Shown: piece by piece, positions 1 through 64,000 of the stretch
How the letters are laid out: every line of letters starts with the position of its first letter
Numbering within the stretch: the stretch's first letter is position 1
NCBI GenBank assembly: GCA_013140455.1
Contig: JABFSU010000044.1
Span: 1 to 64,000, forward strand
Direction: 5' to 3'
DNA: 64,000 nt
Source: Nitrospira sp.
Lineage (GTDB): Bacteria; Nitrospirota; Nitrospiria; Nitrospirales; Nitrospiraceae
Notes under the pieces: generated by a model
Databases searched by the model: none
Seen by the model: only the letters and a program-made list of their open reading frames with translations
What the model was told of the DNA's origin: nothing
Made by a program: the position numbers and the translations under genes

Positions 1-490
1 AAGCCCGGCGAATGTCGGCCATCGTTCCACCGCCGGTGCTGAGAAAAATCGGCTTCCCTAACTTTGCGATATATTTCTGCAATGGAATATTGTTCAGGTC
101 CGCCGAAGCAATCTTGTAGGCGGGCATTGACAGCTCTGCCAGGAAGTCCACGCTTTCAAAGTCAAACGGCGTCGCAAAGAACATGAGCCCCAGTTCTTTC
201 GCGTAGCCCTGCAGCTCAACGTACTCCTCTCGCTTGAACTCCAATGCCTCGCGGTGTTCACCGTAGGTTGCCCCGTAGCTATTTTCATTGTCATACGGCT
301 GGTTATACAGAGCCTTCGTGAATAAGGTCCGGTTATTTCTTTTCTGGAGCTTGACGGCATCGGCCCCCGCGTTCTTGGCGGCCAGAAACATTGCCCGCGC
401 CATATCGAGTGAGCCCTGATGATTATGGCCGATCTCTGCGATCACAAAGACGTCATTGGCCCCTTGATAGCGTTCCATTTCATAGCTCAT
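1..490 (-). CDS. NeuB-family nonulosonate (sialic/legionaminic/pseudaminic acid) synthase, 3' part missing
   Basis: The first 163 residues are visible; the gene runs off the left edge. Seen: an N-terminal barrel with IAEIGHNHQGSLDMA (about 18-32), GADAVKLQK (43-51), FFATPFDFESVDFL (104-117), YKIASADLNN (125-134) and GKPIFLSTGG (145-154). These are hallmarks of NeuB-type enzymes, which condense phosphoenolpyruvate with a hexosamine-derived sugar to make nine-carbon acidic sugars. The ATG at 490 follows an AGGAGG Shine-Dalgarno, so the start is firm. It lies downstream of a PglK-like flippase and an antiterminator, which fits a surface glycan locus. Which nonulosonic acid is made cannot be told from this half. 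The C-terminal SAF domain would be outside the window. Confidence 0.88.
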   Translation of the reverse strand, partial: MSYEMERYQGANDVFVIAEIGHNHQGSLDMARAMFLAAKNAGADAVKLQKRNNRTLFTKALYNQPYDNENSYGATYGEHREALEFKREEYVELQGYAKELGLMFFATPFDFESVDFLAELSMPAYKIASADLNNIPLQKYIAKLGKPIFLSTGGGTMADIRRA

Positions 491-718
491 GCGACGCACC
501 TCCTGACACAAACCCGGATGAATTCAAAATGAACGTCACGTTAACCAGAGGACGCTTTGACATGCCTAAAACTATCAACCGTCACTCTTCCACTCTGTCG
601 AGAGAACCGATGAAGACACGCCTGCGTCGATTGATTCACCCGATCGCTGCTCACCCAATTCACACCACCGCACACCTCCCACAGTACGACAAGCCAACAA
701 CTGGGCAAGTGCCATTCA

Positions 719-2506
719 TCATTCGTTTGGGCCCGCCGCACCGAGCGCTTTTTCGACAACGTGCGTCCGAACCAACATTTCACGAGGCACACCTTCCTTC
801 ACCACTTTCCCCATCTCGAACTCGTATAATCGATCGCACTGCTCAACTGTGGACAGCCGGTGCGCCACAATGATGATGGTCTTCCCGCCCTTTAGTGCAG
901 ATACTGCCCGCATCACCGCAGTTTCTGTGGCCGTATCGAGAGAAGACGTGGCTTCATCCAGCACCAGGACCGATGGACTGTGATACAGCGCACGGGCGAT
1001 GCCGATTCGTTGCCGCTCGCCGCCTGACAGACAGACACCTCGCTCCCCAACCATAGTATCGAGGCCCCCCGGCAGATCGTTGACAAATTGTTCGAGTTGG
1101 GCGGCACGGACGGCCCGCAACACGGCAGATTCATCGATCTTGTCCGGGGACAAACCAAATGCAATATTCCGTCGAAGCGTGTCATCGGTCAGATAAATGG
1201 ACTGCGGGACATAGCCGATCTGGTCCTGCCATCCCCGCAGGTTTGTTTGGATGTCACAGCCGTCAACTTTTACGGCTCCGCTGATGGGCGTGAGCAAACC
1301 CAGAAGAATGTCTACCAAGGTGCTCTTCCCCGCACCACTGCCGCCGATAAACCCAACCGAGGCTCCCCGCGGTATGATCAGGCTGACATCGCACAGCGCT
1401 TGAACTTCGACCGAAGGATAACGGAAGCTGACATGGTCGATTTCGAGCGTATGGCCGAACGACATCGGCACACACTGGCGCACAGCAGGAGCGGCGCGCA
1501 GCAGGCTTAGCTGAGTGTGGATGGCCTCGATCGCCGGCAAGGAAAAGAGCACGCTTTGAATCCCGCTGAGCACACGATTGGTCGACGGCATGACGCGAAA
1601 CGCGGCGACAGCAAAGAGACCCAATGTAGGCAACACCCCATCGATTCCCTTGCCACGACCAAGCATCACCAGGACTAAAGCCGCGAGCCCCATCACAGCC
1701 AACAGTTCCAGCCAGAGCCTTGGTAATGCCTGAAGCGTCGCTTGGCGCTCGGCGAGCCGCGCACTGCGTGCGTTGTGCTGCCGGTATTGAGATGAGAAAT
1801 CGCCCTCCCGCCCGAGCAGCTTCACCTCTTTGGCCCCGCCCAGCCCCTGCTGCAGGTGTTGGATGCGCAACCCCTCATGGTGCTGACGCTCCTGCCCCCA
1901 GCGCAAAATATGTTTGCGGGTCAGTCGATTGAACCCCCAGCCCGCCAGACTAAAGGTGACCAGCACCATGATCGCCCCAAGAGGTTCGACCAGCAGCAGC
2001 ACCACCGAGACGCCGACCATCACGAGAAGCTCCGCGATCAACGCGAGGCCATGTTTGAATACCCCGATCACGTCGTTTACCTGACCGACCGCATTGTGGA
2101 TCAACTGAGCAGAGTTGTGCTGGAGATGAAACGTATAGGGCTCACGTAAATAGCCATCAAAGAGCCGCTGAGAGAGATCGGCTTGCAGGCCATAGACAAA
2201 CCGTGCTTGTCTCCAAGCGAGAAACCCTAAGAATAGCGCCTTGACCGCATTGACCCCCACCAGCGTTACAATTCCCGCCACAATCAGCTTCTCCTGGCTC
2301 ATAGTCCCGAGACTTTCGAGCCAGGGCGTCAAGATCGGATACCGAGTGACCGAACTACTCTGCATCATCAAACTCAAAGCCGGGATTATCAAACCGATCC
2401 CCAGCATCTCCATCACCATCCCAATCAGCATCATGCCCAAGAGCATCGCGGCCACGCGCCGCTGTCGGGAAGTGAGGAGGCCCCAGAGTTTCAGGGAAGA
2501 GTTCAT
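719..2506 (-). CDS. PglK/MsbA-like ABC transporter, probable glycan flippase
   Basis: A 595-residue half-transporter with fused membrane and ATPase domains. The N-terminal half has several hydrophobic segments, the first in the stretch around residues 20-45. The ATPase has Walker A GGSGAGKST (about 388-396), signature LSGGERQR (about 493-500), Walker B LVLDEATSSLD (about 514-524) and the H-loop VAHR. The N-terminal pattern (LLTSRQRR then MLGIGLIIPAL) is like PglK-type lipid-linked oligosaccharide flippases. The ATG lies immediately after the TAA of the upstream 70-codon gene, implying coupling. Location beside nonulosonate synthesis and an antiterminator supports export of a surface glycan. 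The exact substrate is inferred. A lipid A flippase role is less likely because a clear msbA lies at 11035. Confidence 0.88.
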   Translation of the reverse strand: MNSSLKLWGLLTSRQRRVAAMLLGMMLIGMVMEMLGIGLIIPALSLMMQSSSVTRYPILTPWLESLGTMSQEKLIVAGIVTLVGVNAVKALFLGFLAWRQARFVYGLQADLSQRLFDGYLREPYTFHLQHNSAQLIHNAVGQVNDVIGVFKHGLALIAELLVMVGVSVVLLLVEPLGAIMVLVTFSLAGWGFNRLTRKHILRWGQERQHHEGLRIQHLQQGLGGAKEVKLLGREGDFSSQYRQHNARSARLAERQATLQALPRLWLELLAVMGLAALVLVMLGRGKGIDGVLPTLGLFAVAAFRVMPSTNRVLSGIQSVLFSLPAIEAIHTQLSLLRAAPAVRQCVPMSFGHTLEIDHVSFRYPSVEVQALCDVSLIIPRGASVGFIGGSGAGKSTLVDILLGLLTPISGAVKVDGCDIQTNLRGWQDQIGYVPQSIYLTDDTLRRNIAFGLSPDKIDESAVLRAVRAAQLEQFVNDLPGGLDTMVGERGVCLSGGERQRIGIARALYHSPSVLVLDEATSSLDTATETAVMRAVSALKGGKTIIIVAHRLSTVEQCDRLYEFEMGKVVKEGVPREMLVRTHVVEKALGAAGPNE

Positions 2507-2719
2507 TTAAACCACGCGACGGATCAATTGTCTGCGAAGCTGTGCCGTTTCAAATCGCTCGCCGGCTTGCCCCGCGAGCGCAACACTCAGCACCATCATG
2601 CTGTCAATATTCTCAATGTGCATAAGAGGAATAGGCCTGGCAGTGACACGGCCTCCTGTCTCACTGATCCCGATGGGATCCGCTACGCGATAGATTCTCG
2701 ACGTTGCCATCGCTTCCAT
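2507..2719 (-). CDS. Small 70-residue protein between antiterminator and flippase genes, unknown
   Basis: No family is recognised. The frame is supported mainly by its position. Its ATG overlaps the stop of the antiterminator gene as TAATG, and its own TAA directly abuts the ATG of the ABC transporter, the tight packing expected of translationally coupled genes. The protein is soluble with no signal peptide and no cysteines. Its middle (around residues 29-50) is moderately hydrophobic and its C-terminus is arginine-rich (LRRQLIRRVV). Codon use resembles its neighbours. An alternative is that the frame is merely a fortuitous bridge of 213 bases. A second ATG at codon 4 could also be the start. 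Confidence 0.5.
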   Translation of the reverse strand: MEAMATSRIYRVADPIGISETGGRVTARPIPLMHIENIDSMMVLSVALAGQAGERFETAQLRRQLIRRVV

Positions 2720-3225
2720 TACGCCGGCACCACATCTTGCACATCGATCTCCACTGCGGCCGCCTGCTGAATCAACCGCACGCCGATGACCAACCGATGG
2801 CGCTTCTCCTTCCGCAAGAGGATGCCATGCACACCTTGCAATGGCCCCCGCACCACTTCCACCATCATTCCCTCATGAAGGTACGGATGAGAATCATACG
2901 GCAGCACACTCGCCATGAGCGTCTTCAAGGCTTCAATCTCAGCATCCGGAATCGGCTCAGGACGGTGTCCACTCCCCACAACTTCAACCACGCCCGCAAC
3001 CTTCTGCGCCGGGAGTCTGTTTTGCTGCGATAGCCGTACGAAGCAGTACCCTGAAAAAAGCGGGACCTCGATTTCTTTCTTGCGATCTTTCCACTGACTG
3101 AGTCGCCTGACGGTCGGCAGCAACGGTTCAATCCCCTGCTTTTCCAGCTGATCCCGCACCAACTTCTCGTGGCGCGATTTCGTCCGAAGCGCATACCACT
3201 GAGATTGGGAAGAGGCCTCACACAC
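2719..3225 (-). CDS. NusG/RfaH/UpxY-type transcription antiterminator
   Basis: 168 residues, the usual length of specialised NusG paralogues. Seen: an N-terminal NGN domain beginning WYALRTKSRHEKLVRDQLE (about 10-28), with LFSGYCFVRL (about 55-64), and a C-terminal KOW-like part with VEVVRGPLQGVHGIL (about 124-138). Such proteins bind RNA polymerase at the head of long polysaccharide operons and suppress early termination. It precedes the small gene, flippase and NeuB-like genes in the same direction, so it likely acts on this locus. GTG at 3225 is chosen because AGAGGG lies 7 bases upstream. The housekeeping nusG would normally sit beside ribosomal protein genes, which are absent here. Confidence 0.85.
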   Translation of the reverse strand: MCEASSQSQWYALRTKSRHEKLVRDQLEKQGIEPLLPTVRRLSQWKDRKKEIEVPLFSGYCFVRLSQQNRLPAQKVAGVVEVVGSGHRPEPIPDAEIEALKTLMASVLPYDSHPYLHEGMMVEVVRGPLQGVHGILLRKEKRHRLVIGVRLIQQAAAVEIDVQDVVPA

Positions 3226-3281
3226 AGCTTCGCCCTCTCACTTACAGTGAACACAAAAAACGACCTGCACTGACGGCCGAC

Positions 3282-3869
3282 TCAGACCGTTGGTCCGAGC
3301 GCGAACACCTTGCCGTTCGGAACCTGGTACTGCAACAGCATTTCACCGTGTTCATGCGACCGATCGAGATCGGCGAGCACCACGGCATCGAACTCCCACT
3401 CTTTCAACACACTCGGATGCGAAACGGGATACGAGAGAAACGTTCCAGTCGTCCCGTCACTCACAAACCCCACTAATTCCATATCCATCTCCCGCAAAGA
3501 GAGATAGGCCATTTCAGCAAATTCGCTCGTTCCAAAGATCACAATCCGCCGCCCCCCCACTACGGTGACACGCGACAGGACATCGCGCAGCCGGGCGCGC
3601 ATATCCCGATAGTGAGACAGGGAGTACTGCATGTAGAGGTAGGTGAGACGGGACTTCTCGGCAAATCCTTGAGGCGTCAGCAGATAGCGAATCCGGTGAG
3701 ATGGGATGGTCGTGACCTTGACGTATCCCTTCCTCGCGAGTCGCTTCACATACAGATTCGTGAGGCCAAGCGCCACACCCAATTTAATGGCGAGAGACCG
3801 TTGCGTGACCGCACCGTCCCGCTCCAACTCCGTGAGCAGAATAAGGTCTCGTTGTCCCTGAAGATTCAT
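3282..3869 (-). CDS. EPS-associated winged-helix (MarR-type) regulator with C-terminal nucleotide-binding-like domain
   Basis: The first ~80 residues form a winged helix (LILLTELERDGAVTQRSLA, LYVKRLARKGYV) typical of the MarR-like regulators found at exopolysaccharide loci. After a short linker, the second half contains RIVIFGTSEFAEMAYLSL and VVLADLD, resembling the Rossmann-like domain of sugar-enzyme regulators that sense nucleotide sugars or similar ligands. The frame opens at a TTG at 3914, but that lies inside a likely promoter (TTGACT, 17 bases, TCATAT) and has no Shine-Dalgarno. The ATG at 3869, 12 bases after GGAG, is therefore preferred. It is likely a local transcriptional regulator of the downstream polysaccharide genes; the ligand is unknown. 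Confidence 0.75.
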   Translation of the reverse strand: MNLQGQRDLILLTELERDGAVTQRSLAIKLGVALGLTNLYVKRLARKGYVKVTTIPSHRIRYLLTPQGFAEKSRLTYLYMQYSLSHYRDMRARLRDVLSRVTVVGGRRIVIFGTSEFAEMAYLSLREMDMELVGFVSDGTTGTFLSYPVSHPSVLKEWEFDAVVLADLDRSHEHGEMLLQYQVPNGKVFALGPTV

Positions 3870-3902
3870 CTCATTTAGAGGCTCCACCAAAAAACGTTCA
3901 GG

Positions 3903-3931
3903 ATATGAACACAATTAGGAGAGGGAGTCAA
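3903..3931 (-). promoter_or_regulatory. Candidate promoter for the EPS regulator and antiterminator
   Basis: TTGACT at 3926-3931 and TCATAT at 3903-3908 with a 17-base spacer. The -35 is strong and the -10 weak. It lies between the end of the preceding GT9 gene and the regulator, where a switch from the LPS core array to the polysaccharide locus is expected. Confidence 0.35.
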
Positions 3932-3997
3932 GAAAGAATTCCACAATAGGTAGGGATATCAACGATCTAGGGGAAAGATTGGCCAAGTCGGTGGCGA

Positions 3998-5017
3998 CTA
4001 GATATGGTGGATCGTTAACGGCTGGGCGGACTGAACCACAGCGCCGAGTCGAGCGGCGACATTCTCAACGGTAAATCGATCGAGACAATCCCAATACGGG
4101 CAAGCCTCGCCGATACACTTCTCACAGGTCGGCACATCCGGGCGAAGCAGCACGCCACGCCCCAAGGGTTTCCAACGAGTCGGCAAATTGTTTCGGCGCG
4201 GATCAAACAGACTGACCGTAGGCACGCTGAGGGCCGCCGCCAGATGGGCCGGACCGGTTGCACCGGACACCACCACATGAGCGGCCCCGATCACCGCCAT
4301 CAATTCCCTGATAGCGAGTTGCCCCATGAGATTGATGACGTTTGGATGGAGGACGACACCGTCCAAGGCCTCGCTCCGGAATTGATCACATTCCACCTGG
4401 CTGCCGGTCAACGCCACCGTATACCCTTGTTGCGCCAACGTCTGGGCAAGATCCCGATAATGCGCCGGCCGCCAATGCCGGGCCGACACACCGCCGGGAT
4501 GAATCACGACTCGCGGCATCGTCGCGCCGCTCCATCGTCGCTCCCCATCGGCTCGCTCAGCATCGGTGAGTCGGAGCACCGGAGCGACCACAGGCAAGGG
4601 CGTCAGCCGAAGTCCCTTGAGCATCTCTACATTGCATTCAGACTCATGCTTCTGAAAACTGCTTCGGTGTTCATAAATCCAGCGATTCGCCAAGACGCTC
4701 TGCCACCGAAAGCCCGTCGCCACGCGGAGCGGAATGCCGGCCCGCCAGGCCGCCCACATCAAGCGGCGAAACGGTTTGAGAAAGATGACCGCATCAATCC
4801 CACCGGAGAAGGCCTGCATCATGTCAGGAATCGAAGCCTGCAACGACACCGTTTGCACATAATCGATATCGGGATGGTGCGCTAAGATCGGCGCCGCCAC
4901 GGGATTCGCCAGCACGCCGATGCGAACTCCGGGCATCACTTGTCGCAATTGCGCCGCGACAGGAAGCGAGAGCACCAGATCTCCGATCCCGTCCGGACGC
5001 ACGATCAGCACATTCAT
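3998..5017 (-). CDS. Glycosyltransferase family 9 (heptosyltransferase-like)
   Basis: 339 residues. The N-terminus MNVLIVRPDGIGDLVLSLPV is the GT9 nucleotide-sugar fold entry. The C-terminal half has the usual VVIHPGGVSARHW, VSGATGPAHLAAAL and PTVSLFDPRR motifs, plus a cysteine-rich tail CEKCIGEACPYWDC. GT9 enzymes add heptose to the inner core of lipopolysaccharide at the cytoplasmic face of the inner membrane. The ATG overlaps the TGA of waaC as ATGA, so the two are coupled. It is the third GT9 module in a row, so it probably adds a further core residue; which one cannot be said. Confidence 0.85.
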   Translation of the reverse strand: MNVLIVRPDGIGDLVLSLPVAAQLRQVMPGVRIGVLANPVAAPILAHHPDIDYVQTVSLQASIPDMMQAFSGGIDAVIFLKPFRRLMWAAWRAGIPLRVATGFRWQSVLANRWIYEHRSSFQKHESECNVEMLKGLRLTPLPVVAPVLRLTDAERADGERRWSGATMPRVVIHPGGVSARHWRPAHYRDLAQTLAQQGYTVALTGSQVECDQFRSEALDGVVLHPNVINLMGQLAIRELMAVIGAAHVVVSGATGPAHLAAALSVPTVSLFDPRRNNLPTRWKPLGRGVLLRPDVPTCEKCIGEACPYWDCLDRFTVENVAARLGAVVQSAQPLTIHHI

Positions 5018-6057
5018 CGTGACACCGCACGGCAGGACTGTTGGGACACAACGGCCGCCACGACCTGTTCAGGCGTAATCGATTCGAGACATTCCATTGG
5101 CACCGCATTGCGGCAGACGCGGCTGAAGCAAGGACGGCACGGCAGATCATGAGTCAGCACGGTATGCCCTGCTCCATAAGGACCGGTACGCACCGCGCTG
5201 GTTGGCCCGAAGATCGACACCACCGGCGTCCCCACTGCTGCCGCGACATGCATCGGCCCGGAATCGTTGGTGATCAACACACAGGCTTTCGACAACAGAG
5301 CCGGCAGTAATCCGATCGGGGTCTCACCGGCCAGATCGACAACCGGACAAGCCGTCAGACTCCGCACCAGTCCGCTCGCTTCCCGTTCGTCCGGCCCGCC
5401 GATCACCACGAGAGGCCCGATGCCGCGGGCCGCCAATTGAGTCGCCGCGGCTGCAAACGATGCGGCCGGCCATCGTTTCGTCTGCCAGCGCGCCGAGACA
5501 TTCATGGCCACCCACGGCGCATCCAGATCGATACCCTTCCTCCGGAACAGATCACGCAACGCCGTCACATCCTGCGACAGCAGTCTGAATCGAAATTGCG
5601 GCCCGGCGTCAACCGACGCGCCCAGCTCCTTCGCAATCAGCAGATACCGATCCACGGCATGCATCTCAGGCGTCGGCACAGCCACGCGCTGCGAATACAG
5701 CCACGGACTCCCTTCACGCCCGTTGGCAAACCCCACCCGCTGAGCGCATCCGGTCATCCGCGCCACAAGGGCGCTGCGCAAGAGTCCTTGAAGATCGACG
5801 GCCAGATCAAACCGCTGCCCCCTCAATGCCATCGATTGACCAACCCACGAGGCCAGGGTAGGACCGACCGGCCATACAGCATCGACACCTTCGATTCTCT
5901 GCACGATCTCAGCCCATTGGCGCTTCACCAGCCAGGTCAGATGCGCTGACGGCCAGCGCCGCTTCAACGCGGCGACCACCGGCATGGCATGGACGATATC
6001 GCCAAGTGAACTTGGCTTGATCAGAAGAATTCGTCGAGGCTCAGCCATCGATATCAT
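5014..6057 (-). CDS. waaC: Lipopolysaccharide heptosyltransferase I (WaaC-like, GT9)
   Basis: 347 residues of GT9 type. The opening RRILLIKPSSLGDIVHAMPV closely matches heptosyltransferase I, which transfers the first heptose from ADP-heptose to KDO-lipid A. Also seen: LVVIGGPDEREA, LITNDSGPMHVAAAVGTPVV and SIFGPTSAVRTGPYG in the C-terminal domain, followed by a C-x2-C-x4-C cluster near LPCRPCFSRVC. The ATG abuts the stop of the waaF-gmhB gene. A second ATG three codons in (MAEPRR) is an alternative start. Assignment to WaaC rather than another GT9 rests on the N-terminal motif. Confidence 0.8.
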   Translation of the reverse strand: MISMAEPRRILLIKPSSLGDIVHAMPVVAALKRRWPSAHLTWLVKRQWAEIVQRIEGVDAVWPVGPTLASWVGQSMALRGQRFDLAVDLQGLLRSALVARMTGCAQRVGFANGREGSPWLYSQRVAVPTPEMHAVDRYLLIAKELGASVDAGPQFRFRLLSQDVTALRDLFRRKGIDLDAPWVAMNVSARWQTKRWPAASFAAAATQLAARGIGPLVVIGGPDEREASGLVRSLTACPVVDLAGETPIGLLPALLSKACVLITNDSGPMHVAAAVGTPVVSIFGPTSAVRTGPYGAGHTVLTHDLPCRPCFSRVCRNAVPMECLESITPEQVVAAVVSQQSCRAVSR

Positions 6058-7749
6058 TTACGACGTCCCCTCGCCGACAGGTGTTCCCTGCTCCTGCGCC
6101 CCGGCATCCCCCAGAATCCACGTCACCGCTTCATCAAATGACGGCGCGACCACTGCCGCAGCCTCGCCGGACTCCGATCGGGCTAGTTCCCCATGCTCAC
6201 TGGTTGTCACCCACACGCGCTTCGCCCCCACCCGTTTGGCCAACTCCATATCTTTGGCATGGTCCCCGATGAGATACGATCGGGACAGATCGATTCCCAG
6301 TTCGCGCACCGCCTGGTCAACCATCCCCGTCTCAGGCTTCCGGCAGAGACAGCGCTCGTCCGGATGATGCGGACACACATAGATCGCATCCAAGGATGCC
6401 CCCGCGTCACGCAGCAATCGCCGAAGCTTCGCATGAATCGCATCAAGGTCGGCGGAAGAAAACAATCCGCGCCCGACTCCCGATTGATTCGTTACCACCA
6501 CCAGTCGAGCTCCCGCACGCGTCAATCTTGCGAGTGCTACGGCAACACCGGGAAACAATTCGAACTGGTCAGGAGAGCCGATGTAGCCGGGATCAGGGTT
6601 CAGCGTCCCGTCACGATCAAGAAAAACCGTCACACCTTGCAAGGGAGAGTGCCCTGTGACAGTTGGCGGATGATGAGCCACAGCCGATGGCTGAACGTTA
6701 TGCGCCAGCTGCCCGACCGCAGCCTGTGTCACCATGTCCACCGTGACACCGGTCATACAACGATGATCGATGGGACACTCCCGCAACAAACAGGGTGCAC
6801 AGTCGACCGGCTGCCGGACAATCGACGCCTCCTGTCTATACGGCGCCGTGGTTTTCCAATCGGTAGGACCGAATACCGCCACCACCGGCACCGCAAACGC
6901 CGCCGCCATATGCATTGGCCCGGTATCGTTAGTCAGTAATATTGTACACCGCTTTGTGGCAGCCATCAGCTCGCGGATATTCGTCCGCCCCGATAACACG
7001 GCTGATCGCACAGTGAGACGTTCAGCGACCGAATTGCCTAGCGCCTCTTCCCCTTTGGCACCGAGAATCAGGACTGAGACCGGCCGCCCCTGCTGCTGTT
7101 CGATCTGACGGCACACCCGCAGAGCAGCCTCCGCATATCGTTCCGGCAACCATCGCTTGGCACTTCCATAAGTCGAACCAGGATTCACGCCGACAATCAG
7201 ATCGTCCGGCCCTACGCCAAGATCCCCCAACCGTTCATCCATCGCGCGCGTTTCGTCATCAGAGACGGCTAACGCGGGGACTGACGGCGAACCGGTCACG
7301 CCGAGCGGCTTCAATAGATCCCAATAGTAATGCACTTGATGCACAAGCGTGGCGCGATCGGGCCGCGCGACAGGATCGGTCAGCAAGAACGCGCGCCCGT
7401 CGGTGACATATCCATACCGGTGGCGGATCCCGGCAAGCCACGTAATCAACGCCGCTTCAAACGCATTTTGGAACAACACTGCCAGATCGAACTGATGTCG
7501 GCGCAGCAGGCCCGCCAGCGTCCATTTTCCGGACAATCCCGCATGAATCCCACGATCATCGTAGACCAACCGGCGATCGATGCCCGGATAGGCAATGAAC
7601 AGCTCGGCTATGGCTGGCTTCGCGAGCAACGTGATCTCGGCTTTGGGAAAGTGCGCGCGCAGCCCGCGAAGCGCCGGCTCGCACATCACGGCATCGCCGA
7701 TCCAATTCGGCGCCCGTACAAGGATTCGCGAAGGCGATTCGTTACGCAC
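6058..7749 (-). CDS. waaF-gmhB: Fused heptosyltransferase II and D-glycero-D-manno-heptose bisphosphate phosphatase (WaaF-GmhB)
   Basis: 563 residues carrying two enzymes. Residues ~1-345 are a GT9 domain (ILVRAPNWIGDAVMCEPAL, ILLTNDTGPMHMAAAFAVPV, VFGPTDWKTTAPY) matching heptosyltransferase II. Residues ~370-555 are a HAD phosphatase with VTVFLDRDGTLNPD, VVTNQSGVGRG and the zinc site CPHHPDERCLCRKP, diagnostic of GmhB, which makes heptose phosphate on the route to ADP-heptose. The frame extends to 7809, but GTG at 7749 has GGGAG six bases upstream and fits the family start. It overlaps the lpxK stop by 8 bases. Joining precursor synthesis and transfer in one chain is unusual; usually these are separate genes. 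Confidence 0.88.
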   Translation of the reverse strand: MRNESPSRILVRAPNWIGDAVMCEPALRGLRAHFPKAEITLLAKPAIAELFIAYPGIDRRLVYDDRGIHAGLSGKWTLAGLLRRHQFDLAVLFQNAFEAALITWLAGIRHRYGYVTDGRAFLLTDPVARPDRATLVHQVHYYWDLLKPLGVTGSPSVPALAVSDDETRAMDERLGDLGVGPDDLIVGVNPGSTYGSAKRWLPERYAEAALRVCRQIEQQQGRPVSVLILGAKGEEALGNSVAERLTVRSAVLSGRTNIRELMAATKRCTILLTNDTGPMHMAAAFAVPVVAVFGPTDWKTTAPYRQEASIVRQPVDCAPCLLRECPIDHRCMTGVTVDMVTQAAVGQLAHNVQPSAVAHHPPTVTGHSPLQGVTVFLDRDGTLNPDPGYIGSPDQFELFPGVAVALARLTRAGARLVVVTNQSGVGRGLFSSADLDAIHAKLRRLLRDAGASLDAIYVCPHHPDERCLCRKPETGMVDQAVRELGIDLSRSYLIGDHAKDMELAKRVGAKRVWVTTSEHGELARSESGEAAAVVAPSFDEAVTWILGDAGAQEQGTPVGEGTS

Positions 7750-8839
7750 GCACGTCTCCCTGGAACTTAGGCCTATCGGAGGCCTCGCACAACAAGCGCT
7801 GGAGCGCATCCTGCCCGCGCCTCACATCGGCCTGCAGCCGCAAAGCCCACCATGAATCGTCAGGCCTCAACAATGGGGCGAGCTTCCCGGCATCTTTTTC
7901 GGTCGTGAGCACCATCTCGACATTCGATCGCTGTGCCTGAGCACGCATACGATCAAGATCCTCGCTCCGATAGACGTAATGATCTGCAAACGCCGTTTCC
8001 CCAAGGACCTGCACGCCATTCTCCATGGCTAACCGGCGGAAGGACTCGCTGTTGCCGATCCCGCTGACCAGCCAGGCCTTCTTTCCCACGCACCAGTCCG
8101 CAATATGCCGTTCACCGGTCGTCACCGATACCACTTCATCGGGCCTGAAGATCACTTCTGCCTGAACCGGAGTTCCCGTCATGACCGCCTGCAATCGGGT
8201 ACGCACGGCTGCCACGTCCCGCTCAGAATCGGCGCGGGTGATGACGACCGCATCGGCACGACCCAGCCCGGCCAACGGCTCACGGAGGCGCCCGGCCGGC
8301 AACAGACCATCCAATCCCGTCGCATCCATCGCGTCAATCAACACCACATCAAGATCACGATACAGGGCGCGATGCTGAAAGGCATCGTCGAGCACGATCC
8401 AATCCACCGGCCATCGATCGAGCAGCCATCGTCCGACCGCTGCGCGATCCGCCCCGACGGCGACAATGGCTTTGGGACAGCGGTTCGCAATGAGATACGG
8501 CTCATCACCGGCCTCTGCCGGACCGACCAAGACTCGCTCCCCGTCCGATACCAACACCTGCGCCGCCGCCGATGTCCGCTTGTAGCCACGACTGAGCACC
8601 GCGACCCGGTGACCCTCCGCCTGCAACCACTCTGTCAACAGAATCACCATCGGGGTTTTCCCCGTTCCGCCGACGGTCAGGTTTCCGACACTCACCACTC
8701 GACAGGGCAATCGTACTTGTTTTTTCCATCCGCAGTCATAGGCCCACATCCTGGCCCGAACCACCAGTCCGTAGAGAAAGGCCGCCCCGCTCAGCCAGGG
8801 ACGAACCGGATCGCCTGGACGCAACAATGCCACGATCAC
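7742..8839 (-). CDS. lpxK: Tetraacyldisaccharide 4'-kinase LpxK
   Basis: LpxK phosphorylates the 4' position of the lipid A disaccharide at the inner membrane. Seen: the P-loop in VSVGNLTVGGTGKTPMVIL (about 55-73), SRGYKR, LLDRWPVDWIVLDDAFQH (about 140-160) and LTTEKDAGKL. The open frame reaches 9103, but the first 88 codons lie inside waaA and look like shadow. GTG at 8839 overlaps the waaA stop as GTGA and gives 365 residues, close to the family length. The hydrophobic segment after the start (WLSGAAFLYGLVV) is the expected membrane anchor. It sits between waaA and waaF in a continuous coupled run. Confidence 0.92.
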   Translation of the reverse strand: MIVALLRPGDPVRPWLSGAAFLYGLVVRARMWAYDCGWKKQVRLPCRVVSVGNLTVGGTGKTPMVILLTEWLQAEGHRVAVLSRGYKRTSAAAQVLVSDGERVLVGPAEAGDEPYLIANRCPKAIVAVGADRAAVGRWLLDRWPVDWIVLDDAFQHRALYRDLDVVLIDAMDATGLDGLLPAGRLREPLAGLGRADAVVITRADSERDVAAVRTRLQAVMTGTPVQAEVIFRPDEVVSVTTGERHIADWCVGKKAWLVSGIGNSESFRRLAMENGVQVLGETAFADHYVYRSEDLDRMRAQAQRSNVEMVLTTEKDAGKLAPLLRPDDSWWALRLQADVRRGQDALQRLLCEASDRPKFQGDVRA

Positions 8840-10176
8840 GGCCTCGCAATCACCGGCTGCGGCGCAGAACCGACAGGCCGGGAAGAAGGAGACTGCGCCT
8901 GAGTCAAACAGGCTTCGATCAAATCCAGACTCCGCTGCAGGGCGCCCTGATTGTCCACGACCGTTTGGCGTGCGGCTTCTCCAACCTGGCGACGGACCGT
9001 CGAATCCTCCAGCCATGCGCAGACCCTGCGCGCAAGATCGTCTGCACCGGACACTCGAACCGCACCGCCGGATTCCAAAAGAAGTGTCGCGATTTCTGCG
9101 CAATGATCCGTATAGGGGCCAAAAAGAACGGGCTTCCCCCAGACGGCCGGCTCCAGCAAATTATGCCCGCCCACGGGAATCAGGGTGCCGCCGACAAAGG
9201 CTACTGTCGCCTCATGATAGGCCCGTGCCAATTCACCTCGTGTATCTAGAATGACGACTCGCGCCCCGGATCCAACTGAATCGAGCCGGCTCTTGCGCAG
9301 CACCGGCAATCCCGCCGCCTGGATCATCGTCACGAGATCGGCCACTCGTTCGACATGGCGCGGGGCAAGCATGAGAACGGCATGAGGATGAGTGACGACG
9401 ATCTGCCGGTACGCCGCAACCAGCGCCTCCTCCTCGCCCGCATGCGTGCTCCCGGCGAGAAGGAGCGATTCGCCTTCACGCAGGCCCAACTCAGCACGCA
9501 ATGACGCATCAGCCGCCATCGTCGGCATGGGCTGATCGAATTTGATGTTGCCGGTTCTATGGACCCGACCGGCGTCGGCCCCCAGAGCCACAATTCGCTG
9601 CACATCACGCTCCGACTGCATGAGACACAGCGTAAGCGACCGCAGCACTGAACGATAAAACGAGATGAGGCCGGCGATATGCTGCCGGGCAAACGACCGC
9701 GACGACAACCGTCCATTCACCATGATCGTCGGCACCTGCCGGTCCCGTAAGGTCCATAAGAGATTCGGCCAGAGTTCGGTTTCGACAAACGCATACAGTA
9801 CCGGCTGCCACTGCGTGATCGCGCGGGACACGGCCCAGGGAACGTCGAGCGGGGCGTAGCGATGCTCGGCAATCCCAACCAGTCGTTGTTCAACCGCCTC
9901 GCGCCCCGTTTCCGTCACCGTCGAGACGATAAGCCGGTGATCGGGATGGTTGCGATGCAGTTCTTTCACTAACGGCGTGACCGCCACCACTTCACCGAGC
10001 GAGACGGCGTGGATCCAGATCAGGGGACGCCGCTCTCCGGATGGCTCCAGGACCGGACTGATGCGCAACCCGAACCGGTCGAGCAAGCCCCTCCGACACC
10101 GCTTCTTGGCGAGGAGAATGCAGAGGATGATCGGCGTAGCCAGAATGAGAAGAGTATTGTAGAGCAGTCGCCACAT
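8836..10176 (-). CDS. waaA: 3-deoxy-D-manno-octulosonic acid transferase (KDO transferase)
   Basis: 446 residues, GT30 family. An N-terminal membrane anchor (residues 4-24) is followed by IWIHAVSLGEVVAVTPL with the conserved glutamate, VSTVTETGREAVEQ, RNTGNIKFDQP-like MHRTGNIKFDQPM and the C-terminal VGGHNLLEPAVWGKPVLFGP. It transfers KDO from CMP-KDO to lipid A precursor. The start ATG lies 7 bases after the restored stop of the DUF374 gene. Slightly longer than E. coli WaaA (425). It could add one or more KDO units; the sequence does not decide. Confidence 0.93.
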   Translation of the reverse strand: MWRLLYNTLLILATPIILCILLAKKRCRRGLLDRFGLRISPVLEPSGERRPLIWIHAVSLGEVVAVTPLVKELHRNHPDHRLIVSTVTETGREAVEQRLVGIAEHRYAPLDVPWAVSRAITQWQPVLYAFVETELWPNLLWTLRDRQVPTIMVNGRLSSRSFARQHIAGLISFYRSVLRSLTLCLMQSERDVQRIVALGADAGRVHRTGNIKFDQPMPTMAADASLRAELGLREGESLLLAGSTHAGEEEALVAAYRQIVVTHPHAVLMLAPRHVERVADLVTMIQAAGLPVLRKSRLDSVGSGARVVILDTRGELARAYHEATVAFVGGTLIPVGGHNLLEPAVWGKPVLFGPYTDHCAEIATLLLESGGAVRVSGADDLARRVCAWLEDSTVRRQVGEAARQTVVDNQGALQRSLDLIEACLTQAQSPSSRPVGSAPQPVIARP

Positions 10177-10183
10177 GGGTTGG

Positions 10184-10875
10184 CTAGGATGCGACCTCCG
10201 CTTCAGCCTCAGCCGTCAGCCGGTTTAAGGTCGATTCCAATTCGACACGAGCGGACTCAAGCGCGGCGTCCTCCGCCTCGCGCGAAACCCAGATCGGGGC
10301 TCCCCAGAGGAAGACGCCGCGGGAAAACGGGTACGGCACCATGAAGCGATCCCAGCTCGAGAAGAGTTTTTTTTTGAGCAGGCAAAGCCGAGGGGAACAA
10401 TCGGCAGCCCCGTAGCCTTCGCCAATTGAATGACGCCTAACTTGGCCACCTGCCGCGGGCCTTTGGGACCGTCCGGAGTCACGACGACATCTTTACCCGA
10501 TCGCCCCAGCTTAATGAGCGAGCGGAGCGCCCCGGCGCCGCCCCTCGTACTCGACCCGCGGACGGCCTCATGGCCGAACCGGGCAATGATGCGGGCGATG
10601 ATTTCTCCATCGCCATGCTGACTGATCAACACATGCGACCCAGGCCCGCGATACCCGAACGGAATCATCAACTGCTGGGCATGCCAGAACGCCAGAATGA
10701 TGGATCGCTTTTCGCGATACAAGGCATCTACCGGCTCATAGCCGCGCTGCTCCAGCCGCATACTCCCTTTTATCCCACGGATGACCAGGGCTCCGAGCGG
10801 CGGCAGCACGGTAAACTTGAGCCACTGCTCCACCCGTTTCTTCAGACCCGGTCGATTCTGAGCAGTCTCACTCAT
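10184..10875 (-). pseudogene. DUF374 lysophospholipid acyltransferase-like protein, frameshifted at a poly-A run
   Basis: Residues 1-165 match DUF374 proteins associated with lipid A genes: FWHAQQLMIPFGYRG, SQHGDGEIIARII, RGSSTRGGAGALRSL and VVTPDGPKGPRQVAKLGVI, an acyltransferase-like fold. At 10367-10375 the coding strand has nine A. The uninterrupted frame then turns into arginine/serine-rich sequence and ends at 10225. Adding one A restores LFSSWDRFMVPYPFSRG and VFLWGAPIWVS, ending at a TAG at 10184-10186, 7 bases before waaA, for about 230 residues, the family length. So the gene is either genuinely frameshifted, read by slippage, or miscalled in a homopolymer. The likely role is an acylation step in the lipid A pathway; the exact substrate is unproven. 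Confidence 0.85.
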
Positions 10876-10909
10876 TACCGTTCACCTATCGCAACGATCT
10901 TATGTTCCA

Positions 10910-11034
10910 CAGGATGCTCAAAAAGGCCGTTCAGCAAGGCCGCAGCGAGTGAAGGACCGAAAGCGTACCCGCTTGGGTACGTTGAGGGTCTGAACGATGC
11001 GAGAACGCCGCTGGCGGCCTTTTTCAGCATCCTG
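10910..11034. repeat. Palindromic intergenic element with near-perfect terminal inverted repeats
   Basis: The left end CAGGATGCTCAAAAAGGCCG (10910-10929) matches the reverse complement of the right end CGGCCTTTTTCAGCATCCTG (11015-11034) with one mismatch. Inside is a second inverted repeat around 10961-10983 (AGCGTACCCGCTTGGGTACGTT). The element fills the whole gap between msbA and the DUF374 gene and abuts the msbA TAG. I recall similar dispersed elements from Nitrospira intergenic regions, but that is memory only. It could be a MITE/REP-like element or work as a terminator or mRNA stabiliser after msbA, since the stem is followed or preceded by a T/A run on either strand. Confidence 0.75.
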
Positions 11035-12780
11035 CTAGACATTGGTTACGTCTTGGAACTGCATCGCATGCAACCGCTGATAGAGCCCGTTGTGCCGCAA
11101 GAGCTCTTCGTGCGTGCCGATCTCGGCAACCCGGCCATGGTCCAACACCACAATCCTGGTGGCATTCTGCACGGTCGAGAGCCGATGAGCAATCACCACC
11201 GTTGTGCGGTTCTTCATCAAATTCGCCAGCGCCAGCTGCACGATGCGCTCCGACTCCGTATCGAGCGCGGACGTCGCTTCATCCAGAATGAGCAGCGGGG
11301 GATCGCGCAAAATCGCCCGGGCAATGGCCACGCGCTGACGCTCACCGCCAGACAGCTTCACCCCCCGTTCGCCGATCGTCGTCTGATAGCCCTCAGGCAG
11401 CCGGGAGATAAAATCATGCGCGTAGGCCTGCCTGGCGGCCTGCTCGATGTCCATCGGGCTCGCGCCCAGACGCCCGAAGGCGATATTGCTGGCCACCGTG
11501 TCATCGAATAACACCACATCCTGTGAGACGATGCCGATCTGCGTGCGCAACGACGCAAGGGTATAGGACTCTAACGGAGCGCCGTCGAGGAAAATCTGCC
11601 CGCTCGTCGGCTGGTAAAATCTTGGCAACAGACTCACCAGTGTTGATTTTCCGCTGCCGCTGCTCCCGACCAGCGCGACCATTTCGCCCGCACGAATGGC
11701 CAAGTCGACTCCCGTCAAAGCCGGCGTCGTCTGCCCGCTATAGCTGAGCGACACCCCGCGCAATTCGATCCGGTCGGAGATTCCCTGGCAAACGAGCGTG
11801 CCCCGGTCCTGCGCCTGTTCTGTCGCAAGGTCCAGCACTTCAAACACCCGCTCCGACGCAGCCAGGGCTTGTTGAATCAGATTGTTCGCTCCGGCCAGCT
11901 TTCGAATGGGCGTGTAGGCCATGAACATCGCCGTCAGAAACGAAAAGAAGGCGCCCGGCGTCATGCTGCCATGGAGAACCAGGTAACCGCCGTACCAGAT
12001 AATCACGGCCACGCCGACCACGCCGATCACTTCCATATGCGACGATCCGATCGACCAGACCTGGTTGGCCTTCAGCGTCGTACTCAGAAAAGCCCGGTTA
12101 CTCTGCTCGAATCGCGCGGCCTCCGCTTCTTCGCGACGGAACGCCTTGACCATCCGAATCCCGGACAGGGTCTCCTGCACGGTCGAGGACATATCCCCCA
12201 TCCGCTCCTGTCCGCTGGTGGCCAGGGCTCGAAGCCGGCGGCCCATGCGGGACATCGTCACGACGGCCAGCGGAATGACGATGATCGATAATCCCGCCAG
12301 TTGCCAATTCTGGTAGACAATGACACCGAGCATCACGATAAACGTCAACGCGTGCTGAAAAATATCTTTCAGGACATTGGAAACGGCATTCGCCATCAAC
12401 CCCACATCGTTCACGACGCGGGAGACCAACCGCCCGGAAGTATTGGCGTCGTGATAGCCGACCGGCAACCGCATTAAATGGAGAAACAGCGCTTGGCGAA
12501 TGTCGGCGATCACCCGATTGCCGACATAGTTCATGAGATAGGTCTGTCCGTAGCTGAAGAGGGCTTTGACGATCGACACCGCCAGGAGGGCAAGCGGGAG
12601 GACCAAGAGAAGGGATTCATTCTTCTCGATAAAAATACCATCCAGCACCGGTTTGACCAGCCAGGCATAGACGCCGGACAGCGCAGCCACCATGCCGGAG
12701 CAGACAATAGCTGCGATAAACCGGCCCCGATAGGGCCGGACATACTGCAGCAATCGAAGAAATCGATCTACGCTCGACAT
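11035..12780 (-). CDS. msbA: Lipid A export ABC transporter MsbA
   Basis: 581 residues, the family length. The N-terminal half is the six-helix exporter domain (YVRPYRGRFIAAIVCSG, LVKPVLDGIF, RVVNDVGLMANAVSNVLKD). The C-terminal ATPase has GSSGSGKSTLVSLLPRFY, LSGGERQRVAIARAI and LLILDEATSALD. MsbA flips core-lipid A across the inner membrane. Its ATG overlaps the lpxB stop by 13 bases, and it is followed by the palindromic element. The lipid A gene context separates it from the glycan flippase at 719. Confidence 0.93.
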   Translation of the reverse strand: MSSVDRFLRLLQYVRPYRGRFIAAIVCSGMVAALSGVYAWLVKPVLDGIFIEKNESLLLVLPLALLAVSIVKALFSYGQTYLMNYVGNRVIADIRQALFLHLMRLPVGYHDANTSGRLVSRVVNDVGLMANAVSNVLKDIFQHALTFIVMLGVIVYQNWQLAGLSIIVIPLAVVTMSRMGRRLRALATSGQERMGDMSSTVQETLSGIRMVKAFRREEAEAARFEQSNRAFLSTTLKANQVWSIGSSHMEVIGVVGVAVIIWYGGYLVLHGSMTPGAFFSFLTAMFMAYTPIRKLAGANNLIQQALAASERVFEVLDLATEQAQDRGTLVCQGISDRIELRGVSLSYSGQTTPALTGVDLAIRAGEMVALVGSSGSGKSTLVSLLPRFYQPTSGQIFLDGAPLESYTLASLRTQIGIVSQDVVLFDDTVASNIAFGRLGASPMDIEQAARQAYAHDFISRLPEGYQTTIGERGVKLSGGERQRVAIARAILRDPPLLILDEATSALDTESERIVQLALANLMKNRTTVVIAHRLSTVQNATRIVVLDHGRVAEIGTHEELLRHNGLYQRLHAMQFQDVTNV

Positions 12781-13901
12781 GCGTCTAATACCACCTGGGC
12801 GGCTCTGCGGGAAGCGCCGGGCTCTCCGAGACTGGCTTTCACCGCCTGCAGACTCCGTTTCATTTCATCGTACGCGGCACGATCATCCAACAGCCGTCGA
12901 GCTTCATCATACACGCTCGCGCCCGTCGCTTCATGCTGAATCAATTCCGTCACCACGGTCCGCCCGGCCACCAGATTGACCAGCCCGATCCACTTGACCC
13001 GGATCAACAGCCGGGCCAACCGATAGGTCAACCAGGAATGCGCCTGATAGAGCAGCACCATCGGCGTTCCGACGACCGCCGCCTGCAGCGTCGCAGTCCC
13101 CGATGCCACGAAGAGGAGATCGGCGGCCGCCATCACCTCACTCGCCTGTTCCGCCACTACCGTGACCACCGCCGAACTCTTCTGCAGCAGCGGCCGGACG
13201 AGATCATCGGCGATCGTCGACGCTTGCGCCATGAGAAATTGCGTCTTCGGGTCGTCGCGCAGCAATCGCTCTGCCGCTTCCAGGAGGATCGGAAGATGCA
13301 GTCGTACTTCAGCCGACCGGCTTCCCGGCAGCAAGGCGATGACCCGGCCTGTCGGCTGTAAACCAAATTGCTCGCGCAGCTTCGCCTGATCATAGTGCGG
13401 GGCGACGGCATCGAGCAGTGGATGACCGACAAACGTACAGGGCAATCCGACCTTACGATACAGCTCGGGTTCGAACGGAAGGATCACCATCACATGATCG
13501 ACACGCTGTTGAATATATTTCATGCGGCCAGGCCGCCAGGCCCAGATCTGCGGCGCGATGTAATAGATCACCCGCAGCCCGGCCGACTTGGCAAACCAGG
13601 CATAGCGAAGATTGAGTCCGGGATTGTCGATGAAGACCACGGCATCCCAGCGTTCAGATCTGAGCAGCCGGCGCATGGCGGCAAATCGGCGGATGATCGC
13701 GCGCAGGGCCGAGAACCCGACGATCCCCATCACGTCGAGATGCCCGAACCCTTCCACGAGCTGTACACCGGCAGACTTCATGGCAGCCCCGCCGACCCCC
13801 ACTAACCGCACAGTGGGATCGAACTCCTGAAGCGCCCGGGCCAGATTGGCGCCATGCAGATCACCGGAAGCCTCTCCGGCTACGATGAGAATTTTCGTCA
13901 T
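12768..13901 (-). CDS. lpxB: Lipid-A-disaccharide synthase
   Basis: 377 residues, GT19. Seen: KILIVAGEASGDLHGANLA (3-21), LVGVGGAAMKSAGV, HLDVMGIVGF, IYYIAPQIWAWRPGR (about 135-149), FVGHPLLD, LLPGSRSAEVR and SGTATLQAAVVGTPMVLLY. It joins UDP-diacylglucosamine and lipid X to form the lipid A disaccharide. A 109-base gap separates it from the oxidoreductase gene upstream; the gap has no gene and only a weak GAGTGA before the ATG. It is coupled to msbA by overlap. Confidence 0.95.
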   Translation of the reverse strand: MTKILIVAGEASGDLHGANLARALQEFDPTVRLVGVGGAAMKSAGVQLVEGFGHLDVMGIVGFSALRAIIRRFAAMRRLLRSERWDAVVFIDNPGLNLRYAWFAKSAGLRVIYYIAPQIWAWRPGRMKYIQQRVDHVMVILPFEPELYRKVGLPCTFVGHPLLDAVAPHYDQAKLREQFGLQPTGRVIALLPGSRSAEVRLHLPILLEAAERLLRDDPKTQFLMAQASTIADDLVRPLLQKSSAVVTVVAEQASEVMAAADLLFVASGTATLQAAVVGTPMVLLYQAHSWLTYRLARLLIRVKWIGLVNLVAGRTVVTELIQHEATGASVYDEARRLLDDRAAYDEMKRSLQAVKASLGEPGASRRAAQVVLDACRA

Positions 13902-14010
13902 TCGTCACTCATCAATCGTGAAGCGTCAGATGGATATGAACCGCATGACTAGCGGGATCCGGCCCGATGAGGCGATCCTACCCTCGGCCTCGCTCGCCTC
14001 GCATGTCCCA

Positions 14011-14958
14011 CTAAGACTGACGAGCTGCATGCTCCGCAATGGCGGCCAAAATCTGGTGCGCCACATCCAGCGCCGCGGCACCGTCTTCACCGGAGACCTC
14101 GGGCCGCGTTCCGGTTTGGATGGCCTGTACAAAGGACTCCAGTTGGAGCTTGAGCGGTTCGTCAGCGTTCCCCTGAAATGTTTCAGTATCGAGTTCAGGC
14201 GGCGCACCGGACAGGATACGGCGCCGCAAGATCACCGCTTGACGGGTTTGGAAATCGATTGAGAGGTATTGATCCCGCTGAAACATCCGCAACCGGCGCA
14301 TCTTGTTCATCGACACGCGACTCGCGGTGAGATTCGCAACACAGCCGCCGCGAAACTGAATCCGGGCCTGGGCAATATCGATCGTCGGGGAGAGCACCGC
14401 GACTCCGGAAGCCCGAACCTCTTCAACCGGACCAAGGTCGAACGACAACACCAGGTCGAGGTCATGAATCATGAGATCCAGCACGACGTCGACATCCGTC
14501 CCGCGCGGGCTGTAACTACTCTGCCGATGCCCCTCGATAAACGCCGGGCGCCGGATGTGCGGCCGCATCAGCCGCATGATCGGATTGAAGCGTTCGCTAT
14601 GTCCGACTTGCAGCCGGCGGCCCTTTGCCTTGGCAAGCGCGACCAGTTCATGCGCCTCGGCCGGCTGCACCGCGATGGGTTTTTCCACCAGCACATGCTT
14701 GCCGGCTTCGAGACACATCTTGGCTACTGCGTAGTGCGCTGAGGTAGGCACGGCCACACTGACCAGATCGACGTCTTTCAGCAGATCTTCAGGATTGCGA
14801 TAGGGCTGCGCCGCGTGACGTCCGGCGATTTCTTGCCCGCGCTCAGGACTCTGATCCGTGACTCCGACGAGCGTCACGCCGGGGATGGACGCGTAGAGCC
14901 GCGCATGGTGCTGCCCCAGATGCCCGACACCGATGACGCCCGCCCGCAAATCTTTCAC
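14011..14958 (-). CDS. Gfo/Idh/MocA-family oxidoreductase in the lipid A operon
   Basis: 315 residues. An N-terminal Rossmann fold has AGVIGVGHLGQHHARLYAS (6-24), then LVEKPIAVQPAEAHELV with the conserved EKP lysine, and a C-terminal domain with DLMIHDLDLVLSF. The open frame extends to 15300, but codons before 14958 lie inside lpxI. GTG at 14958 has GGGAA upstream and begins 23 bases after the lpxI stop. Members in lpx operons include GnnA, which oxidises UDP-GlcNAc at C3 for amide-linked lipid A. That function is a hypothesis here because no GnnB-like aminotransferase is adjacent. Another nucleotide-sugar dehydrogenase role is possible. Confidence 0.85.
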   Translation of the reverse strand: MKDLRAGVIGVGHLGQHHARLYASIPGVTLVGVTDQSPERGQEIAGRHAAQPYRNPEDLLKDVDLVSVAVPTSAHYAVAKMCLEAGKHVLVEKPIAVQPAEAHELVALAKAKGRRLQVGHSERFNPIMRLMRPHIRRPAFIEGHRQSSYSPRGTDVDVVLDLMIHDLDLVLSFDLGPVEEVRASGVAVLSPTIDIAQARIQFRGGCVANLTASRVSMNKMRRLRMFQRDQYLSIDFQTRQAVILRRRILSGAPPELDTETFQGNADEPLKLQLESFVQAIQTGTRPEVSGEDGAAALDVAHQILAAIAEHAARQS

Positions 14959-14981
14959 TGAATTCCCTTCCCCTCGTTCAC

Positions 14982-15830
14982 TCAGGCTTTGATCGGTTCG
15001 AGATGCTTGATCCCGATCACGGCAATGCCGGCCTGACGCGCCTTTTCCAACAACAGCTCCCGGTCCAGCATCACGGTTCGCCCGGCTTCCACGGCTAAGA
15101 CCGTCGCGTTCACCGATGCCATCACCTCGATCGTTCGCGGCCCGATGGCTGGCAAATCGAATCGGAGATCCTGTTGCGGCTTGCACCGTTTCACGACGAC
15201 CGCGCCGTCTTTCGCCAATTCGCCGCCCCGCTTGATGGCGCCATCGGTCCCTTCGACCGCTTCGACTGCCACCACGACTTTGTCTTTGATCACGACGCAT
15301 TGTCCGATATCGAGACGCCCCATTTCATAGGCCATCTCCCAGCCGTATCGAATATTGTCCCACTCTTTTTGGGACGGTTCACGAGAGGCGAGCGTCCCTT
15401 CTTCGACAAGGATGCCTTCAAGACCGAAGGTCGACTCGCAAATCGTAATCCCTTCCCGCTCGATCTCCGCGGCAATTTCCCTGAGGATGTCGTCGTCCTT
15501 CCAGAGCGCGACCCGTGCGAACAAGGCCAGCGCCCGCAAGTCCGGCCGCACCGTTGTAAAGACATGCGTCTTCTTGACGCCGCCCAGCATGACCACGCGC
15601 TTCACGTTATCGCTCTTGAAGGCATTGATCAGCTTGTTGAGCTGCCCGATCTTCACCCAGTGGATGCTGTCGACATGCTGTTCGAGTTCAGGCTCCGCCT
15701 CTCCCACATGGGCGACGGCCGACACAAAGTAGCCCAATTTCTTGGCATTGTCGGCAAAGATGATCGGGAAGCGCCCGTTCCCGGCGATCAGTCCGATACG
15801 TTTGTCTTCAGTGGGCGTTGAGGTGGTCAC
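14982..15830 (-). CDS. lpxI: UDP-2,3-diacylglucosamine pyrophosphatase LpxI
   Basis: 282 residues of LpxI type (DUF1009). Seen: RIGLIAGNGRFPIIFADNA (11-29), VKIGQLNKLINAFKS, VVMLGGVKKTHVF, CVVIKDKVVVAVEAVEGTDGA-type segment with EAVEGTDGAIKRGGE, and KRCKPQQDLRFDLPAIGP. LpxI hydrolyses UDP-diacylglucosamine to lipid X and replaces LpxH in many bacteria. Its ATG overlaps the lpxA stop as ATGA. The order lpxA-lpxI-oxidoreductase-lpxB supports the call strongly. Confidence 0.93.
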   Translation of the reverse strand: MTTSTPTEDKRIGLIAGNGRFPIIFADNAKKLGYFVSAVAHVGEAEPELEQHVDSIHWVKIGQLNKLINAFKSDNVKRVVMLGGVKKTHVFTTVRPDLRALALFARVALWKDDDILREIAAEIEREGITICESTFGLEGILVEEGTLASREPSQKEWDNIRYGWEMAYEMGRLDIGQCVVIKDKVVVAVEAVEGTDGAIKRGGELAKDGAVVVKRCKPQQDLRFDLPAIGPRTIEVMASVNATVLAVEAGRTVMLDRELLLEKARQAGIAVIGIKHLEPIKA

Positions 15831-16642
15831 GCGGATTCATCCTCATCGCCCTGGTCCTTCCCGATCGAACGGGAAATCCCACGCTTGGTGGCTTCCATGA
15901 AGGTCAGGATCTGGGCGACATCCGCCTGATCCTTGAACTCCACCCGCGCCAGCTTGATCGCTTCGGCGGATCGATGGCCCTCGCGGAACAGCAGATCGTA
16001 CGCCTTCTTCAACACCGAGATCCGCTCGCCGGAAAATCCGTGGCGGCGCAATCCGATCGAGTTCAATCCGTAGAGTTTCGATCGATACCCGCCGGCGGCC
16101 CGCGTAAACGGCGGCACATCCTGTACAACTCCGCAGCACCCTCCGACCATCGAATAGGCACCGATGCGTACGAACTGATGCACGCCCGTCAACCCGCCGA
16201 TGATGGCATGATCACCGATGGTGATGTGCCCGGCCAGACTGGCGGCATTCGCGAGAATCAGGTGATTCCCTAAACGGCAATCGTGGGCGACATGCACATA
16301 GGCCATCAGGAAATTCTTATTGCCGACGGACGTGAGCCCTCCGCCTTGAACCGTGGCCCGATTGACCGTGACATATTCCCGAAGAATATTGTCGTCACCG
16401 ATGACCACCTTAGTCGGTTCACCTTTATAGCCCAAGTGCTGGGGCGGGCCGCCGATGGACGAGAAGGGATGCAGCTCGTTCCGCTCGCCGATCTCGGTCC
16501 ACCCGTCGACCGTCACGTGGGAGAGCAGCTTGGTTCCCTTCCCGATCGAGACATGCTCGCCGATCAGACAAAACGGTCCGACGACCACATCGTCCGCCAA
16601 TTTCGCACCCGGATGAATTATTGCTGTCGCATGAATCTGCAC
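15827..16642 (-). CDS. lpxA: UDP-N-acetylglucosamine acyltransferase
   Basis: 271 residues. A left-handed beta helix of hexapeptide repeats from the start (IHATAIIHPGAKLADDVVVG) is followed by a helical C-terminus (SVLKKAYDLLFREG). The catalytic histidine lies in YVHVAHDCRLGN (about 114-125). It performs the first acylation of lipid A synthesis. A TTG at 16657 opens the frame, but GTG at 16642 has GGAGG six bases upstream and matches the family N-terminus, so it is chosen. If the GnnA hypothesis for the neighbour holds, the acceptor might be the diamino sugar instead. Confidence 0.94.
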   Translation of the reverse strand: MQIHATAIIHPGAKLADDVVVGPFCLIGEHVSIGKGTKLLSHVTVDGWTEIGERNELHPFSSIGGPPQHLGYKGEPTKVVIGDDNILREYVTVNRATVQGGGLTSVGNKNFLMAYVHVAHDCRLGNHLILANAASLAGHITIGDHAIIGGLTGVHQFVRIGAYSMVGGCCGVVQDVPPFTRAAGGYRSKLYGLNSIGLRRHGFSGERISVLKKAYDLLFREGHRSAEAIKLARVEFKDQADVAQILTFMEATKRGISRSIGKDQGDEDESA

Positions 16643-16666
16643 GCCAGACCTCCGCAAATGGCCCCG

Positions 16667-17122
16667 TTATGGGCGCGACTCTGTTTTCTCTTCCGTCACC
16701 ATGGCCGTCACTTCCGCTTCACACACCACATCGTCATCGACATAGGCCTTGGCCTGCATCTTCCAGAAGGGCGCCCGCTTCTTGACCACATCCACCTCAA
16801 ACCGCAGGCGATCGCCGGGCACCACCGGTTTCCGGAACTTCGCGCTATCGATGCCGGTCAGATAGACGACCGGCCGACCGGTGACCTGCACGGACTTAAA
16901 GGCCAACACGCCGCCGACCTGCGCCATCGCTTCCAGGATGAGCACGCCCGGCATCACCGGCCGCCCGGGGAAATGGCCTTGAAAAAAGGGCTCGTTGATC
17001 GTCACGTTCTTAATCGCCACAATCCGACGGTCGGGATCCAACTCCAGCACCCGATCAACCAACAGGAACGGATACCGGTGCGGGAGTAATGCTTGAATCT
17101 CTGCCTGCTCCATCACTGCCAT
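16667..17122 (-). CDS. fabZ: 3-hydroxyacyl-ACP dehydratase FabZ
   Basis: 151 residues, hotdog fold. Seen: [20 protein letters not shown] (9-28), [20 protein letters not shown] with the catalytic histidine (about 43-62) and [10 protein letters not shown] with the catalytic glutamate. It dehydrates 3-hydroxyacyl-ACP in fatty acid elongation and competes with LpxA for the same substrate, which explains the common pairing. GGAGG lies 8 bases before the ATG at 17122. The usual upstream neighbour lpxD is absent. Confidence 0.95.
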
Positions 17123-17165
17123 GGCCGTTGCCTCCTCTGTTCCCCGTCACGCCACCACACCGCCG

Positions 17166-17309
17166 CTACTTATTCTGACTATCGAACTCCTTCACCACCC
17201 GGTCCGTCACATCCAGCGCGGGCTGATAGTACAACACGACCCGGACCATGCCATCGCTGCCCCTTGCCGAAAAAGGTCCTGATAGCCAGCCTTCTGTGCC
17301 ACCACCACG
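17166..17309 (-). pseudogene. Tandem partial copy of the ompH 3' end (remnant)
   Basis: This 144-base stretch is a direct tandem copy of the last ~45 codons of the adjacent ompH gene, including the TAG. The C-terminal reading PALDVTDRVVKEFD then QNK is kept, with one substitution (SQNK for LQNK). Further upstream the copy has two extra bases relative to the intact gene near 17260-17275, so its frame is broken. It has no start codon or Shine-Dalgarno. It is a relic of duplication, or of a third ompH copy, lying exactly where lpxD is commonly found. Confidence 0.8.
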
Positions 17310-17852
17310 CTACTTGTTCTGGAGATCGAATTCCTTCACGACCCGGTCCGTCACATCCAGCGCGGGCTGATGGTACAGGACGATCCGGACCATGGCATCG
17401 CTGCCCTTGTCGAGAATGGCCTGATACCCATCCTTCTGCGCAACGGTTTGCGCGGCCGCCGCAATCTTTTTGGCATACTCCGCCACCATCTCGCGCTGCT
17501 TCTGCTGTACTTCCCGATTAAAGTCAGCCAGCCGGCGTTGATAGGCTTCCAGCTTCGTCCGGAATTGCTCCTGCTTTTCCTGCTTCGCCTGCTCGCTCAA
17601 CTTGCTGTTCGGATCCTGAAGCGACGCCTCCATTTCCTTCAATTCCTGATCATCGGAATTGACGATTTTCTGCCGGGTCAGCGAATAACTCTTCATCTCC
17701 TCCAGCGCCCGCTTGCCGGCTTTGGATTGCTCCATCACCGCCTGCTGATCCATCACTCCGACCTTAAACGCCTCCGCCGCAACGGCCGCATGGGTGAACC
17801 ACAGGCTCGCCGCCAACACCCCAAACATCCCGAGTACGTGTTGTCGTTTCAT
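17310..17852 (-). CDS. Periplasmic chaperone OmpH/Skp
   Basis: 180 residues. A signal peptide (hydrophobic residues 8-21, cleavage near AAVAAEA) is followed by FKVGVMDQQAVMEQSKAGK and a long charged coiled coil (about 55-135, rich in K, E and Q) typical of the jellyfish-shaped Skp trimer. It holds unfolded outer membrane proteins for the Bam complex. The C-terminus LDVTDRVVKEFDLQNK is duplicated just downstream. A second OmpH-like gene precedes it after 18 bases. Confidence 0.88.
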   Translation of the reverse strand: MKRQHVLGMFGVLAASLWFTHAAVAAEAFKVGVMDQQAVMEQSKAGKRALEEMKSYSLTRQKIVNSDDQELKEMEASLQDPNSKLSEQAKQEKQEQFRTKLEAYQRRLADFNREVQQKQREMVAEYAKKIAAAAQTVAQKDGYQAILDKGSDAMVRIVLYHQPALDVTDRVVKEFDLQNK

Positions 17853-17870
17853 ACAGTCTCTCTCCTCCTG

Positions 17871-18458
17871 CTAGGGATAGTCCCGATTGAACTCTTCGAT
17901 CACCTGATTTGAAATGTCGAGTGCATCCTCGCGGTAGAGCGTCACCCCGCCCTTGCTGCTGTCCACGACGAGTTGAAGGCCCAGCCGCTTCGCGACCTTG
18001 CCGGCCACTGCCTCGATCTTTTCGCGGAACCCGTCCATCACATCTTTTTGCTTCTCCTGCACTTCCCGATTCAGCTCCGTGACCTTTTGCTGATACTCCT
18101 GCATGCGCCGGCGAAACGCTTCTTCCCGGTCACGTTTGGCCGTGGGACTGAGGACACTGGCCTGTTTGACGAAATCCTCTTCCAGCCGGCGCAACTCTTT
18201 TTCATCGAGCTCGATCAGAGTCTGTCGATTCTTGGAAAAGGCCGTGAGGTTGTCCTTGGCTTTTTTCCCCGCATTCGTATCGGACAGAATTCGGGCGGGA
18301 TCCAATACCCCGACCTTCCCCTCGACTTTGGCTCCGGCACCGGTCCCCGCACAGCCGCTCGCAGTAAGCAGCACAACGGCCAGCAGGCCCATACCGCCGT
18401 TCCAACAGCGCTCCCTCATTGCGGCCATTCTTGTCACACCGCCCCTTCCATCGCTCAT
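17871..18458 (-). CDS. Second OmpH/Skp-like protein, predicted lipoprotein
   Basis: 195 residues. The N-terminus has a hydrophobic stretch ending in LLTASGCAGTG (about 30-40), a plausible lipobox with Cys about 36. The rest is Skp-like: KVGVLDPARILSDTNAGKKAK then a coiled coil rich in K, E, R and Q (about 75-150) and the C-terminal DALDISNQVIEEFNRDYP. The start ATG overlaps the bamA stop as TAATG. Two tandem Skp paralogues, one soluble and one perhaps membrane-tethered, probably split the outer membrane protein chaperone role. Lipidation is a prediction from a non-classical -3 residue. Confidence 0.82.
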   Translation of the reverse strand: MSDGRGGVTRMAAMRERCWNGGMGLLAVVLLTASGCAGTGAGAKVEGKVGVLDPARILSDTNAGKKAKDNLTAFSKNRQTLIELDEKELRRLEEDFVKQASVLSPTAKRDREEAFRRRMQEYQQKVTELNREVQEKQKDVMDGFREKIEAVAGKVAKRLGLQLVVDSSKGGVTLYREDALDISNQVIEEFNRDYP

Positions 18459-20869
18459 TAGAATAGTGATCCGATCGTGAACTCAAACACGCCCTGCCGT
18501 TCTCCCTGCCTCGGCGCAAGATTGAGCCCATAGGCGACACGCAACGGCCCGAACGGAGAGATCCATCGCCCTTCGAGACCGGCCGCCTTTCTCAGGTTCA
18601 GCGAGAGCTTCTCATTGTCGTCAAAACCCTTCCCGTAATCGAAGAAGATCACACCATTGAGTTTGGCATCGGCTGAAATCGTAAAGATATAGTCAAAGTT
18701 GAATATCAACTCTTTTGCCGCTCCGACGATCGAATAGATATTCGGGACCACGGGACCGGCCTGTCCAAAGACAAACCCGCGCATGGTATTGATACCTCCG
18801 ACGAAAAACCGCTCGGTCAGCGGGATCGGCTTATCGCCTAAGCTCTCAATGGCTCCGAACCGCGCCCGCACCGAGAATCGCGTATCGAACGGCAGGGGGG
18901 TATACTTGCTCACATCCAGCGTGTATTTCACAAAATTGTTGGAGCCTCCCAAAAACGGTGTGCCATAGTCGACGCCGCCGCCGACCCGCCAGCCGGTCCG
19001 AGGATCGAGGTAATAGTCCCGTGTATCCCGAAACATCGTCGTCCGGAATCCCGTCGTCGTCTGATTCCCGAGCTGACGGCAAATGAGGGGCAACAAATCC
19101 GGACAAAGCCCTTCCTGGGGATCAGAGAAGTTCAACTGTTCGGCGACGAGGCTGATGCTTCCGGTCACATACTCGGACAACCAACGCCCAAACGTCACGC
19201 TCGCGCCTGACTTTTCCTCAAAGTAAGAAATGTAGTTCGTCATGCTGCGATACACATCGAGCTGAAGCGACGTCAACCCATCATTCAGATAGGGATTTCG
19301 AAAGGTGATCAAACCAAGGGACCGTTGCTGACCGAGCTGGCCGCGGATACGGCCCATGTAGCCATTGCCGCCAAGATTGCCCTCCGTGATATCCGCAATG
19401 GCCACGAGCTTATCCAGCGTGCTGAATCCGCCGCCGACACTGAACTGGCCGGTGGGCTTTTCCTTGACCCGCACATTCAGATCGACCTTGTCGGCCTCGA
19501 CTTGCGCCGGCAGAATTTCAACCGTCTCGAAAAAATTCAGGTTATTAAGACGCTGGAAGCTCCGCTTCAGCGAGGGCGTGTCGATGACATCCTGCTCGTC
19601 GACACGAATTTCCCGGCGAATCACGTTATCGCGGGTCTTGTCGTTCCCGTTGATGTTAATCTGCCGGATCCGCATCATCTCGCCTTCCTTGATGCTGAGA
19701 ATGATACTGGCGGTGCGCTCTTCATTGTTCGGATTCACGTTCGGCACGACATCGGCAAAGGCATATCCCTTGCTGCCGTACATGTCCGTAAGACGGGTGA
19801 TTTCGTCGCGAATTTTGGCCCGTTGAAAGATCTCGCCGTCCTTGATTTTCAGTTTCTCACGAAGCTCCGCTTCCTCGAAGACGGTGTATCCTCGAAAGCC
19901 AACTTCCGCGACGGTAAACGGTTCTCCCTCCGACACGCTGTAGGTGATAATGAACCACTTCTTGTCTTCCGTCAGTTCTACCGTAGGCAATCCGACCTGC
20001 ACATTCAGGTAGCCTTTGTTCAGCAGGATTTCCTTCACCCGCTCGACGTCATTCGCCAACTCATCATGTTTCAGAATACCGGCGTCCGATAAGAACGAAG
20101 GCAACTTCAATTGCGTGAAGAGCCCGTACCAAGGAATCCACTCGCGCGTGGCCGTGACCTTGAACGCTTCCTCCTTCGTCGCCGCGCGCATGCCTTCAAA
20201 GACAACGGCCTTGACCCGAGCTTTGTCCCCTTCCTTCACAAAGAAGGTCAGACGCTTACGGTCTTCGTCCAATGTCTGCACCACCGGGATCACCTGCGCG
20301 GTGTAATAGCCGTCCTCCTGGTAGGCAAGGCGAATCTTCTCGGCGCTCTCCTTGGCTTGCTGCTGATCCAGAAAGGATTGACTCTTGATCGTCGTCTTTT
20401 CTTTGAGCTTATCGTCGCTCAGATTTTCATTTCCGTCGTAGACGATCTCGGTGATAAAGGGCTTCTCCCGCACGACAAATGCGACCGCCGTGCCTCCATC
20501 ACCCGCTTCGGTCTCAACCTGTACATCCTCGAAAAATCCCGTATCGTACAGGATTTTGACCTGTCCGCGGACCGTTTCCGGCGTGTATGGATCATCGACC
20601 TTCAGCGTCAGACGTCCGGCAATCGCGGGCAGCTCAATCCGTTTATTTCCGCGAATCTCGATGGTCTTGACCTTGATGCCGGCGATCTGAGCGACCACAT
20701 CCCCTACCGCCAGGCAGGAAACGATGAGCGCCAACATCACGACACACCACTGTACCTTGCTATACCCGCTCAACAACACAAACCCCGATCCCCCTACCAT
20801 AATAGTATAGACGGCCACGATGTCCTGAGACCGTATCCGAAACTCCCACAAGGCCTGAGCCGAAGTCAT
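18458..20869 (-). CDS. bamA: Outer membrane protein assembly factor BamA
   Basis: 803 residues. After an N-terminal signal-like hydrophobic segment (about 37-60) come five POTRA repeats (IKVKTIEIRGNKRIELP, ITEIVYDGNENLSDD, ARVKAVVFEGMRAATKE, VAEVGFRGYTVFEE, IRQININGNDKTRDN) and a beta barrel. The loop-6 motif appears as MRGF in GGINTMRGFVFGQAGPV, and the protein ends FTIGSLF, the terminal aromatic expected of barrel proteins. It inserts outer membrane proteins with Skp delivering substrates. The ATG at 20869 gives an unusually long leader; an ATG at 20797 (MVGGSGFVLL) is an alternative start giving a more ordinary signal peptide. Confidence 0.95.
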   Translation of the reverse strand: MTSAQALWEFRIRSQDIVAVYTIMVGGSGFVLLSGYSKVQWCVVMLALIVSCLAVGDVVAQIAGIKVKTIEIRGNKRIELPAIAGRLTLKVDDPYTPETVRGQVKILYDTGFFEDVQVETEAGDGGTAVAFVVREKPFITEIVYDGNENLSDDKLKEKTTIKSQSFLDQQQAKESAEKIRLAYQEDGYYTAQVIPVVQTLDEDRKRLTFFVKEGDKARVKAVVFEGMRAATKEEAFKVTATREWIPWYGLFTQLKLPSFLSDAGILKHDELANDVERVKEILLNKGYLNVQVGLPTVELTEDKKWFIITYSVSEGEPFTVAEVGFRGYTVFEEAELREKLKIKDGEIFQRAKIRDEITRLTDMYGSKGYAFADVVPNVNPNNEERTASIILSIKEGEMMRIRQININGNDKTRDNVIRREIRVDEQDVIDTPSLKRSFQRLNNLNFFETVEILPAQVEADKVDLNVRVKEKPTGQFSVGGGFSTLDKLVAIADITEGNLGGNGYMGRIRGQLGQQRSLGLITFRNPYLNDGLTSLQLDVYRSMTNYISYFEEKSGASVTFGRWLSEYVTGSISLVAEQLNFSDPQEGLCPDLLPLICRQLGNQTTTGFRTTMFRDTRDYYLDPRTGWRVGGGVDYGTPFLGGSNNFVKYTLDVSKYTPLPFDTRFSVRARFGAIESLGDKPIPLTERFFVGGINTMRGFVFGQAGPVVPNIYSIVGAAKELIFNFDYIFTISADAKLNGVIFFDYGKGFDDNEKLSLNLRKAAGLEGRWISPFGPLRVAYGLNLAPRQGERQGVFEFTIGSLF

Positions 20870-21072
20870 GTCACTCGGCCGATCCTATTCTGAGGAACCA
20901 CCTGCGCGGCGCTCCCTCCGGTAAGAGAAAACTCTCCACACGCATGTGCAGTGAAGCAGCTGCGACCCATGGCGCAAAACTCTCGAATTATATTGAGCCC
21001 TTTCAATGATGTAAAGGAGTATGGCAGCACCGCAACAGCCGCGTGAATCGGCCGAGAAAGATTGTCCATTTC

Positions 21073-21101
21073 TTGACTTCACTTCACCCATCACATACTA
21101 T
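21073..21101 (+). promoter_or_regulatory. galU promoter, probably giving a leaderless transcript
   Basis: TTGACT (21073-21078), 17-base spacer, TACTAT (21096-21101). The galU ATG begins 8 bases after the -10, about where transcription should start, and has no Shine-Dalgarno. Confidence 0.6.
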
Positions 21102-21108
21102 CCCACCG

Positions 21109-22005
21109 ATGTCATCGCACACCGTACGAAAAGCCATCATCCCTGCGGCAGGCCTTGGCACTCGCTTCCTTCCCGCCACGAAAGCTTCCCCGAAAGAGAT
21201 GCTGCCGCTGGTCGACAAACCGTTGATCCAGTACACGGTTGAAGAAGCCGTCGCCTCAGGCATCGAAGACATCATCGTCATCACGGGCCGAGGCAAACGC
21301 GCCATCGAAGATCACTTCGACCGCTCCGTCGAGCTCGAAGAAAATCTCAAAGGGACCGGCAAGTCCCAGATGCTTAACCAGATCCGCCAAATTTCGAACC
21401 TCGCAAATTTTTGCTATGTCCGCCAGTCGGAAGCCTTGGGATTGGGCCATGCGGTGCTCTGCGCGCAGCACCTGATCGGCGATGAACCCTTCGCGGTCAT
21501 CCTCGGGGATGAAATCATCGACGCCCAGGTTCCGGCACTCGCACAACTCATCCACATATACAAGAAACGCCATGGGGCCGTCCTCGGTGTACAAGAAGTT
21601 CCGAAACAAGATGTGGGGCGCTACGGGATTGTCACGCCGACGAAGCTTGGGAAAGGCCTCCATCGCGTGGACGACCTTGTGGAGAAACCATCACCGGTTG
21701 AGGCGCCGTCCAATCTCGCCGTCATTGGACGCTATATCCTCCCGCCGGAGATTTTCCCGATCTTACGAAAGACGCGCCCGGGGAAAAATGGAGAGATCCA
21801 ATTGACCGACGCCCTGAAGGAACTGGCGAAAAAGTCACCGATGTACGCCCACGAGGTTGTGGGACACCGCCACGATGCGGGAGATAAGTTGGGATTCTTA
21901 ATTGCAACGGTGGAATTTGCGCTCAAGAACCCCTCCCTCGGGCCTGAGTTTCACGAATACCTCTCAAACAGAATGCGTCCGGCCACGGGCACTCGTCGTA
22001 CCTGA
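21109..22005 (+). CDS. galU: UTP-glucose-1-phosphate uridylyltransferase
   Basis: 298 residues. [19 protein letters not shown] (7-25) is the nucleotide-binding loop, followed by [49 protein letters not shown] and a C-terminal H-x-DAGDKLG segment. It makes UDP-glucose for glycans. The frame is open from a GTG at 21043, but the promoter lies inside that extension, so the ATG at 21109 is chosen. It diverges from bamA and is followed by lon after 79 bases. Confidence 0.95.
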
Positions 22006-22084
22006 TCGCAGGACCACAACCGCTGCAACGCCGGATGGGTCACCGCTCGCTTGGAACGCCAACGCAGAAAAGGGCAGATGCTCC

Positions 22085-24592
22085 ATGACTGACTCGATTG
22101 AACAAGACCTTCAGCCCCCACAAAACGTAGAAGTCCCGGACCAGCTGCCGCTCCTGCCCGTTCGCGATATTGTCGTCTTCCCCTATATGGTCTTGCCGCT
22201 GTTCGTCGGACGCGAGATGTCCATCAAGGCCATCGAAGCGGCCCTGGCCGGCAATCGCATGATCTTCCTGGCCACACAGAAAGCACTCGACGTCGAAAAC
22301 CCAAAGCCTGAAGACATTCATGCTATCGGCACTGTCGGTATCATCATGCGCATGCTCAAGCTACCCGATGAACGGATCAAGATCCTTGTGCAGGGCATCG
22401 CCAAAGCCAAGGTCACGAATTATATTCAATCCGACCCCTACTACTCCGTGCGCATCGACAAGATGCCCGACACCAAGATTACGGCCACGACACTGGAATC
22501 CGAGGCCGTCATGCGGACGGTCAAGGAGCAGATCGAACGGATCGTCAGCCTGGGGAAGGTCCTGATTCCCGACGTCATGGTCGTCATCGAAAATCTGGAA
22601 GAGCCCGGACGCTTAGCCGACATGGTGGCGTCAAACCTCGGCCTCAAAGTCGACGTCACGCAAAGCGTGCTGGAACTTCCGGACCCCATCCAACGTCTCC
22701 GACGGGTCAGCGACATCCTCGGCAAAGAAATCGAAGTCCTCTCGATGCAGCAAAAGATTCAGGCGCAGGCCAAGGGCGAGATGGACAAGACGCAGCGGGA
22801 GTACTTCCTGCGCGAGCAGCTCAAAGCGATCCAAAAAGAACTGGGTGAACTCGACGAGCGGGCGGAAGAAGTGACAGAGTTCCGGAAACGGATCGCTGAT
22901 GCCAAGATGCCGGAAAAAGTCTTAAAAGAAGCGGAGAAACAGCTCAAACGGCTGGAAAAAATGCACCCGGATACGGCCGAGTCCGCCACGGTTCGCACTT
23001 ATCTCGAATGGATGGTCGAATTGCCCTGGTCGAAACGGTCTAAGGACAACCTTGACCTCAAAGCCGCCGCCCGGGTGCTCAATGAAGATCACTACGATCT
23101 CGAAAAGGTCAAAGAACGCATCCTCGAATATCTGGCCGTTCGGAAACTCAAAGAGAAGATGAAGGGCCCGATCCTCTGCTTCGTCGGCCCTCCGGGTGTC
23201 GGGAAAACATCGCTGGGGAAATCCATCGCCAAAGCCCTGGGACGAGAGTTCGTCCGCATCAGCCTCGGTGGGGTGCGCGATGAAGCAGAAATCCGGGGCC
23301 ATCGCCGCACCTATGTCGGCGCGCTCCCCGGCCGCCTGATCCAGGGGATGAAGCAAGCCGGCACGGCTAACCCCGTCTTCATGCTTGACGAAGTCGACAA
23401 AGTCGGCATGGACTTTCGCGGAGACCCCTCTGCGGCGCTACTCGAGGTCCTGGACCCTGAACAAAACAACTCCTTTACCGATCACTATCTCGGAGTGCCG
23501 TTTGATCTGACCGAAGTCATGTTCATCACGACGGCGAATTTGATCGATCCGATCCTTCCGGCTCTGCGCGACCGGATGGAGATCATCGAAATTCCAGGCT
23601 ACACCGAGGAAGAAAAGCTGGGTATCGCACAAACCTATCTGATTCCCCGCCAGCTCACCGAACACGGCATCACCACCAAGCATGTGAAGGTGAGCGACAC
23701 CGCGCTGCGCCAAATCATCACCAACTATACGCGCGAAGCCGGCGTCAGAAATCTGGAGCGCGAAATCGCCAATGTGATGCGGAAAGTCGCCAAGAAAGTC
23801 GCCGAGGGAAAAGGCCAGGGCTTTCCTGTGAACCCGGCCAACCTGCACAAATACCTGGGCGTTCCCAAATATGTACCGGAAGCAGAACTCGAAAAGGACG
23901 AAGTCGGGGTTGCCACAGGACTGGCCTGGACTGAATCGGGCGGAGATGTCCTCTACATTGAAGCTACGGCCATGAAGGGCAAGGGGCACCTGACGCTCAC
24001 CGGACACCTCGGTGATGTCATGAAGGAATCCGCCCAGGCCGCCCTGAGTTATGTACGGTCACGGGAAAAAACCTTGAATATCAATCCCGACATGTTCAGC
24101 AAGCAGGATCTCCATATCCACGTCCCGGCCGGAGCGATCCCCAAAGACGGTCCATCCGCCGGCATTACCATGGCCACAGCGATCGCCTCGGCACTGTCAG
24201 GCATTCCTGTCAGGCGCGACCTTGCGATGACCGGTGAAATTACCTTGCGTGGCCGCGTCATGGCCATCGGGGGACTCAAAGAAAAGATTCTCGCGGCCAA
24301 GCGGGCCATGCTCACCACCGTAATTCTCCCGCGGCGGAACAAGAAAGACCTCGAAGAAATCCCCAAACACATCTTAAAGGGCATTCAGCTACACTTTGCC
24401 GACACGATGGACGACGTCATGAAAGTCGCGCTGCGCCGAAAACCAAAATCGGCGCCAGCGCCAAAGAAAAGTTCCACACCTTCGGCAGCCGCACAGAGCA
24501 AACCATCACGGACACAAAAGAGCCGAAAAACCGCCGGAGGCGGGGTCGCACGGGCCACCATTATGGCCTTGCCGGTTCATCTCCGTTCATAA
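22085..24592 (+). CDS. lon: ATP-dependent protease Lon
   Basis: 835 residues. The N-terminal LAN substrate domain ([19 protein letters not shown], about 21-39) is followed by a coiled region, AAA+ domain with Walker [10 protein letters not shown] (about 366-374) and Walker [10 protein letters not shown], then the serine protease domain with catalytic Ser in [12 protein letters not shown] (about 691) and Lys in [13 protein letters not shown] (about 732-734). It degrades misfolded and regulatory proteins. The open frame starts at 21902 inside galU; ATG at 22085 matches the family start. A lysine/serine-rich C-terminal tail of about 45 residues after the protease domain is an extension of unknown function. 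Confidence 0.96.
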
Positions 24593-24603
24593 CGTTGGCA
24601 CCT

Positions 24604-25638
24604 ATGGCCCGCCGGAAGGCCACGCAGTCCATCCAGGAATTTCCGCTCATCCGGCAACTCCAACGCCGGCATGAGCGGCGCAGCCCGTTGATTCGGAAAG
24701 GCATCGGTGACGATGCCGCGGTTGTCTCAATCCCTGCCGGCGACTGGGCCGTCCTCACCACCGACCTCCTGACCGAAGGCATCCATTTCAACCTGCATAC
24801 CGCCTCACCGGCGTCAATTGGCTACCGGGCAGCCATGGCCAATCTGAGCGATATCGCGGCTATGGGATCCACCCCGCGCTTCCTCCTGATTTCAATCGCC
24901 ATTCCCGCTGCTATCCGCACGGCCGACATTCACGCATTGTATCGGGGACTCATGTCGGCCTGCGATCAGCATGATGTGCGCCTGATCGGAGGAGATACCT
25001 CATCCTCACGCCGGGGCCTCTTCCTGAGCATTACGCTGCTCGGCACCACGCCACAGGGCCATGCCTTGTTTCGTAACGGTGCATGCGTCGGAGATGGGAT
25101 CTACGTCACCGGCACGCTCGGAGATTCACTCGCAGGGCTTCAACTCCTCACAGACCATCATGCACCACACCGTGGGACACGGTTGACGAAAACCGACCGG
25201 GATTTTCTAATCGAACGGCATCGGCACCCGACCGCTCGAGTCCGGGAAGGCCTCTGGCTCAATCAGTCACAGTTGGCGACCGCCGCGATTGATCTCTCCG
25301 ATGGACTCTCCGGTGATCTCCGCCATGTGTGCGAGGCCAGCCGGGTAGGCGCGGTTATTGACCTCGCGCGCCTCCCCATATCATCGGCCTGTCGGGCGTA
25401 TGCCGACCGGCAGAAGACAGACTCCGGCGCACTCGCGCTGGCAGGCGGGGAAGACTATGAACTCCTTTTTACCGTCGCTCCGCGCGACGAGCAGAAGCTT
25501 GAGCGTCAGGCCCGGACCAGGCGATTTCAGGTCACGAAAATCGGCACAATCCGGCCACGCCGGTTCGGCCTGCAGACCGTCGCATCCGACGGAACCAAGG
25601 CGCCATTGCCGGTCACCAGCTATCGTCATTTCACCTAA
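24604..25638 (+). CDS. thiL: Thiamine-monophosphate kinase
   Basis: 344 residues. Seen: LIRKGIGDDAAVV (near the N-terminus), VLTTDLLTEGIHFNL, GYRAAMANLSDIAAMGSTP, RLIGGDTSSS, GDGIYVTGTLGDSLAGL, AAIDLSDGLSGDLRHVCEAS and LALAGGEDYELLFT. ThiL phosphorylates thiamine monophosphate to the cofactor thiamine diphosphate. A TTG at 24595 also opens the frame; the ATG at 24604 is preferred. It follows lon by 11 bases and joins the plus-strand run with DUF2062 and HD genes. thiS, thiG and thiE lie about 12 kb away on the other strand. Confidence 0.93.
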   Translation: MARRKATQSIQEFPLIRQLQRRHERRSPLIRKGIGDDAAVVSIPAGDWAVLTTDLLTEGIHFNLHTASPASIGYRAAMANLSDIAAMGSTPRFLLISIAIPAAIRTADIHALYRGLMSACDQHDVRLIGGDTSSSRRGLFLSITLLGTTPQGHALFRNGACVGDGIYVTGTLGDSLAGLQLLTDHHAPHRGTRLTKTDRDFLIERHRHPTARVREGLWLNQSQLATAAIDLSDGLSGDLRHVCEASRVGAVIDLARLPISSACRAYADRQKTDSGALALAGGEDYELLFTVAPRDEQKLERQARTRRFQVTKIGTIRPRRFGLQTVASDGTKAPLPVTSYRHFT

Positions 25639-25651
25639 CGAATGAGTCACT

Positions 25652-26140
25652 GTGGCTGACCGAAGCTCCTTCCGCACACTCCTTCGCCAGGTCCTGCACC
25701 TTCAGGAATCGCCCCAGCGAACGGCCTTTGCCTTCGCGCTCGGCGTGTTCGTTGCCTTCTGCCCCGCCTACGGCTTTCACATGATTCTCGTCGGCTTGTT
25801 CACCTGGCTATTCGAACTCAACTTTGTGGCCCTGCTGGCCGGAGCCCTCATCAACAATCCCTGGACGATCGTTCCTATTCTCGGCGCGACCTACTGGAGC
25901 GGCGCCCTGCTGATCGGGAAAACCGATGCGCCGGCATTCGACTGGCACGATCTCAGCTTCGCCGGTCTGTACCAGCAAATGCTGCCGTATGCGGCGCCGT
26001 TCGCCCTGGGAGGCATCGTCCTCAGCCTCATCGGATCGCTCCTGGCCTACCCGGCCGCCTGCTATTTCATTTCAAAATATCGTCGTTCAACCTCCTCATC
26101 GGATCAGGCGCCATTGCCGCCCCATGATCAGCTGGGCTAA
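25652..26140 (+). CDS. DUF2062 membrane protein
   Basis: 162 residues. RQVLHLQESPQRTAFAFALG then GVFVAFCPAYGFHMILVGL and ALLAGALINNPWTIVPIL are the DUF2062 signature, with about three membrane segments (roughly 27-50, 55-80, 115-145). The family's biochemical role is unknown; it often lies near lipid or glycan genes. GTG at 25652 follows thiL by 13 bases. The last 20 residues are hydrophilic. It may be co-transcribed with thiL and the HD gene. Confidence 0.8.
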   Translation: MADRSSFRTLLRQVLHLQESPQRTAFAFALGVFVAFCPAYGFHMILVGLFTWLFELNFVALLAGALINNPWTIVPILGATYWSGALLIGKTDAPAFDWHDLSFAGLYQQMLPYAAPFALGGIVLSLIGSLLAYPAACYFISKYRRSTSSSDQAPLPPHDQLG

Positions 26141-26154
26141 GATGCAGTTCTGCT

Positions 26155-27576
26155 ATGCAACAAGTTGACGAACCCATCAATGCCCCCTATGACGGCTCAG
26201 CCCTCATCGCCGATCCGATCCACAAGTATGTGTCGTTCACCGTCCCCTACGCGACTCCCGATCCGCACGAGCGCACCGAGAAGGACCTAATCGATTCGCC
26301 CTGGGTCCAGCGGCTCCGTTATATTTACCAACTCCAGAGCGCCCGCTGGGTCTACCCCTCGGCCGAACATACCCGCTTCGTCCATTCTCTCGGCACCATG
26401 CACGTTGCCGGCCGATTCGCCCGGCATCTGTACCCCTATCTCAAAAAGGTCGTGAAGGACGTCCCGTCGGCCAACTATGTCGAAGAACTGCTGCGGGTGA
26501 CCGCCTTGGTCCATGACATCGGCCACGGCCCCTTTTGCCACTTCTTCGACGACAACTATCTCCACGGCTTTCACCTCACTCACGAAAAACTGGGTCAGAT
26601 CATTATCCGTGAACATCTCGGCTCCATTATCCGGAAAATCCGGCGCAGCCCGTCGGGCCCCTTCGACAAAGGCGAGGAGCTGAATCCTGATCAGATCGCC
26701 CATCTGATTCTGAAAGAAAAGGGAAAAGACAACTCCAAGATCCCGCGCTGGCTCGACATGCTGCAACCGGTCATCTCCGGCAGCTATACCGGCGACAACC
26801 TGGACTATGTCCTCCGTGACTCATACATGTGCGGCGTGGCCGTGGGCCCCGTCGATCTGACCCGCTTGATCCACTACACCATCATCACCGACAGAGGGTT
26901 CACCATCCACAAGACCGGACTTCCGGCCTTGCAAATGTTCCTGAACACCCGGATGTACCTCTATTCCAACGTGTATTTTCACCGCACGACGAGAGCCATC
27001 GACATCCACCTGCGGGACATTTTCGGGGACACGATGAAGCTCCTGTTCCCGAACGATCCGCGCAAAAAGATGGAAGACTATCTGAGACTCACCGACTGGT
27101 CACTCTTAGAGGAAGTCCGCCAATGGACAACCTCACGCCAGAAAGTGCGCCGCCACCTCGGCCAGGAATGGGCACGCATTCTCGATCGCGACGTGAAATG
27201 GAAGATGGCCTATAGTACGGCGTTAAAGGAGAAGGGGCAGGAACGGGGCATGGCATTCCCGGGCCACGAGCATTTCGCGCTGCAAATTATCAAAGAGCTT
27301 CCAAAGGAACTGAGGAAAGTTGAGTTTCGGGTCGATATGGCCCCGCTCGACCCCAGGCCGGACCCGAAAGATCGCCGCGGAAATCCACTCTATGTCTATG
27401 ACCCCGGGACCAGACAGGTCTCAGCCGAACCGCTGGAAGAATTTCTCGATTTGCTTCCGACCCGCCTGATTCAGTTCAGAGTCTACGGTCTGGACCACCG
27501 CCATGACGCAGCCTTGTCGCGCGCCACAGCCACCGTCCTCAACAAGACTCCCTCCAGCCTCGAATCAAACTACTAG
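26155..27576 (+). CDS. HD-domain phosphohydrolase (dNTPase/SAMHD1-like)
   Basis: 473 residues. The metal-binding HD set is visible: H in EHTRFVHSLGTMHVA (72, 76), ALVHDIGHGPFCHFFDD (His120-Asp121) and GDNLDYVLRDS farther on with an aspartate. The SPWVQRLRYIYQLQSARWVYPSAE lead-in, seen in two parts (SPWVQRLRYIYQL then WVYPSAEHTRF), is typical of SAMHD1/YdhJ-type enzymes that hydrolyse nucleotides, often dNTPs. The substrate is not proven. It ends the plus-strand run after DUF2062 and converges with the cysteine-containing membrane protein gene 75 bases on. Confidence 0.88.
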   Translation: MQQVDEPINAPYDGSALIADPIHKYVSFTVPYATPDPHERTEKDLIDSPWVQRLRYIYQLQSARWVYPSAEHTRFVHSLGTMHVAGRFARHLYPYLKKVVKDVPSANYVEELLRVTALVHDIGHGPFCHFFDDNYLHGFHLTHEKLGQIIIREHLGSIIRKIRRSPSGPFDKGEELNPDQIAHLILKEKGKDNSKIPRWLDMLQPVISGSYTGDNLDYVLRDSYMCGVAVGPVDLTRLIHYTIITDRGFTIHKTGLPALQMFLNTRMYLYSNVYFHRTTRAIDIHLRDIFGDTMKLLFPNDPRKKMEDYLRLTDWSLLEEVRQWTTSRQKVRRHLGQEWARILDRDVKWKMAYSTALKEKGQERGMAFPGHEHFALQIIKELPKELRKVEFRVDMAPLDPRPDPKDRRGNPLYVYDPGTRQVSAEPLEEFLDLLPTRLIQFRVYGLDHRHDAALSRATATVLNKTPSSLESNY

Positions 27577-27651
27577 CCGGATTCCCGCTTCTCGACTGCT
27601 GGACAAGCATTCCCTATCAGCCACACGATTGAAAGTGCGCAGATGGATTGT

Positions 27652-28422
27652 TCAGGCAGGTATCTTCAACGGCAGGCCCTTCAGCAGTTGCGTCTTCTTG
27701 GTCCGCATCATCTCGCGCTGCTCATCGGAGGGGAAATGCGGCCCCCGTCTGTTGGTCGGGAAGCGCGTTTCAAACCGCTCGACCAATTCAAGAGCTTCAG
27801 CCGCTTCCCCTGCCCTGATCAACAACTGGGTGAGTCGAAGATAGGCCGGCACCAATAACATGAGGTGGCGAATTTCTTTAGCCTGGTCGACGACGAAGCG
27901 ATATCCTGCAACCGCGACATCCGGATTTACTTTTTCATAACACATGGCTTCCATGATATGGATCCCCAGCCGGTCCGTATCCGCACTGATGCTACGTTCC
28001 CATTGCCCATTCACCATGGCTCGCAGCTCTTCCGGAGATAACTGAACGCCTTTCCTACTTCTGAGATTCGCCCGCAAGCGCTCCAACACACCTCTGGCCT
28101 CGAGCCACCCTCCGTACAGTCCGACGAGCACACTGGCGCAGGGAACCGCCCGCTTACACTTTCCACCAAGCGGAGTAAATGACCGCTTCGCAACTTGAGA
28201 CGAGGAAAACACCCGTCCGTTCGCCTCCGAACAGACCTCGCAGATATGATCATCATCAGCCGTCACAAAGAAGTACATCCGAATCCCCGACCGGTCGAAG
28301 ATATCAACCGCGAGGATTCGCCCGGCCATAATCTGCATTTGGTAGTATTGCCAAATGACCAGCAGCGCAAGAATGGCCACTAAATATAGCGTCATATCGG
28401 GGATCTCGATGCCTTCTAACAT
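27652..28422 (-). CDS. Membrane-anchored protein with a cysteine cluster, unknown
   Basis: 256 residues, no recognised family. Residues ~10-30 form one transmembrane helix (MTLYLVAILALLVIW), then a soluble domain with DDDHICEVCSEANGRVF and GGKCKRAVPCA, a four-cysteine set likely to bind zinc. The spacing recalls the C-x2-C...C region of phage head-morphogenesis (Mu F / SPP1 gp7-like) domains, but the rest does not clearly match. The C-terminal half (about 165-235) reads like helical repeats of TPR type (AYLRLTQLLIRAGEAAEALEL). GAGGAGG precedes the ATG at 28422. The start is firm; the function is not. Confidence 0.75.
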   Translation of the reverse strand: MLEGIEIPDMTLYLVAILALLVIWQYYQMQIMAGRILAVDIFDRSGIRMYFFVTADDDHICEVCSEANGRVFSSSQVAKRSFTPLGGKCKRAVPCASVLVGLYGGWLEARGVLERLRANLRSRKGVQLSPEELRAMVNGQWERSISADTDRLGIHIMEAMCYEKVNPDVAVAGYRFVVDQAKEIRHLMLLVPAYLRLTQLLIRAGEAAEALELVERFETRFPTNRRGPHFPSDEQREMMRTKKTQLLKGLPLKIPA

Positions 28423-28633
28423 CTCATCCTCCTCGTCATTAATCTACGTACTTTCCTGACGATACCACTGGTGCATGTCGGCACCTAGGAGAATCCCGTT
28501 TCCTTCTGCCTTGACCTGTCGATCGCGCGCATCATGCTGTTTTGTGATTTTTCTATCCCCCTGTCTGGTTGGCAAGGATAATAAGTGCGGTGCCGGAAGT
28601 CCTTCACCTGATTAAAATAGTGCAGGAGGAACC

Positions 28634-28999
28634 ATGCTGACCTATTGCAAAACCTATCTCATCGCCTGGGGAATGATGCTGTTGCTCGCACTACCCTGCT
28701 CGGCTCAAATGGGAACGGGAGAGGCCGCAAAGATTCTGAACAGCATGCCTCCCGACCTCTTCGCGAAAGTTCAAGCCCTTGCCCAACACCTGCAACAAGG
28801 CATCAAAGAAGGCAAACTTTCAGAAGCAGAGGTTCAACAAGGCATGATGTCAGGACATCTGGGAGAAAAACTCAAAAACCTGAATCCCCAGGCAGGCCAA
28901 CTTCTTGATGAAATCAGCAATGCCATGAAGAACGGCCAAGGCCCGGATGAAGCGGCGCTCATACCGCTGCTGGGGGGATTAGGAATTTCACCGAATTAA
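28634..28999 (+). CDS. Small secreted protein, unknown
   Basis: 121 residues. A signal peptide (hydrophobic 9-22, cleavage near CSAQM) precedes a short helical, glutamine/lysine-rich mature protein (FAKVQALAQHLQQGIKEG, EVQQGMMSGHL) with no cysteines. AGGAGG lies 5 bases before the ATG, so expression is likely. No family is recognised. It could be a periplasmic small protein. Confidence 0.7.
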   Translation: MLTYCKTYLIAWGMMLLLALPCSAQMGTGEAAKILNSMPPDLFAKVQALAQHLQQGIKEGKLSEAEVQQGMMSGHLGEKLKNLNPQAGQLLDEISNAMKNGQGPDEAALIPLLGGLGISPN

Positions 29000-29055
29000 T
29001 CTGCGAAGAGACTCGGACAGACCGCAGCAGGAACACTGTTGAAGCGACACGACTG

Positions 29056-30051
29056 CTATGGAGCCGGTGAACCCACGCCAGTTGTCGGCTCGATCACCGT
29101 CGCAGGGACAGCCGACTGAATGGCTCCCTTGAATGGGAGATCAAGCAAAGCATAGGGATTCACGCGGGCGCCGTTGAGCTTCACGCCCCAGTGCAAATGT
29201 GGACCGGTTGCCCGACCGGTGGCGCCGACCTTGCCGACTACCTGCCCGGCTTTCACCTGATCGCCCTCTTTGACCGACACCTCCGAGAGATGGAAATACA
29301 TGGAGTAGAAACCTAGTCCATGATCAACATAGACTCCTTTGCCAGAGAAAATGTGATCGACCGTCAGCCGCACCACCCCGTCATTCGTCGCGAGCACGTC
29401 GGTTCCCTGAGGAGCCCCGATGTCTTCTCCATTGTGGGGATTCCTGGCCTGACCGTTCATGATTCGCACGCTGCCGAAAATCCCCGTGCGCTTGCCCCCG
29501 ACCGGTTCCAGAAAGCCACCCTGCCAAAGCTTCGAGCGTGAATCCTCGGCCAGCGCCGCTTTTACCTGATCCTGTTCAGCCTTCCACCGGGCCAGCGCCT
29601 TCTCATCCAAATCCACTTTTTCTTTCGGCAACTTCAAGTGCTCGACGCGAAACTTTTCTTTGACCACCAGCACGTTCATGCTGACGTGCTTGGTCTGGTC
29701 GCCAGCCTTGATGTCCACCGCCAATTCATGGGTACCCGGCTCGTCCTGCATGTCGAGGCCCAGCAATCCGACATACCCCGGAACTTCGCCGCTTCGCGGG
29801 TCCGGAAAGAACGACAGAGTCCGCCCCATGAACGTGCCCCGGACTTCTGCCAGAGAATCGTTACCTGGCACTTTAATCAACACAATCTGTCCTTGTTTCC
29901 CGCTGTATTGTCCATCCGCCCCCTTCGGCGCGGGCATCGACCCAGGGACCAGTTCGATCGGGAAAATGCTCGCGAGTAAGACAATCGCGGTAAGAATCAT
30001 GCGATCGAATTGCGAGGCGCGCTGTTGGACGGCGTGGATCATGGCCTTCAT
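29056..30051 (-). CDS. Secreted M23 (LytM) peptidoglycan endopeptidase
   Basis: 331 residues. The start ATG at 30051 overlaps the pafA stop as ATGA; an upstream frame extension is shadow. A signal/anchor helix (about 19-35) leads to a beta-rich middle, then an intact M23 zinc site: HNGEDIGAPQG, FHLS, and GPHLHWGVKLNG. Such enzymes cut peptide cross-links in murein. Because the catalytic residues are complete, unlike the EnvC at 40232, this one should be active. Its coupling to a Pup ligase gene is odd and could mean co-regulation only. Confidence 0.88.
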   Translation of the reverse strand: MKAMIHAVQQRASQFDRMILTAIVLLASIFPIELVPGSMPAPKGADGQYSGKQGQIVLIKVPGNDSLAEVRGTFMGRTLSFFPDPRSGEVPGYVGLLGLDMQDEPGTHELAVDIKAGDQTKHVSMNVLVVKEKFRVEHLKLPKEKVDLDEKALARWKAEQDQVKAALAEDSRSKLWQGGFLEPVGGKRTGIFGSVRIMNGQARNPHNGEDIGAPQGTDVLATNDGVVRLTVDHIFSGKGVYVDHGLGFYSMYFHLSEVSVKEGDQVKAGQVVGKVGATGRATGPHLHWGVKLNGARVNPYALLDLPFKGAIQSAVPATVIEPTTGVGSPAP

Positions 30052-31442
30052 CGAGAGAACCTCGTTCCTGACACTTGTGAGACTAATTCTTCGACCCGAC
30101 GATTCGTGGCGCTGAACGGATCCATGCAGAGAATCGTCTCTTCCCAATACCCGTTTAGCTTGAGATAGGTCCAGTCCACGGTATAGGACCTGTTCTTGGC
30201 CCTGGCAAACCGGATAAAGTCGCCACGCACTTTGGCTCGCGTGGTTTGCGGCGGCGTCGACATCGCCCGCTGCACCGCCGCCTCCTCCACAACCCGCTCG
30301 ATGAGCCCCTTGGACTCCATGAGATAATATAATCCTCGTGTCCGTTTCACATCATGGAATTGCAAATCCAGCAGGTACACACGGGGATCGTCCCATCCAC
30401 AGCCTTTTTTATCGACATACGACTGAATGAGGTGCTTCTTGGTCACCCAGTCCACCTGATGGACCAGTTGCATCGGATCATCTTCCAACCGGTCCAGCAA
30501 CGTCGCCCATTTGTGAAACACGTCGTCATGGACTGGATCGTGTTGCTGCTGCGCTAAATACTGCTGCGCGCGATCGAGGTAGACCCGTTGAATTTCGATG
30601 GCCGTCATCTGGCGTCCGTCATCCAGCTTCACCTTCTTCTTCAAGGTCGGATCGCGCGAGATCTCTCGAATGGCCTTGACCGGATCCTCCAACTCCATCC
30701 CTTGCACGGCATAGCCATCTTCGATCATCGAGAGCACCAACGCGGCCGTGCCCACCTTCACATAGGTGACGAACTCCGACATATTGGAGTCCCCGACGAT
30801 AATATGCAGCCGACGGTAGCGCTCTGCATCGGCATGCGGCTCATCGCGAGTATTGATAATGCTGCGAGAGGACGTGGTGGAGGACGACGTTTTCTCGTGA
30901 ATATGCTGCGCGCGCTGAGAAATGAAATATTGCGGCTTCCCGGACACCTTCAGCACTTTGCCTGCTCCGCCGTAGACTTGCCGGGTGACGAAAAAGGGAA
31001 TCAGCTGCTCCGTGACCTTCCAGAAATCCACGTCGCGCCGCATCAGAAAGTTTTCATGACAGCCGTAGGTATTCCCGAGCGAATCCGTATTGTTCTTGAA
31101 GATGTAAATCTCGCCGGACAGGCCCTCTTCGCGCAGCCGCTCTTCCGCCGCGGGAAGACAGGCTTCCAGCAACCGCTCACCGGCTTTATCGTGAATGACG
31201 AGATCGAGAATATTGTCGCACTCGGGCGTGGAGTATTCGGGGTGACAGCCGGTGTCTTGGTAGAACCGGGCGCCGTTGACGAGGAATGCGTTGGAGGGCC
31301 AGCTGTTGGGGATCAGACCTTCAAAGATGTAGCCGAGGACTTTTTCCATCGGCAGATAGATGCGCCCGTTCGGCGAGAAGATCAGGCCGTACTCATTTTC
31401 CAGACCGAAGATCCGCTGCTTTATAGAACCGGGAGATAGCAT
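30048..31442 (-). CDS. pafA: Pup--protein ligase PafA
   Basis: 464 residues, glutamine synthetase-like fold. Seen: RIFGLENEYGLIFS with the ATP/Mg glutamate (about 10-23), FLVNGARFYQDTGCHPEYSTPECD split over residues 53-76 (NGARFYQDTGCHPEYS), IFKNNTDSLGNTYGCHENF, IINTRDEPHAD and RRLHIIVGDSNMSE. PafA attaches Pup to lysines of targets. It differs from the Dop at 33059, which has the longer N-terminal loop. No Shine-Dalgarno is clear before the ATG; a promoter-like pair lies just upstream. It overlaps the M23 gene. Confidence 0.93.
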   Translation of the reverse strand: MLSPGSIKQRIFGLENEYGLIFSPNGRIYLPMEKVLGYIFEGLIPNSWPSNAFLVNGARFYQDTGCHPEYSTPECDNILDLVIHDKAGERLLEACLPAAEERLREEGLSGEIYIFKNNTDSLGNTYGCHENFLMRRDVDFWKVTEQLIPFFVTRQVYGGAGKVLKVSGKPQYFISQRAQHIHEKTSSSTTSSRSIINTRDEPHADAERYRRLHIIVGDSNMSEFVTYVKVGTAALVLSMIEDGYAVQGMELEDPVKAIREISRDPTLKKKVKLDDGRQMTAIEIQRVYLDRAQQYLAQQQHDPVHDDVFHKWATLLDRLEDDPMQLVHQVDWVTKKHLIQSYVDKKGCGWDDPRVYLLDLQFHDVKRTRGLYYLMESKGLIERVVEEAAVQRAMSTPPQTTRAKVRGDFIRFARAKNRSYTVDWTYLKLNGYWEETILCMDPFSATNRRVEELVSQVSGTRFSR

Positions 31443-31455
31443 GAAGGATTACAAC

Positions 31456-31484
31456 ACAATACACGGCCATAGAGCGAGCTTCAA
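31456..31484 (-). promoter_or_regulatory. Possible internal promoter before pafA
   Basis: TTGAAG (31479-31484), 17-base spacer, TATTGT (31456-31461) in the 75-base gap between prcA and pafA. Transcription would start only a few bases before the pafA ATG. Both boxes are imperfect. Confidence 0.3.
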
Positions 31485-31517
31485 CTTCCACATCCGGCAC
31501 ACGACCTCACACCCACA

Positions 31518-32204
31518 TCAGGCCGTCAGGAGTTGCTGAACTTCACCCGGCGTGAGCCGCCTGAACTTGCGGCCGGTACGCGCCCGTTCGAGCACGGCCA
31601 CTTCCAACCCTTCAGGGTTGAGCTTCTGATTGGCCGTCTGCTCCAGCGCAGACACGCAGAAACCGAGCGCGGCTTTGAGAGACGGGGAAGGACCGGTCAC
31701 CTTGTCCTTCATCGCCGCCAGCACCGCCTCAGACCGGCCGCCGATGACGGCGACGGTCTTTTCATCGATGATACTGCCGTCGAAGGAAATGCGGTAAATT
31801 TCATTCGCATGGCTGTTCAGCCCCACCTGGACCACGAGAATTTCCACTTCAAGCGGCTTCATTTCCTGACTGAAGATGGTACCGAGACTTTGCGAATAGC
31901 CGTTGGCCAGCGAGCGAGCCGTGACATCTTCCCGGCTATACATGAAGCCCTTCAGATCGGCATGACGGATGCCGGCCTTTCGGAGATTCTCAAACTCGCT
32001 GTACTTCCCGGCCCCGGCAAACGCGATACAGTCATACACTTCGGAGATTTTATGGAGCGACGCGCTGGGATTATCCGCGGTGAACAACACCCCGTCCGCA
32101 TATTCCATGGCAATACTTGAGCGGCCCTTGGCGATGCCCTTCTTGGCATACTCCGCCTTGTCCTGCATCATCTGCTCGGGAGACACGTAGTAGGGCATCG
32201 GCAT
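31518..32204 (-). CDS. prcA: Proteasome subunit alpha
   Basis: 228 residues. The N-terminus MPMPYYVSPEQMMQDKAEYA is the alpha-subunit gate helix of actinobacterial-type proteasomes, followed by KGIAKGRSSIAMEYADGVLF, SLHKISEVYDCIAFAGAGK and GYSQSLGTIFSQEMKPLEVE. It forms the outer rings of the 20S core. The ATG lies 2 bases after the prcB stop, with AAGGAG inside the prcB end. The C-terminus shows no extra domain. Confidence 0.95.
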   Translation of the reverse strand: MPMPYYVSPEQMMQDKAEYAKKGIAKGRSSIAMEYADGVLFTADNPSASLHKISEVYDCIAFAGAGKYSEFENLRKAGIRHADLKGFMYSREDVTARSLANGYSQSLGTIFSQEMKPLEVEILVVQVGLNSHANEIYRISFDGSIIDEKTVAVIGGRSEAVLAAMKDKVTGPSPSLKAALGFCVSALEQTANQKLNPEGLEVAVLERARTGRKFRRLTPGEVQQLLTA

Positions 32205-32206
32205 CG

Positions 32207-33031
32207 TTACGTCTCCTTCGAGCGGCGGGCGGCCATCAACACATCATAGACCGCGCGGATCTTGTCGTTCGGCACATCCGTGATCCCCTGCGAGGTCACA
32301 AACTTGGCGGTCGGATAGATCCCCCGCACCAGATCGGGACCACCGGTCCCCACATCGTCGTCGGCGGCATTGTAGAGCGACATCAGCGCGAGCTTGAGAG
32401 CCTCTGATTCCGGAAGCTGACGCTGAAAATGTTCGCGCATGGTGTTCCGCGCGTCCTTCCCGCCTGACCCGATCGCATGATAATCCGACTCTTCATACCG
32501 TCCGCCGGTGAGGTCATATTTGAAGATGCGCCCTTCGTCGCGCTTGAGATCATATCCCACATAGAGCGGCATCACGACGAGTCCTTGAAACACCATGGGC
32601 AGGTTTGCCTTCACCATCTGACCGAGCTTATTGGCCTTCCCTTCACACGACAGCGACATCCCCTCCAACTTTTCGTAATGCTCTAATTCGGTCTGAAACA
32701 GTTTCGCCATCTCGATGCAGGGCCCGGCCGCACCGGCAATAGCCATCGCCGAATGATCATCGATCTTAAACACTTTCTCGATCCGGCGGTCGGCGATTTG
32801 AAAGCCCTCCGTTGCCCGGCGATCGCCGGCAATCACCACGCCCTGCTGATACTTAATGGCCAGCACCGTGGTGGCCTGCGGAACCGTCAAGGCCCCTCCC
32901 CCTCGTGGCGAGTCCTGGGCACCGGGAAACACACCGCCACCGGTTCCTCCCAGCGTCAGTCCGGGATATTGCTTGGAGATAAAATCGAAGAAGCTCGACT
33001 CATCGTGGTTCGGCAAAAAAGGAAGATTCAT
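32207..33031 (-). CDS. prcB: Proteasome subunit beta
   Basis: 274 residues with a propeptide of about 53. The mature N-terminus begins at Thr54 in PQATTVLAIKYQQG, the catalytic nucleophile, followed by VIAGDRRATEGFQIADRRI and FELEHYEKLEGMSLS-like TELEHYEKLEGMSL, VGYDLKRDEGRIF and AADDDVGTGGPDLVRGI. The propeptide has an SSFFDF segment like the mycobacterial one. It provides the peptidase rings. In actinobacteria a pup gene sits just upstream; here only 27 bases separate it from dop. Confidence 0.95.
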   Translation of the reverse strand: MNLPFLPNHDESSFFDFISKQYPGLTLGGTGGGVFPGAQDSPRGGGALTVPQATTVLAIKYQQGVVIAGDRRATEGFQIADRRIEKVFKIDDHSAMAIAGAAGPCIEMAKLFQTELEHYEKLEGMSLSCEGKANKLGQMVKANLPMVFQGLVVMPLYVGYDLKRDEGRIFKYDLTGGRYEESDYHAIGSGGKDARNTMREHFQRQLPESEALKLALMSLYNAADDDVGTGGPDLVRGIYPTAKFVTSQGITDVPNDKIRAVYDVLMAARRSKET

Positions 33032-33058
33032 ATACGGCGCGTGACGCGGCTCCCTGGT

Positions 33059-34558
33059 TTAGGATTTCAACTTAGCGACTAACGCTTCGGCTGTCAGGCA
33101 ACTCTCCAGCAGCACACCGGTCATGGCTTCCGTGCCTCGGTTCGGATCCATCAACGGGATCCGCGTGATAGTCGTATTCCCGAAATCGAACAGCACCGAG
33201 GTCCAGCTGACCCCGTAGAGTGAGGCGGCAAACTTGGCCGCGCAGCGCCCGCGGAAATAGGCGCGCGTCCCCGGAGGCGGCATCGTTTCCGCACGCACAA
33301 TTTCCTCTTCACTGACGATACGCTTGATCAGGTTCCCTCGCTCGAGCGTATAGAAGAGCCCTCTGTCCGGCCGCACATCATGATACTGAAGATCCATGAG
33401 CTTGGCTCGTGGATCCGTCCACCCGCACCCCTTCCGATCCAAGTACGACTCGATCATATGGCGTTTGGCAACCCAATCTAACTCATCGACAAGAAGCCGT
33501 GGATCTTTCTCCAAACAATCCAGGACATGCTCCCATCGGCGCAAAACGTCCTGCATAATCTCAGAGGTCGGATGGTTCGCGTAATACGTCTTCGCGGCAT
33601 CCCAATAAGCTCGTTGAACCGCTAAAGCCGTCGTCGGTCGTCCGCTTGAGAGTTTCAAGGACTGCTTCATATCCAGATCGCGCGACACCTGCTTGACCGC
33701 GCGAACCGGTTCGTCCAACTCAATCTGCGGAAGCTCCGCTCCCGCTTCCAGCAGTTCCAGCACCATACTCAAGGTTCCCACCTTCAGATAGGTGGAGAGC
33801 TCGGCCATGTTGGCATCGCCCACAATCACATGCAGCCGCCGATACTTGCCGTACTCGGCATGCGGTTCATCCCGCGTATTGATGATCGGTCGCTTGACCA
33901 TCGTGTTGAGATCGGCCAGGCATTCGAAAAAGTCGGCACGTTGGGAAATCTGATATTCGGCGGGACTCGTCTGATTCTCGGCGCCGACCTTGCCGGCCCC
34001 GGCGACAATCAGCCGAGTGACAAAGAACGGCGCCAGCACGCGGAGGATCTGATCGAACGGAACAGCCCGGGAGACGAGATAGTTCTCGTGATACCCGTAA
34101 CTGTTCCCTTTCCCGTCGGAATTATTCTTATAGACGACGCATTGTTCGCGTCCACGCGCGAGGGTCAACTCATTGAGGCTCTTGGCGAGGATCCGTTCCC
34201 CGATGCGTTCGAAGGCAACCACTTCCCTGGGGTTCGAGCATTCCGGAATGGAATATTCAGGATGCGCCCCATCGACATAGAGCCGGCCACCGTTCGCCAA
34301 GACCTTATTCAGCTGGCGATTGTATTCAGGGTTGGGGCGTTCTCGCTCCCCCTCCACCTCGAATCCCCGTGCGTCCAAGAGGGGATTTTCGTTTTCATAG
34401 TCCCAAATGGCGTTGGGAGCCGGCAACCCGGGATAGTGACCGATCACGGCAATCGATCCGGCCACAGGATCCGATAGTGCCGCATCCTTGGCTGCAATAC
34501 CGAACTCGGTTTCCGTACCGATTACGCGGGAGAAATTCGTCGACGGCTGGTCTTGCAT
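33059..34558 (-). CDS. dop: Pup deamidase/depupylase Dop
   Basis: 499 residues. RVIGTETEFGIAAKD (about 11-25), WDYENENPLLDARGFEVEG split around residue 53-71, GGRLYVDGAHPEYSIPECS (as GRLYVDGAHPEYS), VYKNNSDGKGNSYGYHENY (as NNSDGKGNSYG), IINTRDEPHAEYGK and RRLHVIVGDANMAE all match Dop. The long N-terminal insert and DARGFE motif separate it from PafA. Dop converts Pup-Gln to Pup-Glu and removes Pup from proteins. It follows mpa by 15 bases. Confidence 0.93.
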   Translation of the reverse strand: MQDQPSTNFSRVIGTETEFGIAAKDAALSDPVAGSIAVIGHYPGLPAPNAIWDYENENPLLDARGFEVEGERERPNPEYNRQLNKVLANGGRLYVDGAHPEYSIPECSNPREVVAFERIGERILAKSLNELTLARGREQCVVYKNNSDGKGNSYGYHENYLVSRAVPFDQILRVLAPFFVTRLIVAGAGKVGAENQTSPAEYQISQRADFFECLADLNTMVKRPIINTRDEPHAEYGKYRRLHVIVGDANMAELSTYLKVGTLSMVLELLEAGAELPQIELDEPVRAVKQVSRDLDMKQSLKLSSGRPTTALAVQRAYWDAAKTYYANHPTSEIMQDVLRRWEHVLDCLEKDPRLLVDELDWVAKRHMIESYLDRKGCGWTDPRAKLMDLQYHDVRPDRGLFYTLERGNLIKRIVSEEEIVRAETMPPPGTRAYFRGRCAAKFAASLYGVSWTSVLFDFGNTTITRIPLMDPNRGTEAMTGVLLESCLTAEALVAKLKS

Positions 34559-34573
34559 AGAATGATGAAACGA

Positions 34574-36343
34574 CTAGAGATAATGGCCCGTAGTCACGGT
34601 TTCAATCTGCCTGGACTCCGTCGGCCCGCCGCTGATCGTGCGAAGATGCACGATTTTTTCGCCCTTCTTGCCGGCTACCTTGGCCCAGTCGTCCGGATTA
34701 GTGGTGTTCGGCAGATCTTCATGCTCCTTGAACTCTTCACGAATGGCCCGGATCAGATCCTCCGAACGGAGCCCGACCCCTTCTTTCGCTATAGCCCGCT
34801 TCACCGCGTATTTCTTGGCGCGGGAGACAATGCCCTCAATCAACGCACCGCTGGCGAAGTCTTTGAAGTAGAGGACTTCCTTCTCCCCGTTGGCGTAGGT
34901 CACTTCAATGAACTTATTCTCCTCGGACGCCGCATACATCGTATCAACGGTGAGCGTCGTCAGTTTTTCAACCAGCGCTTTCCGATCGCCGCCATGCTGC
35001 GCCAACTCCTCCGGCGCAAAGGGCAATTCTGTGGAGACGTACTTTGAAAAGATATCCCGAGCCGCCGTGGCATCCGGACGGCCGACTTTGACTTTGACAT
35101 CCAGCCGCCCCGCGCGCAGCACCGCCGGATCGATGAGATCCTGCCGATTGCTGGCCCCGATCACGATGACGTTCCGCAAACGTTCCATCCCATCAATCTC
35201 TGAGAGAAACTGCGGCACAATTGTCGACTCGATGTCGGAAGAAATCCCCGTACCACGCGTCCGGAACAGGGCGTCCATTTCGTCGAAGAACACAATGACC
35301 GGATTGCCTTCAGCGGCTTGTTCTTTTGCCTTTTTGAAGACTTCCCGCACCTGCCGTTCGGACTCACCGACATATTTATTGAGCAACTCCGGGCCCTTCA
35401 CATGCAGGAAATAACTCCGGATTTGCCTTCCCGTGAGATGGCCCAACTTTTTAGCGATCGAATTGGCGACCGCCTTGGCAATCAAGGTCTTTCCACAACC
35501 GGGAGGGCCATAGAGCAACACGCCCTTGGGAGCGCTCAGCTTAAACTCCGCGAACAGTTCAGCATGGAGGAATGGTAACTCCACGGCATCGCGGACATGT
35601 TCCAGTTCCTTCTGAAGCCCCCCGATATGCTCGTAGTCGACATCCGGTACTTCTTCGAGTACTAAATCTTCGGCTTCAGACTTCGGCAGCTTTTCGATGA
35701 CATACCCGGAACGAGGATCGTACAATAGATGATCGCCCACGCTGAGCCGCTCGGCCAAGAGCGGATCAGCTAATTCTGCGACTTTTTCCTCATCAAAATG
35801 CAGGGTGACCAGCGCGCGATTTCCCTCCAGCACATCTTTGAGCCGAACCACCTCGCCTTGCCCGTCGAAGCCCTTTGCCTCAATGACATTCAACGCCTCA
35901 TTCAGTACGACTTCCTGCCCGCGGCGCAACGTCTTACCGTTGATCGCAGGAAGCAGGCTGACCTTCATCTTCCGGCCGGACACGAACACGTTCGCTGTGC
36001 CGTCGGCATTCATGGAGGAATAGATGGCGTAGGAAGAGGGCGGCGCGGTCAGCTTCTCGATCTCTGCGCGGAGCGCTTCGATCTGAGCTTTGGCTTCCTG
36101 CAGCGTCGCAACAAGCTTATCGTTCTGTTTAGTGGCGTGGTCGAGTTGGTAACGGGATTGATACAGCCGACGGATTTCTTCTTCCATCGACTGAATTTGA
36201 ACGCGAAGTTTGTCGACTTCGCGGGCATGGTCGTCGTTTTTTGAAATCACGTCCGCTTTCCCCTCTGACAACCGCTTCGTGATTTGCTTCACGGAATCTC
36301 GGAGGGACCGGATTCGGCTCGAACCGCTCTTCTTCTCTGCCAT
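34574..36343 (-). CDS. mpa: Proteasome-activating AAA ATPase Mpa/ARC
   Basis: 589 residues. Order: N-terminal coiled coil that binds Pup (about 35-100), tandem OB domains (about 100-245), AAA domain with LLYGPPGCGKTLIAKAVA (Walker A about 284-291) and VIVFFDEMDALFRTRG, and a C-terminus ending GHYL. The actinobacterial ATPase ends GQYL, which docks in the proteasome alpha ring, so the docking motif is kept with one change. The frame opens at a GTG at 36376; ATG at 36343 begins the usual N-terminus and is preferred. It leads the proteasome operon. Confidence 0.93.
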   Translation of the reverse strand: MAEKKSGSSRIRSLRDSVKQITKRLSEGKADVISKNDDHAREVDKLRVQIQSMEEEIRRLYQSRYQLDHATKQNDKLVATLQEAKAQIEALRAEIEKLTAPPSSYAIYSSMNADGTANVFVSGRKMKVSLLPAINGKTLRRGQEVVLNEALNVIEAKGFDGQGEVVRLKDVLEGNRALVTLHFDEEKVAELADPLLAERLSVGDHLLYDPRSGYVIEKLPKSEAEDLVLEEVPDVDYEHIGGLQKELEHVRDAVELPFLHAELFAEFKLSAPKGVLLYGPPGCGKTLIAKAVANSIAKKLGHLTGRQIRSYFLHVKGPELLNKYVGESERQVREVFKKAKEQAAEGNPVIVFFDEMDALFRTRGTGISSDIESTIVPQFLSEIDGMERLRNVIVIGASNRQDLIDPAVLRAGRLDVKVKVGRPDATAARDIFSKYVSTELPFAPEELAQHGGDRKALVEKLTTLTVDTMYAASEENKFIEVTYANGEKEVLYFKDFASGALIEGIVSRAKKYAVKRAIAKEGVGLRSEDLIRAIREEFKEHEDLPNTTNPDDWAKVAGKKGEKIVHLRTISGGPTESRQIETVTTGHYL

Positions 36344-36404
36344 GTGCCTACTCGCCGTAACGCTAGGACACCGCACGCACTCGCATCTTCAAGCCAGTGA
36401 ACGG

Positions 36405-36433
36405 ATTCTAACACCCGACCTGGGGGTGGTCAA
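36405..36433 (-). promoter_or_regulatory. Promoter of the Mpa-Dop-proteasome operon
   Basis: TTGACC (36428-36433), 17-base spacer, TAGAAT (36405-36410): each box matches consensus at five of six positions. It lies in the gap between thiE and mpa and would give a leader of about 55 bases to the ATG at 36343. Confidence 0.6.
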
Positions 36434-36443
36434 CTACACGAGC

Positions 36444-37109
36444 TCACCGTGCACGCGAATCATTGCGCGAATCAGGTGGCCACGCGGCACGAACTGCCGA
36501 CTGCATATCGGCTGCTGCGTTCCCGACATTCTCTCGGCCGAGAATTCCACCGATCATCGCCACGCCGAATGCCCCTGCGCCACGCACTGATTCGATTCGT
36601 TCGCGTGTGATGCCGCCGATGGCGAACACCGGCACCGATGAATGGCGGCAGGCGGCAGCCAGCACCGCTAATCCTAGAGGATCACCGAACTCCCGCTTCG
36701 ATGGCGTCTCATAGATCGGGCCGAGGATCACGTAGTCGGCCCCGTCATCGCCGGCCTGTTGCACTTCTGTGACTGAATGCGCTGACACGCCGATGAGCCG
36801 ATGCCGGCCCAGGACTCGGCGCACAACCGAAACCGGAAGACTGCTGGCGCGAAGGTGGACCCCGTCGAGATCCAATGCCACCGCCATATCAATACGATCA
36901 TTGATGATCAACGGAACAGCACGATCTCGCGTCATCGCGCGAATCTGCTGCGTCAATGACAAGAGTTCTCGGGTCGGAAGATCACGCTCACGCAACTGGA
37001 TTGCCGGCACACCGGCATCCACCGATTCCCGGAGGACGCGCTCAAGCGAGCGTCCGTGAACCAGCGAACGATCCGTGACCAAGAGTAGACGGAAATTAAC
37101 AGGCGGCAT
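36444..37109 (-). CDS. thiE: Thiamine-phosphate synthase
   Basis: 221 residues, TIM barrel. Seen: LLLVTDRSLVHGRSL (8-22), VPAIQLRERDLPTREL (about 34-49), LIINDRIDMAVALDLDGVHL (as LIINDRIDMA and LDGVHL), IGVSAHSVTEVQQA, DYVILGPIYETPSK and VFAIGGITRERI. It joins the pyrimidine and thiazole moieties to thiamine phosphate. It is third in the thiS-thiG-thiE set, 96 bases after thiG. Some TenI-type paralogues look similar, but the intact pyrophosphate-binding segments favour ThiE. Confidence 0.9.
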   Translation of the reverse strand: MPPVNFRLLLVTDRSLVHGRSLERVLRESVDAGVPAIQLRERDLPTRELLSLTQQIRAMTRDRAVPLIINDRIDMAVALDLDGVHLRASSLPVSVVRRVLGRHRLIGVSAHSVTEVQQAGDDGADYVILGPIYETPSKREFGDPLGLAVLAAACRHSSVPVFAIGGITRERIESVRGAGAFGVAMIGGILGRENVGNAAADMQSAVRAAWPPDSRNDSRAR

Positions 37110-37205
37110 GAGTCAATCAGCAGACCACCAGAATGATCTGACCAGTGCGACCGAAAACCATACTTATTCGGGACTCATTCCGCCAGCACAGCACGAGACC
37201 CTCAA

Positions 37206-37982
37206 TTAGAGCATGCCCTCAATGGGACTACTCGCGGTCGCGTACAACTTTCTCGGAATACGCCCGGCCTTGTAGGCCAACCGACCGGCATAGACCGCAT
37301 ATTTCATGGCTTCTGCCATGGCGATCGGATGCTGCGCTCCTGCAATCGCCGTGTTCATCAATACCGCATCAGCACCGTACTCCATAGCCAGCGCGGCATC
37401 GGAAGCCGTCCCCACTCCGGCATCGACAATGATGGGAACTTTCACGGTCTCCATAATGATCTTGAGATTATACGGGTTGCGGATGCCCAGCCCCGACCCG
37501 ATGGGCGCCGCCAGAGGCATCACCGCCGGACAACCGATGTCGACCAGCTTTTTCGCGACAATGGGGTCATCATTCGTGTACGGCAATACGATGAACCCTT
37601 CTTTGACGAGAATCTTGGCGGCTTCGATGAGCCCCGCCGTGTCCGGGAACAGGGTTCGCTCATCACCGAGCACTTCCAACTTCACGAGATCGGAGATACC
37701 GGCTGCCCGTGCGAGCCGTGCATACCGCACCGCGTCCTCGACCGTGTAACAACCGGCCGTGTTCGGAAGAATCGTGTACTTCTTCGGATCGATGTAGTCG
37801 AGGAGATTCTCTTTCGAACGGTCGGTGATATTCACGCGCCGTACCGCCACCGTGACCACATCGGCGCCGGAGGCTTCAATCGCCTTTTTCGTCTCGGCAA
37901 AATCTTTATATTTTCCTGTGCCCACCCACAATCGTGAGCGAAACTCATGACCGCCAATTGTCAATCTATCGTTCGCGTCCAT
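37206..37982 (-). CDS. thiG: Thiazole synthase
   Basis: 258 residues. Seen: [15 protein letters not shown] (14-28), [12 protein letters not shown] (40-51), [16 protein letters not shown] (71-86), [16 protein letters not shown] with the Schiff-base lysine at about 101, and [15 protein letters not shown]-type [20 protein letters not shown]. It forms the thiazole ring using sulfur carried by ThiS. ATG at 37982 follows AAGGAG by 7 bases and overlaps the end of thiS by 17 bases. An in-frame GTG farther up is shadow. Confidence 0.95.
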
Positions 37983-38214
37983 CCGATTCTCCTTTGCTCT
38001 CACATCCACCGCCGATAAACCCTAGGATCTCGATCCGGTCTCCTTCGCGAAGACTCCGCTGTCCAAAATCCTTCCGGTCGAGAATTTCAAGATTTAACTC
38101 TACGGCCACGCGCTCTGTCGCAATAGCCAGATCGCTCAATAGATCGGCAACCGTCCCGCCGTCCCGCCATCCGCGCGGTTCGCCATTCACCTGGATTTGA
38201 ATCTCGTTGACCAT
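37966..38214 (-). CDS. thiS: Sulfur carrier protein ThiS with a C-terminal tail after the GG motif
   Basis: 82 residues. [31 protein letters not shown] and [13 protein letters not shown] show the ThiS ubiquitin-like fold. Normally the protein ends in GG so that the terminal glycine can be thiocarboxylated. Here 12 more residues ([12 protein letters not shown]) follow GGG at 68-70. The tail is encoded by DNA that also holds the thiG Shine-Dalgarno and start. Either the tail is cut off before use, as known for some carriers of the QbsE type, or a base is miscalled. ATG at 38214 is the preferred start. Confidence 0.85.
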
Positions 38215-38221
38215 GGCAATC

Positions 38222-38251
38222 ATCCTATGGGAGCACAATTCTGGTTGTCAA
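38222..38251 (-). promoter_or_regulatory. Candidate thiS promoter, possibly leaderless
   Basis: TTGACA (38246-38251), 18-base spacer, TAGGAT (38222-38227), then 7 bases to the thiS ATG. The -35 is perfect, the -10 four of six. No thiamine riboswitch motif was seen upstream. Confidence 0.4.
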
Positions 38252-38325
38252 TTAGCTCTCCCCCTTGTCTCAAGAGGGGCATCCCACGCACAATGCGAGT
38301 CCGTCGATAGCCGGAGTGAACTGAC

Positions 38326-38796
38326 ATGCCTACGCAAAACGAACGAGTCGCGCAAGTTTTTCAATCGATTGCCACACTGTTAGCCTCCCAACGGGCCAAT
38401 CCCTATCGCATCAGAGCCTATCGTCGTGCTGCCGATTCGATTCTGGCACTGGAGGAGGATATCGCTCTCGTGGCACAGCGTCACGAACTTGAAGACATCG
38501 ACGGGATCGGGAAAGATTTGGCGGGAAAGATCAGGGAGTTTCTGGAGACCGGAACGATTCGCACGTATGAAGAACTGAAGACGCCATTGCCACCCGAGGT
38601 AAAGAGCTGGGCGCGGCTGCCGGGACTCCACGATTCACTGGTGAGCTATCTCTATGCCAGGCTGGGAATCCGAACGCTGGATGACCTGGAGCAACTGGTT
38701 TCATCCCACCTTCTCCGCACCGTTCCAGGATTTACCGGATCGGAGGATGAACTGCTCCAGGCCATTCGACAGCAGAAATCGTCTCCTCCGCGTTAG
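38326..38796 (+). CDS. Stand-alone helix-hairpin-helix protein like the PolX N-terminus
   Basis: 156 residues. QVFQSIATLLASQRANPYRIRAYRRAA (as FQSIATLLASQ and NPYRIRAYRRAAD) and EDIDGIGKDLAGKIREFLETG match the DNA-binding 8-kDa and helix-hairpin-helix part of PolX/DNA polymerase beta. The polymerase palm and PHP nuclease domains are absent. The second half has ARLPGLHDSLVSYLYARLGI and a weaker hairpin. It may bind gapped DNA or regulate repair. GGAG lies about 11 bases before the ATG. Its stop overlaps that of the convergent ctp gene. Confidence 0.8.
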   Translation: MPTQNERVAQVFQSIATLLASQRANPYRIRAYRRAADSILALEEDIALVAQRHELEDIDGIGKDLAGKIREFLETGTIRTYEELKTPLPPEVKSWARLPGLHDSLVSYLYARLGIRTLDDLEQLVSSHLLRTVPGFTGSEDELLQAIRQQKSSPPR

Positions 38797-40160
38797 GAGA
38801 CTTTCATCTCTTTAAAAATCTTCCAGGTCTTTAGCAATTCCACGGCTTTCTGCAATTGCGCATCCTGCTCAAGAGCCGGATCACCGGCACTATCGAGCGG
38901 CGGCGTTTGAGGCGTTGCACCGTTTTTGGTGGCCGCGTCCTCCGGGGCCTTCCCGTTAGGATGCGGTACCGCATCCTTCTCTTTCCCCTGGGAGGGCTTC
39001 ACGGCCTTTGTGTCAGGCTCCTTTTCGGCGGGCTTCCCGTCCTTTGTCGGGGTCGGGGCCGGAGTCGGGAGCTTCACGACAATATCGGGCGTAATGCCCG
39101 TGGACTGGATCGATCGTCCCTTCGGCGTATAGTACTTCGCCGTAGTAAGTCGAAGACCTGAGCCGTCACCAAGCGGAAGAATGGTCTGGACCGATCCCTT
39201 CCCGAACGAGGTGGTGCCGACAATCACTGCACGTCCCCAGTCTTGCAGCGCTCCGGCAACGATCTCCGACGCACTCGCCGACCCTTCATTCACGAGAATG
39301 ATCATCGGAAGCTCGTCCATTTGATCTTTGGACTTCGCCAGCCATTCATCCTTCTTGCCTTCGCGATTCTTGGTGAACACGACAAGTTTCCCGTTGGGGA
39401 GAAACTGCTCGGACACATCGACCGCCGCAGTCAGCAATCCGCCGGGATTGTTCCTGAGATCCAGAATGGCCCCTTGGACTTTCTGCTCGCGGAACTGCTT
39501 GATGGCTTTTGCGAGATCGCGTCCCGTCGCTTCCTGAAACTGTGTCAGCCGAACATACCCCAGATTGTCGATGATTTTCGACTTGACGCTTTCGATCTTG
39601 ATGGTATCCCGCATCAGCGTAAACTGAAGCGGGTCCGGCGTCCCCTCGCGTTGAATGGTCAAGTTGACCTTGGTCCCCTTCGGTCCGCGCATTTTCTGGA
39701 CCGCGTCCATCAACGTAAGATCCTTGGTCGTCTCATCATTGACCTTCACAATGAAGTCTCCGGCTTTGATCCCTGCCCGCTGAGCCGGAGTCCCTTCGAT
39801 CGGTGCGATCACAGCCAACCGATTCTCTTTCACTCCTATCTGAATGCCCACGCCGCCGAACTCACCCTTGGTCTCCACCTGCATCTCTTTGTACATCTCG
39901 GGCGTCATATAGGCGGAATGGGGGTCGAGCGTCGAAAGCATGCCGCGGATGGCCCCTTGCACCAATTCTTTCGTTTTCGTTTCATCGACATAATGCCGCT
40001 GAACCTGATTGAGCACCTCCGAAAAGGTCTTGAGCTCCTCGTACGTTTCCGTCGCATGGCCGGTTCGCTCCCAGCCCTTGCCGATCAGAACTCCACACAC
40101 GATGGCCACAACCATCATTGGCCCGATGACCCAAGACTTCCCTCGCGGCTGCTGTTCCAT
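38793..40160 (-). CDS. C-terminal processing protease (S41, Ctp/Prc family)
   Basis: 455 residues. A signal/anchor helix (about 10-28) leads to a PDZ domain (VGIQIGVKENRLAVIAPI, AGIKAGDFIVKVND, about 90-180) and the S41 protease with ILDLRNNPGGLL, catalytic Ser in LVNEGSASASEIVAGAL and Lys in GTTSFGKGSVQT. A proline/lysine-rich linker then a short C-terminal helix follow. It trims periplasmic proteins, often murein hydrolases. It is last in the ftsE-ftsX-envC run, a common bacterial arrangement. ATG at 40160 has AAAGGA upstream; a longer GTG frame at 40205 is less likely. Confidence 0.92.
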   Translation of the reverse strand: MEQQPRGKSWVIGPMMVVAIVCGVLIGKGWERTGHATETYEELKTFSEVLNQVQRHYVDETKTKELVQGAIRGMLSTLDPHSAYMTPEMYKEMQVETKGEFGGVGIQIGVKENRLAVIAPIEGTPAQRAGIKAGDFIVKVNDETTKDLTLMDAVQKMRGPKGTKVNLTIQREGTPDPLQFTLMRDTIKIESVKSKIIDNLGYVRLTQFQEATGRDLAKAIKQFREQKVQGAILDLRNNPGGLLTAAVDVSEQFLPNGKLVVFTKNREGKKDEWLAKSKDQMDELPMIILVNEGSASASEIVAGALQDWGRAVIVGTTSFGKGSVQTILPLGDGSGLRLTTAKYYTPKGRSIQSTGITPDIVVKLPTPAPTPTKDGKPAEKEPDTKAVKPSQGKEKDAVPHPNGKAPEDAATKNGATPQTPPLDSAGDPALEQDAQLQKAVELLKTWKIFKEMKVS

Positions 40161-40231
40161 AAAGCGTCTATCCTTTCCGTCCAAATGCCCGAACCCTGTC
40201 ACCAATCAAGTCCGTTTCCAGACCATGTTTT

Positions 40232-41419
40232 CTATCGCTTGGCCAACCACAGCATCGGGTCAACGGCATCAGACCCTTCACGTAGCTCAAAGTATAATGT
40301 ATTTTCGCCGATCATGCCCGTATCTCCGGTTTCTCCGATCGCCTGCCCTTCCGTGACACGCTCCCCGACTTTCGTCAAAATCCTTGAGGCGTGGGCATAG
40401 AGCGAGAAAAACCCGTTCGTATGATCCATAATTATAACCAGTCCGTACCCTTTCAACCAGTCGGCATAGACCACGGTGCCCGGCATGACGGAATGGATAA
40501 AACTCCCCTCCACCGTTCTGATTTCAATACCCTTTCGCTGCACATAGGTATTGAACGTCGGATGTTTTTGCCGGCCGAAGAATGACACGACCTGCCCATC
40601 CGCCGGCCAGGGTAACGCGCCCTTGGCTCCGCGCGGAACCGCCGGCGCGGTCGGAGGCCGCATCGCCATGGCCTTCCGGCGCGTCTCCAATTCATGCAGA
40701 AGGCTATCCACCCGCGAGGCAGACCGTTCAAGCTCTTCGGCCGCCCGGCTGAACGATTCCTTTTCCTGCGTGATCTTGGTGAAGTACACCTTCTTCTCTT
40801 TCTGCAGAGACCGGATATCGGAAAGTTTCTTTTCTGTCGCGTCCTTATACGCCAACATTCCTGCACGAGCTTCTGCCCGTTGCCGCTCCGCCTGCTCCAT
40901 CCGCCCGACATCAGCGCGAAATGTCCCCATCAGCTCAAAGTCTTTTTGAGAAACCGCCGAGAGATATTGCAATCGTCGTTGAAAGTCCCCATAGGAGTCC
41001 GCCGACAACAAGGTCTTCACATAGCCGGCCCGGCCTTCCATGTACTGCACACGGAGTCGAGCGAGAATGGCATCCTGACGCTCTTGGATACTGCCACGTA
41101 TCGCCCCAAGCTGTTCAGTGATCGAGTCTATCTCACGATCCTTCTTCCGGAGCTTCTTGTTAATCTCCTGATGTTCCTGGCGGGTCCGCACCAATCGTTC
41201 ATCAAGCGTTTGAATCCCCTGAAGCACGGACTCCCGCTTCTTCTCCGCTTCATCCGCCCGTTTTCGTTTCTCCTCGATTTTGTCTTTTAACTGTTCCAGC
41301 GTCTTCCGTTCACGCTCGATCTTTTCAGAAATCGGATCGCCTGCGGCCAAGGCAGAACCTACGGCACCCGCATACACCACGAGGCACCCAACGACCATGA
41401 ACCTGAGATACCCCCTCAT
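40232..41419 (-). CDS. envC: Murein hydrolase activator EnvC-like protein
   Basis: 395 residues. A signal peptide (about 6-25, cleavage near SALAAGD) is followed by a long coiled coil (about 30-250, rich in E, K and R) and a LytM domain. The LytM zinc ligands are degenerate: RKGIEI replaces H-x3-D, and LYFEL replaces HLHFE, while YAHAS is kept. That pattern fits EnvC-type activators, which switch on amidases rather than cut murein. The ATG overlaps the ftsX stop as ATGA, strongly tying it to FtsEX, its known partner. Earlier start codons in frame lie inside ftsX. Confidence 0.9.
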   Translation of the reverse strand: MRGYLRFMVVGCLVVYAGAVGSALAAGDPISEKIERERKTLEQLKDKIEEKRKRADEAEKKRESVLQGIQTLDERLVRTRQEHQEINKKLRKKDREIDSITEQLGAIRGSIQERQDAILARLRVQYMEGRAGYVKTLLSADSYGDFQRRLQYLSAVSQKDFELMGTFRADVGRMEQAERQRAEARAGMLAYKDATEKKLSDIRSLQKEKKVYFTKITQEKESFSRAAEELERSASRVDSLLHELETRRKAMAMRPPTAPAVPRGAKGALPWPADGQVVSFFGRQKHPTFNTYVQRKGIEIRTVEGSFIHSVMPGTVVYADWLKGYGLVIIMDHTNGFFSLYAHASRILTKVGERVTEGQAIGETGDTGMIGENTLYFELREGSDAVDPMLWLAKR

Positions 41420-42315
41420 GCCCGCCCATCTCCAAACCGCCTGAGCGATACGAAACTCCCGGCGAACCCAAGACCGATCCCGACCAGAACCAGCGCCAGA
41501 CAGACGGAGAAAGGGAAAAAGGTAATCATGTGTTCGACGCCGCTCAATCGGCCGGTTGAACTGATCTGTTGGCGAAACAGCTCGAACCCGCCTTTCAAAA
41601 TCAGCAATGACAACGCACTCCCACAGGCGCCGAGCACCGCGCCTTCGAGCAGATATGGAATACGGATGAACCACCTGGTGGCGCCGATCAGCCGTAAGAT
41701 CTCCACTTCCTCCCGCCGTGAAAACAGCGTCAGCCTGATGGTATTTCCGATAATCGTCACCGCGGCAGTCGAAAGAATCACCCCGACGCCGATGGCGATC
41801 AGCTCGATATACCGAATGAGCCCTGCCAATGCGTCAATCCACTCTTGGTTGTAATCGACCTTCGCCACCCCCCCGATCGTGCGGACCCGCTCCGTCCACC
41901 GCTTCACCGCATCGGGGGATCGGAATTGGGAGGCCAGCGTCACCACAAACGAGGCCGGGAGCGGATTTTGTCCCAACCCTTCAAGGAGATGGGAATCTTC
42001 GGGAAACTGGGCGCGAAACTCACCCAACGCCTGTTCCTTTGAAATAAACACCGCGGCCGCCACCATCCGATCCGCCTTCAGTCGACCTTCCAGCTCGACC
42101 ACGGCTTCCCGGGTGAGTTGGTCCTCCAGATAGACCATGATCTTGATGTCTTCCTGGAGCCAGCCCGCGGCGCTCCGCAGATTCACATAAAGCAGCAGAA
42201 AAATCCCGACACAGGACAGCGTAAAAGCCGTCGTCAGAATCGCCACGACCGTCGTCGTGCGATTCGCTCGCATATTGGCCCAGGCTTCACGGAGCAGATA
42301 GAACAATCGTCTCAT
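41416..42315 (-). CDS. ftsX: Cell division protein FtsX
   Basis: 299 residues. A first membrane helix (about 22-43: TVVAILTTAFTLSCVGIFLLL), a periplasmic domain that should contact EnvC (about 45-165), then three more helices (about 168-195, 215-240, 265-290). RLIGATRWFIRIPYLLEGA is a typical FtsX loop. FtsEX controls septal peptidoglycan hydrolysis. The ATG overlaps the ftsE stop (ATGA). Confidence 0.93.
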   Translation of the reverse strand: MRRLFYLLREAWANMRANRTTTVVAILTTAFTLSCVGIFLLLYVNLRSAAGWLQEDIKIMVYLEDQLTREAVVELEGRLKADRMVAAAVFISKEQALGEFRAQFPEDSHLLEGLGQNPLPASFVVTLASQFRSPDAVKRWTERVRTIGGVAKVDYNQEWIDALAGLIRYIELIAIGVGVILSTAAVTIIGNTIRLTLFSRREEVEILRLIGATRWFIRIPYLLEGAVLGACGSALSLLILKGGFELFRQQISSTGRLSGVEHMITFFPFSVCLALVLVGIGLGFAGSFVSLRRFGDGRA

Positions 42316-43004
42316 GCCCTCACCTGCTGAATACGAACAGGGGTTGGAAGCATGACGCCTTCCTGGAGGACGATCACCCGACGGTTAATCTGCGCCATGA
42401 CCTGAGGGTCATGGGTGGCAACAATGACCGTCGTGCCTCGCGCATTGATGAGCTTAAACAGTTCAATGATTTCTGCCGTTCGTTCGGGGTCCAGATTGCC
42501 CGTCGGCTCATCGGCCAGCAGCACGATCGGCCCATTCACAATCGCCCGGGCAATGCAGACACGTTGTTGCTCGCCGGCGGACAAACTGGTTGGAAACTGA
42601 TCTTTCTTGTGATCGACTCCGACCGCCCGCAACGCCTCTGTCACCTTTCGGCGAATATCGACCGACGACGCCCCCTGGACAATCAACGGCAACGCAACAT
42701 TTTCAAAGACCGATTTCTTCGGCAACAGCCGAAAATCCTGAAACACCGTCCCGACCTTTCGGCGCAGGAAGGGAATCTCTGACTTTTTCAGCTTCGTGAC
42801 ATTCTTCCCCTGGACAAAGATTTGCCCTTCGTCCGGAATCTCGGCAGCAATCAACATGCGCAGCAACGTCGACTTCCCGGCTCCGCTCGGCCCCATCAGC
42901 AAAACAAACTCCCCCTTCTCGATATCAAGCGTGAGATCGGAGAGCGCCGGACGGCGATCATACGTCTTCGAAACGTGAATCAGTTGAATCATCGCATCCA
43001 TCAT
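42312..43004 (-). CDS. ftsE: Cell division ATP-binding protein FtsE
   Basis: 230 residues. HVSKTYDRRPALSDLTLDIE, Walker A LMGPSGAGKSTLLRML (about 37-52), FQDFRLLPKKSVFENVALPL (Q-loop), LSAGEQQRVCIARAI and VLLADEPTGNLDPE. It is the cytoplasmic ATPase of FtsEX. Starts at codons 1, 2 or 5 (MIQLIHVSK, 42992) are all possible; the last matches known FtsE proteins best. It follows yraN by 20 bases. Confidence 0.94.
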   Translation of the reverse strand: MMDAMIQLIHVSKTYDRRPALSDLTLDIEKGEFVLLMGPSGAGKSTLLRMLIAAEIPDEGQIFVQGKNVTKLKKSEIPFLRRKVGTVFQDFRLLPKKSVFENVALPLIVQGASSVDIRRKVTEALRAVGVDHKKDQFPTSLSAGEQQRVCIARAIVNGPIVLLADEPTGNLDPERTAEIIELFKLINARGTTVIVATHDPQVMAQINRRVIVLQEGVMLPTPVRIQQVRA

Positions 43005-43024
43005 AACCTGTCTAGGGAATGCCG

Positions 43025-43411
43025 CTACCAGCCCACTTGATCCGACACTTCGAACGCATGCTCGATATGCTCGATCTGTAGCGAGGATTCGGCGCCACCC
43101 TGCACCAAGACGACATCGAACCGACAGACTCGATCGCTCAAATGGCGCTGGGCCAAGTACTGTCCTGCCAGCCGGATCAACTTGGCTTGCTTCCGCCGGT
43201 CTACCGCCAGGAGCGCACCGCCGAACGCTCCGGTGGTCCGCGCTTTGACTTCAACAAACACCAGAACACCATGATCATCGGCCACCAGGTCGAGTTCGCC
43301 GATCCTGGTCCGAAGGTTCCGCTCCAGAATCGCATAGCCCTTCCGGCGCAAAAACTGTTCGGCACTCGTTTCACTGTCCCGACCGAATTCATGGCGTGAG
43401 TCAGGCATCAT
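43025..43411 (-). CDS. YraN/UPF0102 family nuclease-like protein
   Basis: About 128 residues. The family core GRDSETSAEQFLRRKGY, LERNLRTRIGELDLVADD and VLVFVEVKARTTGAFGGAL is visible; E and D residues in GELDLVADD and EVKAR form the restriction-nuclease-like active site. Often encoded beside rnhB, as here, with an 11-base gap. A role in DNA processing is inferred from fold and context only. Confidence 0.9.
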   Translation of the reverse strand: MMPDSRHEFGRDSETSAEQFLRRKGYAILERNLRTRIGELDLVADDHGVLVFVEVKARTTGAFGGALLAVDRRKQAKLIRLAGQYLAQRHLSDRVCRFDVVLVQGGAESSLQIEHIEHAFEVSDQVGW

Positions 43412-43422
43412 CACCGGCAGCC

Positions 43423-44058
43423 TCAGGGTCGCAATGACTCGAATGTGGGCACACTCAACGCCGCCAGCACAGGCGCAAAGGTTCGTCGATGGATCGGGGA
43501 TGGACCATACTCAGCCAGACGAGCCAGATGTTCCTCTGTGCCATAGCCTTTGTGCGACAAGAAATTATACTGCGGGTAGGCCACATGGAACTGAGCCATC
43601 AACCGATCCCGCGTGACTTTGGCCACAATCGACGCAGCCGCGATGGATAACGACAACGCGTCGCCCTTAATGATAGGACGAATGGGCATCGCCACCCCTG
43701 CAAGCGACACGGCATCGATCAACACGTAATCAGGAGCAGGCAAGATTTCGTCGAGCGCCCGGCGCATCGCCAGCTTGGTAGCTTCAAGAATATTGATCCG
43801 GTCGATCTCTTCCGCCGTCGATGACCCGACGCCGACACAGACGGCCCGATCCATAATCTCGGCATACAGCCGATCGCGCTCTGATACGGATAGTTGCTTG
43901 GAGTCGTCCACCCCGATCAGGCGACAACGAACATGAAGAATAACGGCCGCCGCGACGACCGGCCCCGCGAGGGGGCCCCGGCCGGCTTCGTCGACACCGG
44001 CGATGCGGCGATACCCGCACCGCCGGGCCTCTTGTTCAAATTCCTCGGTAGGTCCCAA
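43423..44058 (-). CDS. rnhB: Ribonuclease HII
   Basis: 211 residues. [21 protein letters not shown] carries the catalytic Asp-Glu pair (about 21-22), followed by [42 protein letters not shown] (third Asp), [15 protein letters not shown] and [11 protein letters not shown]. It nicks DNA at misincorporated ribonucleotides. TTG at 44058 is the start; GGAGG lies about 10 bases upstream. It follows rplS as in many genomes. Confidence 0.95.
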
Positions 44059-44133
44059 CCGGCATGCCCTCCGACTTGCGAGGCCGACTCAGAGGCATGG
44101 GCAGGCTGACTGACGGCCACCCGGTGAAGGCGC

Positions 44134-44532
44134 TTAGGCCTTGGCCGCCGCCGTTGCTTTTGCAGCTGCTGCGGCCTTCCCCTCACCCACAAACTCGCGC
44201 TCTTCAACCTTGGCAAACTTGCCCTTCTTGGACCGGAGATAGTAGAGCTTGGCGCGACGCACACGGCCCTGACGCACCACATCCACCTTGGTCACGATCG
44301 GCGAGTGCACCGGGAAAATTCTCTCGACACCGACGCCATAGGAGACCTTACGGACGGTAAAAGTTTCCGTATTCAAGGCTCCTTTACGAGCGATCACCGC
44401 TCCCTCGTATACCTGAATGCGTTCCTTTTCGCCCTCCACGACTTTCACGTGGACCCGCACCGTATCGCCCACTTCAAACTTAGGCGGCGTGGCTTTGGTG
44501 AATGACTGCTGAAGACGTTCTAACCGATTCAT
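44134..44532 (-). CDS. rplS: Large ribosomal subunit protein bL19
   Basis: 132 residues. [32 protein letters not shown]-like [33 protein letters not shown] and [18 protein letters not shown] match bL19, which lies at the subunit interface. The last ~18 residues ([17 protein letters not shown]) are an Ala/Lys tail beyond the usual end. AAAGGAGAGTATC precedes the ATG. It follows trmD in the classic rpsP-rimM-trmD-rplS order. Confidence 0.97.
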
Positions 44533-44553
44533 GATACTCTCCTTTTCCTTCCA

Positions 44554-45321
44554 TCAAACGGGCGTCGAGACAACGCCCTCGCTAATAATCTCACTCAGTA
44601 ACCGTTGATCTTCACAACTCAAACTGCGATCCCGGATGAGGTCCGGACGCCGCGCATAGGTGCTGCGCAAGGCCTGCTTCCGGCGCCAGAGACGAATGGC
44701 TTCGTGATGCCCGGAGAGCAGCACCTCGGGAACCCCCATGCCTCGCACATCGGCAGGCCTGGTATAGTGCGGATATTCCAAGAGTGAATCCGAAAAAGAC
44801 TCTTCGACCACAGACTCCGGATCACCCAGTACTCCCGGCACTAATCGCGTGGCGGCGTCAATCAAGACCAAAGCCGGCAACTCGCCTCCGGTCAGAATAT
44901 AGTCGCCGACCGAAACCTCTTCCGGCTGGAGCGCCTCGCGAATCCGTTCATCAACCCCTTCATAATGTCCACACAGGATGACGATCCGACGGCCCTCAGC
45001 AGCCAGGTCTTTGGCATATTCCTGCGTGAAGGTTCGCCCTTGAGGCGAGGGAAACATCAGACGGATCTCCTCCCCGCAAGACTGGGCCTGAGCACGCAGC
45101 GCATCCACCGCGCGCAGGATCGGCTCCGCCTTCATGACCATCCCCGCACCGCCGCCATAGGGAACATCGTCTGCAACCCTGTGGCGATCCATCGTGTAGT
45201 CACGAAGATTATGCGCCTGGATGGCCAGCAATCCCTTCTCTTGCGCGCGCTTGAGCATGCTATGCCCCACCGCCTGCAGAATCATCTCGGGAAACAATGT
45301 CAGAACGTCGATGCGCAACAC
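44554..45321 (-). CDS. trmD: tRNA (guanine-37-N1)-methyltransferase
   Basis: 255 residues, SPOUT knot enzyme. MLRIDVLTLFPEMI, NLRDYTMDRHRVADDVPYG (as DRHRVADDVPYGGGAGM), LCGHYEGVDERI, SVGDYILTGGELPALVLID and RPADVRGMGVPEVLLSGHH match TrmD. It methylates G37 of tRNAs to prevent frameshifting. GTG at 45321 begins one base after the rimM stop. Confidence 0.97.
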   Translation of the reverse strand: MLRIDVLTLFPEMILQAVGHSMLKRAQEKGLLAIQAHNLRDYTMDRHRVADDVPYGGGAGMVMKAEPILRAVDALRAQAQSCGEEIRLMFPSPQGRTFTQEYAKDLAAEGRRIVILCGHYEGVDERIREALQPEEVSVGDYILTGGELPALVLIDAATRLVPGVLGDPESVVEESFSDSLLEYPHYTRPADVRGMGVPEVLLSGHHEAIRLWRRKQALRSTYARRPDLIRDRSLSCEDQRLLSEIISEGVVSTPV

Positions 45322-45322
45322 G

Positions 45323-45844
45323 TCACGCCCCCAACCCTTCGATCATGTGTACGGTCATCACCCGCTGCTGTAAATCAACGGCCACAACCAAATCTCGCGC
45401 TGCGGGGATGAGCGTTTCCTTGCTCCCGTCCTGCACCACAAACACATGATTGCCGCTTAATCCCCAGATGTCGGTTAATGTCCCGATTCCGTTCCCCTGC
45501 TCATCCTGCACCCGCAAACCAATGAGATCGCATTCATAGTACTGCCCCTGCGGCAACGGGGGCGCACTGCCTTTCGGGATTTGAATCAACCCGCCGCGCC
45601 ACAGCCCGGCTTCCTCGGGAGAAGTCAGACCCTCCAGCGCGAGAATATACCCTTGCCCCGCAGGCCGGATATGCGTCACCCGCGTGTCCCAGGTCTTTCC
45701 ATTGGTTCCCAGGAGACTTACGGCTCCCAATGACTCCAATCGACCGGGCACATCGCTGAGCGAACGGACTTTCACCTCGCCCCTGACGCCGAACGATCGT
45801 TCGATCCGTCCTACCGTTACCAACTCGACCGGTTCGGCCACCAT
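45323..45844 (-). CDS. rimM: Ribosome maturation factor RimM
   Basis: 173 residues. VTVGRIERSFGVRGEVKV (10-27) opens the N-terminal beta barrel; LPQGQYYECDLIGLRVQDE and GNHVFVVQDGSKETLIPA lie in the PRC-barrel. RimM helps 30S head assembly with uS19. It sits between rpsP and trmD in the conserved order. Confidence 0.95.
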   Translation of the reverse strand: MVAEPVELVTVGRIERSFGVRGEVKVRSLSDVPGRLESLGAVSLLGTNGKTWDTRVTHIRPAGQGYILALEGLTSPEEAGLWRGGLIQIPKGSAPPLPQGQYYECDLIGLRVQDEQGNGIGTLTDIWGLSGNHVFVVQDGSKETLIPAARDLVVAVDLQQRVMTVHMIEGLGA

Positions 45845-45850
45845 GGTGCG

Positions 45851-46132
45851 CTATGCCTTTTTCTTCGCCGCTTTCTCTGCTTCGAACTGCTTCCAGAGAC
45901 CGGACCGCCGCAACAAGGTGCGCACGGTCACCGAAGGCTGGGCGCCATGATGCAACCAGGTCAACACCCGGTCCTGCTTCACATCTGGAAGGCCCTGTTC
46001 CTTAAGCGGGTCGAAAATGCCGAGAATTTCCAGGAACCGCCCGTCGCGGGCCTTCCGGGAATCCGCCGCTACCAGCCGATACATCGGTCGTTTATGTCTG
46101 CCTGTCCGAGCCAATCTGAGATGAACTGCCAC
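45851..46132 (-). CDS. rpsP: Small ribosomal subunit protein bS16
   Basis: 93 residues. MAVHLRLARTGRHKRPMYRL, VAADSRKARDGRFLEILG and KQDRVLTWLHHGAQPSVTV are typical bS16. GTG start at 46132 with AAAGGAGG six bases upstream. It follows ffh by 50 bases. Confidence 0.97.
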   Translation of the reverse strand: MAVHLRLARTGRHKRPMYRLVAADSRKARDGRFLEILGIFDPLKEQGLPDVKQDRVLTWLHHGAQPSVTVRTLLRRSGLWKQFEAEKAAKKKA

Positions 46133-46182
46133 GACTGTCCTCCTTTGAAAAACCGTCTAACACGGTCAGTGAATGAGTCTCG

Positions 46183-47529
46183 CTACATGGAACGCATGAG
46201 TTGGGCGAGTTGTCGCCGCCCCCCTGTCCCCGTCATTGCCTTGGCCAACTTCTTCGCCGACAAGAACTGCTTGATCAGGCGATTCACTTCCTGCACGCTC
46301 GCGCCGCTGCCACGAGCAATCCGCTTCTTCCGGCTGCCGTTGATGATGGTATGGTCACGCCGCTCACGGGTCGTCATCGAATCGATCATCGCCGTGACCC
46401 GTTTCATCTCGCGCTCCGGCTTATCCCCCTCGATCACACTTTTCAACTTTTGTCCGCCCGGCAACATGCCGAGAATCTGCTCCAGCGAACCCAACTTGTT
46501 CATCTGGGCCATCTGCTTGCGAAAATCCTCAAGCGTAAAACTGTTGCTGGTCAGGCGCTGCTGCGCCTCTTCGGCCTGCTCCTGCGTAAACGTCGCTTGC
46601 GCCTTCTCGATCAGCGAAAGGACATCGCCCATCCCGAGAATTCTGGAGGCCATCCGATCCGGATGAAAGACCTCCAGCGCATCCAGCTTTTCACCCACAC
46701 CGAGAAACTTAATCGGCTTGCCGGTGACTGCGCGGATGGATAACACCGCTCCGCCACGGGCATCGCCTTCGACCTTCGTCAGGATTACCCCGGTGAGGCC
46801 CACCTTCTGATCGAACTGGGTAGCCATCGTGACGGCATCCTGGCCGGTCATAGCATCGGCAACCAGCAAAATCTCGTGTGGCGTCACCGCCGTCTTCACG
46901 GCGACCAACTCTCCCATCAACTCGTCATCAATGTGCAACCGGCCGCCGGTATCGAGAACGACCAGATCAAACCCCTGCTCGCGTCCACGCTCGACCCCGG
47001 CCTGACAGATCCGTACGACATCCGCCTGAGTGGCTTGCGCATTGTCGACCCGGTGAACATCAATCCCGATGTCACGGCCAAGACTGCTCAGCTGCTCACC
47101 CGCCGCAGGCCGGCGCGGATCGGCAGCGACTAAGAGCACCCGCTTCCCCTGGCCTTTGAAAAGCCGCGCCAGCTTGCCGCAGGTCGTAGTCTTCCCGGCG
47201 CCTTGCAACCCGACCATCATCACCACGGTGGGCGGCTGAGAATGGAGGGCCAAGCCCGCCTTCTCCCGGCCCATCATGTCACAGAGTTCATCCCACACCA
47301 CCTTGACGACCTGATGACCAGGTGTCAGGCTTTGGAGCACTTCCTGTCCGACGGCTTTGACGCGAACCCGCTCAATGAAGTCTTTGACGATCTTGAAGTT
47401 CACATCGGCTTCGAGCAGTGCCAGCCGGACTTCCTTCAAGGCCTCGCCGATATTCTGCTCCGTCAACACACCCTGCCCACGAAGCTTCTTGAGGATCTTC
47501 TCGAACTTATCGCTCAGCGCGTCCAGCAT
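46183..47529 (-). CDS. ffh: Signal recognition particle protein Ffh
   Basis: 448 residues. N domain, then the GTPase G domain with VGLQGAGKTTTCGKLARLF (about 107-125), VAADPRRPAAGEQL, VLDTGGRLHIDDELM and TKVEGDARGGAVLSI, and the methionine-rich M domain (about 325-440) with RIARGSGASVQEVNRL. With 4.5S RNA it delivers membrane proteins to the translocon. It heads the long minus-strand array and has its own promoter upstream. Confidence 0.97.
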   Translation of the reverse strand: MLDALSDKFEKILKKLRGQGVLTEQNIGEALKEVRLALLEADVNFKIVKDFIERVRVKAVGQEVLQSLTPGHQVVKVVWDELCDMMGREKAGLALHSQPPTVVMMVGLQGAGKTTTCGKLARLFKGQGKRVLLVAADPRRPAAGEQLSSLGRDIGIDVHRVDNAQATQADVVRICQAGVERGREQGFDLVVLDTGGRLHIDDELMGELVAVKTAVTPHEILLVADAMTGQDAVTMATQFDQKVGLTGVILTKVEGDARGGAVLSIRAVTGKPIKFLGVGEKLDALEVFHPDRMASRILGMGDVLSLIEKAQATFTQEQAEEAQQRLTSNSFTLEDFRKQMAQMNKLGSLEQILGMLPGGQKLKSVIEGDKPEREMKRVTAMIDSMTTRERRDHTIINGSRKKRIARGSGASVQEVNRLIKQFLSAKKLAKAMTGTGGRRQLAQLMRSM

Positions 47530-47612
47530 GGGGCCCCAAAGAAAAAGGCAATCGAAGTCTTACCCAAGTTCTCCGATCGCCTCGTAAAATCTAGAGAAAG
47601 AGCATCGGGCAG

Positions 47613-47640
47613 TGTATAGAAACCGGTCCGGCGAAGTCAA
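47613..47640 (-). promoter_or_regulatory. ffh operon promoter
   Basis: TTGACT (47635-47640), 16-base spacer, TATACA (47613-47618), each five of six to consensus. Predicted leader to the ffh ATG is about 75 bases. Confidence 0.6.
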
Positions 47641-47663
47641 GAGATCGCGAAGCCATCCGATTT

Positions 47664-47692
47664 GTTGACAGACCCGACACCTTCCGATATGG
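47664..47692 (+). promoter_or_regulatory. Promoter of the DUF4321 gene
   Basis: TTGACA (47664-47669), 17-base spacer, TATGGT (47687-47692). It is back to back with the ffh promoter and lies within the longest open frame of the DUF4321 gene, arguing for a downstream start. Confidence 0.5.
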
Positions 47693-47742
47693 TGCCTTCA
47701 GTCGACTTCAGTTGGGCCTACATCGGGGAGCGTACGTCGCGC

Positions 47743-48003
47743 GTGAGAAAATCACCCTGGGTTCTTCTCATTTTCGTGCTCATCGGCGGGCTACTTGGCG
47801 GAATTCTTGGAGAAATTCTGCATGTAATGGCACCACAGGGTAACATTCAGAGCATCTTTTCCACGCATTTTACCCCTGGAATCAGCCCTCCTCTTACTAT
47901 AGACCTAGTGCTCCTCAAGTTCACAATCGGATTCAGCATCAAGGTCAACTTACTGAGCATCCTCGGTATGTTTATCGGGGTCTACCTGTACAAGCACGTT
48001 TAA
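47743..48003 (+). CDS. DUF4321 small membrane protein
   Basis: 86 residues from GTG at 47743. [20 protein letters not shown] (3-22) is the hallmark first helix, and a second helix ends the protein ([17 protein letters not shown]). The family has no known function. The frame is open from a TTG at 47662 and an ATG at 47689, but a good promoter overlaps both; GGGGAG lies 12 bases before the chosen GTG. The stop overlaps the end of uvrB on the other strand. Confidence 0.75.
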
Positions 48004-49997
48004 GCCTTCAGATCCAAATCTTTCAGCTTCAACGCCCTGATCTGATTGCGTAATTCTGCCGCGCGCTCAAACGCCAGCTCCTTGGCGGCCGCCTTCATCT
48101 CGGTTTCCAACCGAAGGATCATCTGCCCGATCGATTCATCCTTGCCATAGCGTTCCGTGGTCTCGGCAGCTAAATCGAGCTGTACATAATCCAGCTCGGC
48201 CACCGCATACTCCAACGCAGGAATCTCTTTCTTGATACTCGCCGGGGTAATCCCATGGGCTGAGTTATACTCAGCCTGAATCAGACGCCGGCGAGTCGTC
48301 TCCGCCATGGCGATTTTCATCGACTCGGTGATGACATCGCCATAAAACACCACGCGCCCCTCAACATTTCTTGCCGCCCGCCCGGCCGTTTGGATCAGGG
48401 ACCGATAGGATCGCAGATAGCCCTCCTTGTCAGCATCAAGAATAGCCACAAGCGTCACCTCGGGCAAATCCAGCCCTTCCCGCAGGAGATTGATCCCCAC
48501 AAGAACATCGAATACTCCCCGGCGCAAGTCGCGGATGATCTCCGCCCGCTCAAGCGTTTTGATATCGGAATGAAGGTACCGCACCTTCAACCCCAACTCG
48601 TGATAGTACTCGCTGAGATCTTCCGCCATCCGCTTCGTAAGAGTCGTCACCAACACGCGGCCACCTTTGGCCACTTCCTTTCTCACTTCTCCTAAGAGAT
48701 GGTCCACTTGACCCTTCGCCGGTTGCACTTCGATGCAGGGGTCCATCAATCCGGTCGGACGAATGATCTGCTCGACCACCGACCCCGCCGCATGCTCGAG
48801 TTCATAGTTCCCCAGCGTCGCCGACACATAGATCACCTGGTTCAGGATCCGTTCGAACTCCTCAAACTTGAGCGGCCGATTATCAATGGCCGAGGGCAAT
48901 CGAAAGCCGTAGTCCACCAATGTCCGCTTCCGAGAATAGTCACCTGCGTACATCCCGCCCACCTGTGAAACCGTGGCATGCGACTCATCGATGATCATGA
49001 GAAAGTCTTTGGGGAAGTAGTCGATCAGCGTAGGAGGGGCCTCGCCCTGGGCCCGTCCGCTTAGATGGCGGGAATAGTTTTCGATACCGTGGCAGTACCC
49101 CATGGCTCGAATCATTTCGAGATCAAAATTCGTCCGCTGTGCGATGCGCTGTGCCTCAACCAGCTGCTTGTGCTTCTGAAAATAGAGGACGCGCTCATCG
49201 AGCTCTTCCTCAATCCCCGTGATGGCCCGCTCGTACCGATCCGGCGCAATCAAGTAGTGGGTATTGGGATAGATCGGCACTTTGGGCAATTTGCCCAGCG
49301 ATTTCCCGGTCAACGGATCGATCTCGTGGATCGCATCGATCACATCGCCGAACAGCTCGATTCGAACCGAGACCGCATCGCTGGCAGCCGGGAAAATTTC
49401 GATGACATCCCCGCGCGCGCGGAACGTCCCGCGATGAAAATCGACATCGTTCCGCGCATATTGGATCTCGACGAGTTTTGCCAAAATCTTCTCGCGCCGG
49501 ATCTCCATCCCCACCTCGAGATACAACAGCATGCCATGGTAGATCTCCGGCGAACCCAGGCCGTAAATGCACGAGACCGACGACACGATGATGACATCGT
49601 TCCGCTCGAGCAGCGACCGGGTGGCCGAGTGGCGCATCTGGTCGATCGCGTCGTTGATCGACGCATCCTTGGCGATGTAGGTATCCGTCTGGGGAAGGTA
49701 GGCTTCCGGCTGGTAGTAATCGTAGTAACTGATGAAATATTCGACGGCGTTCTGCGGGAAAAACTGTTTAAACTCCTGGTACAACTGCCCGGCCAGAGTC
49801 TTGTTATGCACAAGTACGAGCGTCGGCTTCTGCACCTGCTCGATCAGGTTCGCCATCGTAAAGGTCTTGCCCGATCCCGTCACTCCGAGAAGGGCTTGAT
49901 GCTTCCGGCCTGCACGAATGCCGGCCGTCAGCTTGGCGATTGCGTCCGGCTGATGGCCACAGGGATGAAACGGGGCTTCGAGCTTGAACGGCGGCAC
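48000..49997 (-). CDS. uvrB: Excinuclease ABC subunit UvrB
   Basis: 665 residues, the usual length. Walker [18 protein letters not shown] (about 36-52), the beta-hairpin region [35 protein letters not shown] (Walker B), [31 protein letters not shown] and a C-terminal UVR motif near [18 protein letters not shown]. UvrB verifies damage handed over by UvrA, encoded about 11 kb away here. No Shine-Dalgarno beyond AGGAAC... before the ATG: CGGAGGTTCCTGTGCC lies 5-15 bases upstream and supplies GGAGG. Confidence 0.97.
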
Positions 49998-50064
49998 AGG
50001 AACCTCCGGCGGTCATTTTATCAAAGACACCGTATCTGCACGACCGGCGCAGGGACCGAGGAAT

Positions 50065-50098
50065 AAAAAAGGGCTGCCGGAATTTCCGGCAGCCCTTT
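50065..50098 (-). terminator. Rho-independent terminator after the RRM gene
   Basis: On the minus strand, AAAGGGCTGCCGGAA pairs with TTCCGGCAGCCCTTT with almost no loop, followed by TTT. A 15-base perfect stem plus T run is a strong terminator; it lies 27 bases past the RRM stop. The A run on the other side means it could also act on plus-strand transcripts. Confidence 0.85.
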
Positions 50099-50124
50099 CA
50101 TGCACTAAGGGGGTCGTGACCGGT

Positions 50125-50442
50125 TTAGTACCGACCGCCGCCACCACCACCGAATCCGCCACGCCCACCGCCGCCGCCGCCGCCGGAACGGGGCTCTTGA
50201 GGACGGGCTTCATTCACAGTCAATGTCCGGCCGCCGAGCTGCGTGCCGTTCAACGCGGTAATCGCCGCCTGCGCTTCGCTGTCCCCCGACATCTCCACGA
50301 AACCGAATCCACGGGACTGCCCCGTGAACTTGTCCGTGATGATGCGTGACGACGTCACGGCTCCGTGCACAGCGAACAAATCGCTCAGCTGTTGCTCGGT
50401 TGTTGAGTAGGGCAATCCACCGACGTAAATCTTCGAACCCAT
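50125..50442 (-). CDS. RRM-type RNA-binding protein with glycine-rich tail
   Basis: 105 residues. One RRM with RNP2 KIYVGGLPY (4-12) and RNP1 SRGFGFVEMS (about 44-53), then a Gly/Arg tail ending FGGGGGGRY. Such small proteins in bacteria resemble cyanobacterial Rbp proteins and are often cold-induced RNA chaperones. AAAGGAGG precedes the ATG by 6 bases and a terminator follows, so it is likely a single-gene unit. About 260 bases upstream hold no gene; a long leader is possible. Confidence 0.93.
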   Translation of the reverse strand: MGSKIYVGGLPYSTTEQQLSDLFAVHGAVTSSRIITDKFTGQSRGFGFVEMSGDSEAQAAITALNGTQLGGRTLTVNEARPQEPRSGGGGGGGRGGFGGGGGGRY

Positions 50443-50703
50443 GGGGTTCCTCCTTTGAGAAAATGGTGTTGTGTTGGACTCGAGAACGGAGGAAGGAAGG
50501 AATGGGCCGAAGACGTCAACACAGCGGCGGCTTAGCTCTGGCTTCCGATCAAATTCCCGGGCACAACCATAACAACATCGATTCAGGCCTTGTCACTTTC
50601 AATGCTTGGCTGCCAGGCCTTTCGCACCCAAGCAAGCCGATGCTACTCCAGCAAACTGAGAAAAGGCAAGCAGAGAATCAATTGGCTCAGAGCGCTATCC
50701 CGC

Positions 50704-51492
50704 TCAATAGGCGGCAGGTGAAGAGAGTGGCCGATGGGAAAATAAGGGAACCGCATGCAACGTATCGAAAAACCAGGACGTTTTCCCCTGCATCACCACA
50801 CCGACTTGACCTGTTCCAAGCATCTGATCTTCCACCGAGAGCACTAATACCCCATCGACAAATGCCTCGATAAAGTCTTTGCTGACAATCGTATTCCGCT
50901 GGACCCGAAGACTATGCCAATCAATGGGCTTTAGTGTCACGGCGGTCTGACCTAACACCGTGAGCACTCCCTCAATCACACGGATGACCTGCGCGCGCTT
51001 TGCCCCCAGGTCGACGAGAGCCGCGTAAAAGTTTTGTGCATCCCGCAAGGCAAACACGAATCCACCCACACCGGCCACTCCATCGGCTGACCGCATGCGC
51101 ATCGTGAGATCCGGATACTCATATTCAAGTCCCTGCGCAATCAGCAGTCGGAAGCAGGTGCTTTCCTCGCACGCAGATGTCCCCCTCACCACATTCGGAA
51201 CGGACGGGGCCGTTTCATCAGCTTCTACCGACCAGATCGCCGATACCCCGGCTCCAGAGGAAAGCGGAACAAAACCTCCAGGAATACTTTTGATTGGATC
51301 CTTGTCGAACGTCCATTTATGGAAAAGGCCGCCGGTCGCCTGCTGCTTCAGATTCGCTTCCTTCTCCTCATGGTTCTCACGGGGAACCGCCGACACCGGA
51401 CCGACCGCCGCAAATACGAAGACCGCCACCCAAAGGCCGGTGGCGAACATGGCTCGAATATATTGAGCTACCAGACGCTTAGTACCACGCAT
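50704..51492 (-). CDS. Secreted protein with a LamG/DUF1080-like beta-sandwich, unknown
   Basis: 262 residues. A signal peptide (hydrophobic about 14-33, cleavage near PVSAVP) precedes a domain with FHKWTFDKDPIKSIPGGF, DLTMRMRSADGVAGVGGFVF, NFYAALVDLGAKRAQVIRV and WHSLRVQRNTIVSKDFIEAFVDG (as WHSLRVQRNTI), the pattern of concanavalin-like domains such as DUF1080. Binding of glycans is plausible, but no catalytic site is seen. ATG at 51492 has AAGGAG just upstream; the frame further up overlaps the neighbouring small gene. Confidence 0.7.
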   Translation of the reverse strand: MRGTKRLVAQYIRAMFATGLWVAVFVFAAVGPVSAVPRENHEEKEANLKQQATGGLFHKWTFDKDPIKSIPGGFVPLSSGAGVSAIWSVEADETAPSVPNVVRGTSACEESTCFRLLIAQGLEYEYPDLTMRMRSADGVAGVGGFVFALRDAQNFYAALVDLGAKRAQVIRVIEGVLTVLGQTAVTLKPIDWHSLRVQRNTIVSKDFIEAFVDGVLVLSVEDQMLGTGQVGVVMQGKTSWFFDTLHAVPLFSHRPLSSPAAY

Positions 51493-51521
51493 CTCACGCT
51501 CCTTCATTCTTGAAACACCGT

Positions 51522-51785
51522 CTATGGTTTCAAACCTGGTAACGGGTTCCGCCGAATATTGACGATCTCTCGCTGCAAGCGATCCCGCTCGGCCAGAATC
51601 CGTTTCCGCCGCTGCCATCGATCCCATGTCCACCAGCGAAGCTTTTGCGCGAACGTGACAGATGGAGGAGCCGCGCTCCCGCCAGGAGCATGTTGAAAGT
51701 CATACCCCTGGTGGTCGTCGCGGTTTTCGAAAAACCGCTTATAGAGGTGCTCGTACAGGCCCTGTCCAGATCCTCCGCCAGCCAC
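51522..51785 (-). CDS. Small basic protein downstream of the YyaL-like gene, unknown
   Basis: 87 residues, no recognised family. The first half is glycine-rich and aromatic (LYEHLYKRFFENRDD), the second strongly basic and helical (WWTWDRWQRRKRILAERDR). GTG at 51785 follows AAAGGAG by 5 bases and lies 10 bases after the stop of the upstream gene, which supports translation. No membrane segment or signal. It might be a partner of the YyaL-like protein or the secreted protein downstream. Confidence 0.6.
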   Translation of the reverse strand: MAGGGSGQGLYEHLYKRFFENRDDHQGYDFQHAPGGSAAPPSVTFAQKLRWWTWDRWQRRKRILAERDRLQREIVNIRRNPLPGLKP

Positions 51786-51797
51786 AGGCACTCCTTT

Positions 51798-53849
51798 CTA
51801 TAAGAGACTTTCCAACTGAACACTCTCAGTCACCGGCGCGGAGCAGGTGGACTGCTGGCAGACATAGGCCGTCGGTTGCCCGTTCACACTGACTTTTCCC
51901 GCCGCCAGAGGCAGTTCGCCCTCTTTTCCCCGGCGGGCCTCATCAATGACCAGGAGAATCTTGTTCGGCACATACTGCTGATGCAAGGTGGCCAACAGCG
52001 ATTCCGTCTGCGGATTGCCCCGCGCTCCCACAATCACCACTTCTTTCGGCTTGGACAAGGATAAGTCCAACCCGCAGAGAAGTCCTGATGCCCCATAGGC
52101 ATTCTGATCCATCAACTGGCAAAACACCCGCAACGTCTGCTCAGCGCGATCATAATACGTCCGTTCCCCCGTCAAAGAAAAGAGGCGAATCAGCACCTGC
52201 ACTGCCACCGCATTGCCGGACGGCATGGCGCTATCCGTGCCGGACTTCATCCGATGGATGAGCGTCTCGTGATCCTTGGCCGTGAAAAAGAATCCGCCGA
52301 GGCCTTCGTCCCAGAAGTGCGTCAGCATACCATCCGCCACGACCTGTGCCTGCTCTAAGTACCAGCTATGCGAGGTCGTCTCGAAAGCATCGAGTAACGC
52401 CGCCGCCAGATAGGCATAGTCATCAAGATAGCCGACAATCCGCCCGCTCCCGCCGGTGACCGTGCGAGACACGCGACCGTCGGCAATCGCATAGTCAATC
52501 AGGAACGTTAAGGCCTGTTCGGCTGATGACAGGTACCACGGGGTCCCGAAGGTCTGATAAGCATCAAGGAAGGCCGAGATCGCGAGAGCATTCCAGCTCG
52601 TGAGAATATTTTCATCGCGTTGGGGCTTCACTCGCTGCTCGCGGGCAGTCAACAATTTCTTCCTGGCCGGGCGCAGCGTCGCCTCAAGCTGCTCCTGAGC
52701 CTCAGCGGACGATCCGGTGTCTCCCAGCCGATTCAAGACCGTCTTCCCCTCGAAATTGCCACCGTCGGTCACGCCATAGGCCAGGCAGAACACCTCGCCT
52801 AACTCCTGTCCGAGTACGGCTTGAATTTCCGCCGGATCCCAGACGAAAAACCGGCCCTCCTCCCCTTCGCTATCGGCATCCTGCGCAGCAAAAAAAGCTC
52901 CGTCCGCGTGCGACAGTTCACGGCGAGTCCATTCGAGCGTCTCTTCGACCACCTGGCGGAACCGCGCCTCTTTGGTCAGTCGCCATCCGTCGAGATAGAT
53001 GCGGACCAATTGCGCATTGTCATAGAGCATCTTTTCGAAATGCGGGATGAGCCACTGCCCATCGACCGAATACCGGTGAAATCCGCCACCGAGATGATCA
53101 TAGATCCCGCCGGCCGCCATCTTTCGTAACTGCAACAAAACCTTCTCTTGAGCCGTCGCATCTTTCATCCGATACGTATGGCGCAACAACAGGCTGAGCG
53201 GCGGCACCGTGGGAAACTTAGGACCGTCCCCGAATCCGCCGTTGACCGGATCAAAGAACAGTCCCAAATTCTTCACACCGTCAACCAGCAGGACATCCGT
53301 GAGCGGATCTGGAGAGGGCTGATGCGTACTCACCCTGGTTAATCCCGCCTTGACCCGCTCGACGTTTTTCACCACATCATCACGGTGATTCCGGTAGGCG
53401 TCCAGAACCCCTTGCAACACTTGCGGGAATCCCGGCAGATTATGTCGCGACACGGGAGGGAAATAGGTCCCGCCATAGAACGGCTCCTGATCCGGCGTGA
53501 GGAACATCGTCAGCGGCCAGCCGCCCCCCCGCCCCAGAAATACTTGAGCGGCCTTCTGATAAATATCATCGAGATCAGGACGCTCTTCCCGATCCACCTT
53601 CACACTGACAAAGTGCTCATTGAGCACGGCCGCAATCTCACGATTCTCAAAACATTCGTGAGACATGACATGACACCAGTGGCAGGCCGAGTAGCCGATC
53701 GACAGAAGGATCGGCTTATCTTCAGCCTTGGCCTTGGCCAAGGCCTCCGGCCCCCAGGCGTACCAGTCGACAGGATTCAGCGCATGCTGCCTGAGATAGG
53801 GACTGGATTCAGTGATGAGACGGTTGGGAAACGAATCGGCCTGCGTCAT
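51798..53849 (-). CDS. YyaL/DUF255 family protein (thioredoxin-like plus six-hairpin domain)
   Basis: 683 residues. [20 protein letters not shown] (10-29) and the CxxC in [17 protein letters not shown] (56-59) form the thioredoxin-like domain, followed by [17 protein letters not shown] and [11 protein letters not shown]; the rest is an alpha/alpha barrel (about 190-560; [30 protein letters not shown]). The family, related to human SPATA20, has no settled role; a cellobiose-epimerase-like fold has been noted. A TTG at 53864 with GGAG is an alternative start. Confidence 0.9.
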
Positions 53850-53879
53850 GGTGTTTCGTATCAAAATTCTCCGTGACGA

Positions 53880-53908
53880 ATAGTACCTGGCTCAACCCCG
53901 CGGTGCAA
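53880..53908 (-). promoter_or_regulatory. Promoter of the YyaL-like gene
   Basis: TTGCAC (53903-53908), 17-base spacer, TACTAT (53880-53885). It would start transcription near 53873, about 24 bases before the ATG at 53849. Confidence 0.5.
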
Positions 53909-53967
53909 CCCGCTTGGCGCCCTGTGCTATCATCCTCACTGGAATCACGACAGGACGGGGTACCGAG

Positions 53968-55509
53968 ATGACGAGCTGCCTGACCATATCATTTATTGCA
54001 ATCGTCCGCATGGCCCTGTGTCTCATCATCGTGTTTCTGGTCCATACCGAACCAGTGCGGGCGCAGTCATCCGATGCAGGACTTCAGGCCTCCCTGAACA
54101 CCCTCTCAACCGAACGGATGCTGGCCGACATTCGCACACTCAGCGCCCCCTCGTTCAACGGACGCCTGGCCGGCAGCGACGACGACGTGCAATCGGCTAA
54201 ATGGGTTGCGCAGGAATTAGCCGCAGCAAATCTACAACTCCCCCCTATTATGAACGGCTCGCTCATCTTTCCCTTTGTCAGCGGAGAACATGGCACACCG
54301 CTCGGCGTGATGGCTTCGATCATCCCAACGTCAACGATCCAACCAGACCCAGAGCTTCGAATCGGCAGTGCCGACCAGCTGACGGCCGCCACCCTTGGCA
54401 CCGACTACCTGCCGATGTTCGATTCCCCCGCTGCGAACGTGCAAGGCCGCATCATCTTCGTGGGCTACGGAATCGTCGATCCTGCTCGCGGCATCGATGA
54501 CTATGCCGGCGTGGATGTGACCAACCGAATCGTCCTCTTCCTGCGGGGCAAGCCTGCGCATTACCAGCGACCAGTCAGCCATGCAGAAAAAGTCCGATTC
54601 GCGCAAGACCATGGAGTCCTCGCTTATCTGACCGCCACAGGACCGATTCTCAATCCCTATGAAGCCCGACGCGGTGTCACGGGAAGGCCCAGCGCATTCT
54701 ACGGGCAACTATTTCCCGATCGAGCCATCCCCGGCGCATGGATCAGCACCGCACTCGCGGAACAAATTCTATCTGGATCGGACAATGCCAAAATAAATCG
54801 CCTTCACCTCCTCCAGGAACAACTCAACAAGACGCCGTCCTCACAGTCGAAAGAAACCGATCAGTACGCCTCACTCCACTGGAACACCACCGTACAAGAA
54901 GGCCTGCTGACAAACGTCGTGGGGTTGATCCCCGGAACCGGACCTGACGCCATTATCATCGGCGCCCATCGCGATCACTTCGGCCGTCCGGCTGGACTGC
55001 TCTTCCCAGGAGCGGACGACAATGCTTCCGGTACGGCCGTGATGGTGGAAGTAGCACGCGCGATGGCGAACAGCGGCGTCCGCCCCCAACGCACAATTCT
55101 CTTTGCCTCCTTCAGCGGCGAGGAAAAGGACTTGCTGGGATCGCGCCTGTACGTGAGCCGACCGGTCATCCCCCTCTCCTCAACCAAGGCTATGATCAAC
55201 ATTGACCATGCCGGGATTGGAAATGGACGATTGACGGTGGGCGTGACAGGGCTCGACAAGAGCGTGGCACAGGCGGCAGGGGAGCTGGCTGGTCTCACAT
55301 CCACACTCGATGTCTATGGATTCTTTCCCGGAGGCGACCACGTCCCGTTTAAAGAAGCCGGCGTACCAACCATGACAGTCGTCAGCGGCGGGGTCCATCC
55401 CCACTATCATCAACCGACCGATACGGCTGATACCGTCAGTCCGAACATTCTCCAGGCTGCGGCGCGCTATGTCCTGTCATTGGCCTGGCAATTGGCAAGT
55501 GATCCGTGA
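53968..55509 (+). CDS. Secreted M28-family metallopeptidase with PA domain
   Basis: 513 residues. A signal peptide (about 14-32, cleavage near VRAQS), a PA-type insert (about 120-250; VGYGIVDPARGIDDYAGVD) and the M28 zinc site: IIIGAHRDHFGR, GADDNASGTAVMVEVA, ASFSGEEKDLLGS, INIDHAGIG and HYHQPTDTADTV. It should cleave amino acids or peptides in the periplasm or outside. ATG at 53968 is preferred over one at 53914, since it follows a plausible leader and starts the signal peptide well. Confidence 0.9.
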   Translation: MTSCLTISFIAIVRMALCLIIVFLVHTEPVRAQSSDAGLQASLNTLSTERMLADIRTLSAPSFNGRLAGSDDDVQSAKWVAQELAAANLQLPPIMNGSLIFPFVSGEHGTPLGVMASIIPTSTIQPDPELRIGSADQLTAATLGTDYLPMFDSPAANVQGRIIFVGYGIVDPARGIDDYAGVDVTNRIVLFLRGKPAHYQRPVSHAEKVRFAQDHGVLAYLTATGPILNPYEARRGVTGRPSAFYGQLFPDRAIPGAWISTALAEQILSGSDNAKINRLHLLQEQLNKTPSSQSKETDQYASLHWNTTVQEGLLTNVVGLIPGTGPDAIIIGAHRDHFGRPAGLLFPGADDNASGTAVMVEVARAMANSGVRPQRTILFASFSGEEKDLLGSRLYVSRPVIPLSSTKAMINIDHAGIGNGRLTVGVTGLDKSVAQAAGELAGLTSTLDVYGFFPGGDHVPFKEAGVPTMTVVSGGVHPHYHQPTDTADTVSPNILQAAARYVLSLAWQLASDP

Positions 55510-55525
55510 ATGTAATCGGTAGGTG

Positions 55526-55966
55526 CTAAGGAATCTCGTCGAGAAGCGTCGAAGAAATCGAAGGGAGAGGGCCGGTTTGTCTGGGAGGACCGGGTAAGAC
55601 CAGCGGAGACCCGCTCTGGTTGGCGCCTTGAATCAGTCCGATCGAAAGTTGTGGGCCAAACGTCATCACCGCACCGCTCCAGGCCTGACCCGTCGTCGGG
55701 TTCCGAAAACTATACGTCTGCATATTGCCACCGGGCTGGTACAAATAGCCTTGGGTTCCCTGCCCATCGAGGTACAGATTACCTGGCCCGACCAAATTGA
55801 ACAACGGCCCCACACCGCCGTCAAACGACCGCACGCCGGACACCGATTGGGCCAAGGCCGGTCCGTTCTCGACAAGCACGACTCCCACCGTCCCGACTGC
55901 CGTGAGCAGTGCAACCGTGAGTAACCGTTGCATCATAATCCTGCCCCACTGAGGGAGTTGAGCCAT
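55526..55966 (-). CDS. Secreted glycine/proline-rich protein, unknown
   Basis: 146 residues. A signal peptide (hydrophobic about 14-35, cleavage near GPALAQS) precedes a low-complexity mature part rich in G, P, S and Q (GGVGPLFNLVGPGNLYLDG, YLYQPGGNMQTYSFRN). No cysteines or catalytic motifs. GGAG lies 6 bases before the ATG at 55966. It diverges from the TolC-like gene, sharing the AT-rich centre between them. An outer membrane or surface role is possible. Confidence 0.65.
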   Translation of the reverse strand: MAQLPQWGRIMMQRLLTVALLTAVGTVGVVLVENGPALAQSVSGVRSFDGGVGPLFNLVGPGNLYLDGQGTQGYLYQPGGNMQTYSFRNPTTGQAWSGAVMTFGPQLSIGLIQGANQSGSPLVLPGPPRQTGPLPSISSTLLDEIP

Positions 55967-55992
55967 GACAATCTCCAGGTCATCAGTATAAT
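55965..55992 (+). promoter_or_regulatory. Promoter of the TolC-like gene
   Basis: ATGACA (55965-55970), 16-base spacer, perfect TATAAT (55987-55992), then an AAGGAGG leader to the ATG at 56028. On the opposite strand the same AT core reads TATTATAC and may serve the divergent secreted-protein gene. Confidence 0.55.
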
Positions 55993-56027
55993 ATGAGCCC
56001 ATTCAGTCTGTCGATCAAGGAGGATTC

Positions 56028-57590
56028 ATGAGGCCCTACTCTCGTCTTGTTTCCGAATGGAGAAGCGGTATCGCCATCACGCTCGTGTTTCTGACTACCA
56101 GCCCCTGCTGGAGCCAAGGTCCCGTCAAAGCGGCAACCCCGGCTGAACGGCGCGAAACCATTTCCCTGCCCGACGCCGCCGTGCGGGCATTGCAAAGCAA
56201 TCTGGATATTTCCATCAGCCGGCAGACGAAAGAGAGCCGGATATTCGATATCACCGTCGAGCAGGCCAAGTTCGATCCGACCTTCAGCGTGAACGGTCAA
56301 TACAACCGCCAGGTCTCCCCGCTCAACCGGCCGGTCTTCGGCGGTACCGGCGGTGCCCTGACTGACATTCAGACATTCGATCAACGCAACAGTTCCGTTA
56401 CCGTCGACGCCACGCAGAATCTCATTACGGGCGGTAACGTCGATTTGAACTACAGTCCTGCTCGTTCCATCGTGAACCAAAACCTGGCCACCGGATTCTT
56501 GTTCAATCCAGCCTACACCGGCGGACTCGCCCTCACGTTGACCCAGCCTTTGCTGCGCAACGCGGGCATCGACGTCACCAAGACGTTCATCAAGGTCGCC
56601 CAGAATAACGCCGACGTCGAACAACACGTGTTCCGCGACCGCGTCCTGACCGTCCTCGCCACTGTCGAACAAACCTACTGGGAATTAGTCTTTGCGAACG
56701 AAAACTTGAAGGTTGCTCAGGCAGCCCTGAAAGCGGCGGAAGAACTGTTGGCGACCAACCGGGCCAAGACGAAAGCCGGCGTCATGTCGATCGTGGATGT
56801 CCTGCAAGCCGAAGCCGCCGTCGCCTCGCGGGTGGAACAGGTGTTGGTGGCAGAAAAATCCATTCGCGATCAAGAAGACCAGTTGCGCCGCCTGCTCAAT
56901 CCCGGCGAAGAGGAGCTGCGGCAGGACGTGCGCCTGACACCGATCGATGCGCCGGTTGTGGTACTCGAACCCCTCAGCTTGCAGGAAGCCATCGATACCG
57001 CCATCGAACAGCGCCCGGAAATCGTCCAGGCCAAGAAGAACCTCGAATCGGGCGAACTCAACAAGCAGTTTGCCCGTAACCAGTTGCTGCCCACCCTGTC
57101 ACTGCAAGGCACGATGGGCATGGCCGGACTGGGCAAAGACTACGGCGATTCCGTCAGCAAAAACCTCAGCGGCGACTTTTACAACTTTGGCGCCGGGCTC
57201 GTCTTGAGTTATCCGCTCGGTAATCGCTCGGCTGTCAGCACCTACAACAAGCGCCAACTCGAGTTTAAGAACGCCGAAGCCTCCTTGGTGAGCGTGCGCC
57301 AGCAAATCATCGTGGGTGTGCGGGAAGCCGTCCGTCGCGTGCAGACCGATTTCAAACGCATCGAAACCACCCGCTCCGCCCGCATCATGGCCGAAAAGCA
57401 ATTGCAGGCCGAGCAGGAGCGGCTGAAAGTCGGCTTGAGCACCACCCGCTTCGTGCTCGACTTCCAGCGCGACCTCGCCACGGCCCAAGGCAACGAGCTC
57501 CGGTCGGTCGTCGATTACAACAAGTCGCTCTCCAATCTGGCTCGGCACAAAGCCACCACGTTGGACCGGTACAATCTGCAACTGCAATAG
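56028..57590 (+). CDS. TolC-family outer membrane efflux protein
   Basis: 520 residues. A signal peptide (about 14-31) and two OEP repeats, each a helical hairpin plus short beta segment (LPDAAVRALQSNLDISIS, about 44-61; LQEAIDTAIEQRPEIVQAK, about 322-340), with FNPAYTGGLALTLTQPLLR and YNFGAGLVLSYPLGNRSA beta-barrel segments. It forms a trimeric channel. No MFP or pump gene is adjacent, so the partners are elsewhere. AAGGAGG lies 5 bases before the ATG. Confidence 0.92.
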   Translation: MRPYSRLVSEWRSGIAITLVFLTTSPCWSQGPVKAATPAERRETISLPDAAVRALQSNLDISISRQTKESRIFDITVEQAKFDPTFSVNGQYNRQVSPLNRPVFGGTGGALTDIQTFDQRNSSVTVDATQNLITGGNVDLNYSPARSIVNQNLATGFLFNPAYTGGLALTLTQPLLRNAGIDVTKTFIKVAQNNADVEQHVFRDRVLTVLATVEQTYWELVFANENLKVAQAALKAAEELLATNRAKTKAGVMSIVDVLQAEAAVASRVEQVLVAEKSIRDQEDQLRRLLNPGEEELRQDVRLTPIDAPVVVLEPLSLQEAIDTAIEQRPEIVQAKKNLESGELNKQFARNQLLPTLSLQGTMGMAGLGKDYGDSVSKNLSGDFYNFGAGLVLSYPLGNRSAVSTYNKRQLEFKNAEASLVSVRQQIIVGVREAVRRVQTDFKRIETTRSARIMAEKQLQAEQERLKVGLSTTRFVLDFQRDLATAQGNELRSVVDYNKSLSNLARHKATTLDRYNLQLQ

Positions 57591-57596
57591 TCCTCG

Positions 57597-58310
57597 ATGC
57601 CGACGCCTGAACCGAGCGGACTCGCGACCACGGTTCAGACCAACGAACGGGGAGCGGCGCTGGCGCTGCTCCCGATCACCACGACCGTCGCGTTCTACAT
57701 GCTCCCCGCGTCGTGGCAGGAGCACACCTTCATCCAATTCGCCCCGCAACTGGTAGCCTATCTCGCGCTCGTCTTATGGACGACGCACAATCACCCTGTG
57801 CTTCCGCTTCTCGGTCTGCGCCCGCGAGGATTGAAGTCCGGCCTCCGGCTGGGTCTCATGATCGGCCTCGGCCTCGGTTGCCTCAACACCATGGTGATTC
57901 TCAAGGCAATCCCCGCCATGGGTTTCGACATCACCTTTCTCAAAGACACCCCTCATGCCCACATCCCTCTCGCCCTCATGCTGCCCTGGTTCATCTGCGG
58001 TATTGCCGTTTTTGTCGAAATTAACTTTCGGGGATTTCTCCTGGGACGCCTCGCCTCATTGGAATCCCGATTCTTCAGTCACCCTCTCACCCCTTACCCC
58101 TCACCCCTCGCTTTGGTCTTGAGCGCCGTCGCATTTTCCTTCGACCCCTTCATGGTCACGACCTTCCAACATCTGCACTGGATCGCGATCTGGGATGGTT
58201 TCGTGTGGGGTGCTGCAAGGCTCAAGACAAACAACCTCTACATCCCCATCATCGCGCATGCCGTCGAAGTCATGGTGATGTATAGTGCGGTGCGAGTCGC
58301 GCTTGGGTAG
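57597..58310 (+). CDS. Divergent CPBP-like integral membrane protein
   Basis: 237 residues with about six or seven membrane segments. FVEINFRGFLLGRLAS resembles motif 1 (EExxxR) of CPBP intramembrane proteases, keeping the second Glu and Arg but with Val for the first Glu. The motif-2 phenylalanine-histidine element is not clear (AFSFDPF). IPIIAHAVEVMVM resembles motif 3, with His kept and the usual Asn changed. It may be a degenerate or altered-specificity member. It starts 7 bases after the TolC-like gene. Confidence 0.7.
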   Translation: MPTPEPSGLATTVQTNERGAALALLPITTTVAFYMLPASWQEHTFIQFAPQLVAYLALVLWTTHNHPVLPLLGLRPRGLKSGLRLGLMIGLGLGCLNTMVILKAIPAMGFDITFLKDTPHAHIPLALMLPWFICGIAVFVEINFRGFLLGRLASLESRFFSHPLTPYPSPLALVLSAVAFSFDPFMVTTFQHLHWIAIWDGFVWGAARLKTNNLYIPIIAHAVEVMVMYSAVRVALG

Positions 58311-58367
58311 AATCGCTGCGCATAGTCCGGCGCAATTGAGAGCAGACAATCGGAGGAGGAACGATCC

Positions 58368-58706
58368 GTGAACGACTGGGGCAGATATGTACTCTATTTT
58401 CTCTTAGGCGGCACCATCGTCAGCGTGTCGACCTACCTTGGCGCGCAGGGTCGATCGTTTCTCGCGGCCTTTGCCAGCACCTTCCCCGCCATCACCGGAG
58501 CCACCTTTATCCTGATCTACCTGAACGGCGGCAACGACGCGATCGTCAGCTACGCAAAGAATCTGCTGTGGTTCGTGCCGCCCTGGACGGTCTATGTCGT
58601 GTCCATGATCGTCGGCGTCCCGCGGTTCGGCTTCTGGCCGGCAATGGCCGGATCGCTCGCGCTCTATATGAGTTGCGTCGGATTGGTACGGTTGATCATC
58701 CGGTAG
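58368..58706 (+). CDS. GlpM/DUF3147-like small membrane protein
   Basis: 112 residues with four predicted helices (about 7-27, 33-53, 62-85, 90-110). YFLLGGTIVSVSTYLGAQG, FPAITGATFILIYLNGG and PPWTVYVVSMIVGV follow the GlpM/DUF3147 layout. The function is not established; GlpM is linked to alginate in Pseudomonas. GTG at 58368 with GGAGGAGG upstream. Confidence 0.6.
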   Translation: MNDWGRYVLYFLLGGTIVSVSTYLGAQGRSFLAAFASTFPAITGATFILIYLNGGNDAIVSYAKNLLWFVPPWTVYVVSMIVGVPRFGFWPAMAGSLALYMSCVGLVRLIIR

Positions 58707-58718
58707 GGTCCGGCGGGA

Positions 58719-59474
58719 TTACGGCAGGACGATGCCAAAGTGCTCGCGAAGCACACGGGCGTATACGGCATCACTCCCGACGACTGTTTTCTCGTTCTTT
58801 CCGTTTCGCCGGATACTCAAACTCTGATCGACCAATGTCGTGCGGCCCTCTCTCGTCGGAATCGTACACACTCGTCGCTGCATGAACAGGGAATCGGGGG
58901 AATGGGAGTGGAAATAGTTCGCGTATTGATAATCGACCGGCTGACAAGGCTGAGTCGAGAAGGAATAGAGACTGTCCCACTCACCATGAATCCAAGCCTG
59001 CAACAGATACTCTCCCGATTCCCCTGAGAGGAGACGAAACCGTTCCTCCAACTGCCGGGCTTCATGCCCCACGGCCAGCGGGATAGGCTCAAGCAATCCA
59101 TTCCCGCCGAAGCCGACATCGACCAACCAGGGCTCCCCGCCGACTTTCACCAATAGGACCTGATGGCTTCGCGGATACGGCGGCTTCGCCCCGTACCACA
59201 CCCGCGCGATCAGCCGCGCAACCTCAAACCCCATCGCCTCCAGCAGCAGACTGAAGAGCCCATTCAGTTCGAAACAATATCCGCCACGACGCGCGGTCAC
59301 GATCTTGGCAAATACGTCAGCCGGCTCCAGGGACACCGGCACGCCCCGATAGCCGTCCAGATTTTCAAACGGAATTGCCAACACATGAGCGAGGTGAAGC
59401 GCGCGTAGCGTGTCGCGTGATGCCGCAGACTCGCCCGGATAATCAATGCGATCGAGATACGCGGAAAGATCCAT
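58719..59474 (-). CDS. nat: Arylamine N-acetyltransferase
   Basis: 251 residues. The catalytic triad is visible: Cys67 in ARRGGYCFELNGLF, His104 in PRSHQVLLVKV and Asp119 in WLVDVGFGGNGLL. IPFENLDGYRGVPV is the N-terminal family mark. It acetylates arylamines or hydrazines from acetyl-CoA; the native substrate may be a small metabolite. ATG at 59474 has AGGTGG upstream. Confidence 0.95.
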   Translation of the reverse strand: MDLSAYLDRIDYPGESAASRDTLRALHLAHVLAIPFENLDGYRGVPVSLEPADVFAKIVTARRGGYCFELNGLFSLLLEAMGFEVARLIARVWYGAKPPYPRSHQVLLVKVGGEPWLVDVGFGGNGLLEPIPLAVGHEARQLEERFRLLSGESGEYLLQAWIHGEWDSLYSFSTQPCQPVDYQYANYFHSHSPDSLFMQRRVCTIPTREGRTTLVDQSLSIRRNGKNEKTVVGSDAVYARVLREHFGIVLP

Positions 59475-59507
59475 AACCACCTATGCCACATGAACCGAGC
59501 GGACACG

Positions 59508-59513
59508 ATTATA
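59508..59513 (-). promoter_or_regulatory. Perfect -10 box upstream of nat
   Basis: TATAAT in the 100-base gap before nat; no good -35 at 16-18 bases. Transcription from here would give a leader of about 27 bases. Confidence 0.35.
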
Positions 59514-59580
59514 GGCAGGATCTGATGACAGATCTATCCCAGCTCGACAGACAGAATGTGGGCCGTGAGAAGTAATGGAG

Positions 59581-60156
59581 TTAGACAGAAGCAGGGAAAT
59601 GCAGCCGGTTCATCTCATTGAGGGTCGAGATCATGAGATTCAGAGCGTGGGTAACGGTACGGCTGGCTTCCTGGGAGGGGCTGTTGGTGCCGGCCCAGAT
59701 ATCGGGCGGATCGGCGATCTCTCTCACATTCTGACAAAAACGCGAGATCGTCTGTTTCCAGTGGGAGGCATCCGGACTGGCATCGAGAAACTGGGCGCGA
59801 TCATTCGAAAACGGCTGCTCGAATTGCCCGGCACGGAGTTGCCACATCTGCTCCATGGCCTGCTGCCGATCCGAACCGAGTTCCAAGCCGTTCATCTTCT
59901 CGTTCAACGCAGCGAAGAACCCGCCAACCACATGCGCCACATGCGACTCAGGAAAGACGCCGACACAGGCTTGCATGAGGAGAAACTTGTGAAAGAGAAA
60001 GACCTCGGCGCTGATCCGGGCATCGTTGGCTGAGGGATCGTAGGCCAGGGCGAGTTCGCGGAGGGCATCCGCAGAAGCCCCTTCGAGGCTGGAGCCAAGG
60101 AGCCGAGCGATCTGACGGCCCAATCCCAGGTACTCAACATTCGACAGCAGTGCCAT
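59581..60156 (-). CDS. Helical protein of unknown function
   Basis: 191 residues, no recognised family, no signal or membrane segment. Mostly helical (ADALRELALAYDPSANDARI, FLLMQACVGVFPESHVAHVVGGFF as HKFLLMQACVGV). It follows the YbjQ gene by 9 bases and is probably co-transcribed with it. ATG at 60156 chosen; a TTG-GTG pair just upstream is less likely. Confidence 0.75.
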   Translation of the reverse strand: MALLSNVEYLGLGRQIARLLGSSLEGASADALRELALAYDPSANDARISAEVFLFHKFLLMQACVGVFPESHVAHVVGGFFAALNEKMNGLELGSDRQQAMEQMWQLRAGQFEQPFSNDRAQFLDASPDASHWKQTISRFCQNVREIADPPDIWAGTNSPSQEASRTVTHALNLMISTLNEMNRLHFPASV

Positions 60157-60165
60157 CACCAAACC

Positions 60166-60486
60166 TTATTCCACCACCACCGCCGTGCCGCTCGCACTCA
60201 CCATCAACATGCTGCTGCTCGCGCCGATCGTTTCGTAGTCGATATCGATCCCGACAATGGCATTGGCCCCGAGATTTCTGGCCTGTTCACGCATTTCGCC
60301 GATGGCAATATCCTTGGCCTTCCGCAACTCAGCCTCGTACGAGGCCGACCGGCCGCCGACAATATCCCGAATCGAGGCAAAGAAATCGCGAAAGATGTTC
60401 GCACCTAGAATGGCATCCCCACTGACAAGCCCAAGGTATTTGACCGCGTGCTTGCTTTCAATGCTCGGTGTCGTCGTCAGAATCAT
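60166..60486 (-). CDS. YbjQ/UPF0145 family protein
   Basis: 106 residues. [41 protein letters not shown] (as [14 protein letters not shown]), [35 protein letters not shown] and [11 protein letters not shown] are the conserved UPF0145 run. The family forms pentamers and is sometimes called heavy-metal-binding, without firm proof. GGGAGG precedes the ATG. It diverges from uvrA. Confidence 0.92.
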
Positions 60487-60557
60487 GCTGCCCTCCCGGT
60501 GGATGCCCCCATCCTCTCACTACTCAACGTGATCGCCAAGACTTTCCCCGTTCCCTG

Positions 60558-60586
60558 TTGAAGCCTACTACCCCGCTTGATAGGAT
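60558..60586 (+). promoter_or_regulatory. uvrA promoter
   Basis: TTGAAG (60558-60563), 17-base spacer, TAGGAT (60581-60586). The predicted start near 60593 excludes the TTG at 60577 and favours the TTG at 60616 with AAAGGA. Confidence 0.55.
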
Positions 60587-60615
60587 CGCCAATTCGTCTG
60601 AAAGGAATTATCAGC

Positions 60616-63396
60616 TTGGACATCACCCCTCTGCCCAAACCTCCTTCTTCCGACCTCATCGTCGAGGGCGCGCGGCAGAACAATCTGAAAAACATCTCGC
60701 TCCGGATCCCCCACAACCGGGTGACAGCCATCACCGGTCTGTCCGGTTCAGGCAAGTCGTCACTCGCCTTCGACACCCTCTTTGCCGAAGGCCAATGGCG
60801 CTATGTGGAATCCCTCTCGACCTACGCCCGCATGTTCATCGACAAGGTGGCGCGCCCCGACGTGGACCGCATTCTCAACGTACGCCCCGCGATTGCGATC
60901 GAACAGAAGAACCAGGTGCGCACCGCCCGTTCGACCGTCGGCACCACCACGGAAATAGCGGACCTGCTCCGGCTGCTCTTCGCCAAGATCGGCAAGCCGG
61001 TCTGTCCTGACTGTCACCAGGAAGCCCGCGCCTTCCATCCTGACACGGTCGCCACCGAGCTGCTCGAACGCTTTCCCGACGCGCGCGCCATGATCCTCTT
61101 CTCCGTGGCCGCCCCCACAGCCAAGCTGGAATCGGCATTCCTGCAATCGCTCCTGACTCGCGGATTTACCCGCCTCAAAGCCGGCAATGAGATCCTTGAT
61201 CTGCTTGAGCCCGCCCATCCCCCGTTCCACACAGAGACGTCACTGCATGTTGTGCTCGACCGGCTCGTGATCCGTGCGGATAATCGAACCCGCCTCGTCG
61301 AAGCGATTGAGACCGCGTTCCGCGAGGGGGAAGACCGCTGCACGGTCGACGTGATCGGCCAAGGCGTTCACTCCTTCAGCGCCAATTTCCTCTGCCAGCA
61401 ATGCGGACGCACCTTTGAACCGCTCAGGCCGATTCTCTTTTCCTTCAACCATCCGATCGGCGCCTGTCCAGAATGCAAGGGCTTCGGCAACGTCCTCCAC
61501 TACAATCCAGAACTCGTTATTCCCGACCACGGCAAATCCCTCGCTGAAGGCGCCATCGAACCCTGGAGCAAGCCCGGAACAGACTGGTGGGAGAAACAGA
61601 TGCTCCTGGCGATGAAGCGGAAGGGCATCGACGTGACGGCCCCGTTTCGCAGCCTCCCCAAATCGGTCCAAACGCTGCTGTGGGAGGGCGACGATTCCTT
61701 CGACGGCATCAACGACTTCTTTGAGTACATGGAAGGGAAGCGCTACAAACTGCATGTGCGCGTGCTCTTGAGCCGCTACCGCACGCCGGTGGAATGTCCC
61801 GCCTGTCACGGCAGCCGGTTGAAGCCGGATGCCCGCTTCGTGAAGATTGCCGGCACCGACATTCACGAGATCACTGACCAGACGATTGCAGGCCTGTTGA
61901 GCTGGATGGAAACACTGACGCTACGGCCGTTCGAGCAAGAGGTTGCCGCCGACATCCTGCGTCAATTAAAGGCCAAGCTGGGATTCCTCCTGCGGGTCGG
62001 CCTCGGCTATCTCACGCTGGCCCGGCAAACGAAGACACTCTCCGGCGGAGAAGCCCAGCGGGTGTCCCTCGCCAACCAACTCGGCGCCCGGCTGGTCGGC
62101 ACCCTCTATGTCCTCGACGAACCGACCATCGGCCTCCATGCGCGCGATACGGATCTGCTTGCCGGCATCCTCAAAGACCTCGCCGCCGTCGGCAATACTG
62201 TCGTCGTCGTCGAACATGATCGCCACATGATCGAATCAGCCGACTATCTCGTCGAACTCGGCCCGCAATCCGGCGAACGCGGCGGCGAGATCATCTGCGC
62301 CGCCGCGACCAAGGAATTTATCCAGGACAAGCGCGCCATCACAGCCCGCTACCTCCGGGGAGAAGAACAGATTCCGCTCCCGAAATCCCGCCGCTCCGGC
62401 AGCGGCAAAATACTCGTGATCGCGGGAGCCAACGAACATAATCTGAAAGATCTCGTCGTCCGGCTGCCGCTCGGCATGTTCATCTGCGTCACCGGCGTGT
62501 CCGGTTCCGGCAAGAGCACCCTTGTCGAAGACACGTTGTACCGCGCCCTGGCCCGCGCCTTTCGGATAGATGCGCTTCCGATGGGACGCTTCAAGGCCAT
62601 CAAAGGCCTTGAGCACTTGAAGGGCGTGCGCCTCATCGATCAACAGCCCATCGGCCGCACGCCCCGCTCCAATCCCATCACCTATCTGAAAGCCTTCGAC
62701 GAGATCCGCCAGCTCTTTGCCTCTGAACGCGACGCGCTCCGGCAGGGACTGACGCCGGGACACTTTTCGTTCAACACCGCCGGCGGTCGGTGCGAACGCT
62801 GCGAAGGCGCGGGTGTGGAAAAGCTGGAGATGTACTTCTTCGAGGACCTCTATGTGCCATGCGAAAGCTGCGACGGGAAACGGTTTAAGCCGGAGGTCCT
62901 GGCGATCCGTTTTCGTGGAAAGACAATTTCAGAAGTCCTGGCCATGACGGTGGATGACGCCGTGCAATTTTTCACCGGCTCACCGAAGCTACAAGAACGG
63001 CTGCATCTGCTCTCCTCCATCGGCCTTGGCTACCTGCGCCTCGGTCAATCAGCGACGACATTGTCAGGCGGCGAAGCCCAGCGGCTGAAAATCGCCGCTG
63101 AATTAAAAGACGGATCGGCAAAAGATCTCCTCTACATCATGGACGAGCCGACGACCGGCCTGCACTTTGAAGACGTGAAGAAGCTCCTCGCCGTCCTGCA
63201 CAAACTGGTGAACGCAGGCAACACCCTCGTCGTCGTGGAACATAACCTGGATGTCATCAAATCAGCCGACTGGGTCATCGACTTAGGACCGGAAGGAGGT
63301 GCAGCCGGCGGCCAAATCATCGCAGAAGGCAGACCAGAGCAGGTGGCGAAAACGGTAACCTCACATACAGGAAGATTTCTCTCCTCTCTACTCTAA
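60616..63396 (+). CDS. uvrA: Excinuclease ABC subunit UvrA
   Basis: 926 residues, two ABC modules. Walker A sites: ITGLSGSGKSSLAFDTLFA (about 39-57) and VTGVSGSGKSTLVEDTLY; signatures TLSGGEAQRVSLANQLG and TLSGGEAQRLKIAAELKDG; zinc fingers C-x2-C...C-x2-C in CQQCGRTFEPLRPI / ACPECKGFG and CERCEGAGVEKLEM / CESCDGKRF. The UvrB-binding insert is present but shortened relative to E. coli UvrA (no VRGRKGEH-like segment). It locates DNA damage for UvrB. TTG at 60616 with AAAGGA is the start. A second uvrA elsewhere cannot be excluded. Confidence 0.93.
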   Translation: MDITPLPKPPSSDLIVEGARQNNLKNISLRIPHNRVTAITGLSGSGKSSLAFDTLFAEGQWRYVESLSTYARMFIDKVARPDVDRILNVRPAIAIEQKNQVRTARSTVGTTTEIADLLRLLFAKIGKPVCPDCHQEARAFHPDTVATELLERFPDARAMILFSVAAPTAKLESAFLQSLLTRGFTRLKAGNEILDLLEPAHPPFHTETSLHVVLDRLVIRADNRTRLVEAIETAFREGEDRCTVDVIGQGVHSFSANFLCQQCGRTFEPLRPILFSFNHPIGACPECKGFGNVLHYNPELVIPDHGKSLAEGAIEPWSKPGTDWWEKQMLLAMKRKGIDVTAPFRSLPKSVQTLLWEGDDSFDGINDFFEYMEGKRYKLHVRVLLSRYRTPVECPACHGSRLKPDARFVKIAGTDIHEITDQTIAGLLSWMETLTLRPFEQEVAADILRQLKAKLGFLLRVGLGYLTLARQTKTLSGGEAQRVSLANQLGARLVGTLYVLDEPTIGLHARDTDLLAGILKDLAAVGNTVVVVEHDRHMIESADYLVELGPQSGERGGEIICAAATKEFIQDKRAITARYLRGEEQIPLPKSRRSGSGKILVIAGANEHNLKDLVVRLPLGMFICVTGVSGSGKSTLVEDTLYRALARAFRIDALPMGRFKAIKGLEHLKGVRLIDQQPIGRTPRSNPITYLKAFDEIRQLFASERDALRQGLTPGHFSFNTAGGRCERCEGAGVEKLEMYFFEDLYVPCESCDGKRFKPEVLAIRFRGKTISEVLAMTVDDAVQFFTGSPKLQERLHLLSSIGLGYLRLGQSATTLSGGEAQRLKIAAELKDGSAKDLLYIMDEPTTGLHFEDVKKLLAVLHKLVNAGNTLVVVEHNLDVIKSADWVIDLGPEGGAAGGQIIAEGRPEQVAKTVTSHTGRFLSSLL

Positions 63397-63401
63397 TAAC
63401 A

Positions 63402-64000
63402 TCACAACCCCGGTCTTGGTTCCGCGATAATGCCAAGTTCCAGAGGGGAACCGCCGCGGCGGATGTCGAGCTTGAGAGATTGCCCTGCTTCGATCTGGCA
63501 AACCCGCTTAGCTTCGCGTTCGGATTTAACGCCGGCCAGTGACAACCCGTTACAGCCGACGACTTCATCTCCGACATGCAGCCCGGCTTTCTCCGCCGGG
63601 AGACCGCTCCGCAGTTCCCGCACGGCGTAGTAGCACGAGCCGCCCGACTCAAGCAGTTCCCAATTCACGCCGATGCGCCCCGAACCGAGCAGACCGGTCT
63701 GTGAGCCGAAGCGCGCCAGGATGCGATGAACGATGATGCGGGCAGAACTCTCCGGATCGTCGGTGGTCTGATCGGTCACGTGGCCTTCGCCGTTGAACAG
63801 GAGTTGGCCCGTCTCCACATCGATCATCCGCAGTGAAAGCGATACGGCATTGGTACGCGCTTCACCATGCTGCTCCCATTGCTGCACGCCGCCGACGATG
63901 ATGGCCTGAGCGCCGACTAGCTTACCGACTTTCAACACATTGGCATCGTCGGCATGAGTCAATTGAATCACCTGCTCCTTGAGTACTTCATCAAGCTTGG
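63402..64000 (-). CDS. CsgG/LpoB-like domain plus C-terminal PDZ protein, 5' part missing
   Basis: About 199 residues are visible; the gene enters from the right edge (reading KLDEVLKEQV before IQLTHADDANVLKVGKLVG). The first half resembles CsgG/FlgO-type periplasmic domains (AQAIIVGGVQQWEQHGEAR, LSLRMIDVETGQLLFNGEGH). The second half is a PDZ domain (SGLPAEKAGLHVGDEVVGCN, about residues 120-185). Its stop is 6 bases from the uvrA stop, convergent. Likely a periplasmic or outer membrane lipoprotein; the N-terminus is needed to tell. Confidence 0.75.
   Translation of the reverse strand, partial: KLDEVLKEQVIQLTHADDANVLKVGKLVGAQAIIVGGVQQWEQHGEARTNAVSLSLRMIDVETGQLLFNGEGHVTDQTTDDPESSARIIVHRILARFGSQTGLLGSGRIGVNWELLESGGSCYYAVRELRSGLPAEKAGLHVGDEVVGCNGLSLAGVKSEREAKRVCQIEAGQSLKLDIRRGGSPLELGIIAEPRPGL

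Follow-up and report, generated by a model that had tools for sequence, protein, structure and literature searches.

RNA polymerase slippage at a conserved run of nine or ten adenines probably yields the full-length form of an LpxJ-type enzyme, a likely lipid A late acyltransferase, in Nitrospira and related bacteria. In the 64,000-nucleotide stretch of Nitrospira DNA analyzed here (the window), the gene for this DUF374 protein is split at the run into two frames, and the same arrangement is kept by this chromosomal cell-envelope gene across 11 families of one phylum. Nitrospira, which is among the organisms concerned, comprises nitrite oxidizers that are central to the nitrogen cycle. A plain open reading frame (ORF) caller would call the gene short or broken in every run-bearing genome, hiding a likely lipid A acyltransferase.

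A DUF374 gene split in two frames within a lipid A gene array

The split gene, which is LpxJ-like, lies on the minus strand and is flanked by msbA (11035–12780, minus strand; TIGR02203 above cut-off), the next gene upstream, and waaA (8836–10176, minus strand; PF04413, best NCBIfam match below cut-off), the next gene downstream, which encodes a Kdo transferase. The same array contains lpxB upstream (12768–13901, minus strand; TIGR00215 above cut-off) and lpxK downstream. A frameshift at a nine-A run had been proposed in the original prediction, and the A9 run on the coding strand (T9 on the plus strand) at 10367–10375 indeed separates two frames. The zero-frame ORF (10225–10875, minus strand; PF04028, E 6.5e-28) encodes 216 amino acids. 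It starts at 10875 and meets the run after 167 codons, where it reads UCA AAA AAA AAC, and its last 47 residues come after the run, outside the family frame. Reading from the run in the −1 frame (10184–10375, minus strand) gives 63 amino acids that begin KKKLFSSWDRFMVPYPFSRG and have a family-like C terminus. The stop codon of this frame at 10184–10186 is separated from the waaA ATG (10176) by 7 nt, in agreement with the further claim that the other frame restores the family C terminus and ends just before waaA. Joined to one another, the two frames encode a full-length product of 230 amino acids.

No other A/T run of eight or more is found in the 64-kb window, and the 3.79-Mb genome holds five runs of nine, this one included. 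The expectation from base composition under independent positions is 0.10 for the window and, by the same formula, approximately 6 for the genome; hence, the occurrence of the run by itself is about what base composition predicts. The conserved run together with the conserved frame offset, described below, is far from chance. When the other four genomic A9 runs were read for open frames, one was found in a long, putatively coding open frame of 633 codons (L298; G000:C91:11667–11675), and three look leader, terminator-like, or intergenic.

Conservation of the run and the frame offset across the phylum

The upstream half of the gene, used as a query, found a match in 57 of 59 relatives. With the tail as query, 161 of 295 genomes in the phylum gave a match, and 147 of these were taken on for classification; the 14 matched genomes left out of the counts are G229 (family f11), G176 (f31), and others all belonging to f21. 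A9 recurs with the same offset among the first 30 loci, with L011 representing a case of an N in the sequence. Altogether, 172 genomes of the phylum contributed 173 classified loci, and in 134 of these loci (11 families, 32 genera), a run of 9 or 10 A is accompanied by a −1 offset, with 9 A in 123 loci and 10 A in 11. Another 36 loci, from 19 genera and 6 families, have no run and a single intact frame. Among the 173 classified loci, there was no clean locus with the run in frame and none out of frame without the run. The three remaining loci consist of G014, where an N in the assembly shifts the frame and accompanies the apparent in-frame state, and of G162 and G117, from which the upstream part is absent; the contig stretch of G117 is too short to hold this part of the gene. 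In a set of at least 119 named loci, chosen by a pattern containing A9 and overlapping with the other classified genomes, 117 show the −1 offset; the exceptions are L063, which is missing the upstream part, and L136, which is in frame by the same reading as G014 and sits on a contig equal in length to the N-bearing contig of G014.

The gene order msbA–DUF374–waaA is retained in 130 of the 131 loci that could be tested on both sides. On a tree of 92 upstream halves, which was rooted at the midpoint and has several open forks and a very long branch leading to G040, the run/offset state needs three changes. On the simple reading of this tree, the state would have arisen once near the base of the group, been lost in f4 and f6 (G300), and changed at f31. 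Family f4 has neither run nor offset, and two f4 rows nest by f2 in the same tree. Comparison with related genomes, which had been suggested as a check on the frameshift, did not reveal all-intact, run-free relatives in the window's own family; such genes are present only in other lineages of the phylum.

The 80 titles among the matches listed are mostly Nitrospira, Nitrospirae, or Nitrospirales. Five loci (L062, L086, L115, L129, and L131) carry Nitrospira-like copies with the same run under the titles Acidimicrobiia, Nitrospinota, Nitrosospira, and Gemmatimonadetes, and these are probably mislabeled or contaminated bins. L063 and L231 (G162) retain the run and the tail but not the upstream half, and the preceding sequence looks unrelated, pointing to a rearrangement or misassembly. 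In G209 and G213, two genomes of the window's family (1.7–1.8 Mb, completeness 98–99%), the tail query was unmatched, and the DUF374 gene may have been lost.

Both halves of the gene are under selection as protein

We compared column entropy by codon position in 87 aligned loci, namely all loci from the window's family that had sufficient flanking sequence. Upstream of the run, the mean entropy at codon positions 1, 2, and 3 of the zero frame is 0.46, 0.28, and 1.38 bits, respectively; downstream, the corresponding values in the −1 frame are 0.66, 0.53, and 1.32 bits, a contrast that was matched by 0 of 10,000 column shuffles. Variability inside the run is zero. Third-position variability thus tracks the zero frame upstream and switches to the −1 frame once the run is passed, so that the upstream half and the tail are each under selection as protein.

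The zero-frame continuation behaves differently: it extends for 4 to 91 codons past the run, with two loci running off the stretch, and a selected zero-frame tail was rejected since its length is not conserved. The most common lengths of this tail (11, 49, and 52) fit stops that are forced by coding in the −1 frame.

These observations bear on three explanations that dispense with a programmed frame change, two of which, a sequencing error and a true loss, had been offered as options in the original prediction. Homopolymers are generally error-prone in sequencing, which would favor an error in the reads or the assembly; yet the same offset recurs in 134 of 173 loci from 11 families, in separately assembled genomes that include single-contig ones (e.g., G022, G024, G039, and G196), and no locus has the run in frame save G014, which is explained by its N. 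This refutes the error, to which we assign a negligible probability. A true loss of function would account for the broken DNA frame, but a pseudogene would not keep run and offset in 134 loci, a tail under purifying selection in its own frame with clear codon-position periodicity, and the msbA–DUF374–waaA order, so that this option is likewise refuted and extremely improbable. Alternatively, the gene could be subject to phase variation, with mutation of the DNA run switching it on and off between cells. An A9 run is mutable in principle, and a gene for a surface lipid would be suitable for such control. However, a switching locus should appear in the ON state in some genomes, whereas 0 of the 134 are in frame, and the A10 forms arise with the offset unchanged. 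As ON and OFF run lengths were not seen among the genomes, we rejected phase variation as very unlikely.

The break precedes a predicted essential Trp-Asp pair of a likely LpxJ-type acyltransferase

Residues 75–141 of the zero-frame product match PF04028 (DUF374) with 96.6 bits against a cut-off of 26.8. In Rickettsia LpxJ (Rickettsia typhi), a characterized DUF374 protein, W60, H61, D86, D132, W172, and D173 are reported as essential, with activity lost when they are changed (PMC6148475). We matched these residues by motif and spacing against the published positions rather than by alignment with the Rickettsia sequence. Four of them have counterparts in the zero frame of the window, namely W64-H65 in FWH, D90 in QHGD, and D135 in PDGP; the last pair, W175-D176 (of 230 aa) in SWD, is found only in the −1 frame, after the run. 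The distances agree closely between the window and LpxJ: 25 residues from the histidine to the first aspartate in both, 70 versus 71 to the second aspartate, and 40 in both from the second aspartate to the tryptophan. The break sits just ahead of the Trp-Asp pair that matches W172-D173. The gene product is likely an LpxJ-type lipid A late acyltransferase.

A structure model of an intact relative (L047), computed with an alignment of 31 of the 36 intact loci, reached a pLDDT of 91.5. Its best matches in the PDB are PlsC (5kym, E 7e-6), LpxM (5knk, 1e-5), and PatA (5f2z, 1.3e-4), with TM about 0.5, and the model is predicted to have an acyltransferase (LPLAT-type) fold. Three strands (155–157, 165–167, and 172–177) and a helix (189–215) lie at or past the break position. 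Modeled alone without an alignment, the zero-frame product of the window gave a pLDDT of 32.8 and no usable model. Because the Trp-Asp block, the last strands, and the C-terminal helix are at or after the break and would be missing from the 216-aa form, this form should be inactive.

The DUF374 gene is present in one copy in 28 of 29 close genomes, and LpxL/LpxM-type genes (PF03279) are present in 7. By this PF04028/PF03279 search, the DUF374 gene appears to be the sole candidate late acyltransferase in most of the 29 close species, a point in favor of the full-length form being made. The argument is weaker in the window's own genome, which has two PF03279 genes.

A run length of at least nine is the conserved property

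To describe the site across lineages, we counted ten slots, the first of which is 21 bases ahead of an invariant TGG. All 134 shifted loci have A at slots 2–9; 123 of them also have A at slot 1 and 21 at slot 10, and no locus has another base at both of these outer slots. Thus, with eight slots invariant and one of the two outer slots always A, the conserved property is a run length of at least nine. In families f9, f15, and f18, the run is located one base later than in Nitrospira, and the frame offset is unchanged, a displacement directly accounted for if the constraint is on a minimum of nine A. In five of six f15 loci (L206–L210), the zero-frame stop is four codons past slot 1, leaving the short form with hardly any sequence beyond the run.

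Codon usage would permit alternatives to the run: in up to 110 codons upstream, AAA accounts for 183 of 495 lysine codons and TCA for 55 of 412 TCN codons. The one other conserved lysine column is occupied by AAG in 50, AAA in 34, and arginine in 3 of the 87 loci, and a conserved upstream serine column uses TCA in 6 of 87, whereas the TCA that precedes the run is found in 87 of 87. Synonymous variation is also low for about 9–12 bases on each side of the run (10353–10390), covering the codons GCC and TGC before it and CTC, GCG, and AGC after it. Such a constraint on the flanks is not needed by simple slippage.

In many bacterial genomes, selection against slippage becomes evident at a length of nine, which is also the length of the A run on which Thermus dnaX slips (PMC1088944), and this length is similar to that of the RNA-DNA hybrid in RNA polymerase, which is 9–10 bp (PMC5009743).

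Frame change by the polymerase or by the ribosome

In the mechanism that we favor, production of the full-length 230-aa form would require a programmed frame change at the A9–A10 run, the length of which is close to that of the RNA-DNA hybrid. RNA polymerase would slip on the run, and the fraction of transcripts with an altered run length would fuse the two frames and encode a working enzyme, with unslipped transcripts giving the presumably inactive 216-aa form. We infer here that slippage occurs and is transcriptional, that the long form alone is active, and that the effect sets a ratio of forms or a low enzyme dose. Transcriptional slippage was among the options of the original prediction and is the best supported of the three named there; what had been omitted is −1 ribosomal frameshifting, which the run also permits.

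In this main rival explanation, the mRNA is faithful and the ribosome makes the full-length enzyme by shifting on A_AAA_AAA or A_AAA_AAC/G (A_AAA_AAN), −1 slip heptamers that are both in phase inside the run. The synonymous constraint on both flanks would suit such a site. The direction of the shift, which is −1 in every one of the 134 shifted loci, also favors the ribosome under a published heuristic, whereby orthologs shifted in both directions are attributed to slippage and a single direction to ribosomal frameshifting (PMC3711429). As shifts in both directions are a heuristic and not needed for slippage, the slippage reading stands but is weakened. On the other side, 7 positions would suffice for a single heptamer, whereas nine or more A are kept; the placement of the run against the frame differs by one base among lineages; and ribosomal stimulators, which are common at such sites though not obligatory, are not apparent, with one GGAG as the only Shine-Dalgarno-like motif in the 134 loci and no unusual pseudoknot-free folding downstream in one locus from each of the 32 genera (mean z −0.32 to 0.35). 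A stimulatory hairpin found no support in the same downstream z values. We regard ribosomal frameshifting as a possible but less likely source of the enzyme. Transcriptional slippage is favored because at least nine A are kept, the run can shift by one base, and neither a Shine-Dalgarno-like motif nor an unusual fold accompanies it; a homopolymer of about nine or more, conserved at the frame transition, is present in all 134 shifted loci. Transcription and the ribosome could both contribute.

A separate question, orthogonal to the mechanism, is whether the shift has a regulatory role. It is possible, if on balance doubtful, that it has none, and that the shift simply gives enough enzyme and persists without selection for a ratio. 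The zero-frame tail of 4 to 91 codons agrees with this, as the short form then has no selected tail of its own. However, a single indel would undo the shift, yet no run-bearing locus is in frame, and the state is lost together with the whole run. More speculatively, and with a rather low probability in our view, the run could be an ancient, phylum-scale obligate slippage site at which the slip rate determines how much acyltransferase is active relative to dead, and hence outer-membrane acylation, with temperature or nucleotide supply perhaps acting on RNA polymerase and the dead form perhaps pairing with or inhibiting the active one.

The 7 nt that separate the tail stop from waaA in the window hint at translational coupling, but this spacing varies widely among loci, and we rejected coupling as a general feature. 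The median spacing is 71 nt, and 52 of 140 loci fall between −30 and +40 nt; two values of about −1,250 probably reflect wrongly placed starts.

Relation to known frameshifting systems

When 108 genomes were surveyed for 9A/9T runs in 2005, seven cases combined a conserved run with conserved overlapping frames, six of them from IS elements (PMC1088944). Among described systems, dnaX of Thermus thermophilus is likewise a chromosomal housekeeping gene with A9 in its coding strand and gives two products that differ at the C terminus (PMC1088944). The polarity differs, as the Thermus DNA encodes the long form and slippage leads to the short one, whereas the Nitrospira DUF374 DNA encodes the short form and the long one needs the shift. 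In tssM1 of Citrobacter rodentium, as in the DUF374 gene, the DNA frame is interrupted; there, slippage restores the full-length protein, and both forms are made (PMC4256274). That gene, however, has A11, serves secretion, and is described from C. rodentium and Yersinia pseudotuberculosis, compared with a lipid A enzyme in 32 genera here. In Shigella spa13, a C-terminal extension made by slippage meets the next gene (PMC5009743), unlike the DUF374 tail, whose distance to waaA varies and for which coupling is not general.

With LpxJ of Rickettsia and Epsilonproteobacteria, the protein shares the DUF374 domain and the FWH, HxD, PDGP, and WD motifs at matching or nearly matching spacing, and the window gene is situated among lipid A genes. 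In contrast, the portions of the LpxJ report considered here mention no frameshift (PMC6148475), and the Nitrospirota protein is a predicted acyltransferase only. A GeneTack cluster named 'Tetraacyldisaccharide kinase / acyltransferase' also represents a conserved frame transition in lipid A genes (PMC3711429). By its name, it is a kinase-acyltransferase pair, and it is read as frameshift and/or translational coupling; the GeneTack survey included one Nitrospirae genome. Our search found no published description of a frameshift in a Nitrospira or DUF374 lipid A acyltransferase gene, though an entry in the GeneTack database is possible.

The natural variants at the site, which include 9 or 10 A, two phases, and C, G, or A as the next base, would be useful to tell polymerase slippage from ribosomal slippage.

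The intergenic region between msbA and the DUF374 gene contains an inverted repeat (10910–11034) with 20-nt arms that are 95% complementary and 85 nt apart. The arm motif has 30 copies in the genome with at most one mismatch, versus 0 in a reversed control, and the repeat belongs to a dispersed palindromic repeat family.
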